Below are positions 1 to 46,968 of a stretch of DNA of 46,968 nucleotides, piece after piece. Both the position numbers and the translations under genes were made by a program. The notes under the pieces were generated by a model. It was not told where the DNA came from. It did no database searches and saw nothing but the letters and a program-made list of their open reading frames with translations. Position 1 is the first letter of the stretch. Every line of letters begins with the position of its first letter. Source of the DNA: a virus; IMG/VR virus record IMGVR_UViG_3300027675_000009, positions 1 to 46,968 of that record; one strand, given 5' to 3'.

Positions 1-147
1 GCTAATTCAGCTTGCGAGTCGTGAGTAACTTAGTAGTCCTCGCGATTGCCTCCGTATCACCCCAACTGCGATACTTATCAGCGAAATGCTGAGTCACCTT
101 ATTAATAAACGCTGGATCTTCTCTCGTAAACTGTTCGACGATAGGAG
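1..147. repeat. Terminal redundancy, left copy
   Basis: Bases 1-147 match 46821-46968 except for one missing T (GTCGTGAG here, GTCGTTGAG there). The repeat lies inside a coding gene, so it is more likely assembly overlap of a circular or circularly permuted genome than a packaged terminal repeat. Confidence 0.9.
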
Positions 148-1288
148 TAACTTTAGATGCCCACCAATTAGCGTGATCCGCTTGAGGCATACCGCGACCA
201 GTGCGGTTTAACTGCGTCATATAAGCATCAACAGCATCAGGTACGTGGCCCATCTCCTGAGCCATTACCTTAGCTGGTTCGACATCACTACCCGCACGAG
301 CGAGTTCCATCTTCGTAGGACTGACTACGGGATTAATGGCCTCCGTCATCGTTTGAGAGGTCGGCCCCGCAGTAGGAGGTTGTATCTTTGTCCCTCCTAA
401 ATATCCACGCCTTCTAGCAGCTAATCCACCGAGAATAGTACCAACTAATCCCGTCGCACCTACTCTAGTTACGTCCGTCGATCCGTCATCTTTTGTATAG
501 AAGTCTTTAACACTTCCAACTGCATCTGCGACAACGGAAGGGTCATCCTTATATGCCCTAACTCCTTGATCAACTGCTGCTGGGAGTGCAATGTTTGCTC
601 CCACTCGTGTTGCAATCTCTGCCTTTGAGGCTCCTCCGGGAATAAAGGTAACTGGTGTGGCTGCTTCCACGACATTTGTTGCGACCTTCCCTGCTGTCTT
701 ACCCGCAACTTTACCGACGCCAGTACTAATAGCACCCAACACACCACGAGCAGGCATCGGAGCCGCACCACCTGCGATGTTTAATAAGTTATCCGCTTGT
801 GTCTTCTCACCGGGAAGACGATCATCACCTAATATCTCATTAGTTCTCTGTCCCCACTTACGTCCGAATGCAATAGCTGGACGATAGAATGGCGTTGTCT
901 CCTCGTAGTATTTCTTCGAGTGTTTCTGTATCTCCTCGAAACGTTTATTAATCTCTTCTGGTGATGCATTAGGTCTAGCTGCTTTAACTTTATCGAGTAC
1001 CTCTTTATTATACTGATCTAACTTCTCTCTCCCGCCATTAGGATCGACCATATAGTCTTGGAAGTTAGGCTTGCCGACAGGATTACCCTCAGTATCAGTG
1101 GGACCACCCTTCCGATCCCATAGATAACCACTCCCCGCTTGTATTAATCCTGCAAGAGTGGCGAACGATCCAGGAGTTTCAGCTAAGCCGATACCAAGTT
1201 GCCGTCCAACCCATGGCAGCGTACTATCATCAGGCCCCGTAGCCTCTCCTGTATCCTTACCATCTTTATAGATGATAGTTTTAGCCAT
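1..1288 (-). CDS. Giant virion/ejection protein, N-terminal part (split by window ends)
   Basis: This is the N-terminal ~425 residues of a protein that continues across the circular join into 46820-43880. It starts at ATG 1288, sharing bases in a TAATG overlap with the upstream gene's stop. Residues 1-300 are Gly/Ala-rich with weakly hydrophobic helices (a stretch rich in TGLVGTILGGLAARRR) typical of internal podovirus proteins. In this copy a T is missing near base 22, so the frame ends falsely in TTRKLN; the second copy at 46820-46968 reads on as LLNDSQAELAAAQ. Joined, the gene is 4230 nt and about 1409 residues, in the size class of T7 gp16. By position (last gene of the virion arm) and size I infer a DNA-ejection protein. 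I see no transglycosylase motif here. Confidence 0.8.
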
Positions 1289-1815
1289 TAGTCGTATCCA
1301 TCACCGGGGACAGTAGGATTAGGAACGACAACGGGTGCTGGAGCAAGTTCGGGATACGAAGACGCAGGCATGTTAGCGTGTTCTTTAGGTACTAGCTTAG
1401 TAATACCATAGCGGGTTCTCAACACGTACTTATTACGATCGAAGTTACCAGATGTATCCAAGATGCCCTTCGTTATACCTTCCTGCTCACCCATAGAACC
1501 TTCGGGCCAATCAACATCCTTCGCTCTCTGTCCCGCCGCAGCAGCACGAGCCTTAGCAGCTATCTTCGCACGCTCATTCATTTGGTTCTGTTGAAACTGG
1601 ACAAGCCTCTCACGACTACCACGATTTGCACTACCCTCTTTCTCACGAGACTTTTGATCGCTCTCATGAATGAGCATTCTATTCTTTAATTCCTTCATTA
1701 GCTGCTCACCTTTAGCAGCATCTTGAGCATACATCTCTGCCCACGAGTACGGATCACGCTGCGGACCCATAGCCTTAACGAGTGCAAGAGGATCGAATGA
1801 ACTATCGCCAGCCAT
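1288..1815 (-). CDS. Hypothetical virion-region protein (175 aa)
   Basis: It begins at ATG 1815 behind a GGGAG ribosome site, eleven bases after the stop of the ejection-type gene 1827-2819. Its stop overlaps the start of the giant protein. The middle (residues ~35-100) is charged and predicted helical, rich in Lys/Arg/Glu/Ala; the C-terminus is Pro-rich (APAPVVVPNPTVPG). There are no membrane segments or recognised domains. Being wedged between ejection-type proteins suggests a minor virion or ejection component; function is unknown. Confidence 0.75.
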   Translation of the reverse strand: MAGDSSFDPLALVKAMGPQRDPYSWAEMYAQDAAKGEQLMKELKNRMLIHESDQKSREKEGSANRGSRERLVQFQQNQMNERAKIAAKARAAAAGQRAKDVDWPEGSMGEQEGITKGILDTSGNFDRNKYVLRTRYGITKLVPKEHANMPASSYPELAPAPVVVPNPTVPGDGYD

Positions 1816-1826
1816 TGTTGGCTCCC

Positions 1827-2819
1827 TTAAAACGATCCAAAGGACTCACGAGTACGGTCCTTCATTGTGTCCCATAGATTGCCGCCAGTATCACCAAACT
1901 GTCCTTGTTGCTGCATATAGGGTGCTGCATTCTTCATAAATCCCTGACCTGCTGCACCGATAGCACCAGCGAGATTAGCAGCACCATAATTAACAGGTTG
2001 ATACGGCAACCGTCCTCCCTCCATCATCGCAGCCTTAAGTCCACCACTCAGATCACGATTAGCAGCCTGCGATAGTCCACCAGTATCAATACCAACAGGA
2101 GAGAAACTAGCTTCGGGATTAGCACTAGCTCTAGTGGCGAATAGATTATACAGGTTCGCTTGCATCTTATCTTCTTGGTCTTGTAGTTGTGGAGCTAGAG
2201 ACATAGCCTGTGTTCTAGCCGCACCACCGATATTACCCAACTCCTTACCGCGTTGTCTCGCAATCTCCGACAATATTCCCGATGGATTAGTACCAGTACG
2301 AAGTGCTTGTCTCGACGCAATCTTCGCAGTGTCATCGAACGCTCTATTAGTACCTGTAGCCTGTGCCCCAGTAATTAGCCGCTCAATTTCCCCCGCAGTT
2401 GGAGCACTCCTTGTCTTCATCTCATCGAAGAGAGCATTACCGTAGTCAGCTTCTTTAGCCTGTCGCGCTAGGTTTAAGTCCATATGGCGACGCTTCTTGG
2501 CAAGATCGCCAAACTGCGCCATACGTTCGCTATCTTCTCTCGCTGCTAGAGCCTTCTGTGCAGGAGCGAGTTCTTGTACCCAACCTACACCCGGTACAAA
2601 CTTAGTAGTATTCCCCTTTGCATCAGTCTGTCCGAGATCTTGTTTCGCCTCGATCCGGCTCGCTTCTATTTGTGCTTGAAACTTCTCGCGCTCACGAGCG
2701 TAGTAGTTCATGAGCGCAATAGACCAATTAGTATTGGCCGTATACTTCTGTGCATCAGCGGCGATAGATGCACCGACGATGCTACCAACAGCACCAAATG
2801 CGCCGCCCATCATTTCCAT
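1827..2819 (-). CDS. Putative DNA-ejection/internal virion protein (330 aa)
   Basis: ATG 2819 is preceded by AAAGGA eight bases upstream. The N-terminus is a small hydrophobic Gly/Ala segment (MMGGAFGAVGSIVGASIAAD), as in small podovirus ejection proteins such as T7 gp14-type or P22 gp7/gp20-type proteins. Residues ~40-250 are mostly charged amphipathic helix, and the C-terminal ~80 residues are Gly/Gln/Asn-rich. It lies in the row of internal proteins after the tail genes. The role (channel through the cell envelope at infection) is inferred from position and composition, not from a domain match. Confidence 0.65.
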   Translation of the reverse strand: MEMMGGAFGAVGSIVGASIAADAQKYTANTNWSIALMNYYAREREKFQAQIEASRIEAKQDLGQTDAKGNTTKFVPGVGWVQELAPAQKALAAREDSERMAQFGDLAKKRRHMDLNLARQAKEADYGNALFDEMKTRSAPTAGEIERLITGAQATGTNRAFDDTAKIASRQALRTGTNPSGILSEIARQRGKELGNIGGAARTQAMSLAPQLQDQEDKMQANLYNLFATRASANPEASFSPVGIDTGGLSQAANRDLSGGLKAAMMEGGRLPYQPVNYGAANLAGAIGAAGQGFMKNAAPYMQQQGQFGDTGGNLWDTMKDRTRESFGSF

Positions 2820-2831
2820 CCTTGCGTTCCT

Positions 2832-2843
2832 TTATACGTATAA
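2832..2843. promoter_or_regulatory. TTATACGTATAA palindrome (copy 1)
   Basis: A perfect 12-bp palindrome fills most of the 28-bp gap before the gene starting at 2819. On the minus strand it runs straight into that gene's AAAGGA ribosome site, and flanking TTCC/GGAA extends it to a near-perfect 20-bp inverted repeat. Exact copies also occur at 9965 and 16842. Confidence 0.5.
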
Positions 2844-2847
2844 GGAA

Positions 2848-3945
2848 TTAGAACGCTCCGACGCTTCCTGCGGTACGTCGCTTCTCTTCTTCACTAATGG
2901 CATCCTGTAGTGCCGATCCCCCCGGATTAATCGCCCCTTGAGCCTTACCACCTTTAGCGATGAATGCTTCAGGATCGAAGAACTCAGTGCTACCGAATGC
3001 GTTACGCAACTTGCCCTCTAGTCCACCAGTGAAGGCACTAGCACCCGACTTAATCTTACCAGACCATGCAGTAGGATCGTAAGTGTCACCGAAGTCCCAA
3101 TTCGTAATGCCACTGCGAGCCTGTTTATCGATATCCTTAAGTGACTGCCGCCCTGTCTCAAGGACACCAAGACCGAGTTCATTACCTCTGGCTACCGCTC
3201 CCGCACGTTGGTTCCTGAGTGCAGTTGATGCGGTATTGAAGCCGACATCATTCAAGGTACCACGAGCCTTAGCACGATTAAGGTAGTCCTCAGCTTCTGA
3301 GTACTGTCCACCAACAATGCTTTCGATAAGTGCATCGTCAGCAGTATCGGGAATGTATGTGGACTCAAAACCTTGAGGTACTTCGCTCTCATAACCGCGT
3401 GTTAGCTGACTACGTTCTGCGGTACGTTCTCCTGCGAGTGTATTCTCCCACAAGTCTGAGCCGAAGTATTGCCCCGGATTAGCATCCAATTCAGGCACCA
3501 TTCCTCTAGCGCGATCTAGTGCAGTCTTATAAGCACCCATGATACCGTATGTATCATCAATGCCCATATTAGCTAGCTGACCTCTTCCGTAGTTCTCAGC
3601 AGTAGCATATGCACCACCGAGTTTACCCTGGAATGCAGTCTTATCACTCGCTAGCTGCTCAGCCTTTTTAGCATCCGCTCGCTCTTGTGCTTCTTGTGCG
3701 ATACGTGCTCGATGATCTTCTAATTCCATCGCCGCTTTATTCTGTGCAGCATAGTCAACTTGCGGAGGCGGTGCAGGACTTCCACCACCACTTCCTGCTT
3801 CTAGAACACGGTTATCGTCACCGCTATCACTATTATCACGATGAGTAGGACGGTTACGAGTATTCTCGTATTCGTCTCCGATATGTTTGGCTTCTTCATC
3901 AGTGCTACGACGCTTTACCTGATCGATCATCCATGCTGGGAGCAT
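2848..3945 (-). CDS. Putative internal virion/ejection protein (365 aa)
   Basis: I chose ATG 3945 (MLPAWMIDQVKRR) because AAAGGA lies seven bases upstream; an in-frame ATG at 3954 sits too close to it. The gene overlaps the acetyltransferase end by 41 bp. Residues ~15-60 are polar and probably disordered, ~65-110 form an Ala/Glu/Lys-rich helix resembling a coiled coil, and the rest is mixed helix without membrane spans. No domain recognised. Its place between the GNAT gene and the second ejection-type gene, and its composition, fit an internal or ejected protein. Confidence 0.65.
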   Translation of the reverse strand: MLPAWMIDQVKRRSTDEEAKHIGDEYENTRNRPTHRDNSDSGDDNRVLEAGSGGGSPAPPPQVDYAAQNKAAMELEDHRARIAQEAQERADAKKAEQLASDKTAFQGKLGGAYATAENYGRGQLANMGIDDTYGIMGAYKTALDRARGMVPELDANPGQYFGSDLWENTLAGERTAERSQLTRGYESEVPQGFESTYIPDTADDALIESIVGGQYSEAEDYLNRAKARGTLNDVGFNTASTALRNQRAGAVARGNELGLGVLETGRQSLKDIDKQARSGITNWDFGDTYDPTAWSGKIKSGASAFTGGLEGKLRNAFGSTEFFDPEAFIAKGGKAQGAINPGGSALQDAISEEEKRRTAGSVGAF

Positions 3946-4489
3946 TTGTAACATCCTTTACAAAGTATGTGCCCGCCTCTCTGAAGCCGAGCTTTTGTGA
4001 CATCTTCCCGAATAGACGCACTTGCTTGTCACTCTGCTTATCGCGTACTAGAGCCACGATAAACCGTACACATCCTCTCAACGCTCCCCATTGTAGGAAC
4101 TGTTTGAGTAGTAGAAAGGCCACTGGACTTCCACGATACTGTTTATCGACATACCATGCGTTGGATATGGCGAACTTGTCAGTAGATATGAAGAACGTAC
4201 TAATCGACCCAATAAAGAAACCAACGGGTATCCCGTCACGATATGCGGCCCACCCATTGTAGTTAAGCCGTTCGGGATCAGCGAGCTTATAATCTGCATG
4301 ACTCAGTACCGCCTTCATATCAAAGTGCAAATCGGTGTGTATCTCTTGATGTGCTTTTCTAAATAGCGGCTCAAGTGTGTAGAGATCATCGTGTGTTAGC
4401 ATCTCACGAATGTCGTACCAACTACCTGCTGCCTTAAGTCTTTCGAGGCGGCGCTGTTTATGTGTGACTGTACTACTTTCGAGTTGCAC
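3905..4489 (-). CDS. GNAT-type acetyltransferase-like virion-region protein
   Basis: The start is GTG 4489 (MQLESSTVTHKQRR), with GGAGG seven bases upstream; a TTG at 4510 is also in frame but has no ribosome site. The 194-residue sequence has the GNAT layout: a Trp/Tyr strand followed by GIPVGFFIGSISTFF (strands 3-4), then a YVDKQYRGSPVAFLLLKQFL segment matching motif A (R/Q-x-x-G-x-G/A followed by a helix), and a late KLGFREAG strand typical of motif B. GNAT proteins of this type recur among internal or tail genes of podoviruses; substrate unknown. It overlaps the upstream fibre gene by 17 bp and is probably translationally coupled. Confidence 0.7.
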   Translation of the reverse strand: MQLESSTVTHKQRRLERLKAAGSWYDIREMLTHDDLYTLEPLFRKAHQEIHTDLHFDMKAVLSHADYKLADPERLNYNGWAAYRDGIPVGFFIGSISTFFISTDKFAISNAWYVDKQYRGSPVAFLLLKQFLQWGALRGCVRFIVALVRDKQSDKQVRLFGKMSQKLGFREAGTYFVKDVTNAPSMDDRSGKAS

Positions 4490-6929
4490 CTGTAGCCTCC
4501 AGTGTTTCAATACGTCCCATTGCCTCTTGTAATGCGCTAGTTAGTGCAGCAATAACTGTCCATTCATTAGGACACTGTATCTCACCCTGAATATCCTTAT
4601 AGCCATTAGCGGCAGTCTCAATTAACGTAGCCTGTAGTTCGTGTGCGATAAATCCCCAATGTTCTTTATCACTAGCTGCGATGAATGGAGTAACCTCTCC
4701 ACCCTTAGCGAGTGCCTTACGGTTCGCTTCTTCCCAAGGAGGTGTCCAATCTGATTGCTTAAAGCTGATCGGACGAAGTTGCTTAACAATATCCCACTTC
4801 GACGGCAGGTCTACAACATCAGTCTTGATACGATAATCCGAGTACATCTGGATGAAGCCCATCGTCGTATCATCGATGTGGCATCGTACCGCTCCAGCGT
4901 AGTCGAAGTTAAAGTGATTACCTCCTTCATTACGATTAACGCCATCACGAGTCTTATATCCAAGTGCGTGCATCGTGCTATTCATACGCACTTCGGTACT
5001 ATGGATTTCCAATTTATGAGAGGCATCAACTAGTAGCCTCGCACAGTAATCCTCACCATGTCCCGGATGCCGTAGATCGATGAAGTACGGACCTTCGATG
5101 GAGCCTACAGTTATTGCGCCGCTAGTATTAATAGTTCCTGCACTATTAGCATATCCCGCACTATCCGCATAGCCCGCGCTAGTAGCCTTACCATTTAGCG
5201 CACCATTAAAGCTCTGTGCATGAACAGGTCCGCTAAAGTGTGCAGAGTTATCGTGATAGTACATAGTAAAGCGAACAGCACCAGCACTCTCATCTGTTAT
5301 TCTAAAGTGCCCATCATACCAGCAGCCATTAGACCACGCACGTACACCTGACACCGTATGCATCAGTCGAGCATTATGCCCATTTGGTACAGTGTGCCTA
5401 ATTCCATCACTCCATGTACATGTGATGGCATCAGACTTAAACTCCGATCCAGTAGCCGAACCTAGAGCAGACACAGAAGCAGTGAGCGCACCACAAATAA
5501 TCGAATTACCCTCAGTAGTGATAGCGCCACACTTCAGTTGTCCTCCACGCAGATTGAAGTTTATTCCATCATAGTAGAGATACGTCCCACCACCATTACC
5601 GCCCTGACCGAAATAATAGACACCTGTAGTTAGCGCGTTGGCACGATAAGCATAGACATCACCAGCAGACGCTAGACCATTAAGGAATGATGCCCCATAA
5701 ACATGAAGACCAGCTAGATACGATATTCCATTTTGACGATTAATGCTGAAAGAGGCACCAAGACTATTGCCCGCATCATCGTAACGACTGATATTAAAGT
5801 TCGACCCCGCACTACCGCCCGTCTCACTTGCGGTGTCACCTATCTCTACAGTCCAACGGGGAAGACCACTACGATAGCCTCCGAGTACGGCATTCTGTCC
5901 GCTACTAGTTTTATCGAGAATGAGAGCCGGACTAGCTTTAGCAATAATCAAGTTGCCGGTCATTGTGTCGCCGGTATCGTTGACCTTATTATCACTCCCT
6001 CTATCGGCGTATTGCTTAGTCACTGCTCCTAGTACATGTACTGGATCTTCTGAGAGGATTAAGCGTCCGGTCATCGTACTACCGGACTTTGCTACCTTCT
6101 CATTATCGAGTTCGTTCAATGCATCTTGAACAGTAGTCGAGGATAGATCACCTGCGGGAGTAGTAGGCAATACGTCCGCACTAGTCGCAGCAACAACAAT
6201 CCAGCTACCTCCATCTACAGCGTCATTAGTACGTCCATAAGTCGCGCCAGTAGTAGGAGGCTCTTCGATGATACCTTGGTCGCCTTTCGGACCTTCTGGA
6301 CCTACTGGACCGATAAATCCGATCTCTCCTTGTATACCTTGCTCACCCTGAATGCCTTGTGGCCCACGTTCGCCGCTAACCGTAATCAACCAATCCGCAT
6401 ACGTACCCGATCCGCTAATAACATCGACATCTACTACCAACTCCGCTCCACTATAACTAACAACCGATCCCCACATGTACGTATTTACAGGATCGCCACC
6501 GTAATTAACGATGATCTTCGATCCTGCACTAAAGATACGCCCCGTCTGTGTCTGAAATGTATGATTACCTAGACCAATAGTGACAGGTGTAATAGACGTA
6601 CCAGATAGGGAGTGGATAAAGTCTACTGGATGCCAATATGTAGGATGATTAGCTCTATCCGTTGCGAATAGTGTAGGAGCCGGTGCGCTCTTATGAGCAA
6701 CGTGACACTCGAATGCGAACGCTACATCGATATCAACAACGAGATCACCAATTAAGTAGTCTCGGCTGTTCTTCCATATACCTTTAAGGTTATCTGATCC
6801 TGTCATCAGGTATAGGATAGAGTCGATGGTCTTGATATTACGATCATAGTAGACATGCCAACTAGGGAAGTCGAATGCTGGCAATTCTAGATCAAAGTAT
6901 TCCGTATATTCTCTGACTGCCCCGGTCAT
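4473..6929 (-). CDS. Tail fibre with collagen-like repeat and S74 chaperone domain (818 aa)
   Basis: ATG 6929 overlaps the tail-tube B stop (ATGA). Residues ~48-102 form a carbohydrate-binding-like module (WKNSRDYLIGD, then FECHVAHKS). Residues ~185-220 are collagen-like Gly-X-Y repeats, followed by GDTMTG beta-repeats. The last ~120 residues are an intramolecular chaperone (peptidase S74, endosialidase type): SDYRIK supplies the Ser and Lys of the self-cleavage dyad, followed by LRPISF, HWGFIAHELQ and a terminal coiled coil (LQEAMGRIETLEA). The family trimerises beta-helical fibres and then cuts itself off just before that Ser. It is a host-recognition protein at the tail tip; it shares the C-terminal domain with the fibre at 18389-20803. 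Confidence 0.92.
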   Translation of the reverse strand: MTGAVREYTEYFDLELPAFDFPSWHVYYDRNIKTIDSILYLMTGSDNLKGIWKNSRDYLIGDLVVDIDVAFAFECHVAHKSAPAPTLFATDRANHPTYWHPVDFIHSLSGTSITPVTIGLGNHTFQTQTGRIFSAGSKIIVNYGGDPVNTYMWGSVVSYSGAELVVDVDVISGSGTYADWLITVSGERGPQGIQGEQGIQGEIGFIGPVGPEGPKGDQGIIEEPPTTGATYGRTNDAVDGGSWIVVAATSADVLPTTPAGDLSSTTVQDALNELDNEKVAKSGSTMTGRLILSEDPVHVLGAVTKQYADRGSDNKVNDTGDTMTGNLIIAKASPALILDKTSSGQNAVLGGYRSGLPRWTVEIGDTASETGGSAGSNFNISRYDDAGNSLGASFSINRQNGISYLAGLHVYGASFLNGLASAGDVYAYRANALTTGVYYFGQGGNGGGTYLYYDGINFNLRGGQLKCGAITTEGNSIICGALTASVSALGSATGSEFKSDAITCTWSDGIRHTVPNGHNARLMHTVSGVRAWSNGCWYDGHFRITDESAGAVRFTMYYHDNSAHFSGPVHAQSFNGALNGKATSAGYADSAGYANSAGTINTSGAITVGSIEGPYFIDLRHPGHGEDYCARLLVDASHKLEIHSTEVRMNSTMHALGYKTRDGVNRNEGGNHFNFDYAGAVRCHIDDTTMGFIQMYSDYRIKTDVVDLPSKWDIVKQLRPISFKQSDWTPPWEEANRKALAKGGEVTPFIAASDKEHWGFIAHELQATLIETAANGYKDIQGEIQCPNEWTVIAALTSALQEAMGRIETLEATGATRK

Positions 6930-9286
6930 CTGTCTCTTCCTGTTATTTTGTAACCGAAGATGAACGCTACAAAGCGGAGAGGCTCAACGGACGCACCTTC
7001 GATACGAAGCTTAAAGAGCTTACCACGCGCCTCATAAGGCCATGGTCGCTGTCTGATAGCCATTCGACCAGTACCGAAGTGTTGATCGAGGACACCATAC
7101 GCACCTTCATCACCACCAACCATATCCATGCTCAGTTGTGGTGTTCTTACTCCTGTAGTCTTATGTTTGTAATAATAATCAACAAACATTTGCGCCTTAA
7201 AATGATCTATTCCTTTAGCATCCACATTGATCGTCTTTAGTATCTTAGTGAGGTCGCGCTTATCGAAGTCGGCCCACGGAAACTCGAATGCGAAATTGAT
7301 CGGTGTTCCTTTGTAGTATTTCCAGTTGAACGGCCATCTAATTCTATCTTGTTCGAACGTGCCAGTAACGTGTGATGTGTGTGCAGCTTCACATGTATAC
7401 GACTCACCAGTATCGCCGTCTTTGATCTTCTGTCCTACAGTATAAGCGCGACTATTAGCCCACGATGCTTCGTATTGTCCTACGTAGTCAGCATAGATAG
7501 GATCGAACCTATTCCCCATTCTCCATATCTTACCCTTCTGACCAGCTAGAAATACTCGACCGTATAGTGAGGTACATCCTGCTCTAAAATCCCACCCTTT
7601 ATAACGTGACCACGCTTTAATCTTCAGGCTCTTATTATACGTAAGTGCATACGCTGTAGTCTCTGATCGCAGATACGTGAGTGATGCATTAGCTCCACCC
7701 CAACTGAGATCATAATCTATAACCTCCGCGGTCATGAAGGAGATCACATTGTTATTCACTACCGTATCGACAATGCACTCGGTATATAACTCAGTGATAC
7801 TCGGCTTCCCCGGTCGTGGTATTAGACCACTAAATGAAAACTTATCCCCTTCCTCAAATCGATGATTATCCACACGTAATAGCGCCCTATTAGTACCTAC
7901 TAACTCGCGTAGATAATAGATGGGATTATTCGTCAACTTCACAGGTACGCCATCATGATTAGGAACGAACAGAATATAACGACTATCATGTGTACTATAG
8001 ACGCTGAAGATATCTCGCTCTAATGTCGCCGCTGTCAACGCACTAATATTCCTCTGCATCATAGGAGCGATGAACTCACTCATCCTACTAGGCAGAATTG
8101 AGTTATCGAATTGTGATTTAGCGAACGAGGGTATCCCTATTGGATCAGCCATCACTAAGTCGAAACCTAGAAAGACCATACTCTTATGTGCAACCGATCC
8201 ATGCCTTGCAACGCTATCAGTAGTCTCAGGACGATGCTTAAGTCCGTCGAAGATACCAAGCTCAACCATCGCAACCGTATCATCGAATGCAACAGCGAGG
8301 AAGTTACGGAACTTATTCACTCCTCTAATATAGAGCGACGAGCTATTCGTATTATTTAGCTCCAATGCCGTTCCGTCGTTATCCGCTTCGTCCGCTGGGT
8401 TCTGCCATACCCCTCCCGCATCAGTCGCGCTAATATGTACCTTATACGGGTATAATGGATCACCTGCCATGATTAGCCATCGATCAATGGCACACACATA
8501 GCGACAGACAGGTACATTAGTGTTGACGAAAGCAGCACCGGGATCACCTAGATAGCTAACATTAGCAGCTCTAGAGAAATCAACAAGTAGCGGCTTATCG
8601 ATACCATTAACGATGATCAATTGACCTTTGAAGATAGCCGAAGATACATAATCAATAGGACTCGTCCACCCCGCTCCACCTGTTGCTCCTTCTACTGCGA
8701 CAAATGCCTTCGAATTATCCCATATCCTCGTCACACTCATCGCAGCATTAATCTTTACAATCTCCCCAACAGTATCAACTACTACTAGGTGATCATTATA
8801 ATAGACGACCTCAAGAATATCTCCCGCTAAGTAGTGAGTATCCTTCGTTACATTCTTTGCCCCTGTATCCTGACTAGTAGCAGTGGCCTTAGACTTCATC
8901 ACCACTCTAAATTCATCGGCACTAATAACACGAACGCCGAATGTGTAGCCAACGATCTCACTGCTCTTTAATCCGAGCATATTAGTCCAACCAGCATTGA
9001 ACGTAATATGATCTCCATTAACGAAGCCGTGAGCGGTCCACATACATGTGAACTCGCGTAGGTCTATCGTCCATAGAATAGAGAACGTCACCGGACCTGT
9101 CGTTACTGATCCTCTCCGTAGATCAGCGAATAACTCCGTCCCCCATCTAACACTCAGCGTATTATCCACGCCTCTATGAACATTATCTAATACGGGTTGA
9201 AACTCAGCAGATAGATTAAGATCGTCATCAACGACGTTTAAGCCGCCTCCAAAGTCACGTACGATAGTTGACTTCGTTGCACTCAC
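6926..9286 (-). CDS. Tail tubular protein B-like (nozzle)
   Basis: About 786 residues, close to T7 gp12 (794), and placed directly after the tail-tube A gene as in T7-like phages. N-terminal VRDFGGGLNVVDDD resembles the conserved start of these nozzle proteins. I prefer GTG 9286, whose GTGA overlaps the upstream stop; a TTG at 9301 is also possible. Residues ~605-660 carry an inserted module (WANSRAYTVGQ, YTCEAAHTS, then Trp) matching the N-terminal module of the neighbouring fibre. The protein forms the distal tail tube that the fibres attach to. Confidence 0.85.
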   Translation of the reverse strand: MSATKSTIVRDFGGGLNVVDDDLNLSAEFQPVLDNVHRGVDNTLSVRWGTELFADLRRGSVTTGPVTFSILWTIDLREFTCMWTAHGFVNGDHITFNAGWTNMLGLKSSEIVGYTFGVRVISADEFRVVMKSKATATSQDTGAKNVTKDTHYLAGDILEVVYYNDHLVVVDTVGEIVKINAAMSVTRIWDNSKAFVAVEGATGGAGWTSPIDYVSSAIFKGQLIIVNGIDKPLLVDFSRAANVSYLGDPGAAFVNTNVPVCRYVCAIDRWLIMAGDPLYPYKVHISATDAGGVWQNPADEADNDGTALELNNTNSSSLYIRGVNKFRNFLAVAFDDTVAMVELGIFDGLKHRPETTDSVARHGSVAHKSMVFLGFDLVMADPIGIPSFAKSQFDNSILPSRMSEFIAPMMQRNISALTAATLERDIFSVYSTHDSRYILFVPNHDGVPVKLTNNPIYYLRELVGTNRALLRVDNHRFEEGDKFSFSGLIPRPGKPSITELYTECIVDTVVNNNVISFMTAEVIDYDLSWGGANASLTYLRSETTAYALTYNKSLKIKAWSRYKGWDFRAGCTSLYGRVFLAGQKGKIWRMGNRFDPIYADYVGQYEASWANSRAYTVGQKIKDGDTGESYTCEAAHTSHVTGTFEQDRIRWPFNWKYYKGTPINFAFEFPWADFDKRDLTKILKTINVDAKGIDHFKAQMFVDYYYKHKTTGVRTPQLSMDMVGGDEGAYGVLDQHFGTGRMAIRQRPWPYEARGKLFKLRIEGASVEPLRFVAFIFGYKITGRDR

Positions 9287-9936
9287 GGTGACATCATCCA
9301 ATCAGTAAACGGACTAGGTGATCCAATACCAATAGGCACTGGACCTCTATTCATAACCTCCCGTAACTGAGCCTCACGTTTAGCAGTAGCCTCTTGAAAC
9401 TTCTTAATACTATTCGGTGCATCCTCATCATCAGCGAGGTAATTAAAACACGTCGCATTAGTAAGTAAATCATCATCTAGCTTCACTTCATCATTAGGAT
9501 GAAATGGCTCAGGCTTCATACGATACCCAACAGTCACCGTCCCTGTCAGTGTATAAGGAACGACTCTAAATATCGTCGCATCAGGAAACGACATGTAGTG
9601 TTTTCTAAACGATGTCCCCGGACCAACTGTCGATGGATTGATCGCGGGAGGCATTACCGTCAGAGGATGAGTATCCTTCTCATGCCAGACATATCTAATA
9701 TCATCAAACCGTTTAATCTTCTTAGTCAGATCCTCTGTAACCGCTCCAGTCGTACCATTAAGCGGGAATGTTTCTATTGCATAATAAGCTGGCCACCAAT
9801 AATGATCGAAGAATATATTAAACTGCCGCTGTAGAATAGCAGCAAGCACATCCTCACTATATTGCTGAACGGAGACACCGACTTCCTGTCGTAATTCGAC
9901 AAGGCATTTATTAATGAGATCGCTAAACGTAGTCAT
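9283..9936 (-). CDS. Tail tubular protein A-like (gatekeeper/adaptor)
   Basis: 217 residues, near T7 gp11 (196 aa). It opens with TTFSDLINKCLVELRQEVGV, the helical pattern typical of gp11-like adaptors, and contains a central FDHYWWPAYY aromatic cluster. It lies directly upstream of tail tube B and overlaps it. It should form the dodecameric ring under the portal. ATG 9936 sits immediately after a small hairpin whose loop holds the GGAGG ribosome site. Confidence 0.82.
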   Translation of the reverse strand: MTTFSDLINKCLVELRQEVGVSVQQYSEDVLAAILQRQFNIFFDHYWWPAYYAIETFPLNGTTGAVTEDLTKKIKRFDDIRYVWHEKDTHPLTVMPPAINPSTVGPGTSFRKHYMSFPDATIFRVVPYTLTGTVTVGYRMKPEPFHPNDEVKLDDDLLTNATCFNYLADDEDAPNSIKKFQEATAKREAQLREVMNRGPVPIGIGSPSPFTDWMMSP

Positions 9937-9957
9937 CCACTACCTCCGAGATAGTGG
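9937..9957 (-). promoter_or_regulatory. Hairpin presenting the ribosome site of tail tube A
   Basis: On the minus strand, CCACTA and TAGTGG form a six-base stem with the loop TCTCGGAGG, ending one codon boundary before ATG 9936. The Shine-Dalgarno lies entirely in the loop, so the fold could tune or gate translation. Confidence 0.5.
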
Positions 9958-9985
9958 GGACTCCTTATACGTATAAAGAGCCCCC
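9956..9985. promoter_or_regulatory. Extended palindrome with TTATACGTATAA core (copy 2)
   Basis: A 30-base near-perfect inverted repeat lies in the gap between the 227-aa head protein and tail tube A. Its core 9965-9976 is TTATACGTATAA, flanked by GGGG-type and CCCC-type arms that pair (two of the pairs need wobble or mismatch). It lacks a T-tract on the minus strand, so it is not a classical terminator. It could be a regulator site or an RNA processing hairpin. Confidence 0.55.
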
Positions 9986-9992
9986 GCTAAGA

Positions 9993-10676
9993 TTACCCAG
10001 CGTAGTGAGCAATACCGTACAACTCGCCGCTCATGTCAGCAAGACCAATGATGGAGAACGTCTTAATACCATTGGATGCTGAGGCAAAGTCCACAGAGCC
10101 ACGAGGATCACTCGACCCCGCAGTTTGTGCAACAGACTTAGACGCACCAGCAACGAACGTACCCGCAGTTGCCGCTACACCATCCTCAAGCCACGTCTGC
10201 ACTCCGATGGTACGATACGGAATACCGAGAACATCCGTAAAGCCGATGTTAACAGTAGTCGCCGCACCGTTAGGAGCAGTCCACGTAAGCTGATCGAGAC
10301 TACGGTAAATCTTAAGCGTATTCACCGGAGTCGCACCATTAAGTGTAAGTGTCTCGCGAATAGGCTGACCCATATAATCACGGCCTTGGATCGTGACCAC
10401 ATTTGCAGCCGTAGCGAGCGATACGAACGACAGTTGCCGTCCATAAGGACCAAGCTTCGAACGATAATCAGCAACGAAGACATTGCTACTACCAGCGACA
10501 GCCCAATTGCCACCAGCAAGAATACCAGTCGCACTGAGAGCAGCTACAGCACCGTAGTCTGCGCGAAACTCTCCAGTGCTGTAGTCAACATCCGCACTGA
10601 AGGTAGCACCCGGAACGTACATACTGACTTGCTGGTTCCAAGTGTCAAAGTGAGTTGCTTGAGGCTGAACAGTCAT
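9993..10676 (-). CDS. Putative head decoration/structural protein (227 aa)
   Basis: It starts at ATG 10676 behind GGGAG. The sequence is Ala/Gly/Thr/Val-rich and predicted beta, without membrane spans, charged coils or cysteine-rich motifs, the usual look of small capsid surface proteins. It follows the capsid and a 103-aa gene and precedes the tail adaptor, a common place for a decoration or head-completion protein. No family is recognised with certainty. Confidence 0.6.
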   Translation of the reverse strand: MTVQPQATHFDTWNQQVSMYVPGATFSADVDYSTGEFRADYGAVAALSATGILAGGNWAVAGSSNVFVADYRSKLGPYGRQLSFVSLATAANVVTIQGRDYMGQPIRETLTLNGATPVNTLKIYRSLDQLTWTAPNGAATTVNIGFTDVLGIPYRTIGVQTWLEDGVAATAGTFVAGASKSVAQTAGSSDPRGSVDFASASNGIKTFSIIGLADMSGELYGIAHYAG

Positions 10677-10678
10677 CC

Positions 10679-10990
10679 TTATTCTCCCTTCTTCTTGAGC
10701 GGACGATGCTGAACACCAACCACGTCACTAGTCTCAAGATCGACTAGCTCTACATGTTCGGGATCACCAACGAGACGCTCAAGTTCTGCACGAGTCCTAA
10801 CACGAATAGAATGGCCTTTAGGGAATTTGAGTAGATACGATGACGGTTCATCAATCACCGAATACTCAAACGTCTTCTTCTCCTTGTTATAAGTAGCGAT
10901 ACGCCGCTTATAACTTCCACCGTCTTCGACTATAAACTTCGGGACGGGTTTATCGATCTTAAGATTTACTGACTGAGGTGCCATTGCCAT
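10679..10990 (-). CDS. Hypothetical head-region protein (103 aa)
   Basis: The gene is five bases downstream of the capsid stop. Two in-frame ATGs (10990 and 10984) are possible and neither has a strong ribosome site, so translation may depend on coupling to the capsid gene. The protein is compact, charged and mixed alpha/beta, with a Lys-rich end (RPLKKKGE). Similar small genes often follow the capsid in podoviruses; function unknown. Confidence 0.7.
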   Translation of the reverse strand: MAMAPQSVNLKIDKPVPKFIVEDGGSYKRRIATYNKEKKTFEYSVIDEPSSYLLKFPKGHSIRVRTRAELERLVGDPEHVELVDLETSDVVGVQHRPLKKKGE

Positions 10991-10995
10991 TTTGA

Positions 10996-11952
10996 TTACT
11001 CGTTAATTAGGACAGCGTGTGTACGATACGCTTTCCAGAGGCAGAATTGACCCTGCCAAATAGTCCTGCTCCCGTGTGCATCCACGTTCCACGGTGCGGT
11101 AAGTTCTTTCACCTTCATATTCACATGTTTAAGAACGTGAAGGCGTAGATACTTCGAGTTGATGAAATAGATCTTGTTCACAGGACAATCTTCATCATAG
11201 AGCATCGGAACGCCCTGATGAGAGACGCCTTTGAAACCAAGGTCCATCATCTTCTTACCGCTATTCGACTCACCGAGCTGAATAGTAACCTTATCTCGGA
11301 CGGCTGCACGATAAATACGATACAAATTCCGCCCGGTGAGCATGATGTCTGGCTTCTCACCTTTAACAGTGAGGTCCATCAGCACGTCATCTAGTGCTTC
11401 CTCAATGTTAGTGCTATCAATCCCACCAACGTTGAAGTCATAGCTAGAAGTGCGCCATTGTGGTTCGGCAGCACGACTAAGACCACCGAGAGAGCCGGTA
11501 GTAGGATCATCAGGAATAAGCGAAGCCAATCCAAGAGGATCAGTCCCGCCACCTGCCGCGTACAGATATGCACTAAACTGCTCCTTAATTGACTCTTCCA
11601 AGACTTCCATCTTGGCTTTCATCAATTTAAAGATTTGCGCTCGTCCTTTATTCTCATCCTCTTCCTGCTCGCTGATAATAACCGTACCAGCGAAACGTGA
11701 CCAACCATAACGAACAGTCGTAAACTCATTCGTCTGGTTGACGGGGAGTTGCTGGTAGTACTCATAAGTACCCACGTTCGGGTTACGACCAACAGTGAGT
11801 GGATTAGTGATTTCCCAACCGCCATCTTCATATTCGACGCGGTTAGTAGCCATCGCCCAAGCCACAAAGGCATTGGATTTAACAGCAGCCATAATCAACT
11901 TCCCACGAGACTTCGTGAGAGTTGAATGAAGTACCGTTGAGAGTGTGCTCAT
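10996..11952 (-). CDS. Major capsid protein
   Basis: 318 residues immediately after the scaffold gene, where podoviruses carry the HK97-fold coat protein. An N-terminal helix is followed by GWEITNPLTVGRNPNVGTYEYYQQLP, then a long spine-type helix (AQIFKLMKAKMEVLEESIKEQ) and a Gly/Asp/Thr-rich loop, and a beta-rich C-terminus (the axial-domain pattern). ATG 11952 follows the scaffold stop at once with AGGG upstream. Assignment rests on order, length and this layout. Confidence 0.85.
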   Translation of the reverse strand: MSTLSTVLHSTLTKSRGKLIMAAVKSNAFVAWAMATNRVEYEDGGWEITNPLTVGRNPNVGTYEYYQQLPVNQTNEFTTVRYGWSRFAGTVIISEQEEDENKGRAQIFKLMKAKMEVLEESIKEQFSAYLYAAGGGTDPLGLASLIPDDPTTGSLGGLSRAAEPQWRTSSYDFNVGGIDSTNIEEALDDVLMDLTVKGEKPDIMLTGRNLYRIYRAAVRDKVTIQLGESNSGKKMMDLGFKGVSHQGVPMLYDEDCPVNKIYFINSKYLRLHVLKHVNMKVKELTAPWNVDAHGSRTIWQGQFCLWKAYRTHAVLINE

Positions 11953-12963
11953 TTAACCCTGATATCCCGCTTCTTGAAGTGCTTCATCAATGATCGAAGC
12001 ATACGATCTATCAGGTGAAGCAACTTCGGTTTTCCGCTCTGTCATCTGACCGTTACTCGGTGCTCGACCGTTAACGATTGGACGACGACGAGATGCCTGT
12101 TGCCTCGGCTGACCTCCACGCTGCATAATTGCTGCAAGCTGTGGGCCTAGTGGACTATCAAAATTAAGTCCATTCCGAAGCGCGAACTCTCGTACTCTAT
12201 AGTAGGCTTCAGTCTCGTTGATGCCTTGGGTACGCATTAAGTTCGCAATAGCATCCTGATGCGGATCAGCGTCAGGGTATTTTGTCAGGAACGTATTATA
12301 ACGCTCCATGACGGTGCTGTTGAGTTTCTGTTCTTGTTCTCTCGCCTTAAATTCTCTATCGAGAGGACCAAGACGCTCATCCAGCATCTTCTTAATGGCA
12401 TCGGTTTGAACACTACCCATGTTCGAACCGAGTAACTTATTAAGGTCTACACCTTTAGCTTGAGCTTCAGCTAGTACGATTTGTACTAGTTGACCGGGAT
12501 TATTCTTGAAAAGCGCCATCATGTCAAGGGCCGCAGCGGTTTCATCCGCATTGAGTCCTAGACTTTGTGGTGCCCCGTTAAGGTATTTCGCCTCTGCTAT
12601 TGCAACGCGCGCAGCATTTAATTCCTTCTCTTTAGCGTCAAGTAGTCCCTTATATCGTCTATTCTGTTCATCTAGTCTTCGTCCTCGCCCTGCTGGTGCG
12701 ATGATATTACCACGGGCGTCGATGACATTTCCTTGTTGATCGTATCTGACTTGAGCTTCGTCTTTCTCTCTTTGTTTAGCTGGGTCAGAAATATCTTGTA
12801 CATCTCCGCGTTGACCCAAATCACGTCTGGTGGGCTCTTCATCAGCTTCTACACCATCGAACTCATCACTCGGTCCTGCACCTGTATCTTCTGCAAGTCC
12901 CGGTACGGTATCAAGTACATCATCCTCAACTTCATTGTTGAGGGACTCCCTGCGGGGTGCCAT
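11953..12963 (-). CDS. Capsid scaffolding protein
   Basis: 336 residues, strongly charged and helical. The acidic N-terminus (ENEVEDDVLDTV-type) is followed by Arg/Glu/Lys/Gln-rich coiled coil (RRLDEQNRRYKGLLDAKEKEL, residues ~95-130) and a basic tail (RQQASRRRPIVNGRAP). This composition and its place between portal and coat are typical of scaffolds, which guide coat assembly and leave the head. It overlaps the portal end by 32 bp, with a GAGG ribosome site inside the portal gene. Confidence 0.82.
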   Translation of the reverse strand: MAPRRESLNNEVEDDVLDTVPGLAEDTGAGPSDEFDGVEADEEPTRRDLGQRGDVQDISDPAKQREKDEAQVRYDQQGNVIDARGNIIAPAGRGRRLDEQNRRYKGLLDAKEKELNAARVAIAEAKYLNGAPQSLGLNADETAAALDMMALFKNNPGQLVQIVLAEAQAKGVDLNKLLGSNMGSVQTDAIKKMLDERLGPLDREFKAREQEQKLNSTVMERYNTFLTKYPDADPHQDAIANLMRTQGINETEAYYRVREFALRNGLNFDSPLGPQLAAIMQRGGQPRQQASRRRPIVNGRAPSNGQMTERKTEVASPDRSYASIIDEALQEAGYQG

Positions 12964-15223
12964 TCTGTAATCCTCTCGGGTCTACGGGGGATGTCTTTAT
13001 CTTCGGAGTAGCATGTTGGTTGCTAATCTCCGTAGCTCTATTCTGCTTAGATTGTTGTACCCTCATCATTATCTCTTCCATCGCCTGTCTGATGGGTACG
13101 CCCTTAGCAGTAGCATCTCCGACAGCCTTCTTCGCTTGTGGAGGTAGTTGATTAAACATCTGCTCCATCTCAGCAACTTCATCACTCACTTGAGGCTGCT
13201 GTTGCTCAGGTGGAGGTGGTTCTGGTTCGGGAGCGAGTTGTTTCTCAATCGAGGCACGTATCATTGCCCAATCTTCTTGCGTAACTACAATTTCATCAAA
13301 GGCACGTTCAAATACACGCATCATTACAAGCATCGCAGCAGGGACGGCCTTACCGAATTGTCCGAGAACTTGGCCGACTTGCATAGCCTCTTCTTTCTTC
13401 GCTCGGGCGGTTGGTTTTAATGCACTACCTCCCACACAACGAAGAGTAAACAACTGATGAAACTCGTAAGGAGACATAGGCATGGCTTGTGACCACATCT
13501 CTGCACACTTAGGATCGGTCAACGCACCAACCATCTCAGCGGGCATCTTACTTACACATAGCTCAAGCAGCATCCCACCGATGTTACCAATGAACTCCTC
13601 GATCTGATCGATCTTCTCATCAAGTCGCGTCTGTGTCTGACTCTCATAAGACTCGATGGCCTTATTAGTCGTGTTCGTCTTATATTCCACACCACGCATC
13701 ACGTTCGTTACGGAGCAGACGCGATCAATGGCCTGTAGGTAAGGTTGAGGATCGAATAGCTGCATAAACTGTGTGCTAGGGGGAGGTACAGAGAATAGTA
13801 GCTCACCGATCTTCTTCCCCTCTGGTACCTTTACGCCAATAGCACCACCCTTCTCAGTACCATTAACGAATGCATTTATAATCGCTGGATCTTTAATCGC
13901 CTCTATATCATAGAAGAGGTTCTTCCGTGCCCATGCGATAGCTCTACGACGCTCAGAGGCGATCTCGTTAATTGCATCCTGTTGATCTAGGTAATACATC
14001 ACTTCCGAACGAGCGTAATCACCCTCGGGATCGGTATAAAACTCCAGACATCCAACGGGGAAGAAGTTTGTGAGGTTATACGGATCGTCCCAAACCCAAA
14101 TCGGCCACGACCAGTTTTTATCGTGAAACAATAAGAGCCGTCGGGTAATTTTGTCATATACCCGCCACACCTTTGTATACGTTGCTCTGTTATAACTTTC
14201 TTCGTCGTCGTAGCCATAACTGTGATAATCCTTGTGCTCATCTAATAGCGAGAAGTTGTTAATCTCCTGATCTAAATCATGTCCTCCACCGGCACCTGCA
14301 TTAAGTACGTGTGTCGGCTTATATATACTCTCCCATTGATCCTGTTTATCCTCATTCTTCTTAAAATACACAGCCCGTAGTTGATTAGTAGGTACGTAGT
14401 CTGCAATCATTAACCAATTACAATCGGTAAGATCATTCATCGTCGTTGAAGGATCGCGTAGCACATCTTTAGGATGTCTAAACTTTGCCCACGGTCCAGC
14501 AGGACTAAGAACGTCAATCTTCTCTTCCAATGCCGCGAGACAACCCTCGATCTCCTCGATCTCCTGCATCGTCTTTGCTTTAGCCAGACGTTCCGCTTCA
14601 CGATTAATCTCTTCAAGTGTTGCCTCGCTACTATCTTCCTTATCCGTATAACCTAATTCGATATACGCCACATTAGTGAGCGTACACATAATCACAGCCT
14701 TACGTGCCTTTGGTTTTAGATTAATACCCGGAGCTACCTTCTTCGCAAATAGTGCATTGATTAATCGCTCGACACAGGTGGAGATGATCCCCATCTTTTC
14801 GTCTTGTTGGTTACTCGGCGTGACTTCGATGTCAGGATTTTTAGCATAGGTCGCGGGTACGAGGGCTGTAGTATTCGCGAATACAACGTTCTCCGTCTCG
14901 ATATGGTCGTCAGATATGCCCGTTCCCTTACGCGCCATTCTCGACGTGTTTGGTGAGCCCGAAACGCCACTCTCTGTAACCTGATCGTTATTGTAATACC
15001 TGATACATTCTTCCCACGCATCTATAATGCCCTCGTTCTTCAATTTAGATTTCGCCTGATCCCTACGCGATTTCCATAGCTTCCCGAGTTGCTTAGATAC
15101 AGGTATCTTCGTATCTTCCATCACTCTATAAGACGGAGTGTATGCTTCGGCTTTCTCTTTCGGCTTAATACCACCTTCAACCATGCTTTCGCTGACGGCG
15201 GCATAATCTGCTTCTTCAGCCAT
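12932..15223 (-). CDS. Portal protein
   Basis: 763 residues, larger than T7's portal (536) and close to the P22/BPP-1 class. Early conserved segments include KLWKSRRDQ, FANTTALVPATYAKNPDIEVTP and a WWRVYDK-type wing region (KVWRVYDKITRRLL). The C-terminal ~150 residues are Pro/Gln/Glu-rich coiled coil, fitting an extended barrel or tail. It lies two bases after the large terminase. It forms the dodecameric ring through which DNA enters and leaves the head. Confidence 0.9.
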   Translation of the reverse strand: MAEEADYAAVSESMVEGGIKPKEKAEAYTPSYRVMEDTKIPVSKQLGKLWKSRRDQAKSKLKNEGIIDAWEECIRYYNNDQVTESGVSGSPNTSRMARKGTGISDDHIETENVVFANTTALVPATYAKNPDIEVTPSNQQDEKMGIISTCVERLINALFAKKVAPGINLKPKARKAVIMCTLTNVAYIELGYTDKEDSSEATLEEINREAERLAKAKTMQEIEEIEGCLAALEEKIDVLSPAGPWAKFRHPKDVLRDPSTTMNDLTDCNWLMIADYVPTNQLRAVYFKKNEDKQDQWESIYKPTHVLNAGAGGGHDLDQEINNFSLLDEHKDYHSYGYDDEESYNRATYTKVWRVYDKITRRLLLFHDKNWSWPIWVWDDPYNLTNFFPVGCLEFYTDPEGDYARSEVMYYLDQQDAINEIASERRRAIAWARKNLFYDIEAIKDPAIINAFVNGTEKGGAIGVKVPEGKKIGELLFSVPPPSTQFMQLFDPQPYLQAIDRVCSVTNVMRGVEYKTNTTNKAIESYESQTQTRLDEKIDQIEEFIGNIGGMLLELCVSKMPAEMVGALTDPKCAEMWSQAMPMSPYEFHQLFTLRCVGGSALKPTARAKKEEAMQVGQVLGQFGKAVPAAMLVMMRVFERAFDEIVVTQEDWAMIRASIEKQLAPEPEPPPPEQQQPQVSDEVAEMEQMFNQLPPQAKKAVGDATAKGVPIRQAMEEIMMRVQQSKQNRATEISNQHATPKIKTSPVDPRGLQNGTPQGVPQQ

Positions 15224-15224
15224 T

Positions 15225-16805
15225 TTATATCTCGCTCATCTGTGCTGTTTTATTATTACGATGCCGCCACTTCTTCGCCTTATGATTTTCAAACTCGCCT
15301 TCCATCCACGTTAGGAATTTCGGCTGAGCATTGAAGTTAGGATCGAGTCGCGCTAATTCATCCAGATTAGTAAGCATGTACTTCGTAGTATCCATAGCGT
15401 GATCGTTCTTGTCATTTGGCTTATCGTCACGCTCTCCTTTATTATCCTTATCCCAATAGTAGCCACCGATCTCATCAATCCACCAATCAAGCTCGCGACT
15501 CACATATAAATGAGGAGCACCATAGTTACCAGTAAAGGGATTACGATGAAACTTACCCATAGTAAGATAACTGCCCACCTTGACAATCCCACCGAGTATA
15601 TCGTTATTACCGCGACGCATAGGGATACCGAGACTAGCAAACTGGCTACCCACTGTTTCGTTAATCCCTCCACTACTACTTCCAAATCGCCTGAAGATAT
15701 TAGGGTCTGCCCAACAAGATTGATCATGCGGCATTCCCCATCTATGTCTGATTAATTTAATCTTCTCCGCTTGTTCAAGGATGCCCATTTCCTTTTTATA
15801 GAACCCATCAACAAGAATAACATTGCCATCATTATCGACAAAACCAAGAATATAGCAAGAAGGAACTGCAATACCAAAATCATAACCATCGATAAGAGGA
15901 ATAAGATACCCGCGCTCAATGAGATCATCCCAGTGACGAACGATCTCCTTATGCTCAACACTATGGGTAATATCATTGTACTGTGGATATACCAATCCCT
16001 CGTATGCTGCCCATTCGCCGAGTAGAAAGCGGTCTTTCATCTGGCCTGTATACGTACTCTCCAGACCTTGAATAACATCCGGCTCTAGTACGTGGGCGTT
16101 CTCATATGTACTACCCTCAACGATATCCATTAAAAGGATTGCTTCGTCATTATCATCACGTACAACCTTGCCCTTCCTATCTTTTAAGACTATAAGGTCA
16201 GGCATTATAATCTTGGAGGCTTTATACACATGGAACGGATGGACAAGCTTCTTATAGACCCAATTACGAGTGGGGTTACAAGTAAGAATCATCATACGTG
16301 GACCACTTTTAGGCATACTAGGATCGTCACCTGTATACGGAGTGCTCCCACGCAATCGACCCATCAGATCAAGAAAGTCCTTGTGGACTATTTCTGGATC
16401 TTCAATCTGATCGACCACAATCCAGTCGTAAGTCGCGCTAAGTAGGTTACTAGTCGCAGCTTCATCACCACTACGAGACTGCTGTTGTACGTATCTGAAG
16501 TTAATGGTCGTCCCATTCTTCAGCGTACACATATTGCTGGAGTTCTGTCCTAATGGGAAGTTCTTGATCCACTGCTTAGGACACCACTTTATAAATTCCT
16601 TACGTAGAGTATCGTTAAGTTTAGGGTAAGTAGCGCGAGCCATAAGACCGTTAGAGCCTGGATAATCTCTTGCGAACTTAAGCGCCTCGATGCACGCTGT
16701 TGCTGTTTTTCCATTAGCAAATCCTCCACCAAGAACACGTATCTTCGCTCTCGATTTAAAGAACCGATCATTCAATCCGTCCTCTTTGACTATGTAATTA
16801 GTCAT
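15225..16805 (-). CDS. terL: Terminase large subunit
   Basis: 526 residues. Walker A is seen as GGGFANGKTATAC (residues ~26-38) and Walker B as WIVVDQIED. A C-terminal RNase H-type nuclease is indicated by the acidic DGYDFGIAVPS strand and late NDKNDHAMDTTKYML. It is the packaging motor and headful or end nuclease that docks on the portal encoded next. ATG 16805 overlaps the endolysin stop by eight bases. Confidence 0.95.
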   Translation of the reverse strand: MTNYIVKEDGLNDRFFKSRAKIRVLGGGFANGKTATACIEALKFARDYPGSNGLMARATYPKLNDTLRKEFIKWCPKQWIKNFPLGQNSSNMCTLKNGTTINFRYVQQQSRSGDEAATSNLLSATYDWIVVDQIEDPEIVHKDFLDLMGRLRGSTPYTGDDPSMPKSGPRMMILTCNPTRNWVYKKLVHPFHVYKASKIIMPDLIVLKDRKGKVVRDDNDEAILLMDIVEGSTYENAHVLEPDVIQGLESTYTGQMKDRFLLGEWAAYEGLVYPQYNDITHSVEHKEIVRHWDDLIERGYLIPLIDGYDFGIAVPSCYILGFVDNDGNVILVDGFYKKEMGILEQAEKIKLIRHRWGMPHDQSCWADPNIFRRFGSSSGGINETVGSQFASLGIPMRRGNNDILGGIVKVGSYLTMGKFHRNPFTGNYGAPHLYVSRELDWWIDEIGGYYWDKDNKGERDDKPNDKNDHAMDTTKYMLTNLDELARLDPNFNAQPKFLTWMEGEFENHKAKKWRHRNNKTAQMSEI

Positions 16806-17466
16806 ACTCTGTAATCTCTACCTTCATTCCACGCGGAACGCTTATACGTATAACGGCTTCTGTCTTAGTGAGTGACTTCGTTAATGCATCAAGGAATACC
16901 TCGTGATAATCTGCTATGATGGTACCAATATTCACCCCACCTGACCACTTTGGTATTACATGCTTATCACCATTGATGATCTCTCGCGCAGTATAAGGAT
17001 CATCGACCTTATCATTAAAGAATGCCGCTAAATTATACCCCTTCCTAAACCATCCCTCCCGCATACCACGATCCATAATCATCGCCGCTATCTTTGGATC
17101 GAGTGCGTTCTCTGGAAACTCGACTAGAGACTTCGCACCGCTTAACTTAAGCTTCTGTTCTGCGTATAGATAATTATCATACCACGTCAACTGTACATCA
17201 CCACGGCCATAGTAGCATTGTCCTGTATCTGGATGTGGCTGACCGTACTCTTTACCTTTACCCTTCTCATATTCCTCAATAGGCAACATCGTAGATGCAG
17301 TCTCATGCTTCGTAGTTGCAAGCATATACGCCTGATAACGTAAGTCGCTAAGATCAGTAGTCTCGAAGAAGTCGAGGAGATAGTTCTGCCCATCTACCTG
17401 CTCTTGTGCAAGCGATCCGAACATCGGCCTAACTGTATCGAAGTATATCTTGCGATCGAACTTCAT
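16798..17466 (-). CDS. Endolysin, GH19 chitinase/lysozyme-like
   Basis: 222 residues with the GH19-type muramidase pattern: LATTKHETASTMLP places the likely catalytic Glu, followed by QCYYGRGDVQLTWYDNY, the family's conserved substrate-cleft motif. There is no signal peptide, so export depends on a holin. It cleaves peptidoglycan glycan strands at lysis. ATG 17466 overlaps the upstream membrane protein (ATGA). The palindrome TTATACGTATAA occurs within its last codons (16842-16853). Confidence 0.9.
   Translation of the reverse strand: MKFDRKIYFDTVRPMFGSLAQEQVDGQNYLLDFFETTDLSDLRYQAYMLATTKHETASTMLPIEEYEKGKGKEYGQPHPDTGQCYYGRGDVQLTWYDNYLYAEQKLKLSGAKSLVEFPENALDPKIAAMIMDRGMREGWFRKGYNLAAFFNDKVDDPYTAREIINGDKHVIPKWSGGVNIGTIIADYHEVFLDALTKSLTKTEAVIRISVPRGMKVEITEYD
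16842..16853. repeat. TTATACGTATAA palindrome (copy 3, inside the endolysin)
   Basis: A third exact copy of the 12-bp palindrome, here coding for Val-Ile-Arg-Ile near the endolysin C-terminus and about 40 bases upstream of the large terminase start on the minus strand. It could be chance or an internal control site for the terminase. Confidence 0.4.
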
Positions 17467-17759
17467 GGCTTCCTCATCGGAGCTATATGTAATTCTCTCG
17501 TCATCACATCTACGATACGTTTAATGCTATCTTCGTTCTTATCGATATCCTGTTGCAGTTTGGCGATGTTCAACTTCATCTCATCCATTCTCGATACCGT
17601 ATACGCCGCTCCTCGTGTCTCCATAGTATACACACGAGTCTCCAACTTAACCATGTACGCTAGTACACTCGCCCCTGCTGCACCAATTGCTACAAACTGT
17701 GCAATGAGGAAGTATACAAGCGTACTATTCTCTTTAATCCATAACCTCGTCTCGGTCAT
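17463..17759 (-). CDS. Single-span membrane lysis protein (inner spanin or holin candidate, 98 aa)
   Basis: The start is ATG 17759, whose ATGA overlaps the end of the 55-aa gene; a longer in-frame reading up to 17834 is an artefact across that gene. Residues ~13-37 are a hydrophobic span (LVYFLIAQFVAIGAAGASVL), and ~38-90 a charged coiled coil (MDEMKLNIAKLQQDIDKNE). N-in, one span, periplasmic coil is the plan of an inner spanin, but some single-span holins look the same. No outer-spanin lipoprotein was found. It lies directly before the endolysin. Confidence 0.7.
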   Translation of the reverse strand: MTETRLWIKENSTLVYFLIAQFVAIGAAGASVLAYMVKLETRVYTMETRGAAYTVSRMDEMKLNIAKLQQDIDKNEDSIKRIVDVMTRELHIAPMRKP

Positions 17760-17923
17760 GCTTTTATCGCAAATCCAAACACGCCCCAACCGAGAAGGAA
17801 TAGCAATGCGAACAGCATCCAATCCCATCCCCAACTATAAGGAGCGAACGATGGCTGCATCCTCAGAAATCCAAACACGAGGACTAAGAGCATCAGTACC
17901 CAGAAGATAGTTCCAATGTACAC
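17756..17923 (-). CDS. Small two-span membrane protein, holin candidate (55 aa)
   Basis: A short reading frame from GTG 17923, preceded by GGAGG at good spacing and ending in an ATGA overlap with the next lysis gene. It encodes 55 residues with two hydrophobic segments, residues ~3-20 (IGTIFWVLMLLVLVFGFL) and ~34-53 (WMLFALLFLLGWGVFGF), joined by a short Trp/Pro loop. Size, topology and place at the head of the lysis cassette point to a holin that opens the inner membrane for the endolysin. Similar two-span small proteins are common in podoviruses. Confidence 0.75.
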   Translation of the reverse strand: MYIGTIFWVLMLLVLVFGFLRMQPSFAPYSWGWDWMLFALLFLLGWGVFGFAIKA

Positions 17924-17932
17924 AGTCGCCTC

Positions 17933-18118
17933 CTATGAAGCAGTACGTACCTCAGTTGGCTCAGGTTTCTTCTCAACGAGTTCTACTCGCCCATTCGCTA
18001 CGTTCTCGATTACTGTGAGTGCTTCTCGGATAAGCTCCCACTCCGCACCTGTAGTTGGGATCATCTGATGTGCGCGTGAGATATACTGAACGAGTGCAAT
18101 AGCCTGATTACGGTTCAT
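17933..18118 (-). CDS. Hypothetical protein (61 aa)
   Basis: ATG 18118 overlaps the preceding stop. The protein is soluble, helical (QAIALVQYISRAHQM, then EWELIREALTVIENVA) with a charged tail (EKKPEPTEVRTAS). It lies between a fibre-associated gene and the lysis cassette. No domain recognised. Confidence 0.65.
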   Translation of the reverse strand: MNRNQAIALVQYISRAHQMIPTTGAEWELIREALTVIENVANGRVELVEKKPEPTEVRTAS

Positions 18119-18414
18119 TTCTTGTCCTTTGGCATTTTAATCATTGCTGAGTTTGGTAATGTAGTCTTCGATGGCAGCATTCCATCAGGAACGCCGCTGA
18201 TCGATAGCCTTAGAAACTCTTCAAGATTAGATAGCTTTACATAAGCCGCTCTGAGTTCCTGTTTACTAAGTGCCCTTTCCTTTGTATTATCATTAGTATA
18301 AGTCTCACCAAAGAATACACGAACAAGCGGATCAGGTGACTCCAGCTTCGGTATTTCGCTTATATTCTCTTCAATAACAATATCACATTCAAACCGATAC
18401 GGTAGTGTTGCCAT
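18115..18414 (-). CDS. Hypothetical protein downstream of a tail fibre (99 aa)
   Basis: ATG 18414 lies inside the last codons of the fibre gene (26-bp overlap), so expression is probably coupled to it. The sequence mixes short strands (YRFECDIVIEE) with a Lys/Arg-rich helix (KERALSKQELRAAYVKL) and has no membrane span. A fibre partner or assembly helper is possible by position only. Confidence 0.65.
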   Translation of the reverse strand: MATLPYRFECDIVIEENISEIPKLESPDPLVRVFFGETYTNDNTKERALSKQELRAAYVKLSNLEEFLRLSISGVPDGMLPSKTTLPNSAMIKMPKDKK

Positions 18415-20803
18415 CTATCTTCTCCAGACGTTTCATGACTTCCTGTAATACCTCAACGACAGCAGCAAGGACAGGCCACGCATCAGGAGACTGAATAACT
18501 CGTGGTGCATCCTTATATCCCGTTGCAGCACTCTCTACTAATGTACTCTGTAGCTCGTGAGCAAGGAAACCCCATCTCTCCTCGTCATCATCTGCAATCA
18601 AAGGCTCAAGCAGATTATGGCCCATTGGAGAGTACTCACGCCGCGTGTAGCTAATCGGACGTAATGCCTTAATCTTATCCCACATACGTTCTAATGGTTG
18701 GATATTCTTCTTAATTCGATAGTCTGATGATGTTGTGATATAACCTGCGAATGTATTATCCACCCACAACCGCATCAAACCAGTCCAATCCATGTTGAAT
18801 GTATTACCTCCATAATTGGTACCGGGATTACCGTCTCTGCATCTATAACCACCACCGCCGAATGTCGTTGAATAAAAGCCCGCACGAATGTCCCCACTAG
18901 ACTCTAGATACGGCGTCTGAAGACCATGTAGATACTCAACTCGTCCTAAGTCACCCCTCCACCGAAACCAAGTGGTGTCGTAATACATAAAGATGTAGCC
19001 GTTATCAGCATGTACGCTGGCGGATGCATGAAGCTCATTGAACGTCATATCATCGCCAGTACGCGCTATCCATTTACCTTGTGAATACAGATTACCGTGT
19101 GGGAAGTAGTAATAATAACCATCCTGCCACGAGATATAATGACCACCAGATGATAGATAAAGAATATTACCATGTGCAGATACATTTCCATTAGAAACGA
19201 CAGTACTTGCCGTCAATGTACCACCAACAGTAGTAGTTGACAAATTAACTGCACAGCTTCCAGCGTTAAAGTACATCGGAAACAAGCCCTTCCAACCACC
19301 ATCTGGATCACCTGCATTTGTCACTAGCCAATGGAAATTACCATCATCGAAATACTGTATAACACTATAACTACTCGCACGACAGCGAAGGAACTCCCCT
19401 ACAAAAGTTGTCTGTACCTGACTTAGTGTTAACCTACCAGTAAGGGTATGCTGATTATTAGCCAATAGAGCCAATCTACGTGCTGGTTCTCCTGCACCTG
19501 TAGCAAATACTAAATTCCCAGCTTCGGCAAACATCATTGCATTATTAGCACCATCCTTAAGTGCATAACCACCGCCCCAGCTACCCGAAACAGTCATTGC
19601 ACAAGTAGCTAGTGCATTACCATTACCAGTCGCCGTAATCTTACCATTCACCTGTGCTAGATTGCCGCTTTTTAACTGAAGTATTGCTGCTCCATCACCA
19701 ACAAGATTAAGTGAACTACTCGTAACCGTGATACCATACGCGGTACCCCAAACTGCAATGTGTCTACTGAGATTAGTCGGAACGTCGCCGGGAGCAATGT
19801 CTGATCCAAATGAAAGACCACCAGACAGCGCACCACCAGTTAGTGGTAGGTACGCTCCACCTACTGATACCTTACTATCTACATATTGTTTAGTTGCTAT
19901 ACCTAATGCAACAGTTGGATCTGCGCCAACAGTAACCTTAGTGCCCGTTAGTTGCAGAGTGTCAGTGCTGACCTCGTACATTATACGCGCTTTGGAGTCG
20001 ATTGTGCCAGTAGAGAAATCGATGATCGATCCAGTTGACCCAACTAATTTAATTTGCGCGTATCCCGCTGCATAACCAAGCCGAATGCCATCGGTTGTTA
20101 GAGCGCCAGTGACACCTCCTGCGACGGTTAAACCGCCAGTCATCGTATCACCGGCTTTTAGTACTCTCAGTGCATCTTGTGTATCCACATATCCTTGAGA
20201 CGCACCACCACTCTGCACTACCCACTGTGTATTGAAGTCAGCATTACTTATCTTCGCTAATACCTGATTAGTCGTACCACCGGGAGGAACACCGGGGCCT
20301 GCTGGTCCTTGTGGTCCTGCTGGTCCTTGTTCTCCTTGTGGGCCTACTTCACCCTGTTGTCCTTCATACGTAACAACGAAGGACACCACTTGGTTATTAC
20401 TAAATTCCGCATCACCCTCAATAAACTGCACTGGTACCTGAAACCAATCAGGCATAATCATCGCAGGACCAAGCAGCTTCCACTTCTGATAGTTAAGCGA
20501 TAAATCCTTATCTTGTATTATAAACGTATCACCAAACTTCATCGTTGTGAATAACGCTACAACGTCGAAGCCGTCTGTAGTCTGCCAATCCATGTATAGT
20601 GTTTCCGCACTATTCTGCGGAGTTGAACTATATCTATACTTACCAGCACCCGGATCACTTGCTCCTGTAGACTGTGCATCACACCGATAATCAAATACCG
20701 AAGACGACGCACCGGGCTTTACCTCAGCAAATATGTCATCGACATACTGCTTAGTTGCAGCATCCTTCGCATATCTCGGTGTGTTGACGTGCTGTCGGAA
20801 CAT
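18389..20803 (-). CDS. Second tail fibre with collagen-like repeat and S74 chaperone domain (804 aa)
   Basis: Residues ~153-180 are collagen-like (GPQGEQGPAGPQGPAGPG), followed by GDTMTGGLTV and LTGGALSGGL beta-repeats and a long Gly/Thr/Tyr-rich shaft. The last ~110 residues are a peptidase S74 chaperone: SSDYRIKKN contains the Ser/Lys dyad, then LRPISYTRREYS, RWGFLAHELQSTLVES and a terminal coil (LQEVMKRLEKID). It parallels the fibre at 4473-6929 in C-terminal layout but not in its N-terminus, so the two may attach at different places or bind different receptors. It is remote from the other tail genes, next to lysis. Confidence 0.92.
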   Translation of the reverse strand: MFRQHVNTPRYAKDAATKQYVDDIFAEVKPGASSSVFDYRCDAQSTGASDPGAGKYRYSSTPQNSAETLYMDWQTTDGFDVVALFTTMKFGDTFIIQDKDLSLNYQKWKLLGPAMIMPDWFQVPVQFIEGDAEFSNNQVVSFVVTYEGQQGEVGPQGEQGPAGPQGPAGPGVPPGGTTNQVLAKISNADFNTQWVVQSGGASQGYVDTQDALRVLKAGDTMTGGLTVAGGVTGALTTDGIRLGYAAGYAQIKLVGSTGSIIDFSTGTIDSKARIMYEVSTDTLQLTGTKVTVGADPTVALGIATKQYVDSKVSVGGAYLPLTGGALSGGLSFGSDIAPGDVPTNLSRHIAVWGTAYGITVTSSSLNLVGDGAAILQLKSGNLAQVNGKITATGNGNALATCAMTVSGSWGGGYALKDGANNAMMFAEAGNLVFATGAGEPARRLALLANNQHTLTGRLTLSQVQTTFVGEFLRCRASSYSVIQYFDDGNFHWLVTNAGDPDGGWKGLFPMYFNAGSCAVNLSTTTVGGTLTASTVVSNGNVSAHGNILYLSSGGHYISWQDGYYYYFPHGNLYSQGKWIARTGDDMTFNELHASASVHADNGYIFMYYDTTWFRWRGDLGRVEYLHGLQTPYLESSGDIRAGFYSTTFGGGGYRCRDGNPGTNYGGNTFNMDWTGLMRLWVDNTFAGYITTSSDYRIKKNIQPLERMWDKIKALRPISYTRREYSPMGHNLLEPLIADDDEERWGFLAHELQSTLVESAATGYKDAPRVIQSPDAWPVLAAVVEVLQEVMKRLEKIDGNTTVSV

Positions 20804-20804
20804 A

Positions 20805-21182
20805 TTACTTAGGTGCGCCTTTCTCTCCGACTAATATGACAGTACGTGCAGCCGCTTCCGCCGTTCCACATACGACTTTAACCATATCCAGACCGCGGAT
20901 AGGCGGAGAGACGTGATGATAGACGTTCGCACCAACAACCGCACTAAATGGATTACCCGTTACCGCATCTTCCACCGGACGATAACTAAGTCCACCATCT
21001 ATACTATTAAGTAGCGTGATCGCAGTACTCGTCAACGCACTACAGTCAATCCCGACTAGCGGAGTACCATGCATAAGCACAACACTACTAATCGTCAGTC
21101 CATTTGGAATGTTCGCAGGCTTACGAATAATTCGATTAGTCAGATCCTTCGCAACGCCAGCAGCATTAGGATTAGTAGCCAT
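20805..21182 (-). CDS. Hypothetical virion-type protein (125 aa)
   Basis: ATG 21182 is chosen over an upstream GTG because GGAGGAAG lies just before it and TGATG overlaps the preceding stop. The sequence is rich in Ala, Val, Thr and Gly, predicted mostly beta (SSVVLMHGTPLVGIDCSALTS), without coils or membrane spans. It directly precedes the fibre gene with one base between. A small tail or fibre-base component is plausible; no family recognised. Confidence 0.65.
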   Translation of the reverse strand: MATNPNAAGVAKDLTNRIIRKPANIPNGLTISSVVLMHGTPLVGIDCSALTSTAITLLNSIDGGLSYRPVEDAVTGNPFSAVVGANVYHHVSPPIRGLDMVKVVCGTAEAAARTVILVGEKGAPK

Positions 21183-21421
21183 CACTTCCTCCGTTTCATG
21201 TCTTTCGCGTGTCTCGTTCGCTCTATCGCTTGCATCTTCTCACTAATTCGCTCTAATCCCTGCCGCCCACCCTCACCCGCGCTAATAGCAGCGGCGATGG
21301 CATCTAGTAAATTCACGTTATCCCCACTGCCACCTAATCCACGAACAGTGGTCATCTTATCGAACACTTCATTCTTACGTGCTCGTTGTGTGGTTGATGC
21401 TCGCACTGCTGCTGTTGGCAT
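21182..21421 (-). CDS. Hypothetical protein (79 aa)
   Basis: ATG 21421 shares a base with the stop of the 172-aa gene upstream. Polar N-terminus (RASTTQRARKNE), a Gly-rich middle, and a basic helical end (EKMQAIERTRHAKDMKRRK). No domain recognised; the basic tail might bind nucleic acid. Confidence 0.6.
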   Translation of the reverse strand: MPTAAVRASTTQRARKNEVFDKMTTVRGLGGSGDNVNLLDAIAAAISAGEGGRQGLERISEKMQAIERTRHAKDMKRRK

Positions 21422-21939
21422 TATAGTTCAACTCCCCCACCACCTGTATAAAAGTCCATTAGTTGCTGCATCTGTTGATCGGTTGGTTGCTGAGGCATCT
21501 GTTGAGGCATATTAGAGATAGGAGGCTCAGTCATTGGCATCTGATTATAAGCTTGACCCATTGGACCTGTATTTGGACGCGGGGGCGGACTCACATAATC
21601 AGGATCAACTACAGGTGTCTTAGTTTTCCCATACGCATCATCAACCATCTTAGAATGTCTTCTATCTCTATTCTGCGATGTCTGTGTATCATCATATTGC
21701 GTAGTCGGTCCCATCTTATCCAGCATAAATCCTGGGTTCGTCATCGCATCGTAATCACTAGGCGACTTCATCGTAGTATAAGGCTGAGGATTAAACAACA
21801 TATCATTATTAGGTATGCCGCTTTCCATTGTATCTTGCATACGTGATGGATCTTCCATCATCATTTGATCTCGACCAGCCTTCGCGAGTATCTCTTGTAT
21901 AATCTCTTCATAACTACGTGGCATTTTCATAATCCGCAT
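21421..21939 (-). CDS. Hypothetical disordered protein with a shared C-terminal motif (172 aa)
   Basis: Three in-frame ATGs (21939, 21930, 21924) are possible and none has a clear ribosome site; it overlaps the end of the probable small terminase. A helix at residues ~8-25 (YEEIIQEILAKAGRD) is followed by ~110 residues rich in Pro, Met, Gln, Asn and Asp. It ends in QQMQQLMDFYTGGGG, matching the last residues of the transglycosylase-type protein at 22554-24413 (MMQLMQFFTQGGGG). The shared tail suggests a common docking site, perhaps in the virion. Confidence 0.6.
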   Translation of the reverse strand: MRIMKMPRSYEEIIQEILAKAGRDQMMMEDPSRMQDTMESGIPNNDMLFNPQPYTTMKSPSDYDAMTNPGFMLDKMGPTTQYDDTQTSQNRDRRHSKMVDDAYGKTKTPVVDPDYVSPPPRPNTGPMGQAYNQMPMTEPPISNMPQQMPQQPTDQQMQQLMDFYTGGGGVEL

Positions 21940-22576
21940 CTATAGTGACTGACTTCTCAGCATCTCCACGTATATGTACGATCTTTAGCTCGTTCTCATG
22001 TCTCACTCTATGTTCTACTACGTCAACAGGACGGAAGCCACCTCTATCGAGTACCTCCTTCGCGGACATGTGCCTAATATCCGGCACCTTAGATCGTAGG
22101 CCACTGACGATATGCTGTGCTGCTTCCTTCGCGTTATTAACAAAGATCGCGCGGATATTATCACTCTGAGCCCGCATCACATTCTCAATAACCCCATTCA
22201 CCATATCATTATAACGTTCTGATTGTTTAATCGCTACAACCTTTTCCATATCCGTATTACATATAAAGGAAATCTCACGATCATTAATACCAAATAGAGT
22301 AAGAGCGGTTATAAGTCCGATTGCCTTTGTACTATTATTATCTCCGGGTAAATCATTAAGGTGTCTATTTACTGGTAGTAACCTCTTAATCTCTCCTATT
22401 TCCGTTTCTCCAGTCTCATCTTCCACAACACTATCACCTGCTCCATCCACGTCAAGAAGTTGTACGTCTTCAACCTTATCCCGGATAACTTCTCCCGTGC
22501 GTTTGTTAATCTTTGTTCCATCTGCTAATACCAATACCTCATCTACTGTCGCATTACATTCCGTCTTGTCCACCAC
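21914..22576 (-). CDS. Probable terminase small subunit (220 aa)
   Basis: Residues ~80-110 (ITALTLFGINDREISFICNTDMEKVVAIKQSERYNDMV, in two parts) look like a helix-turn-helix that begins with a growth of LxLFGxxDxEI. The later AKEVLDRGGFRPVDVVEH pattern is usual in podovirus small terminase or packaging proteins. The first ~70 residues are acidic. It lies in the virion arm, although separated from the large terminase by about 5 kb. The start is uncertain: GTG 22576, inside the upstream gene, is used for lack of a better codon. An alternative reading is a DNA-binding regulator of the arm. Confidence 0.5.
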   Translation of the reverse strand: MVDKTECNATVDEVLVLADGTKINKRTGEVIRDKVEDVQLLDVDGAGDSVVEDETGETEIGEIKRLLPVNRHLNDLPGDNNSTKAIGLITALTLFGINDREISFICNTDMEKVVAIKQSERYNDMVNGVIENVMRAQSDNIRAIFVNNAKEAAQHIVSGLRSKVPDIRHMSAKEVLDRGGFRPVDVVEHRVRHENELKIVHIRGDAEKSVTIDADYENAT

Positions 22577-24413
22577 CGCCCCCTTGAGTAAAGAACTGCA
22601 TCAACTGCATCATTGTTGGGTCCATCATCTGCGGAGTCATCTGCGGAGGGACACCATTATAAGGATGATTAACAACGCTCTCCGCTGGTGCTTGATATCC
22701 AGTCGGTAATCCCTGTGAAGATGGAGCATCCGCATACTGTTGGAAGCGATGTGGACTCGGACCAGCTTGTGGAGCAGTACGATAAGGCGGTTGTGGGGGA
22801 ATGTCGCCTTTCTCTTGTCCCGGTCCAGGTTGAGGATAAACAGGTTGTGCTTGTTGAGGCATAACTTCTTCAGGAGGAATAGGACGATCCGCATCCCTCA
22901 CTGACTGTGGAGTAGGTCTTACGGAAACAGTACCACGAGATTGCTGTGGTTGCTGTTGCGGTGCTGGTTGCTGTTGCGTCTGGGGCGTACTCCGTCCGCG
23001 CATTACTCCCTGATTATCTCTAACAACTGCATCCATCATCCTGCGTTCATACATGGGATCAGATGGATCAGCGGGCTGTCCTGATGGGCTAACCTGAGAT
23101 GCACGACGCTGATAATACGTCGGATCATTAGCCATATCCCCCTTCATCGCATCCTGTCGAGCTTTAGTGCTTATAACTTTCTCTATTACCTGTTTAGTCG
23201 CACCAGCAGTCTTCGGATCTTTCATCGCCTCCTTAATAGTCGGTATACCCTCAACGAGTAAATACTCAAGGGATTTAGGAATACCCGTAGCGCCTGCTCC
23301 CTCATTTTTAGCTTCAGGGCGTTGAGTACCGGCCATCGCTCCTGCAACTACTGCACCCGCACCCGCAGCGGCAGTTGGTCCAGCGAGATCACCCTGATTA
23401 GGAGGAGGAAGTCGCGGAGGTTGTGCACCACCTTCACGCGCTGTTCCTCTAATCTTCGCACTCATAAGTGCCTGTCTCGCAGGATCATTCTGTGCAGCAA
23501 GATTAGGATCATATGGTGCAATACTGGTACCAGTTCGCGGATCAGCAGCACCAGCAGGATCAGTCGCACTTCTTACACGCGGCTCTGGCCTACCAGTTGG
23601 TGCGGGTCCGGGATTAGGTCCATCACCATTAAGCCATTTCTCATGTGCCTCATTCCACGCACTAATAGCTGCCCTCTCATCATCAGTAACCGGGGCGTCT
23701 TTACGTCCAATCTGTCTCTCTGCATCAGGGACAGTACTTTTAGGCGCACCTTTAGTGGGGACATTTTTATTTGCTGCGGCTCTAGTCTCCGCACTACCTC
23801 TCGTTAATCCCGGAGGTACGAAGCCCGCAACTTGTACACCTTTCTCGGCCATCGCTTGTTTAATAGCGTCCTCAAATCCCGGATGCCGTGCCATTTTTCC
23901 ACTCTGTTCTGTAGGAGATGTTTGCCCTAATGACCAATTAGGTGCGTCGGCCTTATTCTCAAAGTATTTAGAATTAGTCGGTTTTAACTGCGCAAGTTGG
24001 GGAGTCGCAGTGAGATCGATATTCTTCGGCGCTTTATTATTAGGAGGCGAGTAGGATGCACTCTTATTATCAGAGCCACCTACACCTTGCCATCTACCAA
24101 TACCAACATCTCTCGCGCCGTACCACTGACGCCATCCATCTTTAGCAACAACACCATGAGCGAAGTCAACGTGTTCTTTCCATCGAGAAGGATCAGTAGG
24201 ATCGATACCCCGCTGACGTGCAACATTACCCAAACCGCCTTGGGTATTTAATTGAGCGATGCCCCAACTCTTCTCTTTCGGCCCTTTAATATTATTAGCG
24301 TTCGGGTTAAGCCCGCTCTCCTGTTGAAATACTCTAAGAGATGTTTGTGGATCAATGCCGTGACGGCGGGCTGACTCAGTGATATATGCTATCACCTCTT
24401 GCCTAGTAGGCAT
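22554..24413 (-). CDS. Lytic transglycosylase-domain virion protein (619 aa)
   Basis: Residues ~1-115 form an SLT-type lysozyme fold: ARRHGIDPQTSLRVFQQESGLNPNA carries the catalytic Glu, followed by WGIAQLN and a late WRQWYGARDVGIGRWQG. The remaining ~500 residues are Pro/Gln/Gly/Ala-rich and disordered, with repeated PQQ and short Ala/Gly helix stretches (~residues 350-370). It ends in MMQLMQFFTQGGGGG, shared with the protein at 21421-21939. Transglycosylase-tailed proteins open the cell wall for DNA entry; the long disordered part may pack in the head. A terminator-like hairpin lies just upstream. Confidence 0.8.
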   Translation of the reverse strand: MPTRQEVIAYITESARRHGIDPQTSLRVFQQESGLNPNANNIKGPKEKSWGIAQLNTQGGLGNVARQRGIDPTDPSRWKEHVDFAHGVVAKDGWRQWYGARDVGIGRWQGVGGSDNKSASYSPPNNKAPKNIDLTATPQLAQLKPTNSKYFENKADAPNWSLGQTSPTEQSGKMARHPGFEDAIKQAMAEKGVQVAGFVPPGLTRGSAETRAAANKNVPTKGAPKSTVPDAERQIGRKDAPVTDDERAAISAWNEAHEKWLNGDGPNPGPAPTGRPEPRVRSATDPAGAADPRTGTSIAPYDPNLAAQNDPARQALMSAKIRGTAREGGAQPPRLPPPNQGDLAGPTAAAGAGAVVAGAMAGTQRPEAKNEGAGATGIPKSLEYLLVEGIPTIKEAMKDPKTAGATKQVIEKVISTKARQDAMKGDMANDPTYYQRRASQVSPSGQPADPSDPMYERRMMDAVVRDNQGVMRGRSTPQTQQQPAPQQQPQQSRGTVSVRPTPQSVRDADRPIPPEEVMPQQAQPVYPQPGPGQEKGDIPPQPPYRTAPQAGPSPHRFQQYADAPSSQGLPTGYQAPAESVVNHPYNGVPPQMTPQMMDPTMMQLMQFFTQGGGGGQDGM

Positions 24414-24436
24414 TACAACCTCGCGCTATATAAAAG

Positions 24437-24479
24437 ACGCGACGATGCTAGGCTGGGGGGCTATCAAACACCGTCGCGT
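24437..24479 (-). terminator. Hairpin with C-rich loop, possible attenuator
   Basis: The arms ACGCGACG and CGTCGCGT pair perfectly over eight bases around a 27-base loop. On the minus strand the second arm is followed by CTTTTATATA, so it could act as a leaky terminator between the first late gene and the transglycosylase gene. The loop on that strand contains TTGATAGCCCCCCAGCCTAG, echoing hairpins at 25273 and 32305. Confidence 0.5.
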
Positions 24480-24519
24480 TGAGTCAGGGGAATTGTGGAC
24501 AGATCAAACGTAATTACAA

Positions 24520-24957
24520 TTAGAAGCGAAGTCCCATCTTTCCACCACCACCATTACCGGACTTATCAACTGGATATCCCATATCAACAGGATTTCCGGG
24601 GACGGCGTTAGTTCGTGGGGCGTTACTCTTTTCAACTTGGTTCTGGATATTACCAATAGTAACAGTGGTGGGAGTCTGAGTACCAATTGTAATCTTACCA
24701 CCATTAACTACAGGATTACCTGGCTGTTGGGACGGAGTTACTTGCTTATACGAATCAGCAAAACCATCAAACACACCCTCAGATGCAATACGTCCACCCA
24801 TAGTGCGCGCTAGTCTGCTAATCTTACGAGCTATTGCATGACCGCGTACAGAGACCGTTCCACCAACAGTAACGTAATCGTGAGGAATAAGAAGAGAGTG
24901 TTGCTCATTACCAACTCTATTCCACAATCCAGACCACCCGCCGGTGACTGTAGGCAT
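24520..24957 (-). CDS. Hypothetical virion-type protein, first of the minus arm (145 aa)
   Basis: ATG 24957 is preceded by AAGGAG. The N-terminal ~75 residues are compact (WSGLWNRVGNEQHSLLIPHDYVTVGG, in parts, then a basic helix ARKISRLARTMGG). The rest is Gly/Asn/Thr/Pro-rich with a short beta-type repeat (ITIGTQTPTTVTIGN) and a GGGGK tail. No domain recognised. As the first gene behind the divergent control region it may be made early or in quantity. Confidence 0.65.
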   Translation of the reverse strand: MPTVTGGWSGLWNRVGNEQHSLLIPHDYVTVGGTVSVRGHAIARKISRLARTMGGRIASEGVFDGFADSYKQVTPSQQPGNPVVNGGKITIGTQTPTTVTIGNIQNQVEKSNAPRTNAVPGNPVDMGYPVDKSGNGGGGKMGLRF

Positions 24958-24987
24958 TGGAATACTCCTTATGGTAGGTGTCTATTG

Positions 24988-25016
24988 TAGTATGCATATA
25001 TAATGGGTATTGACAA
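24988..25016 (-). promoter_or_regulatory. Possible minus-arm promoter
   Basis: On the minus strand TTGTCA (25016-25011) is followed by CATACT or ATACTA at 16-17 bases, about 30 bases before the first late gene. It shares its -35 bases with the plus promoter, a back-to-back arrangement. The -10 is poor, so confidence is low. Confidence 0.3.
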
Positions 25017-25038
25017 CACAATAATTCTTCTTTATACT
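25010..25038 (+). promoter_or_regulatory. Strong sigma70-type promoter for the plus arm
   Basis: TTGACA (25010-25015), exactly 17 bases, then TATACT (25033-25038): only one mismatch to consensus in all. It points toward the first plus gene 690 bases away, leaving a long leader that includes the G/C-run hairpins. Confidence 0.8.
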
Positions 25039-25272
25039 AGGGGTGGTGGTCGGGGACGTGGAGGCATTATAAGTAGCAATCGCATTCCGCGGCCGAAGGA
25101 CGCCCTCTCCGTCACACTTCAAATCGCGCTTATATAACACATAACAATATACAATATAAGCACGCGATAGCCCTCAGTCATCATCAGAACGCTTATAGTA
25201 GTGTTGAAGTGTTATCATTTCAGCATTCTATTTTATATATATGTAACTACTTAGCGCGAGTTACCGTCTCTT

Positions 25273-25348
25273 TTGATATAGGGGGACAGCCTAGCCCCCC
25301 CGCGCAAACAGATGCGACCCCCCATTTAAGACTTTTGGCATTGGGGGG
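25273..25348 (+). promoter_or_regulatory. Leader RNA with alternative G/C-run hairpins
   Basis: Within the leader of the 25010 promoter, a GGGGG run (25281-25285), two C-runs (25295-25301 and 25318-25323) and a GGGGGG run (25343-25348) can pair in mutually exclusive ways. TTGATA at 25273 and CAGCCTAG at 25287 match the loop of the hairpin at 24437-24479. Confidence 0.45.
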
Positions 25349-25482
25349 AGTATGTATTCCTATACAACTATATATACATATCGGTTGTAATACATATAAC
25401 ATACAGCCTTGATAGGATTATATATGTTGTGCTAGGATGTGCCCATTTGCGTAGGCTAACTTGACTGTTGGATACGTTCGGG

Positions 25483-25563
25483 CTGAATGCATCCTGAATG
25501 CATCAAACAACGCACCAACTTAACGCTAATTACATCCAACTTAGTACAAAACAATACAACTTT
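25483..25563. repeat. Short direct repeats, iteron-like
   Basis: CTGAATGCATC occurs twice in tandem (25483-25504). CCAACTTA follows at 25515 and 25536, 21 bp apart, with a weaker ACAACTTT near 25556. Two-turn spacing suits a DNA-binding protein on one face of the helix. Confidence 0.45.
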
Positions 25564-25591
25564 GTAAACATACGCCACCGTATGGAATGTA

Positions 25592-25601
25592 TATACGTAT
25601 A
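25592..25601. promoter_or_regulatory. TATACGTATA palindrome upstream of the first plus gene
   Basis: The 10-bp core of the recurring palindrome, followed by AAAGAG as in other copies, lies about 130 bases before the gene at 25730. The outermost T of the 12-mer is A here. Confidence 0.4.
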
Positions 25602-25729
25602 AAGAGCATGTATTGTATTAGCGCGACTAACGAAGGCTCAACTTGTCTTAAGATGCTGATATGGTACTATCTACCTGCGGCCGGAAAACCGTGACCGCTA
25701 ATTGAAACTTGAAACATGAGGATATGACT

Positions 25730-26722
25730 ATGGCTAAGAAGACAAAGACCGCTCGCGTTTCTTCGCTTGTTGAAGGCGAGAGCGCAAATCGCACGATTGC
25801 TAAGGCAATCAATACCGCTCGCTCGAACGTTCCTACGTATACGTTTGATCAGGCTGTTCATGACGCTCTTACTTCGAAGTCTACTGAGGGAAAAGCGGAG
25901 GCCGGGATGGTCGTCGCTCTCTTTGCTGACGAACAATGGAACGTGGACGCGTTGAAGCGTTACTTCGGTGCGGCTAAGTCACAATCCGTTATCGTCAACG
26001 GTGTTCGCAAGATTGATAAGAACATCCCAACGCGAGCGAAAATCGCTCAAGCTTACCTCTCTACTCGCTCGGAGGAATACAAAGCCGCTCTCGTCGCTCT
26101 AGAGAATGCGAAAGCGGAGTTGAACGAAGCTGACAAGGCGAAGCCAAAGAATATGCTTCTTGTTACTCAACTTGATTTCAAAGTTGATAGTCTCAAGAAG
26201 CCATTGGACGCGGCTTATCAGATGTTCCATCGCGCGTTGACCTCGCTCTATCAGGCGAAGTCTAACGGCTACATCGCTGTTCGGCTCGGCAAGTCGAATG
26301 AATTGCTAGTCACGAATGCGAAAGGCGAAGAGGCGCTGTTTTCTGCCGCTAGTGTTCGCAAGGCTGGCAATGATGCTCTCGTTACCGCGAAGCTTGTACA
26401 GCCGCGCGGCAAGCGTAAATCCGCGCCGGTTACTGCGGTCTCTGCAATCGATGCACAGAACGCAAAGCCTGTTATCGCTTCGCTTGGGAATATGTTGGAC
26501 GCTGAAACGTTCAATCCCCCAATTGAAACCGATAGCGAAAACGTTATCGATCAAAACGACATTGCCGAACTTGCTCTCCGTTGCGTTCTGAAACTGAGCA
26601 AGACCGATAACGCTGAAATCAAAGGCACAGTGTCGCAAATTGTCGTGGCGTTGTGGCCCTTGATCGGTGCGAAGTCATTCGACGCGGTACAGAAGATTGC
26701 GAAGCAAGCGGCTAACGCATAA
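25730..26722 (+). CDS. Hypothetical leading early protein (330 aa), compositionally distinct
   Basis: I chose ATG 25730 (MAKKTKTARV) because GAGGA lies seven bases upstream; earlier in-frame codons at 25709 and 25724 lack suitable spacing. The basic N-terminus is followed by mostly helical, Ala/Lys-rich sequence, with a coiled-coil-like stretch around residues 120-160 (ALENAKAELNEADKAKP). There are no cysteines, no membrane span and no recognised domain. Its codons are richer in C and G at third positions (CTC, CGC, GCG) than neighbouring small genes. It is alone between its leader and a perfect terminator, so it is probably strongly and separately expressed. Function unknown. Confidence 0.8.
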   Translation: MAKKTKTARVSSLVEGESANRTIAKAINTARSNVPTYTFDQAVHDALTSKSTEGKAEAGMVVALFADEQWNVDALKRYFGAAKSQSVIVNGVRKIDKNIPTRAKIAQAYLSTRSEEYKAALVALENAKAELNEADKAKPKNMLLVTQLDFKVDSLKKPLDAAYQMFHRALTSLYQAKSNGYIAVRLGKSNELLVTNAKGEEALFSAASVRKAGNDALVTAKLVQPRGKRKSAPVTAVSAIDAQNAKPVIASLGNMLDAETFNPPIETDSENVIDQNDIAELALRCVLKLSKTDNAEIKGTVSQIVVALWPLIGAKSFDAVQKIAKQAANA

Positions 26723-26742
26723 CGCTTCACGATCCGACTAAC

Positions 26743-26777
26743 AACCCTCGCAACCAATTGGTTGCGAGGGTTTTTTT
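26743..26777 (+). terminator. Strong intrinsic terminator
   Basis: AACCCTCGCAACCAA (26743-26757) is followed without spacer by its exact complement (26758-26772) and seven Ts. It ends the transcript of the 330-aa gene. Confidence 0.95.
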
Positions 26778-26800
26778 GTGTCTGCAATTTGGATAGTTTA

Positions 26801-26903
26801 GCGCGCGTACAGATCGCCGCCCGCAGCTTTGTCACACGTCCCAACCTTCGTGCGCACCGTACAGATCGGCCCCGCGCCTCTGCCACACGTCGCAAGTATC
26901 TAT
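26801..26903. repeat. Imperfect tandem repeat of about 51-52 bp
   Basis: Two GC-rich units each contain GTACAGATCG (26807 and 26859) and CACACGTC plus CAA (26833 and 26884). They lie in a 325-base non-coding gap (26778-27102) between the terminator and the small-gene operon, in otherwise AT-rich DNA. Possibly a protein-binding pair; nothing else is recognised in this gap except a weak TTGACT box at 26997. Confidence 0.55.
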
Positions 26904-27080
26904 ACAACCCACAGACAAGCGACTTACACGTATATGAAACGTAGCTAACATCATCAATAATGATGCAGTATTATCCAGAGTGCACGAACTCCTAACTTGA
27001 CTTATGTGGAGTTTTGTAGTAGCATAGTACTAGATAATGGTGGTTTGAGAAATGCCACACATTATCACTCACAAAACAGC

Positions 27081-27092
27081 TTATACATATAA
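27081..27092. promoter_or_regulatory. TTATACATATAA palindrome variant before the small-gene operon
   Basis: One base different from the exact palindrome; it merges into AAGGAG, the ribosome site of the first small gene (start 27103), just as copies 1 and 2 merge with theirs. Confidence 0.5.
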
Positions 27093-27102
27093 GGAGACTA
27101 TG

Positions 27103-27282
27103 ATGAAGTATGAAGTCATCATCGAACACCGCCCTATGTTTTCTCGTGGTGAGGAAGCATGGAAGGTAGTTGGTAGCTTTGTTGCACATAATAAGAGTTT
27201 CGCCGACTACTTTGTCGATGTGATCTCTTGTCAACATGGCTATCGTACTAAGGTGCGTGAAGTCGTTGGGGAGACAGTGTAA
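27103..27282 (+). CDS. Hypothetical small protein (59 aa)
   Basis: Of two adjacent ATGs (27100, 27103) the second has better spacing to AAGGAG. The sequence is beta-strand like (MKYEVIIEHRP, EEAWKVVGSFVAHN) and soluble. First gene of the tightly packed operon of small genes; the next starts on its stop codon. No family recognised. Confidence 0.65.
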   Translation: MKYEVIIEHRPMFSRGEEAWKVVGSFVAHNKSFADYFVDVISCQHGYRTKVREVVGETV

Positions 27283-27500
27283 TGGATATCAATCTCAACA
27301 GTCGAGAGATCACACTTATCCTTGTGTCGTTGATACATAGGATGGACTTAATCAAATCGCGACCAGACCTAACTGAAACTTACGAGGAAACTCGTAATAT
27401 ATATAAGCGTATCTTCAAGGAGCGTAAGGAGTATCAAGATGCTAAACATATGCGAGATGATAACTTGGCCGGAGGAAGTGGTGGAGGATTACGGACATGA
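27282..27500 (+). CDS. Hypothetical small helical protein (72 aa)
   Basis: The start overlaps the upstream stop (TAATG). Mostly helical (REITLILVSLIHRMDLIK, then EETRNIYKRIFKERKEYQD), ending in a Gly-rich tail (AGGSGGG). The first helix is hydrophobic but too broken by charges to be a membrane span. Function unknown. Confidence 0.65.
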   Translation: MDINLNSREITLILVSLIHRMDLIKSRPDLTETYEETRNIYKRIFKERKEYQDAKHMRDDNLAGGSGGGLRT

Positions 27501-27712
27501 CGAACAGGCGAGACGTATTCGGCTGGGACTTACCTCCCGGCGTAACTCAGCGTATGATAGACGACTCAGTAGGTGGAGACGATCCTACTGAGGATATTAG
27601 TGATCTTGAGCGTTCGATAACTATGATCGAAGGTGAAATAAAGGAACTTAATGAAACAATGGAAAAGCTGAAGAACAAACTCACTAAACTTATAGAGGAA
27701 TACGGTCAATGA
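27497..27712 (+). CDS. Hypothetical coiled-coil protein (71 aa)
   Basis: ATGA overlap with the previous gene. An acidic N-terminal half (DDSVGGDDPTEDISD) leads to a clear heptad coil over residues ~33-70 (ITMIEGEIKELNETMEKL), so it probably oligomerises or binds a partner helix. No enzymatic motif. Confidence 0.65.
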   Translation: MTNRRDVFGWDLPPGVTQRMIDDSVGGDDPTEDISDLERSITMIEGEIKELNETMEKLKNKLTKLIEEYGQ

Positions 27713-27930
27713 CAGGTAGAGAGGACTATGATGCAGAAGAATGGGCGGACATATGTGAGACGTTTGCAGATCCAGGCGGCAATTCAGCGTTACGAGCAGC
27801 TACGAAGAGCAATCCTCGCAACCTCTCGTGCCCCAATTGCAAACGGCGAAACAAGCTCACTCCCGCCGATAGAGCATTGGGATATCAATGCGATACGTGC
27901 GCTGATCTTGCTGAACGAGGAGGGTATTGA
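27709..27930 (+). CDS. Small zinc-ribbon protein (73 aa)
   Basis: Two Cys pairs, CPNC (residues ~41-44) and CDTC (~61-64), about 16 residues apart with basic residues between (KRRNKLTPADR), form a zinc ribbon. The N-terminal 30 residues are acidic. Such mini-proteins may bind host RNA polymerase or nucleic acid; the target is not shown. Four-base overlaps on both sides. Confidence 0.7.
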   Translation: MTGREDYDAEEWADICETFADPGGNSALRAATKSNPRNLSCPNCKRRNKLTPADRALGYQCDTCADLAERGGY

Positions 27931-28163
27931 TGGCAATCATAGCGAACATGGGTCGAGTGATTGTTATCGGACTAGAAGAGAAGAACATTGAGAAGCTAAA
28001 GAGAGGCGAACCATTCCATCAGTATCTCGAAGATAAGATTGGAATACCTCATGATATCGTCATCTTCTATGGAAAGGATATGGAGGCGTTAGAGAAGATA
28101 ACTAAGGATATGACTGGACCTAATACGATAGTCAAAGACCATCGAAGTAGGAGGAAACAGTGA
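27930..28163 (+). CDS. Hypothetical small protein (77 aa)
   Basis: ATG 27930 shares a base with the previous stop and has GGAGG upstream. Short strands (MGRVIVIGL, HDIVIFYG) alternate with charged helices (EEKNIEKLKRG, MEALEKITKD), a compact alpha/beta plan. No domain recognised. Confidence 0.6.
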   Translation: MAIIANMGRVIVIGLEEKNIEKLKRGEPFHQYLEDKIGIPHDIVIFYGKDMEALEKITKDMTGPNTIVKDHRSRRKQ

Positions 28164-28471
28164 AAGGTAAATACACAATCATCCACACTAACGATGTAAT
28201 CAGCGAAGCTGAGCTGACTGAACCACCAACTCTCGAAATGCTACAATCAGCAGTGGGTGGTAGTATCGAAACAGTACCGATGTTCGTTCTATATAAGGAC
28301 GAACATTGTGTTTGCTTCTGTAATGAGGAGGGTAAGATACACGGCCTACCTCTTAATATAAGCGCGACTGAGCTATGGAATAAACAACGTCATCCCCATC
28401 CTATTGATGATGTACTGGTTGGTGATGTCGTAATCATCCGCGGAGACAATGAAATGATGAGGGCACTATGA
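28160..28471 (+). CDS. DUF3846-like protein (103 aa)
   Basis: GTG 28160 overlaps the previous stop (GTGA). The LEMLQSAVGGSIETVPM segment followed by CNEEGKIHGLPLNISATEL, with a late DVLVGDVVIIRGD, is the DUF3846 signature found in many phages. The role is unknown; the family is thought to be a small beta-rich regulatory or inhibitor fold. Confidence 0.75.
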   Translation: MKGKYTIIHTNDVISEAELTEPPTLEMLQSAVGGSIETVPMFVLYKDEHCVCFCNEEGKIHGLPLNISATELWNKQRHPHPIDDVLVGDVVIIRGDNEMMRAL

Positions 28472-28698
28472 CTAATCCAATAGCCGAAAGGAGCCAACGT
28501 GATGCTGCTGTACTCGCAGATCACGTACTCTGTGTATTAGTTAAGGCTACAATGTACGATAAGGAGACACTTGAACTCGCGAAGAAATACCTATCGCGTG
28601 ATCTAGGTGCAGATACTCCAGAAGAACAAGCTGTTGTTACCGCAATCCTCGCTCTTATTGATACGGAGATAAAAGATGAGACTACGCTATTGGCGTAA
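28468..28698 (+). CDS. Hypothetical helical protein (76 aa)
   Basis: ATGA overlap with the DUF3846 gene. Wholly helical and soluble (QRDAAVLADHVLCVLVKATM; EEQAVVTAILALIDTEIKD). The end overlaps the following 42-aa gene by 23 bp. No family recognised. Confidence 0.6.
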   Translation: MTNPIAERSQRDAAVLADHVLCVLVKATMYDKETLELAKKYLSRDLGADTPEEQAVVTAILALIDTEIKDETTLLA

Positions 28699-28804
28699 TT
28701 GGTGGGGACTTAAGTGTTGGATGGAGATGTGTGGTGGTCAGATTGACTACGATAACCGCTCTACATTCTGGCAATGCGTGGATTGTGGGAGGATAAAGAG
28801 ATGA
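28676..28804 (+). CDS. Very small zinc-binding candidate protein (42 aa)
   Basis: A short frame with GGAG before ATG 28676, ending in an ATGA overlap with the next gene. The 42 residues contain Cys at ~14, 19, 34 and 37 (KCWMEMC and CVDC) and are rich in Trp and Arg (RYWRNWWG), giving a zinc-ribbon pattern. It fills what would otherwise be a 100-base gap. Confidence 0.6.
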   Translation: MRLRYWRNWWGLKCWMEMCGGQIDYDNRSTFWQCVDCGRIKR

Positions 28805-28986
28805 CAAGACGTGACTTCCAAGCTCTAGCTATTGGACTATACGAAGCGAGAATAAGCCCACGTGAGAGGCAGAAACTCGCCAACATCATCGCATCTATAT
28901 GTGCGAAACACAATCAGGCGTTCAACTCGACTAAGTTCTACGAAGCAGCAGGATGTAATAAGCATCCAGCGTTGGAGGAAAAGTGA
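28801..28986 (+). CDS. Hypothetical protein (61 aa)
   Basis: ATG 28801 has GGGAGG upstream, so the longer in-frame reading from 28774 is rejected. Helical (FQALAIGLYEARISPRERQK, then LANIIASICAKHN) with a FNSTKFYEAAGC motif that recurs in small phage early genes. Two Cys residues only; function unknown. Confidence 0.65.
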   Translation: MTRRDFQALAIGLYEARISPRERQKLANIIASICAKHNQAFNSTKFYEAAGCNKHPALEEK

Positions 28987-29195
28987 TGGACGAACCCGTA
29001 TGCGAACTCTGTGGTAATGAACAGGCCACGATTAAATTACTAGAGGTTGCTGCATGTGATGATTGTGCAGCAAACACACTACGAGATACCATACGAGAAA
29101 CAATGGGACATGTGTGTGCGAGTATTAGTAGAAATCCTAATAGTGGGTTTCTACAGATGTGTCTTGCACCATTCGGAACGGAGCATAATCACTAA
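28986..29195 (+). CDS. Small zinc-ribbon protein (69 aa)
   Basis: ATG 28986 with GGAGG ahead. CELCGNEQ (residues ~6-13) and CDDCAAN (~24-30) form a compact two-knuckle zinc site; further Cys and His residues follow (CASISRN, C-x-APFGTEHNH) and may bind a second metal. Confidence 0.65.
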   Translation: MDEPVCELCGNEQATIKLLEVAACDDCAANTLRDTIRETMGHVCASISRNPNSGFLQMCLAPFGTEHNH

Positions 29196-29413
29196 TGGCT
29201 TATACGCATAAGAACTATCGAACTAAGAAATCCCTAATCATGGACGTTAAGGATGGCGTCCGTGTTACTGTCTATCAACCTAATGCGGAGTTAACAGGAG
29301 CACACACACCAGACAATGGTACAGTCTACCTCGAAGGTCCACACTTCCCGGAGCCACACAAATGGTATGCAGAATGCATCGTCAAGGATGGAATAGTAGT
29401 CAAGGTAAAATGA
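29195..29413 (+). CDS. Hypothetical beta-rich protein (72 aa)
   Basis: ATG shares a base with the previous stop. The sequence is strand-like throughout (VRVTVYQPNAELTG, GTVYLEGPHF, VKDGIVVKVK), suggesting a small barrel such as an OB or SH3-type fold, without any recognised signature. Confidence 0.6.
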   Translation: MAYTHKNYRTKKSLIMDVKDGVRVTVYQPNAELTGAHTPDNGTVYLEGPHFPEPHKWYAECIVKDGIVVKVK

Positions 29414-29598
29414 TGAACACAGACGACCCCCGAGCGTGCAGTTGCGGCTCCGGTAACATGCGCCGCGCAGTATATGATGGCTACAACATATTCCTCACAT
29501 TCGTATGTGATGAATGCTACGAACGGAAGATATCCAAATTCAGACCGGATATCTTTACACAGTATGAGACAATCGAACGTATAGAGCCGGAGGATTGA
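29410..29598 (+). CDS. Small zinc-ribbon protein (62 aa)
   Basis: The start is ATG 29410 or the adjacent 29413, overlapping the upstream stop; AAGG precedes. ACSCGSGNMRR and FVCDECYERKISKF supply a C-x-C and a C-x2-C pair about 20 residues apart, a zinc-ribbon pattern. The C-terminus is acidic. Confidence 0.65.
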   Translation: MMNTDDPRACSCGSGNMRRAVYDGYNIFLTFVCDECYERKISKFRPDIFTQYETIERIEPED

Positions 29599-29870
29599 TG
29601 GCTGTATACGAACGATTGACAATACCAGTAAACACACAACTACTAAGTATCGAGCGCCTACCGCGTAATGAGTGGGCAATATGGATATACAGTAACATGA
29701 GTGAGTTGCGTAAACACCACACGGAACGGAATGGGACGTTCCTTCAACTAAACATCGATGGTAGCATAGATAGGATCACGGTTAGTGGAGGAGAAACTGT
29801 AGATTTCATCACCGTGCTACCTCAAATCGAGGCAACAGATGAAGAACAAATACGTGACCCTACGCGTTAG
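29598..29870 (+). CDS. Hypothetical protein (90 aa)
   Basis: ATG 29598 is preceded by GGAGG and overlaps the prior stop. Alternating strands and short helices (NTQLLSIERLPRNEWAIWIY; FLQLNIDGSIDRITVSGG). The last 32 bases overlap the next gene. No family recognised. Confidence 0.6.
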   Translation: MAVYERLTIPVNTQLLSIERLPRNEWAIWIYSNMSELRKHHTERNGTFLQLNIDGSIDRITVSGGETVDFITVLPQIEATDEEQIRDPTR

Positions 29871-30099
29871 CCGCAAACTCACTAAAGCTGAGGAGGATCA
29901 TGTCGCTAAGATAAGTGATCCTACTCAACAGATGTGGGAGATCGAACGGCATACGTTTCTATTTAGAATGGCCGTTCGTGCTGAGACTGAGAAGGCTGCT
30001 ATCAAGTCCCTAAAGAAAATGCTCGCGAGTGAGTTAGTAATAGAGAAAGACAATGGGAAAGAAGTTCCGTCCACCAAACCAAAAGGTAGACGTATTTAA
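29839..30099 (+). CDS. Hypothetical helical, basic protein (86 aa)
   Basis: It overlaps the previous gene by 32 bp and the HNH gene by 47 bp. Charged helices (KLTKAEEDHVAKISD, then AETEKAAIKSLKKMLASEL) and a basic end (KPKGRRI). The double overlap suggests that the HNH gene was inserted nearby or that starts are nested. Function unknown. Confidence 0.55.
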   Translation: MKNKYVTLRVSRKLTKAEEDHVAKISDPTQQMWEIERHTFLFRMAVRAETEKAAIKSLKKMLASELVIEKDNGKEVPSTKPKGRRI

Positions 30100-30589
30100 A
30101 TACATAACTATAAGGGGCGAAGATGATTGCTGGCTATGGACTGGCGGTTTAGTCGGTAAGGATAGTCGCCCCTACTTTTCTGTTGATGGTAAGAAGTTGC
30201 TCGCATACCGAATAGTATACGAGCTAACGAGAGGTGTAGAGTTGAAGTCAGGAACGATGATCCGACATACATGCGACAATCGTGTATGTTGTAATCCTAA
30301 GCACCTAGAAGCGGGTAGTCATCAAGAGAACATGGAGGATATGAAAGAGAGACAACGACACGGACTACCACACCATACAGTGAGGCATATTAAGAAGCTG
30401 ATCCTTCAAGGTGTGCCTTATAGTGTAATAGGTGAGCGATACGGTGTTAGTAAATCGTTGGTTAGTGAAATAGCTAATCATCGAGTGTATACACATGTAA
30501 GCTTACAGGATGAAAGATACAATGATCCCGTATATAGTGAAGAAGCCCTAGCCAAAGGAGCTATAGATGGCAAAGGTAAGGTACAATGA
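30053..30589 (+). CDS. HNH endonuclease with C-terminal helix-turn-helix (178 aa)
   Basis: Residues ~20-95 are an HNH domain: CWLWTG opens it, MIRHTCDNRVCCNPKHLEAGSHQENM is the core with the H-N-H residues and zinc-type Cys pairs. Residues ~108-140 (VRHIKKLILQGVPYSVIGERYGVSKSLVSEIANHR, in two parts) are a helix-turn-helix that would read DNA. This is the plan of free-standing phage homing endonucleases. It is the only clear selfish gene in the window. Start ATG 30053 lies within the previous gene and has only a weak ribosome site. Confidence 0.88.
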   Translation: MGKKFRPPNQKVDVFKYITIRGEDDCWLWTGGLVGKDSRPYFSVDGKKLLAYRIVYELTRGVELKSGTMIRHTCDNRVCCNPKHLEAGSHQENMEDMKERQRHGLPHHTVRHIKKLILQGVPYSVIGERYGVSKSLVSEIANHRVYTHVSLQDERYNDPVYSEEALAKGAIDGKGKVQ

Positions 30590-30845
30590 CCATCCACTAG
30601 CAGACTGTCTAAAGATGGTGGATGAGATACGGAGTAAAGACCCTAAAGCTAACGCTTACCAGAAGTTCACATGTGAGAAGTGCGGTAGTAGACAGACTAT
30701 CGACGAGCCTAACACATTCTACACAAGCGGCTCATGTGAAGAGTGTAAACACATCACGGATATAGCAAAGAGAGGATGTAACTATATGATGGTATTTGGC
30801 GATATCAAGGTAGCTACGGAGGTACTAAATGAGCGAGGTGATTAG
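30567..30845 (+). CDS. Zinc-ribbon protein (92 aa)
   Basis: AAAGGAG precedes ATG 30567; overlaps the HNH end. FTCEKCGSRQTI (residues ~34-45) and GSCEECKHIT (~56-65) form a textbook zinc ribbon of a type often seen in small phage early genes. Probably nucleic-acid or polymerase binding. Confidence 0.72.
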   Translation: MAKVRYNDHPLADCLKMVDEIRSKDPKANAYQKFTCEKCGSRQTIDEPNTFYTSGSCEECKHITDIAKRGCNYMMVFGDIKVATEVLNERGD

Positions 30846-30987
30846 TTACATCTTCTGGGTACTCGGTTTCCTATTACAATTCGTAATGTGGACGCTAGGT
30901 ATCTACATGCTACTCACAGTACTCTACATCATAGCTGAAGTACTGCTGAGTTTCGTTGGCTATAAGCTGACAATACAAAAGGAATAG
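30829..30987 (+). CDS. Small membrane protein (52 aa)
   Basis: A short frame with GGAGG seven bases before ATG 30829, overlapping the zinc-ribbon gene and filling the gap to 30991. The 52 residues are nearly all hydrophobic from 5 to 45 (ISYIFWVLGFLLQFVMW, then IYMLLTVLYIIAEVLLSFV), so one long or two membrane spans, with a charged KLTIQKE end. In the early arm it might act on the host envelope, superinfection or defence; nothing more can be said. Confidence 0.7.
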   Translation: MSEVISYIFWVLGFLLQFVMWTLGIYMLLTVLYIIAEVLLSFVGYKLTIQKE

Positions 30988-30990
30988 ATC

Positions 30991-31317
30991 ATGAGTACTA
31001 AAGGTCTCTATGTCTTCAAGAATAAAGATCCAATCATCGACCTCCTACGCGAACTGATCGACACCCGCGCAGGATTAGAGGGCATGACATTCGGAAAGAT
31101 GCTGATGCAAATAGAGAGGGAGACTGACGGTGAAGTTAAGTACTCTACGCTATACGCTTGGTTCATCGGTGAAACACGGTATCCAAGATACTGTACAGTG
31201 GCTCGACTATACATATCAATGCGCTCGTATAGTCGTAAGCCCGTATCTATTGGAGAAACGGAGGCAAATCCGATCGATCTTACATCGAAATCCCGACATC
31301 TTCGTCGGGCTGCATGA
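30991..31317 (+). CDS. Putative helix-turn-helix DNA-binding protein (108 aa)
   Basis: GGAAT lies before ATG 30991. A DNA-binding helix pair is suggested by FGKMLMQIERETDG, then YSTLYAWFIGETRYPRYCTV, the pattern of phage proteins that resemble Cro-type HTH domains (tryptophan followed by Gly-x-T/N-x-x-P). The basic C-terminus (SKSRHLRRAA) would help contact DNA. A candidate transcription regulator of the early arm. Confidence 0.65.
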   Translation: MSTKGLYVFKNKDPIIDLLRELIDTRAGLEGMTFGKMLMQIERETDGEVKYSTLYAWFIGETRYPRYCTVARLYISMRSYSRKPVSIGETEANPIDLTSKSRHLRRAA

Positions 31318-31454
31318 ACTACGCTCAACGCATAAAACGCATAAACCACATAACCTCGATGAACGACGAAAGAGACAACCACACGTTACTACTCATCTGT
31401 TTGGGCTTGTTGGTAGCCATATTTACCATCCTCTGGTACGTATTCACAAGATAG
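31314..31454 (+). CDS. Small single-span membrane protein candidate (46 aa)
   Basis: ATG 31314 overlaps the previous stop (ATGA) in the typical coupled manner; ATG 31359 would give a 31-aa version. A basic N-terminus (YAQRIKRINH) is followed by a hydrophobic span (TLLLICLGLLVAIFTILWYV). No separate ribosome site is seen, so expression would rely on coupling. Confidence 0.45.
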   Translation: MNYAQRIKRINHITSMNDERDNHTLLLICLGLLVAIFTILWYVFTR

Positions 31455-31483
31455 GCGCACCTCTATTACTCGCGCTTATAGTA

Positions 31484-31924
31484 ATGAGTACGGGACTGGT
31501 AATGTCGCAGCCTATAGTACCTAGTAAGGTGAAGTCTGTAGCGATAACACAAGCAGACACGTTCGATATGCGTTGGTTGCCTAAATACGACGACGGAATG
31601 AAGCGTGTGCGTACTATACCTATAAGAGCGGCTAAGAAGGAGATCGAAGATGTACCTATAAGTGAGGATGATCTTAAGGAAGTATCCGCGCGACCCTCGG
31701 TCGCTCCAAATGGTCACGACAAACGACCAAATGATCGCGTAATAATGCCACCAGAACAAAACGAGACGGTACAAAATGCCCGTGGGTCAGGTCATTTCGT
31801 TCCTCCCGTGAACAAAAGGAGAATGAAGGTCGCCTATGTATATAAGCGCGATCAACGAACATGCCTAAGACATGACATGCGTACTGTGTACTATGGTAAA
31901 CATAGATGGAGATGTAGACGATGA
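31484..31924 (+). CDS. Hypothetical protein with C-terminal Cys/His motif (146 aa)
   Basis: The frame is open far upstream (from 31130) but that part overlaps two likelier genes; ATG 31484 is the first sensible start, although no ribosome site precedes it. Just before and after it the frame is hydrophobic (APLLLALIVMSTGLVM), so a longer form with a signal or anchor segment is possible. The middle is charged and disordered. The end, CLRHDMRTVYYGKHRWRCRR, has the C-x2-H, W-R-C pattern of small metal-binding tails found in phage proteins. Confidence 0.5.
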   Translation: MSTGLVMSQPIVPSKVKSVAITQADTFDMRWLPKYDDGMKRVRTIPIRAAKKEIEDVPISEDDLKEVSARPSVAPNGHDKRPNDRVIMPPEQNETVQNARGSGHFVPPVNKRRMKVAYVYKRDQRTCLRHDMRTVYYGKHRWRCRR

Positions 31925-32250
31925 GTGTGAAAGCTGGACTTAAAGTTACACCACGGCCTAAACTTGAACTTGTGCGATCTGTAGCGAAGATCGTAGATGA
32001 ACTTGGCGAAGTGAGTGAACAACGTAAGGAGCTAGAGACGCGTGAACGTGACCTAAAACAGTCCCTCTACACCTACGGTCCCGGTAGTTATAATGGGAAA
32101 GTCTTCGATGCTATGATTAAGGATATCAAGCGTACTAGTTATAAGTCGGAGTTACTCCGCATACATGTGATGCCTGATATACTTAAAAAGTGTGAAGTGT
32201 TGACTGCATACCTCACTTGTAGTACGGAGCGAAAGGCTGATTTGACATAA
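31921..32250 (+). CDS. Hypothetical coiled-coil protein (109 aa)
   Basis: ATGA overlap with the preceding gene. Residues ~18-52 are a coiled coil (VAKIVDELGEVSEQRKELET), followed by LYTYGPGSYNGKVFDAMI, a motif recurring in small phage proteins. Its last codons overlap the -35 box of a strong promoter (32242). Confidence 0.65.
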   Translation: MSVKAGLKVTPRPKLELVRSVAKIVDELGEVSEQRKELETRERDLKQSLYTYGPGSYNGKVFDAMIKDIKRTSYKSELLRIHVMPDILKKCEVLTAYLTCSTERKADLT

Positions 32251-32270
32251 GGATCAACCTGTGGTAGACT
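32242..32270 (+). promoter_or_regulatory. Strong sigma70-type promoter inside the early arm
   Basis: TTGACA (32242-32247), 17 bases, TAGACT (32265-32270). It should start a second early transcript at about 32277, heading into the replication genes through a structured leader. Confidence 0.75.
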
Positions 32271-32304
32271 ATAGTTGTTAAGTTGAGTTGAGTTGAGTGC
32301 GTAA

Positions 32305-32349
32305 GCGGCCAGTGTGTTGATAGCCCCGTAACCCCTACACACTGGTCGC
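32305..32349 (+). ncRNA. Leader hairpin with C-rich loop
   Basis: GCGGCCAGTGTGT (32305-32317) pairs with ACACACTGGTCGC (32337-32349) over 13 bases with one wobble. The 19-base loop begins TGATAGCCCC. It starts ~30 bases after the predicted transcript start and has no T-tract, so it is not a classical terminator. A triple TTGAG repeat precedes it. The rest of the 204-base gap (32251-32454) shows only a TTATACATATAA copy (32379). Confidence 0.6.
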
Positions 32350-32378
32350 CACTCCTCTGTATTTATATTTCAAATTCA

Positions 32379-32390
32379 TTATACATATAA
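32379..32390. promoter_or_regulatory. TTATACATATAA palindrome variant
   Basis: Second copy of the A-variant palindrome, followed by AAG as elsewhere, in the leader 65 bases before the gene at 32455. Confidence 0.4.
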
Positions 32391-32454
32391 AGTCCTCTCC
32401 ATTATAGCAGAGGCAAAACCCCCAAGCTACCGCTACAAACGAACGGAGTTCGAG

Positions 32455-32649
32455 ATGACGATAAGTCGGATCGACAAGAGCCGTCCTGTCATCTATAAAA
32501 ACTACGTGATAAATGTGACTAAAGATCGTCATAGATATATCTTCAAGATACGTAAGAATGTAGACCTCGAATTATCAGGTGTAACTAATACATTAGATGA
32601 GGCATTCGAACAAGCGAGAAATATGATTGATAAAATGGAGGACACATGA
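32455..32649 (+). CDS. Hypothetical small protein (64 aa)
   Basis: CGGAG precedes ATG 32455. Beta-strand first half (VIYKNYVINVTKDRHRYIFKI) and helical second half (LDEAFEQARNMIDKME). First gene of the second early operon, overlapping the next by four bases. No family recognised. Confidence 0.65.
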   Translation: MTISRIDKSRPVIYKNYVINVTKDRHRYIFKIRKNVDLELSGVTNTLDEAFEQARNMIDKMEDT

Positions 32650-32996
32650 GTAACTTCATATGGCCTGATGACTTATCTACACTAAGTCCCGAAGTGTATC
32701 GAGAGTGGCTTACACATATAAGAACAAGACGTGCGAGAATTGGTGATAAGATCGAACGACTTAAAAAGCTCACAAACCGATTAACGGCTGGTGCTGTACG
32801 TGATAAGGTCGAAAAGGAATTACTTAAGTTTAAGAAGTTGCTCGATAAGGCTGACGAAATTATGACAGAGGCGGAGAACCGTCTAAATAACGTCGTAGGA
32901 TTACAGTTGCAGCTTGATGATGCAGATCGACCTCCCGAACCCAAACTCAATGCTGATAATCATGTCGATATGAAAGACCGAAAGGATGTAGCATGA
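32646..32996 (+). CDS. Hypothetical coiled-coil protein (116 aa)
   Basis: ATGA overlap upstream. Almost all helix with heptads over residues ~18-90 (RRARIGDKIERLKKLTNRL; KELLKFKKLLDKADEI) and a polar acidic end. Probably a structural or adaptor coil; no enzyme motif. Confidence 0.65.
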   Translation: MSNFIWPDDLSTLSPEVYREWLTHIRTRRARIGDKIERLKKLTNRLTAGAVRDKVEKELLKFKKLLDKADEIMTEAENRLNNVVGLQLQLDDADRPPEPKLNADNHVDMKDRKDVA

Positions 32997-33226
32997 AGAA
33001 GAAGATCAGACTCACTACACACGGAGCAATATGCGAGGAATGTGAGAACACTAATCAACATTCATTCGCCACGTTAGTTAGATTTAGGCTTCACGAACGA
33101 CCACGTAAAGAGCCTGAGTATTTAGGTCTTATGTGTTTAGCATGTGGTGCAAAGGAGCTATTCGATGAAGTACAAAGCACGCGACCTACAGCAGCTATAC
33201 CGAGAACACGGCCCCGAAAAAGCTAG
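32993..33226 (+). CDS. Zinc-ribbon protein (77 aa)
   Basis: ICEECENTN (residues ~13-21) and MCLACGAKE (~46-54) are two Cys pairs of a zinc ribbon, with a basic N-terminus (MKKKIRLTTHG) and a basic, Pro-rich tail. The tail coding region is shared with the next gene (62-bp overlap). Confidence 0.7.
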   Translation: MKKKIRLTTHGAICEECENTNQHSFATLVRFRLHERPRKEPEYLGLMCLACGAKELFDEVQSTRPTAAIPRTRPRKS

Positions 33227-33410
33227 TTTGATGGTTCATGTAGAGCTAATCGAATATTTAACTGCTATGAATGAACAAATGAATGAGCTTACGCATACAT
33301 GTAATAAGATAATTGATATGATGGGTGCTACTGCGGGTGGATATGCTGATCTAAGAAGACAAGTAGAACGCGTACGTAACAAACAAGGCGATCTGGGAGA
33401 AGGATTATGA
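33165..33410 (+). CDS. Hypothetical helical protein (81 aa)
   Basis: ATG 33165 is chosen because AAAGGAG sits at the right distance; an in-frame codon at 33144 has none. Charged N-terminus (KYKARDLQQLYREHG) and a long helix (YLTAMNEQMNELTHTCNKII). Directly upstream of the RecB-type nuclease and overlapping it by four bases; a partner or regulator is possible but not shown. Confidence 0.65.
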   Translation: MKYKARDLQQLYREHGPEKASLMVHVELIEYLTAMNEQMNELTHTCNKIIDMMGATAGGYADLRRQVERVRNKQGDLGEGL

Positions 33411-34450
33411 ATATTGAAATACGACTAGCTACTAAAGAAGACGATGACCTAATCTGGATAGATCATACTAAAGGCTCTGCAATTAATACCTGTCCTATGT
33501 GGGGAATGGTTCGATACGTTGAGGGTAAAACACCTACCGCTGAGGGTCGTAACTTAGCATTAGAAGCGGGGTCGCTCTGCCATGAAGTATTTGCCGCCGC
33601 AAGATACGCTAGTTTATTTAATGAAGGCGTCGGAGAGTTTGCAATTAACAAGGCAAAAGCACACTTTAGCCCAGATCGATTTCATACAATGTACGAGGCT
33701 TATAGAACTGCTGACACCCTTACCGAAGGGATCACGAACTTTTCTCTTGAAGCTATACATACCAGCGGATACTACGATGATCCAAGAGATAAACGTAGAA
33801 CTATCCAAAATATCGAGGATGCTTGTAGATATTATCTTCAGCATTATAACTTTGAAGCATGGACGCCTTACGTGGACCAAGCGGCTGGATTTATCGGCAT
33901 CGAAGTACCAATCGATCTCGTCATTCGATATGATGGTGGATCTTTTAAGTTCGTGGGAAAAATCGACGCGATCATTGATAATAAGTCAACAGGAGACATC
34001 GAAGTCCACGAAAATAAGACCGGCAGTCGTATTAATGACTCCTGGGCAATGTCCTTCCACATGTCTCACCAAGTTACGGGTTATATCGTCGCGAGTAAAC
34101 TTATACTACCATCCCGTGAACGGAGAGATATCACTTCCTGTGTCATGCATGGATTGCAAATCCCACTTCCTCGTAACGTGGAGATTGGGGGAGTTGTTGC
34201 GGAGCGAGTTACTAGAACCGATGAAAACATCGAACGATGGTTTAAATGGCTCATAGATGTACACAATACTATTATACGATATAAGGATGATATATATAAT
34301 AGTCCTATGTACACACATAGCTGTAATCGCTACTTCATGCCATGTATGTTGATCCCGTTCTGTGTTAGTAGTAAAGACGATCAAGAGATCATGCTTGAGA
34401 AAGAGTTCCGACTTGAAATGTGGAATCCTTTAAGTCAGGAGGTAGCATGA
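33407..34450 (+). CDS. Cas4/RecB-like PD-(D/E)XK nuclease (347 aa)
   Basis: Motifs in order: AGSLCHEVFAAARYA (motif I His), KFVGKIDAIIDNK (catalytic Asp), IEVHENKTGS (E-x-K) and HQVTGYIVASKLI (Q-x3-Y). An early Cys near residue 29 and a late C-x6-C-x5-C set (HSCNRYFMPCMLIPFC) are placed as in the iron-sulphur cluster of Cas4/AddB nucleases. Such phage enzymes are 5'-to-3' exonucleases for recombination and end processing, and work with the Sak4-like ATPase encoded three genes later. Confidence 0.87.
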   Translation: MNIEIRLATKEDDDLIWIDHTKGSAINTCPMWGMVRYVEGKTPTAEGRNLALEAGSLCHEVFAAARYASLFNEGVGEFAINKAKAHFSPDRFHTMYEAYRTADTLTEGITNFSLEAIHTSGYYDDPRDKRRTIQNIEDACRYYLQHYNFEAWTPYVDQAAGFIGIEVPIDLVIRYDGGSFKFVGKIDAIIDNKSTGDIEVHENKTGSRINDSWAMSFHMSHQVTGYIVASKLILPSRERRDITSCVMHGLQIPLPRNVEIGGVVAERVTRTDENIERWFKWLIDVHNTIIRYKDDIYNSPMYTHSCNRYFMPCMLIPFCVSSKDDQEIMLEKEFRLEMWNPLSQEVA

Positions 34451-34659
34451 CTGAAGACACGAATGATGATGTAATAATGGCCGGTGTACAGATTGGTACC
34501 GCTGTGCCTAGTGATAAGTCGAAGCCAATACATGTTGCGTTAAAAGTGCGTGAGTCGGAGATATACATAAGTGCAGAAGACGCTAGAGATATCGCTAACT
34601 CTATAATAGAGTGTGCTAACTACGTAGACAGATTAAATGGACAGGAGAAGATGCAATGA
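34447..34659 (+). CDS. Hypothetical acidic protein (70 aa)
   Basis: ATG 34447 lies behind AGGAGG and overlaps the nuclease stop (ATGA). An acidic start (TEDTNDD) leads to short strands (HVALKVRESEIYISAE) and a helix (EDARDIANSIIECANYV). It reads like a compact alpha/beta accessory protein; no family recognised. Confidence 0.6.
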   Translation: MTEDTNDDVIMAGVQIGTAVPSDKSKPIHVALKVRESEIYISAEDARDIANSIIECANYVDRLNGQEKMQ

Positions 34660-35006
34660 TTAGCAAAGAACAGCGTATGTACAAAGAACAGCGTATGTAC
34701 GATGCAATGAGCAAGCTCGAAGACGCTCTTATTGACGCATTAACGCAGATACGTGATCGTGTTGCTGAACTCGACGATCCTCCGAGCTACTTCGATCTAG
34801 AGATCAGTGCGAATGGTCGTACACTAGACGGAGAGTTGGAAGTGGCGTTTAAGTTTGACAGCGGTAGCTACGAGAAGTCCACAAAAGGTGGCAATCTCGC
34901 CTCTACCTTCGATGAATATATGCGTCGATATGGTTGGCAGAAACGTAATGCCCCACTCTGTCTTCCTAAAGTGAAGGTCGATGACGGAGAGGAGATCGCA
35001 TTCTAA
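34656..35006 (+). CDS. Hypothetical protein with duplicated start region (116 aa)
   Basis: The N-terminus contains KEQRMY twice, encoded by an exact tandem 18-bp repeat (34665-34700). A GATGCAATGA box stands both before the first ATG (34656) and before an in-frame ATG at 34707, which would give a 99-aa product. The rest is a helix (AMSKLEDALIDALTQIRDRV) and a beta-type region (FDLEISANGRTLDGELEVAF). Function unknown; it abuts the Sak4-like gene by a TAATG overlap. Confidence 0.6.
   Translation: MISKEQRMYKEQRMYDAMSKLEDALIDALTQIRDRVAELDDPPSYFDLEISANGRTLDGELEVAFKFDSGSYEKSTKGGNLASTFDEYMRRYGWQKRNAPLCLPKVKVDDGEEIAF
34665..34700. repeat. Exact tandem 18-bp repeat in a start region
   Basis: AAAGAACAGCGTATGTAC occurs twice without spacer. 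Flanking GATGCAATGA boxes (34650 and 34701) make the whole start region look duplicated. Confidence 0.9.
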
Positions 35007-35863
35007 TGGAAGAACCGATCACCATTAAAGGAGTGCAGATAGGTCGCGCTAGTAATGCTAGTAATAGAATGACCTCACTAATATGGGGTCCATCTGGTGG
35101 CGGTAAAACCACACTCGCGTGTACTGCCCCCGGTCGTAAGCTTATCATTAACTTCGATCCTGACGGACCTAGTAGTGTAGCTCATAGGGATGATGTTGAT
35201 GTTCTCGATTACTCCGCTTCCACGTACGGAATTACGGAAACGTTTAAGAGCGAAACTGCACCGCTTGGTCTTACTAAGGAAGTTCTTGAGCGGTATGATA
35301 GCTTTATTGTTGATAGCATTAGTAATGCTAGTGATAAGTCCCTTGATGCTGGCGTTGCTAGTTCACTAGTTAAGGGTAGTCACATGGAACGACCCGCTCC
35401 GGGTAGTTACCAATTCCGAAACCGTCTCACACTTAAATTGGTGAAAAATGTCCTCAGACTCACTGGGCAATATTCTAAACACTGTATTTTCATCGGACAT
35501 GAAGATAGTCCAACTACGTCTGACGAAGGTACAGTTCTTTTCGTTTCTATTGCTCTTGGCGGTTCTCTCCCCGATAGCGTACCGATCGATTTTAGTGAAG
35601 TATGGGGAGTCTATGAAGTTGGAGGAAAAGGACGACACATTGCTATTCGACCTTGCCGAAGTCGAAAACCTATGAAGACTCGTATGTTTGTCACATCTAA
35701 AGAACCCGAGTTTGCTTATACATATAACGCTGATACAAATGAAGGTGACGGCATCGAAACTTGGTGGCGTATGTGGAATTTCAATGACAAACACAAAATC
35801 CCCTTACCGGGTAGTGATGATTATAGGCGACTAAAGAGTGGGATGGAGGGTAAAAATGGCTAA
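35006..35863 (+). CDS. Sak4-like RecA-fold ATPase (285 aa)
   Basis: Walker A is IWGPSGGGKTTLACTAPG (residues ~27-44) and Walker B YDSFIVDSISNASDK, with the sensor-type HCIFIGHED strand. Length, the lone RecA core and the neighbourhood (exonuclease before, SSB-like protein after) fit the Sak4 group of phage single-strand annealing/recombination ATPases. It may load strands exposed by the upstream nuclease. TAATG coupling to the gene before and an overlap with the gene after. Confidence 0.82.
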   Translation: MEEPITIKGVQIGRASNASNRMTSLIWGPSGGGKTTLACTAPGRKLIINFDPDGPSSVAHRDDVDVLDYSASTYGITETFKSETAPLGLTKEVLERYDSFIVDSISNASDKSLDAGVASSLVKGSHMERPAPGSYQFRNRLTLKLVKNVLRLTGQYSKHCIFIGHEDSPTTSDEGTVLFVSIALGGSLPDSVPIDFSEVWGVYEVGGKGRHIAIRPCRSRKPMKTRMFVTSKEPEFAYTYNADTNEGDGIETWWRMWNFNDKHKIPLPGSDDYRRLKSGMEGKNG

Positions 35864-36440
35864 AAAGAAGGACAAAATACCACCACAAGATATTGAGCAT
35901 AAAAGTGGAATTGTGCATATTAGTAGTGGATTGACAACTGAAAATAGTGAGCAGACTATTAACAAGTCACTAACAAAAGGACAGACACAAATGGATAAGG
36001 CACACGTTAATCTCGATAACGACGAACTCGGCTCTATCATTGAGTTCACTGACTCGATTGATGATGCTGAGGCACCGTTGCCGTTGCCCGAAGGCACTTA
36101 CGAAGCTGAGATTAAGGCTGTTGAAGCTAAGATGTCTTCTAACAATAAGCGGTATGCTGCTGTCTCCTTCTACATTCCCGCTGATACCTTCCCCGCCGAT
36201 TATCCCCTCGAAGAAGCTCCTGACGGACTCGTTCTTATCTTCCGTAAGCTAAGCCTTGAGAATAACAAGATGTCGAAGTTCAATTTGAAACGCTTCATTC
36301 AGAATATTGGTGCCCCTCCCGTGGGCCGTAGTCTCGATCTCACTCAGTGGGTCGGTCTGAGAGCTAAGATCGTCGTCAAACACGATACATGGGAAGGCAC
36401 AACCCGCCCGTCTATTGACAAGGTGATTGCCTCTGCTTAA
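35856..36440 (+). CDS. DUF669-like single-strand DNA-binding/recombination protein (194 aa)
   Basis: ATG 35856 (MAKKKDK) follows GGAGGG and overlaps the Sak4-like stop; a shorter start at ATG 35991 (MDKAHVNLD, behind AAAGGA) is equally possible, and the first 45 residues are low-complexity. The core LPEGTYEAEIKAVEAKMS followed by Phe/Tyr-rich strands and NKMSKFNLKRFIQNIG is the plan of DUF669-type proteins, which are thought to be phage SSB-like partners. Highly acidic middle segment. Confidence 0.72.
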   Translation: MAKKKDKIPPQDIEHKSGIVHISSGLTTENSEQTINKSLTKGQTQMDKAHVNLDNDELGSIIEFTDSIDDAEAPLPLPEGTYEAEIKAVEAKMSSNNKRYAAVSFYIPADTFPADYPLEEAPDGLVLIFRKLSLENNKMSKFNLKRFIQNIGAPPVGRSLDLTQWVGLRAKIVVKHDTWEGTTRPSIDKVIASA

Positions 36441-36496
36441 GATTAACCGTTCTCTCACGAGAGAGTTACATGTCAAAACAATCTAGGAGTACTAAA

Positions 36497-36706
36497 ATGG
36501 CTGATGTTAAAAAGACGCGTAAGTCATCCGGCCCGCGTCAGATGAAGCCCACCTACCTTGTGTTTAAGGGTGAGAACATCGAAATCCTCGCTGTGTCTAA
36601 AGATGCATTTGAAATCCTTAAGCTCGCGCAGGGTGATGACAGCGTTAAGTACGTTGACGTTTCCCCGTGGATGCGTAAGAAGCCCAAGCTTAGCGTAGCC
36701 GCATAG
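36497..36706 (+). CDS. Hypothetical small basic protein (69 aa)
   Basis: ATG 36497 (MADVKKTRK) has AGGAG at good distance; ATG 36470 is also open but less well placed. Basic start (KKTRKSSGPRQMK), short strands (YLVFKGENIEILAV) and a basic end (WMRKKPKL). Possibly nucleic-acid binding. It is followed by a long structured intergenic region. Confidence 0.6.
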   Translation: MADVKKTRKSSGPRQMKPTYLVFKGENIEILAVSKDAFEILKLAQGDDSVKYVDVSPWMRKKPKLSVAA

Positions 36707-36849
36707 AGTGTGACTTCTCTTAGTACCGTTCCAAACGTGAACAGAGTAGGCACTCTATAAGCCCATACACTAAGGTGTAGTGGGTTAGGGGAGAGGACGA
36801 TAACCGTTCAACCCGGTTGTTCTCTCCCCGCTCTCTTATATCATATAAG
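36703..36849 (+). ncRNA. Structured intergenic RNA before the helicase
   Basis: Three stems are nested or sequential: ATAGAGTG (36703-36710) with CACTCTAT (36751-36758); CCCATACAC with GTGTAGTGGG (about 36763-36785, one bulge); GGGGAGAG (36788-36795) with CTCTCCCC (36832-36839), with an inner AACC/GGTT stem. A TTATATCATATAAG palindrome follows. No T-tract after the last stem. A riboregulator, processing site or untranslated leader is possible. Confidence 0.55.
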
Positions 36850-36865
36850 CAAAAGAGGTGAAGCA

Positions 36866-38242
36866 ATGACAGCCATTCCCGCAGTGGATGGCTTGGAATT
36901 GGAATTTGATGATAAGCAGAAACAAGCAATTGAGATTTGCATCAACCCAAAGAACCGAATTGCGTCCGTTACAGGAAGTGCTGGTACCGGCAAGACTACG
37001 ATTATTAAGCGTGTCGCGGAAATCTTTAAGGAAAGCGGTCAATCAGTTATATGCTGTGCGCCAACAGGAAAAGCTGCTAGACGCATACGTGAAGCTACCG
37101 GCCTTAACGCCATTACCATTCACAAGTTACTTGAATTTCCTAAACCTCACGAGAGAGATGAGAAGACGGGACAAGCCTTAAAACAAGGCACACCTAAACG
37201 TAGACAATTCCTCCCTATTGATTATCAAGTTGTTCTTTGTGATGAATATGCGATGGTTAACCACGAGTTAAACCGTCAGCTTATAGATGCCCTTCCAAAT
37301 GGTGGTTTACTTCGCTGTTTTGGCGATATCAACCAACTCCCCCCAATCGAACAGTATAAGATTAAGGCAAATGGCTTCGAACATACCCCGTTCGAGAACC
37401 ACCTTAAACAGTTCCCATCTGTAATCTTAGATCGCGTCTATAGACAAGGCGAAGGTAGTGGCATCTTCCAAAACGCCTTCGGTATTGTAAAAGGTAGATT
37501 ACCTAGTAATCGTGATGACTTTAGATTACAGTTTACTAGTATGCCTACTACTATGATTGAGGAATTTGCTTATAGACGCGCTGATAAGTATAAGACGATA
37601 TACAATCAGATAATAGTGACTGGTAATAAGGGATGGATCGGTACCTACGAACTCAATGTCCGTCTACAATGCGTCCTTAATCCTGATCCTGATAAAGCAT
37701 TCGACCCACCTAGACATAAGTGGCACACTGATAAACCAATCACATTAGGTATAGGAGATAAGGTAGTCTGTACCGAGAACACATATGATACACGAGATTA
37801 CTTTGAACGCTACTCTTCATTTGACGAAGAAGGTAAGCCCGAAGATTGGTCATATATCGATCCTCCTGATACTTGCGTCATGCTCAACGGAGAAATCGGA
37901 ATTGTCACAGATATACGTAGCAACGCGAATGAAGTGGAAAGTGCTACCATTGACTTCGGCGATCGTCATGTCACCATACCGTATATGATCCATGAGAAAA
38001 ATCCCCACAACGGTAGTATATTTCAAATGTCCCATCTACGTAGTATAGACTTAGGATACGTCCTTACTACGCATAAGTGTCAAGGAAGTGAGTTTGAGGA
38101 AATTGTATACATATTAAATAAGTCGAGTAAATGGACACAATCACGTAAGAACTTATACACGGCCGTAACTCGCGCTAGACGTATGGTCACGGTCATCACC
38201 GATAGCACTAGTCTCACATATAGTATGGGGAAGAATGTATGA
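36866..38242 (+). CDS. SF1 DNA helicase, RecD/Dda-like (458 aa)
   Basis: SF1 motifs are seen in order: GSAGTGKTT (motif I, residues ~37-45), CCAPTGKAARRI (Ia), TIHKLL, VLCDEYAMVN (II), CFGDINQLPPI (III), LDRVYRQGEGSG (IV), a C-terminal KCQGSEFEEIVYIL (V) and YTAVTRARRMVTVI (VI). This is the RecD2/Dda group of 5'-to-3' helicases, here likely the replication or recombination helicase. GAGGTG lies before ATG 36866. It overlaps the next gene by four bases. Confidence 0.93.
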   Translation: MTAIPAVDGLELEFDDKQKQAIEICINPKNRIASVTGSAGTGKTTIIKRVAEIFKESGQSVICCAPTGKAARRIREATGLNAITIHKLLEFPKPHERDEKTGQALKQGTPKRRQFLPIDYQVVLCDEYAMVNHELNRQLIDALPNGGLLRCFGDINQLPPIEQYKIKANGFEHTPFENHLKQFPSVILDRVYRQGEGSGIFQNAFGIVKGRLPSNRDDFRLQFTSMPTTMIEEFAYRRADKYKTIYNQIIVTGNKGWIGTYELNVRLQCVLNPDPDKAFDPPRHKWHTDKPITLGIGDKVVCTENTYDTRDYFERYSSFDEEGKPEDWSYIDPPDTCVMLNGEIGIVTDIRSNANEVESATIDFGDRHVTIPYMIHEKNPHNGSIFQMSHLRSIDLGYVLTTHKCQGSEFEEIVYILNKSSKWTQSRKNLYTAVTRARRMVTVITDSTSLTYSMGKNV

Positions 38243-38463
38243 TTAGCAGAGATAAGGGCACCGTAGTATTTAACTGCGATAATTGTAGCGAACACTTCAC
38301 AATAGATAGCGACGACTTCTACGACACACTCAATGCACTTAAGAAGACGAAGTGGCAATTCCAAAAGGAAAAAGACGGCGGCTGGTCACATTACTGCCCA
38401 ACCTGCGTGGAGAAAGATGATGAACTCAAAGTATCTGATAGTCATACTAAACGGACCAAGTAA
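38239..38463 (+). CDS. Small zinc-finger protein (74 aa)
   Basis: ATGA overlap with the helicase. CDNCSEHF (residues ~14-21) and CPTCVEKD (~53-60) are paired Cys knuckles; acidic middle (DSDDFYDTLN) and basic end. It overlaps the start of the kinase gene by 47 bp. Possible helicase or polymerase accessory, not shown. Confidence 0.7.
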   Translation: MISRDKGTVVFNCDNCSEHFTIDSDDFYDTLNALKKTKWQFQKEKDGGWSHYCPTCVEKDDELKVSDSHTKRTK

Positions 38464-39094
38464 GGTAGGTAAGACAACGATTGCTGATAAATTATGCGGA
38501 ACAATGAGCCATCCGTATGGTATACTTAACGGTAGACACTTCATATGCTGGCACATGAAAATGATTGAGCCCGTCCGCGACGCAGTTATGGCTATGTTCT
38601 CTCTCGATCCTTATACATTTGAAGATAAGAAAGACGTACCGATACTTATAAATGACATGACACCTAGACATGCGGTTATAGCGGCCGATATATGCATTCG
38701 GCGCGCATTAGGCGCGGGATATCTAGGTGAGATACTAAGCGTGGAGATACGACAATCACTACATAAGTCTACCTCGTTCTTACATGACAATCCGTGGAAC
38801 ATCTTTATCGTTGATGCTGGTGTGAAGGCTGAAGTAGATGTACTTCGACACAACTTCACTAAACACGTAAAAGTCTTACACGTATATAGAGATGGCTTAG
38901 ACTTCAACGATAGCAGACATTACATTGAACCGGCCGAAGCAGTTGTGGAAAACGCTATCGGTCAGCTAAATGCGACCGTCGATAAGATCCTACTATTTAT
39001 TAACGGCTGGATGGAGGGACTAAGTGATCAAGGGGATAACAGAATTACAACAGGAGTTCCTGAAACGAGCGAGATCGATCAACCTCAAAGTTGA
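38417..39094 (+). CDS. Deoxynucleotide monophosphate kinase-like protein (225 aa)
   Basis: The true start is ATG 38417 or the adjacent 38420, behind GGAG; the open frame back to 38333 overlaps the zinc-finger gene and looks false. A P-loop near the start (VILNGPSKVGKTTIADKL) and the kinase-type layout fit dNMP kinases of the T4 gp1 kind, which raise dNTP supply, in keeping with the adjacent polymerase and MazG genes. The fold is clear, the substrate inferred. It overlaps the polymerase start by 71 bp. Confidence 0.75.
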   Translation: MMNSKYLIVILNGPSKVGKTTIADKLCGTMSHPYGILNGRHFICWHMKMIEPVRDAVMAMFSLDPYTFEDKKDVPILINDMTPRHAVIAADICIRRALGAGYLGEILSVEIRQSLHKSTSFLHDNPWNIFIVDAGVKAEVDVLRHNFTKHVKVLHVYRDGLDFNDSRHYIEPAEAVVENAIGQLNATVDKILLFINGWMEGLSDQGDNRITTGVPETSEIDQPQS

Positions 39095-41486
39095 CTGCGG
39101 TAGTGATGGTACATTTAATAGTGAAGTTGCGATAGTAGCTGAAGCTCCCGGCCCTCGTGAAATTCAACTTAGAACACCCCTCGTCGGTGGTAGTGGTTCA
39201 TTCTTATGGTCTGCACTTAAGAAGCACGGCCTCCACCGATCACAGTTCTATATAACGAATGTGGTTAAGAGACAGCTAGCCTTCGGAGGTCTAGATGCTA
39301 ATAAGGTCCAACTGCCGAAAGTTGAATATGACCACTGGGTCGGATTACTTAAATGGGAATTGGCATGTCTACCAAACTTGCGCTATGTGCTGCTTCTCGG
39401 AAACTTTGCCCTCGACGCTCTCTGTAATCGTAAAGGAATTACCAAATGGCGCGGGTCTGTTCTCGATTTTGAAATGTTCTCACTCGCTGAGTCTCAGCCG
39501 CGCACCTACAAAGCAGTCGTAGCAAACAATCCCGCCGCGGTTATACGAGAACCAAAGACTGAGATTGCATTTATAATGGATGTTGCTAAACTTCCCAAAG
39601 TTATGTCGGGTAAATGGAACCCATACGTAATAGAAGGGACAGTGTTAGATGACTACAAATCAGCAATCGAAAGGATCGAATACTTCACACATACTCCTAA
39701 GCCAATCAGCTTTGATATCGAAACGGGAGGTGGGGAAACAGCCTGTATTGGGTTGGCCGATCATAAGCATATTGGGTTTTGTATTCCATTTAGAAACATT
39801 CGAGGTGAGGATTACTTTTCTATCGAGGAAGAAGCTGACATTAGAATGCGGTTGCAACGAATGTTTGCAAAGCCAGATCGAAAGTTCGTCGCACAAAATG
39901 CGAACTTCGACATGTATTGGCTCTGGCTTAAAGATAAAATCAGAGTTCATGCGGCGTGGTTTGACACCATGTTGGCGCACCACTGCTTATATCCCAGTAT
40001 CCCCCACGATCTTGGATTTCTTTGTACACAGTATACAACGCATCCGTATTATAAAGATGAAAGAGCAGAGTGGAAAGATAAGGGTGATATTGACCTTTTC
40101 TGGCAGTACAATATTAAGGATGTTTGCATTACACTTGCAGTACAAGAACGACTCGTAGAGGAACTACGTAAGCAGAATATGTCTGACTTCTTCTTTACAC
40201 ATATAATGAAACTCCAACCTCACTTAGTACTGATGACAGCAGGAGGAGTACTCATTGATGAAGACGAAAAAGAGTTCTTCAGGCAGGACGTACAAGAAAA
40301 GGTCGCCGGACTCCTATCTCAATTCCATCAAGCTGTTATTACTGCAACTGGAGATGACACGTTCCGCCCTAACCCAAACAGTGTCAAGGATCGAAGCGAA
40401 CTTTACTTCCAGCGACTTAAGCTTGTCGGAAGAGGCACTTCAACAGATGTTTCTAATAGAGAACGAATGCGAAGTCACGCTCGTACGCCTGATGCTGCAA
40501 AAGAAGTCCTTAACCTCCACGATCAATGGGCTAAGGAATTTAAATTCTTATCTACGTATGCGGAGAGTGAGATTGATGATGATGGAAGGATGCGATGCGA
40601 GTGGCGTCAAACTGGTACGCAAGCTGCTCCCGGCCGACTAAGCAGTGGACAAACACTAATCGGCACGGGAGCCAACTTACAAAATCAACCTACAAAGGCA
40701 AGGAGAATGTTCATAGCAGATGAAGGTTACGTGTTCATTTACTTTGACTTATCTCAAGCCGAAGCTAGATACGTAGCGTGGGAAGCTGGAATTGAAAAGT
40801 GGAAAGCTCAATTCGAACAAGCAAGATTAGATGGAAGCTACGACTGTCACCGTGCTCTCGCCAGTGAGATGTTCAACGTGGCGTACACAGATGTCCCCAC
40901 CACTGATGAAGATGCAAGTGGGAATAAAACGATCAGATTTATTGCGAAGCGATGCAGGCACGGGCTTAACTACAGGATGGCTCCTGACAAGCTTGCCGAG
41001 ACTACGGGCCTCCCGTTGCATAGAGCCCATGAGAGCTACGTTCTGTACCATCGCCTTACACCTGAGTTGCGTAAGTGGTGGGCAACGCTTGAAAACGAGG
41101 CCCGTTCCACTCGGATGCTGTACAACGCTTTCGGTCGTCGCCTGTACATCATGGAGCGTCTTACACCAGAAGCATTAGAAAGTATAGTAGCCTTCAAACC
41201 GCAGAGTACGATTGGAGATAAGGTGTCGCGTGTCATCTACCAGTGTCATGAAGATGATAAATGGGACATGAAGAAAGAAAGGATATGTCTCAACGTCCAC
41301 GATGCTTTAGTCGGACTTGCTACTATAGATAGAGCTAAGTCGTGCCTCGCTATTATGAAGAAGTACGCAGAAGAGCCAATCTTTATTCGTGGTGAGCCTA
41401 TGATAGTGCCTGCTGATCTAGCAATGTCTTACGCAGATGAAAAAGGAAAACATCGATGGTCGAACCTGAAGAAGCTGAAGCTATGA
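39024..41486 (+). CDS. Family A DNA polymerase with N-terminal uracil-glycosylase-like domain (820 aa)
   Basis: GTG 39024 follows GGAGG. Residues ~25-190 resemble UDG superfamily (family 4/5): AEAPGPREIQLRTPLVG, FYITNVVKRQL, YVLLLGNFA, and VVANNPAAVIREP, where Asn169-Pro replaces the usual His-Pro; only C25 and C115 of the iron-sulphur cysteines are in place. The proofreading exonuclease follows: D231-x-E233, NANFD296, Y362-x3-D366. Polymerase motif A has D575 (FDLSQAEAR), motif B R638 and K642 with H646 at the ddNTP-selectivity position and R651 after Y650, motif C VHDAL (H759-D760). It is the replicative polymerase. The end overlaps the MazG gene (ATGA). Confidence 0.93.
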   Translation: MIKGITELQQEFLKRARSINLKVDCGSDGTFNSEVAIVAEAPGPREIQLRTPLVGGSGSFLWSALKKHGLHRSQFYITNVVKRQLAFGGLDANKVQLPKVEYDHWVGLLKWELACLPNLRYVLLLGNFALDALCNRKGITKWRGSVLDFEMFSLAESQPRTYKAVVANNPAAVIREPKTEIAFIMDVAKLPKVMSGKWNPYVIEGTVLDDYKSAIERIEYFTHTPKPISFDIETGGGETACIGLADHKHIGFCIPFRNIRGEDYFSIEEEADIRMRLQRMFAKPDRKFVAQNANFDMYWLWLKDKIRVHAAWFDTMLAHHCLYPSIPHDLGFLCTQYTTHPYYKDERAEWKDKGDIDLFWQYNIKDVCITLAVQERLVEELRKQNMSDFFFTHIMKLQPHLVLMTAGGVLIDEDEKEFFRQDVQEKVAGLLSQFHQAVITATGDDTFRPNPNSVKDRSELYFQRLKLVGRGTSTDVSNRERMRSHARTPDAAKEVLNLHDQWAKEFKFLSTYAESEIDDDGRMRCEWRQTGTQAAPGRLSSGQTLIGTGANLQNQPTKARRMFIADEGYVFIYFDLSQAEARYVAWEAGIEKWKAQFEQARLDGSYDCHRALASEMFNVAYTDVPTTDEDASGNKTIRFIAKRCRHGLNYRMAPDKLAETTGLPLHRAHESYVLYHRLTPELRKWWATLENEARSTRMLYNAFGRRLYIMERLTPEALESIVAFKPQSTIGDKVSRVIYQCHEDDKWDMKKERICLNVHDALVGLATIDRAKSCLAIMKKYAEEPIFIRGEPMIVPADLAMSYADEKGKHRWSNLKKLKL

Positions 41487-42103
41487 CACTCTTCACAGAA
41501 GATATGGTGCATAAGGCGAGATTTGATAATGAGTTTTCAGTATACCAATATCGAACATCAGATACAGCAGTATATCCTAATGACACTGCACTACACTATC
41601 TCGCGTTAGGTATCTTCGGAGAGTGTGGTGAGATCGCTAATAAGGTTAAGAAGCTCTTAAGAGGCGATTACGAAGGCAAAGGAGTAGATGCACATAACAA
41701 ATTCGTCGATGGGATTATAGACGAGTGCGGAGATGTGATGTGGTACTGTGCTCAGCTACTCTTAAAGACGAATACAGACTTCGGGAACTTAAGTAAGTAT
41801 GAAACGTTTGAAGAATACAGTACCTCTCAAAAGAAACTAGCCTCAACTTATACGAGTGGTCCCGCTGAAATTGTACTTCAGCTTGGTCGTAGTGTAGGCT
41901 ATCTCTCTGATATCATTGGCGGACAGGGCTTCAACGATGAGTACATCGGAGACGTTACCGCCTGCGTCATGTCAATCACTCAGTCTATTTGTCTCTTATC
42001 ACTTGTACTTGATCGCCCTTTTACATCTATCTTCACACTTAACCTGGATAAACTTAAGGAACGTCAAGGCAATAACACAATCAAAGGAGACAACCGTGGC
42101 TAA
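41483..42103 (+). CDS. MazG-like nucleotide pyrophosphohydrolase (206 aa)
   Basis: ATG 41483 overlaps the polymerase stop; the upstream in-frame ATG 41456 lies inside the polymerase. The metal motif is LALGIFGECGEIANKVKK (E-x2-E) and IIDECGDVMWYCAQLL (E-x2-D), the mark of all-alpha NTP pyrophosphohydrolases. The second half has a second, helical pack ending in LNLDKLKERQGNNTIKGD, usual in phage MazG-like proteins. It may clear modified or wrong nucleotides, or blunt (p)ppGpp-type stress. Confidence 0.87.
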   Translation: MTLFTEDMVHKARFDNEFSVYQYRTSDTAVYPNDTALHYLALGIFGECGEIANKVKKLLRGDYEGKGVDAHNKFVDGIIDECGDVMWYCAQLLLKTNTDFGNLSKYETFEEYSTSQKKLASTYTSGPAEIVLQLGRSVGYLSDIIGGQGFNDEYIGDVTACVMSITQSICLLSLVLDRPFTSIFTLNLDKLKERQGNNTIKGDNRG

Positions 42104-42428
42104 AGAATATCAACAGCCGACTCGTACTACCAAAGATGACGATGATGATGCACGCAAGCAGTCGGGTGCTCAAGGTACTGGTGTAAACATGAGTAATCCT
42201 GCTGATGATAAGATTGCGAAGGAACAGCAGGCTCAGTCTGATGCCGCTGCAAAGGAACGTCAAACCTACCTCGATGAGATGAACCGACGCATTGGTGAAG
42301 TTGTAAACTTCGCATCTCAGCATAAGGATAAGAACCCTCAACTCCTTAACCTTACTTCTGAGGCGTTGAAGAATGCTGCAAGTCAAATCGATGCCGCTAC
42401 CCCTCAAGGTGTGTCGAGGCCAGCATGA
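42096..42428 (+). CDS. Hypothetical protein (110 aa) upstream of the Acb2-like gene
   Basis: GTG 42096 is chosen since AAAGGAG precedes it; the frame is open to 41916 but that part lies inside the MazG gene. Disordered first 45 residues with an Asp run (DDDDD), then a helical hairpin (AAAKERQTYLDEMNRRIGEV; LLNLTSEALKNAASQID). It overlaps the neighbours by 8 and 4 bases. Function unknown; it might cooperate with the Acb2-like protein but nothing proves it. Confidence 0.65.
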   Translation: MAKEYQQPTRTTKDDDDDARKQSGAQGTGVNMSNPADDKIAKEQQAQSDAAAKERQTYLDEMNRRIGEVVNFASQHKDKNPQLLNLTSEALKNAASQIDAATPQGVSRPA

Positions 42429-42631
42429 CTAAAGGCGAAACACTAGTACGTAAATCCTTCAATCCTAGCTCCAACCCCGATGTAGAAGAGATCAAGCAAC
42501 GAGCAGCAGACTTGATTGACTGCATTGAGGCGCATAAAGATAAAGATCCCCGTCTAAGTGCCCTCGCTATCACCAGCTTCGAAGAGGGTGCTATGTGGGC
42601 TGTTAAGTTGGTGACTACAGAGAGTAAGTAA
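42425..42631 (+). CDS. Acb2/Tad1-type hairpin protein, anti-CBASS/Thoeris sponge candidate (68 aa)
   Basis: The KSFNPSSNPDVEEIKQRAAD start and DPRLSALAITSFEEGAMWAVKLVTT end, enclosing two helices, match the Acb2/Tad1 hairpin (DUF7681) family as I recall it: the ExxxMWAVK helix is its most constant part. Family members oligomerise and bind cyclic nucleotides made by CBASS or signals of Thoeris, so they blunt host defence. Here it sits between a small helical gene and the primase-type ATPase, four- and one-base overlaps. Ligand is inferred. Confidence 0.78.
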   Translation: MTKGETLVRKSFNPSSNPDVEEIKQRAADLIDCIEAHKDKDPRLSALAITSFEEGAMWAVKLVTTESK

Positions 42632-44052
42632 TGCTGAGCATTACAGCCCCGAAGGATAGCTATATCGAACTCTTCATGTCTCTACTAAAGGATCAAGAGA
42701 CTCCGAGTGAGTATGACTTCTGGGCTGCTGTCTGGACTATAGGAGCCGCTGTAGGTCGATCATGTTACATCGACAGGCCGCGCGCTCCTATTTTCTTTAA
42801 CTGGTACATAGTCATATGTGCTGAGAGCGGTATGACACGTAAGTCCACCGTGATTAATTTCGCGAACGATATACTAGAAGGTTGCCTACCAGAATGTGCG
42901 GATATTATACAAAATAAAACCACCCCTGAAAAACTCTGGAGTTTGATGGCTAATAGGAGTGGACAATATGGCCGAAGTCACATCGTACTTAATATATCCG
43001 AGATGGTTACATTCTTCGGACGCGAGGGATATTCGATGGGGATGCCCGTATTGCTCACGGACCTTTATGATTGTCCTACAAAGCGGGAAGGAGGAGGTTC
43101 CGTTAACTACGGGACACTTCCCCTCATTAATCCCTTTATTACACTCATCGCAGGTAGTACACCGAGCTGGCTTGCGAGAGCTATTAATCCTGATGTCATC
43201 GAGGGTGGCTTCACATCCCGTGTTATCTTCATCAATAGTGACTACAGGAAAAAACTAATCTTCTGGCCTGATGAATTAGCTAGACCTAATATACAAGCTG
43301 CGAAGGAGTATTTAAATGCCATTCGAGATCATGCTGCCCGACTACACACTATCCAACCTGATGAAAAGGCGAAAGCGTTTCTTACTAAGTGGTACGGGAC
43401 TCGGACTTTTAATGCAGACACTTACAGTCGCAGCTTTGAGAGCCGAGAAGATAGCCACGTTCTTCGGCTCGCCGGTACCCTCGCTCTTAGTCAACTCAAA
43501 TCCTCTATTGGGCTTAGTGAGGTCGAACTGGCGCTTTATGCTATTTCAAGGGCAAAGAAGTCTGGTCGTTCGATCTTCAAATCAGCGGTATCTAATCTTA
43601 GACTTGCAAACGGGCTCGATAAGATACGGGAAGTCCTCTTGAAGCGTGGACTTAACGGTATCAATAATAAGGAGCTACATCTACGTGTACGCTACCTCTT
43701 AGGAACGATGGATTATAACGGAGTGATGGATATATTAATAGATACTGGTGCAGTGAGAATGTATCAAGTAAGTAATAGACGAAGTGAGAAAAGCTCGCGC
43801 TTCACTAAGTACTTCATGGCTACAACGAAGATACTAGATAAGAAGATCTGGCACGAAGTCTTAAGTCGAAGTGGACAGCTTAACGAGGACGTTCATCCCC
43901 AGCCTGACGAGACGAAGCCTGTATTGCCTTCGTCAAATTCTCTGGCGTTAGAGGACCATACTTCGACTCAAAAGCCTTCCCATTCGGACTTGTCTTCATT
44001 ACCTTCCATTGATCTGAGTATATCGTATACATCCGATGATCTAGATCGTTGA
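42631..44052 (+). CDS. DUF3987-like primase/helicase ATPase (473 aa)
   Basis: ATG 42631 shares a base with the previous stop. The nucleotide-binding region ICAESGMTRKSTVINFA (~residues 67-83) is the G-x4-R-K-S type Walker A of DUF3987 proteins, and HIVLNISEMVTFF a Walker B with SE. It ends the replication arm and is the only primase-helicase-like gene seen. The last ~60 residues (Ser/Pro/Asp-rich, SSLPSIDLSISYTSDDL) are encoded antisense to the end of the giant virion gene, hence likely a recent extension. Confidence 0.78.
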   Translation: MLSITAPKDSYIELFMSLLKDQETPSEYDFWAAVWTIGAAVGRSCYIDRPRAPIFFNWYIVICAESGMTRKSTVINFANDILEGCLPECADIIQNKTTPEKLWSLMANRSGQYGRSHIVLNISEMVTFFGREGYSMGMPVLLTDLYDCPTKREGGGSVNYGTLPLINPFITLIAGSTPSWLARAINPDVIEGGFTSRVIFINSDYRKKLIFWPDELARPNIQAAKEYLNAIRDHAARLHTIQPDEKAKAFLTKWYGTRTFNADTYSRSFESREDSHVLRLAGTLALSQLKSSIGLSEVELALYAISRAKKSGRSIFKSAVSNLRLANGLDKIREVLLKRGLNGINNKELHLRVRYLLGTMDYNGVMDILIDTGAVRMYQVSNRRSEKSSRFTKYFMATTKILDKKIWHEVLSRSGQLNEDVHPQPDETKPVLPSSNSLALEDHTSTQKPSHSDLSSLPSIDLSISYTSDDLDR

Positions 44053-46968
44053 TCTTCTTCGCTTGTCCTTGCGCTGCAATGTGACGCTGGAGTGGGGATT
44101 GTGGGATGGATGGATCACTGCCTACCGTCATAGCCTGATGCTGAGATCGAGCTACGTCACGGGCCTCCTTGAGCTTTAGATAGGGGCCTGAGAAGAATGC
44201 GACGTGTACCTGAGCCATGAGCGCACGGACATTGGGATCATCTACAGGCGACCCTACAACGGCTCCCGGAGCCACGTTCGTCTTCTCTAGTGTGTTGATC
44301 CTAGCATTAGGCGTCAACGCTCTCCGCACCCCCGGCTCCGCTGACATCTGTGCTTCCACACCATTCTTAAGGATAGCCATATCCTTCTGCAACTTCTCAG
44401 CAATCGGTGTGTAGATGTAACGACGAGAAGTCTCAGGCCAAATGTGATGAGTAATCGGACTACCGATAGAGAGTGATGTACCGAGCTTACTCGCGCCTTC
44501 TGTAATACCCTTCTCTATAGAACCTCCCTTAGTCCTAGTATGTATATCGCCAACGTTAACACTTTCGAGCATCGATGTTAATACAGTACCGAATGCTCCA
44601 TTAAACGTATCATACCACGCATGAGGAATACGTGATTGTGGAGACATCTTATCTTTATTCGCTCCACCAAAGTTGAAGTCTTTAATATCTCTAAATGGCG
44701 ACTCCATGTTTGTTAGTTTACCGAGTTCAATCTTCTTACCAAACTGTCCTGCTACACCTTGCACGAGAGGGGGAGTAGCTAAGCCAAAGACTGCATCTCT
44801 CGCTTGCTTCATATCCTCAGAGAGTGTCTGAGGCACTACCACATCCTTATTCTCGATAGCACCAACTCCCCGCATGAAATGGATGACGGGTAATACCCAT
44901 ACCATCATTTCAGGTTGCATAGGGATAAGTATATTCTCTTGTTCTGGTGTTCCTCGTGGTACATCGATGCCCATCATACGCGGAAGGAAGCGAATAGGAT
45001 TAGGGATCGGTATATTCTTCGACCTTATTTCATTCGGTAGTTCGTTATAGAACCACTGACTACTCTCTTTATCCGAACCGACTTGATTATAGGCCCATGC
45101 AGCAACAAGACCGAAGGATGCAAGTCGCGTGATGTTCTCCGCAGGTGCCTCCTTTATACGCTGCTTCATATAGCGGATAGACTGTTGCGCTGGATTAGAC
45201 CACGGGAATATAGAGACGAGTTTCTGTATCGCTGGATTACCACTAATGCGCGCCATATCACCACCGATAATACGAGCTTGATCGGCAATGAACTCTTCGG
45301 ACATTTGTTTAGCTTGTTTACGTCCCTTAGCTACCTCGCGTTTAAAGAGATTAGTGTTCTGCGATAACGCCATCGTCTTAGGTGCATCTATCATCACCTG
45401 TAGCATCGATAGATAACTATTAGCCGCCGCTTTATACTCAGGACGCTTTGCAGTGATAGCGTTGATCTTCTGTATCGTCGATAATATCTCATCACTCGAA
45501 TTAGCTACTTGTCCCGTCTTATACGCCTTAGTTAGATTGGTCCAAGAGGTATCGTAGGCTTGAGACATAGCCTTAGCCAACGGGCCTAGTATCTGTTGTG
45601 CTCCCGGTATCTTACCAATACCCGTCCTCGCAGCTAGATCAGCTTCCCACCTTTTAGCGAGGATATTCCCCCCAAACTCTGAGATCGCTGCCTTGATTGC
45701 GTAGTAGGGATAAGAGGCGAATACGTTAATAATCGCCTCCGGTCCCGCTGCAATCGCGCTAATAATACGTGCGTTCACACTACCCATGCCGAACATGCGA
45801 GCAGCGGAATAGCTGATAGGTCCATAGGCCATCTTACGATGACGGAGCAGTGAACCAGACAACATGTCGTATATATTACTGGTGAATAGACCAAACGATG
45901 GTGCTCCGGGACCAGTGATAAGTGCCTGCGATATCTTACGTACCTCATTCATTACAGGTACTACCGCAGCAGGAGCGAACTTAAGCATCTCATCGATATG
46001 CTTCTCATTATGCCTTACTAATATAAGCGAACCATTCTCTGCTCTATATGCATAATGAAATCCAGCAGCATTACCCTTTCCGTCTATCTTATCTTGTACC
46101 CATTTAAGCTTATCTCGTATCTGGTGTTCTGGAATGGTAGCTACGACTTCGAGATACTTCTCATTAGCGTTCTTCGGTGCGCTCTTCATCATCTCAGTGT
46201 AGTCGCTCATCGCTCTATTCTGAGCTATAGCCTGACGTACACGCTGAGACATATGACTTAGTTCAGCGAATGGATCAGTGGGATTATTCACACGAGGATG
46301 TGGTTCGAACCCAGGTGCTGGAGAGTAACGCGACTCCCCACTCGCGTTCATATACCCCTTACGTACCTTATCTCTAGTTGCTGATCGGTAGAGACTAAGT
46401 ACCGTATTGGGATCGGAGTTAACGAGATGCGGTGAGTATGCCTCTTTAGCTAGATGTGTCTGTCTCTGTAGCCATGTCTTCTGAGCAAGAGGATTATCCG
46501 TAAGATGATAATTCCCCTTACGTACATCCATCTTCATCCGATGTGCTTCGGAAGGAGACATCGTAAATCCAGCTACAGCTTCATCGAATATGTCATCATA
46601 CCTACTATGAAGCTGAGCCTCGATCTGCTTAATCTTCGGGTCTTGTGAGGACTGCCTTAGTCGCGCTTGTACATCAGCACGACTCTCTGTCATCATCGAA
46701 TGCCGTAAATTCGGATCGGCATCATGACGACGCATAGTCTGCTCAGCCTGAAATGCATTAACCTCATCCTGCAACTTTTGTATCTTCGCCGCATTCGGTC
46801 GCTTGCTCGCTTGTGCTGCTGCTAATTCAGCTTGCGAGTCGTTGAGTAACTTAGTAGTCCTCGCGATTGCCTCCGTATCACCCCAACTGCGATACTTATC
46901 AGCGAAATGCTGAGTCACCTTATTAATAAACGCTGGATCTTCTCTCGTAAACTGTTCGACGATAGGAG
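43880..46968 (-). CDS. Giant virion/ejection protein, C-terminal part (~1029 aa)
   Basis: The frame is open from the window end down to the stop at 43880 and continues the gene at 1-1288; total about 1409 residues. Long helical regions dominate: a coiled coil near the join (AELAAAQASKRPNAAKIQKL), a polar-to-hydrophobic helix set at ~residues 340-440 of this part (ISAIAAGPEAIINVFASYPY), then IFPWSNPAQQSIRYMKQRI and an aromatic PNPIRFLPRMMG stretch that recall the LPD38-type region of large phage internal proteins. I infer a DNA-ejection protein that inserts into the host envelope; no catalytic motif is seen. The last 173 bp overlap the convergent primase gene. Confidence 0.8.
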   Translation of the reverse strand, partial: PIVEQFTREDPAFINKVTQHFADKYRSWGDTEAIARTTKLLNDSQAELAAAQASKRPNAAKIQKLQDEVNAFQAEQTMRRHDADPNLRHSMMTESRADVQARLRQSSQDPKIKQIEAQLHSRYDDIFDEAVAGFTMSPSEAHRMKMDVRKGNYHLTDNPLAQKTWLQRQTHLAKEAYSPHLVNSDPNTVLSLYRSATRDKVRKGYMNASGESRYSPAPGFEPHPRVNNPTDPFAELSHMSQRVRQAIAQNRAMSDYTEMMKSAPKNANEKYLEVVATIPEHQIRDKLKWVQDKIDGKGNAAGFHYAYRAENGSLILVRHNEKHIDEMLKFAPAAVVPVMNEVRKISQALITGPGAPSFGLFTSNIYDMLSGSLLRHRKMAYGPISYSAARMFGMGSVNARIISAIAAGPEAIINVFASYPYYAIKAAISEFGGNILAKRWEADLAARTGIGKIPGAQQILGPLAKAMSQAYDTSWTNLTKAYKTGQVANSSDEILSTIQKINAITAKRPEYKAAANSYLSMLQVMIDAPKTMALSQNTNLFKREVAKGRKQAKQMSEEFIADQARIIGGDMARISGNPAIQKLVSIFPWSNPAQQSIRYMKQRIKEAPAENITRLASFGLVAAWAYNQVGSDKESSQWFYNELPNEIRSKNIPIPNPIRFLPRMMGIDVPRGTPEQENILIPMQPEMMVWVLPVIHFMRGVGAIENKDVVVPQTLSEDMKQARDAVFGLATPPLVQGVAGQFGKKIELGKLTNMESPFRDIKDFNFGGANKDKMSPQSRIPHAWYDTFNGAFGTVLTSMLESVNVGDIHTRTKGGSIEKGITEGASKLGTSLSIGSPITHHIWPETSRRYIYTPIAEKLQKDMAILKNGVEAQMSAEPGVRRALTPNARINTLEKTNVAPGAVVGSPVDDPNVRALMAQVHVAFFSGPYLKLKEARDVARSQHQAMTVGSDPSIPQSPLQRHIAAQGQAKKINDLDHRMYTIYSDQWKVMKTSPNGKAFESKYGPLTPENLTKAIQASSRQAGDERPR
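46821..46968. repeat. Terminal redundancy, right copy
   Basis: This 148-base copy of 1-147 has the extra T that keeps the giant gene in frame, so it is the better version. Removing one copy gives a circular unit of about 46,820 bp. Confidence 0.9.

Follow-up and report, generated by a model that had tools for sequence, protein, structure and literature searches.

A family 4-like uracil-DNA glycosylase domain with an altered catalytic pocket at the N-terminus of a phage family A DNA polymerase

Introduction

Why a base-excision domain should reside on a replicase is a question that had already been raised by the DNA polymerase of Bacillus phage SPO1. Fusion of a uracil-DNA glycosylase (UDG) to a family A polymerase (PolA) has been described for SPO1 and Shbh1, and the authors of that study cite the suggestion that the N-terminal UDG domain aids processivity (PMC5135824). 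The window analysed here, a virus record of 46,968 bases, poses the question again with a polymerase frame on the + strand (39024-41486). A set of fused relatives with mostly intact pockets, together with lineages that retain the domain in spite of different losses, makes the question testable.

Results

The polymerase gene (39024..41486, +) starts with GTG, its relatives with ATG, and encodes a UDG-exonuclease-family A DNA polymerase of 820 amino acids. The 3′-5′ exonuclease domain comprises residues 222-381 (39687..40166, +; PF01612, E 2e-11) and keeps the motifs DIE, NxxFD and YxxxD, while the polymerase domain comprises residues 422-782 (40287..41369, +; PF00476, E 1e-29) and keeps DLSQAEAR and VHDAL. 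The motif residues of both domains are invariant in the relatives. A model of the full protein reached a pLDDT of 86, and in a fold search the part following the UDG domain matched Bst/Klenow fragments with Z 33-34. The gene is embedded in a replication cluster of nuclease, Sak4-like ATPase, SSB-like protein, RecD-like helicase and dNMP kinase, which continues after the polymerase with a MazG-like protein and a DUF3987 primase-like protein. The dNMP-kinase-like gene (38333..39094, +; phrog_139, E 4e-15), a neighbour in relatives too, overlaps the polymerase start with its 3′ end by 71 nt. The MazG-like pyrophosphatase gene directly downstream of the polymerase (41456..42103, +; phrog_229, E 3e-19) occupies the same place in relatives, and its presence across the fused-polymerase records searched is scattered. 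The partner most often retained near UDG-PolA polymerases is the DUF3987/primase-helicase-like gene (42631..44052, +; phrog_14296, E 1e-28). A 1012-aa frame on the opposite strand (43880-46918, -) is convergent with the end of this gene and overlaps it. Elsewhere in the window, large proteins encoded at 4473-6929 and 18389-20803 (both -) gave weak tail-fibre matches, the first including a collagen-like minor tail protein.

The UDG superfamily domain was assigned to residues 29-177 (39108..39554, +) by PF03167, TIGR00758 and its fold match to family 4 UDGs; the whole folded unit extends over approximately residues 1-195. PF03167 matched with E 1.1e-13 and 51.9 bits, well above the Pfam cut-off of 24.3. 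The family 4 profile TIGR00758 matched with E 1e-14, its 54.6 bits staying below the NCBIfam cut-off of 125.3, and the sequences of family 4 and UdgX crystal structures matched the domain down to E 1.5e-7. As only the polymerase was recovered when the model of all 820 residues was submitted to a fold search, the UDG domain was folded separately, and residues 1-199 were modelled alone by AlphaFold2 with 31 relatives (pLDDT 93.6). This model matched the family 4 UDGs 4zbx, 1ui1 and 1vk2 with Z ~23 over 177-182 residues, UdgX with Z ~21, and human TDG and E. coli Mug with Z ~14, i.e. it has the alpha/beta fold of the PF03167 superfamily. The initial annotation, which had placed a UDG-like domain ahead of PolA and proposed modelling as a check, was correct in this respect, and the motifs it quoted were found in the 820-aa frame at E40-A-P-G43, Y76-ITNVVK82, L123-LLGNFA129 and N169-P170-AAVIR175. 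A profile search of the whole record revealed no second PF03167 match besides the polymerase domain.

The fusion to a proofreading PolA is genuine. UDG, exonuclease and PolA lie in one chain, as in the SPO1 type, and the same single frame occurs in 12 full-length proteins from separate contigs, the window's own and 11 relatives that are 67-83% identical to it, which rules out a fusion created by sequencing error. More distant fused relatives (L028-L035) were obtained by an exonuclease-domain pattern search that is independent of the UDG part. When the UDG domains of six members of this set served as queries, at least 562 confirmed viral stretches emerged, of which the best 80 were inspected. 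The ORF also had a polymerase match in 77 of these 80, among them L103, which is marginal on the polymerase profile and whose PolA domain was revealed by phmmer. The ORFs lacking a polymerase match were L064, L083 and L088, two of which are cut by the end of the locus. A scan from one single protein matched only itself, and no PolA fusion was seen among the 80 best matches in bacterial and archaeal genomes. The replicase fusion, which had been regarded as unusual, is known from SPO1 and its relatives (PMC5135824) and from PDB 9qhs, and is common in viral contigs. Several frames differ in architecture. A 1126-aa UDG-PolA frame (L098:3995-7372) carries in its polymerase domain an intein-like insertion, which starts CITGDHEVLTPEGW and ends FFLVRRQGKISVTGN. 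UDG-exonuclease frames of ~350-410 aa end with a stop in L059, L061, L071, L076, L104 and L108, and the L064 frame consists of 233 aa with a UDG only. For L059, L071, L076 and L064 the best match to a polymerase was located downstream of the frame, which may mean that the polymerase is divided between two genes.

Two of the four iron-sulphur cysteines of family 4 UDGs had been credited to the domain (C25 and C115). Neither residue aligns with an Fe-S position, and a cluster built from them is ruled out. None of the four positions carries a cysteine in the window clade: Arg/Lys stands where Thermus has C84 and Trp/His where it has C100, and the upstream CxxC is absent. Among the other fused domains, Cys was found at C84 in 1/86 and at C100 in 5/86. 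C25 (39096-39098) and C115 (39366-39368) are nevertheless invariant in the window clade. Loss of the Fe-S cysteines also occurs in free-standing forms and is thus not peculiar to fused UDGs. Many alphaproteobacterial free-standing family 4-like UDGs (within L118-L197) have no CxxC and a Trp in place of the third Fe-S cysteine (C84), and their catalytic pocket is whole.

A MAFFT alignment with Thermus UDGa served to determine the states of the catalytic pocket at E41, F54, N80, N89 and H155, and 11 distinct sequences of the window clade were compared with 82 distinct other fused domains. Motif 1, E40-A-P-G43 (39141..39152, +), keeps the Glu of Thermus E41, and Y76-ITNVVK82 (39249..39269, +) keeps the uracil-binding Asn as N79 (Thermus N80). 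E41, E47, N80 and R161, the Arg of motif 2, are each present in 11/11 clade sequences. The position of F54 in the uracil pocket is taken by L53 (39180..39182, +), a Leu in 11/11 clade sequences and a Phe in 80/82 others. G88 (39285..39287, +) stands at the position of the water-positioning N89, which is Gly in 8 and Ser in 3 clade sequences and Asn in 77/82 others. In motif 2, N169-PAAVIR175 (39528..39548, +), the catalytic His has become Asn, with Pro and the DNA-contacting Arg retained (each of the three in 11/11; His in 76/82 others). The change from HP to NP, for which a conservation check had been proposed, is therefore real and fixed in the clade. With respect to family 4 hallmarks, the motif 1 GE(A/G)PG, here (A/G)EAPG, and the uracil-binding Asn are found, their Glu and Asn being invariant; the motif 2 His, the motif 3 Asn and the pocket Phe are not.

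Among the 82 other fused domains, E47 is kept in 82, N80 in 78, the motif 2 Arg in 73, and E41 in 78, a count biased upwards because the patterns that recruited the main set include GE[AC]PG. F54, N80, N89 and H155 lie outside these patterns, and fully eroded pockets would score lower and hence be under-represented in this set. The sets recruited via the whole protein or the exonuclease contained the intact pockets of L015, L016, L028, L030, L031, L032, L035 and L200 and the eroded pockets of L017 and L018. Judged from the alignment, most sampled fused UDGs have a whole catalytic pocket without the Fe-S cysteines, a point that the initial annotation had overlooked. By the same comparison, the combination of H155N, F54L and N89G/S makes efficient uracil excision by the domain of the window clade improbable.

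A quick tree, built from 64 fused proteins and leaving 17 forks open, showed the window clade as monophyletic, with a stem length of 2.17 changes per column. As the clade stands together on one long stem, the three pocket changes are most simply explained as the history of one lineage. Other losses sit among intact relatives: H155S in L068, H155A in L087, and several in L097 and in L017. The UDG part evolved at a pace similar to that of the polymerase part (mean pN 0.162 vs 0.157), and median dN/dS was 0.05-0.13, values that are rough since dS is near saturation. Strong purifying selection has preserved the UDG fold together with the Asn that faces the uracil, the two Glu residues of motif 1 and the Arg in contact with DNA.

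Discussion

Thermus UDGa uses H155 to stabilise the uracil as it leaves and N89 to position the water. Its H155S mutant showed a decrease of k2 from 2.3e-1 to 7.2e-5 per s, whereas the Km values were 7.6e-7 vs 9.7e-7 M; F54A and N89A cost 17-fold and ~7-fold in k2/Km, respectively (PMC5387724). With k2 down more than 1000-fold and Km nearly unchanged, the window domain would by analogy be expected still to bind DNA yet scarcely to cut it. The published mutants (PMC5387724) are the single changes H155S, F54A and N89A, whereas the clade combines H155N, F54L and N89G/S. In UdgX, the motif 2 Arg touches the DNA backbone (PMC10359453). Because key residues for cutting are lost and the domain is strongly preserved, it probably grips or reads DNA and does not remove uracil. 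Fold, fusion, residue states and conservation are direct observations in the window clade, and the reading of them that we prefer, with a probability of roughly 0.55, is a muted UDG that is poor at uracil excision and serves as a DNA-binding module in cis. The replicase combines a family A polymerase and a proofreading exonuclease that looks intact with a family 4-like UDG domain that lacks an Fe-S cluster and occupies the place of the 5′ nuclease of cellular PolI. Three pocket residues, namely the Phe that stacks, the Asn that positions water and the His that stabilises the leaving group, appear to have been replaced on one long stem. Uracil excision would no longer proceed at a useful rate, and the domain may hold or scan single-stranded template in front of the polymerase and perhaps pause at uracil; it might instead dock onto the polymerase or onto another protein.

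E. coli Mug has an Asn at the position of the motif 2 His. The clade domain might accordingly be a glycosylase that is still active, its motif 2 resembling that of Mug, perhaps with altered specificity and coupled to replication, and its retained motif 1, N80 and Arg would fit such an enzyme. UDG families 2 and 6 are active without the motif 2 His, which counts against a muted UDG; in the clade, however, Phe, Asn and His are lost together, and each single Ala/Ser change is costly in Thermus UDGa (PMC5387724). Cutting on a replicase would moreover put abasic sites into its own template, and we regard an active enzyme as improbable here.

The fold might also persist as a structural relic that recognises no base and serves only as a scaffold, either to stabilise the exonuclease domain or as a docking site for a partner. 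Fused lineages have indeed lost different pocket residues and kept the fold, as seen (in the order E41, F54, N80, N89, H155) in SPO1 (EMSNH), LysYB1 (DMGDH), Serbin (DGPNH), a Desulfofustis phage (DFYNN) and the fully eroded KimJongPhill, and the kept pocket residues of the clade may serve folding alone. The invariance of E41, E47, N80 and the motif 2 Arg in a clade whose members share only 67-83% identity with the window protein is less easily reconciled with a relic, as is the full pocket of most sampled relatives, and we consider it possible but rather unlikely. With the muted UDG in mind, a wider and more doubtful proposal is that Fe-S-free UDG-replicases form a large group with an active glycosylase on the polymerase, from which lineages like that of the window converted the domain into a reader of uracil, catalytically silent and able to pause or steer the replicase.

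The fusion as such is already known, and the joint F54L, N89G/S and H155N of the window clade are a variant of it. SPO1 gp31 and its Spounavirinae relatives share with the window the order UDG-PolA and a partly lost pocket (PMC5135824). The losses differ: in SPO1 the motif 2 His is retained but neither F54 nor N80, whereas in the window clade His and F54 are replaced and N80 is kept. Its relative LysYB1 keeps Fe-S-type cysteines, unlike the window. The fused UDGs of metagenomic phages (L028-L116) resemble the window in the PolA fusion, the absent Fe-S cysteines and, in most, a DUF3987-type gene downstream, but have a complete catalytic pocket in nearly all sampled cases. Family 4 UDGs (Thermus 1ui0, Thermotoga 1l9g, Sulfolobus 4zbx) and UdgX (6ail) share the fold (Z 21-23), motif 1, N80 and the Pro and Arg of motif 2; the window differs in lacking the Fe-S cysteines, in F54L, N89G/S and H155N, and in its fusion to PolA. 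The GEQPG motif and KRRIH R-loop of UdgX were not found either, the domain having EAPG and no KRRIH. The phiLo polymerase (PDB 9qhs) is likewise a phage family A enzyme, part of which matches the window UDG model with Z 14.6 over 158 residues. It has 1142 residues against 820 in the window, and the two match in sequence in the UDG part only. Our literature search found no descriptive text on 9qhs or phiLo.

The title of that entry, 'phiLo family-A DNA polymerase with modified template', would suit a domain that recognises a pyrimidine modification carried by the DNA of the phage itself. So would the distribution of N80 in polymerase-fused UDGs, which was lost in 6/7 records with a thymidylate synthase family gene vs 2/43 without among 50 records searched; this association is a post hoc one, and an intact-pocket query had supplied most of the negatives, which makes it a lead and no result. 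The pocket change of the window clade is of another kind, with N80 kept. SPO1-type phages have a thymidylate synthase family gene and the window record does not: neither in the window record nor in six clade records did profile searches find thymidylate synthase (PF00303), and none of the six matched dCMP deaminase (PF00383). The lead is thus inapplicable to the window clade, and with both enzymes not found in its relatives a modified-base reader is not favoured here; we judge it very unlikely. The nominal Fisher p of the association was 1e-5, or 0.003 after lineages were collapsed by hand, and within the phage database alone the counts were 6/7 vs 2/5. The fused-UDG phages that carry the gene are L018, L019, L199, L201, L202, L203 and L205 (records W04, W05, W06, W08, W09, W10 and W12); the exception among them is ctfzr933 (L199), whose pocket is intact.
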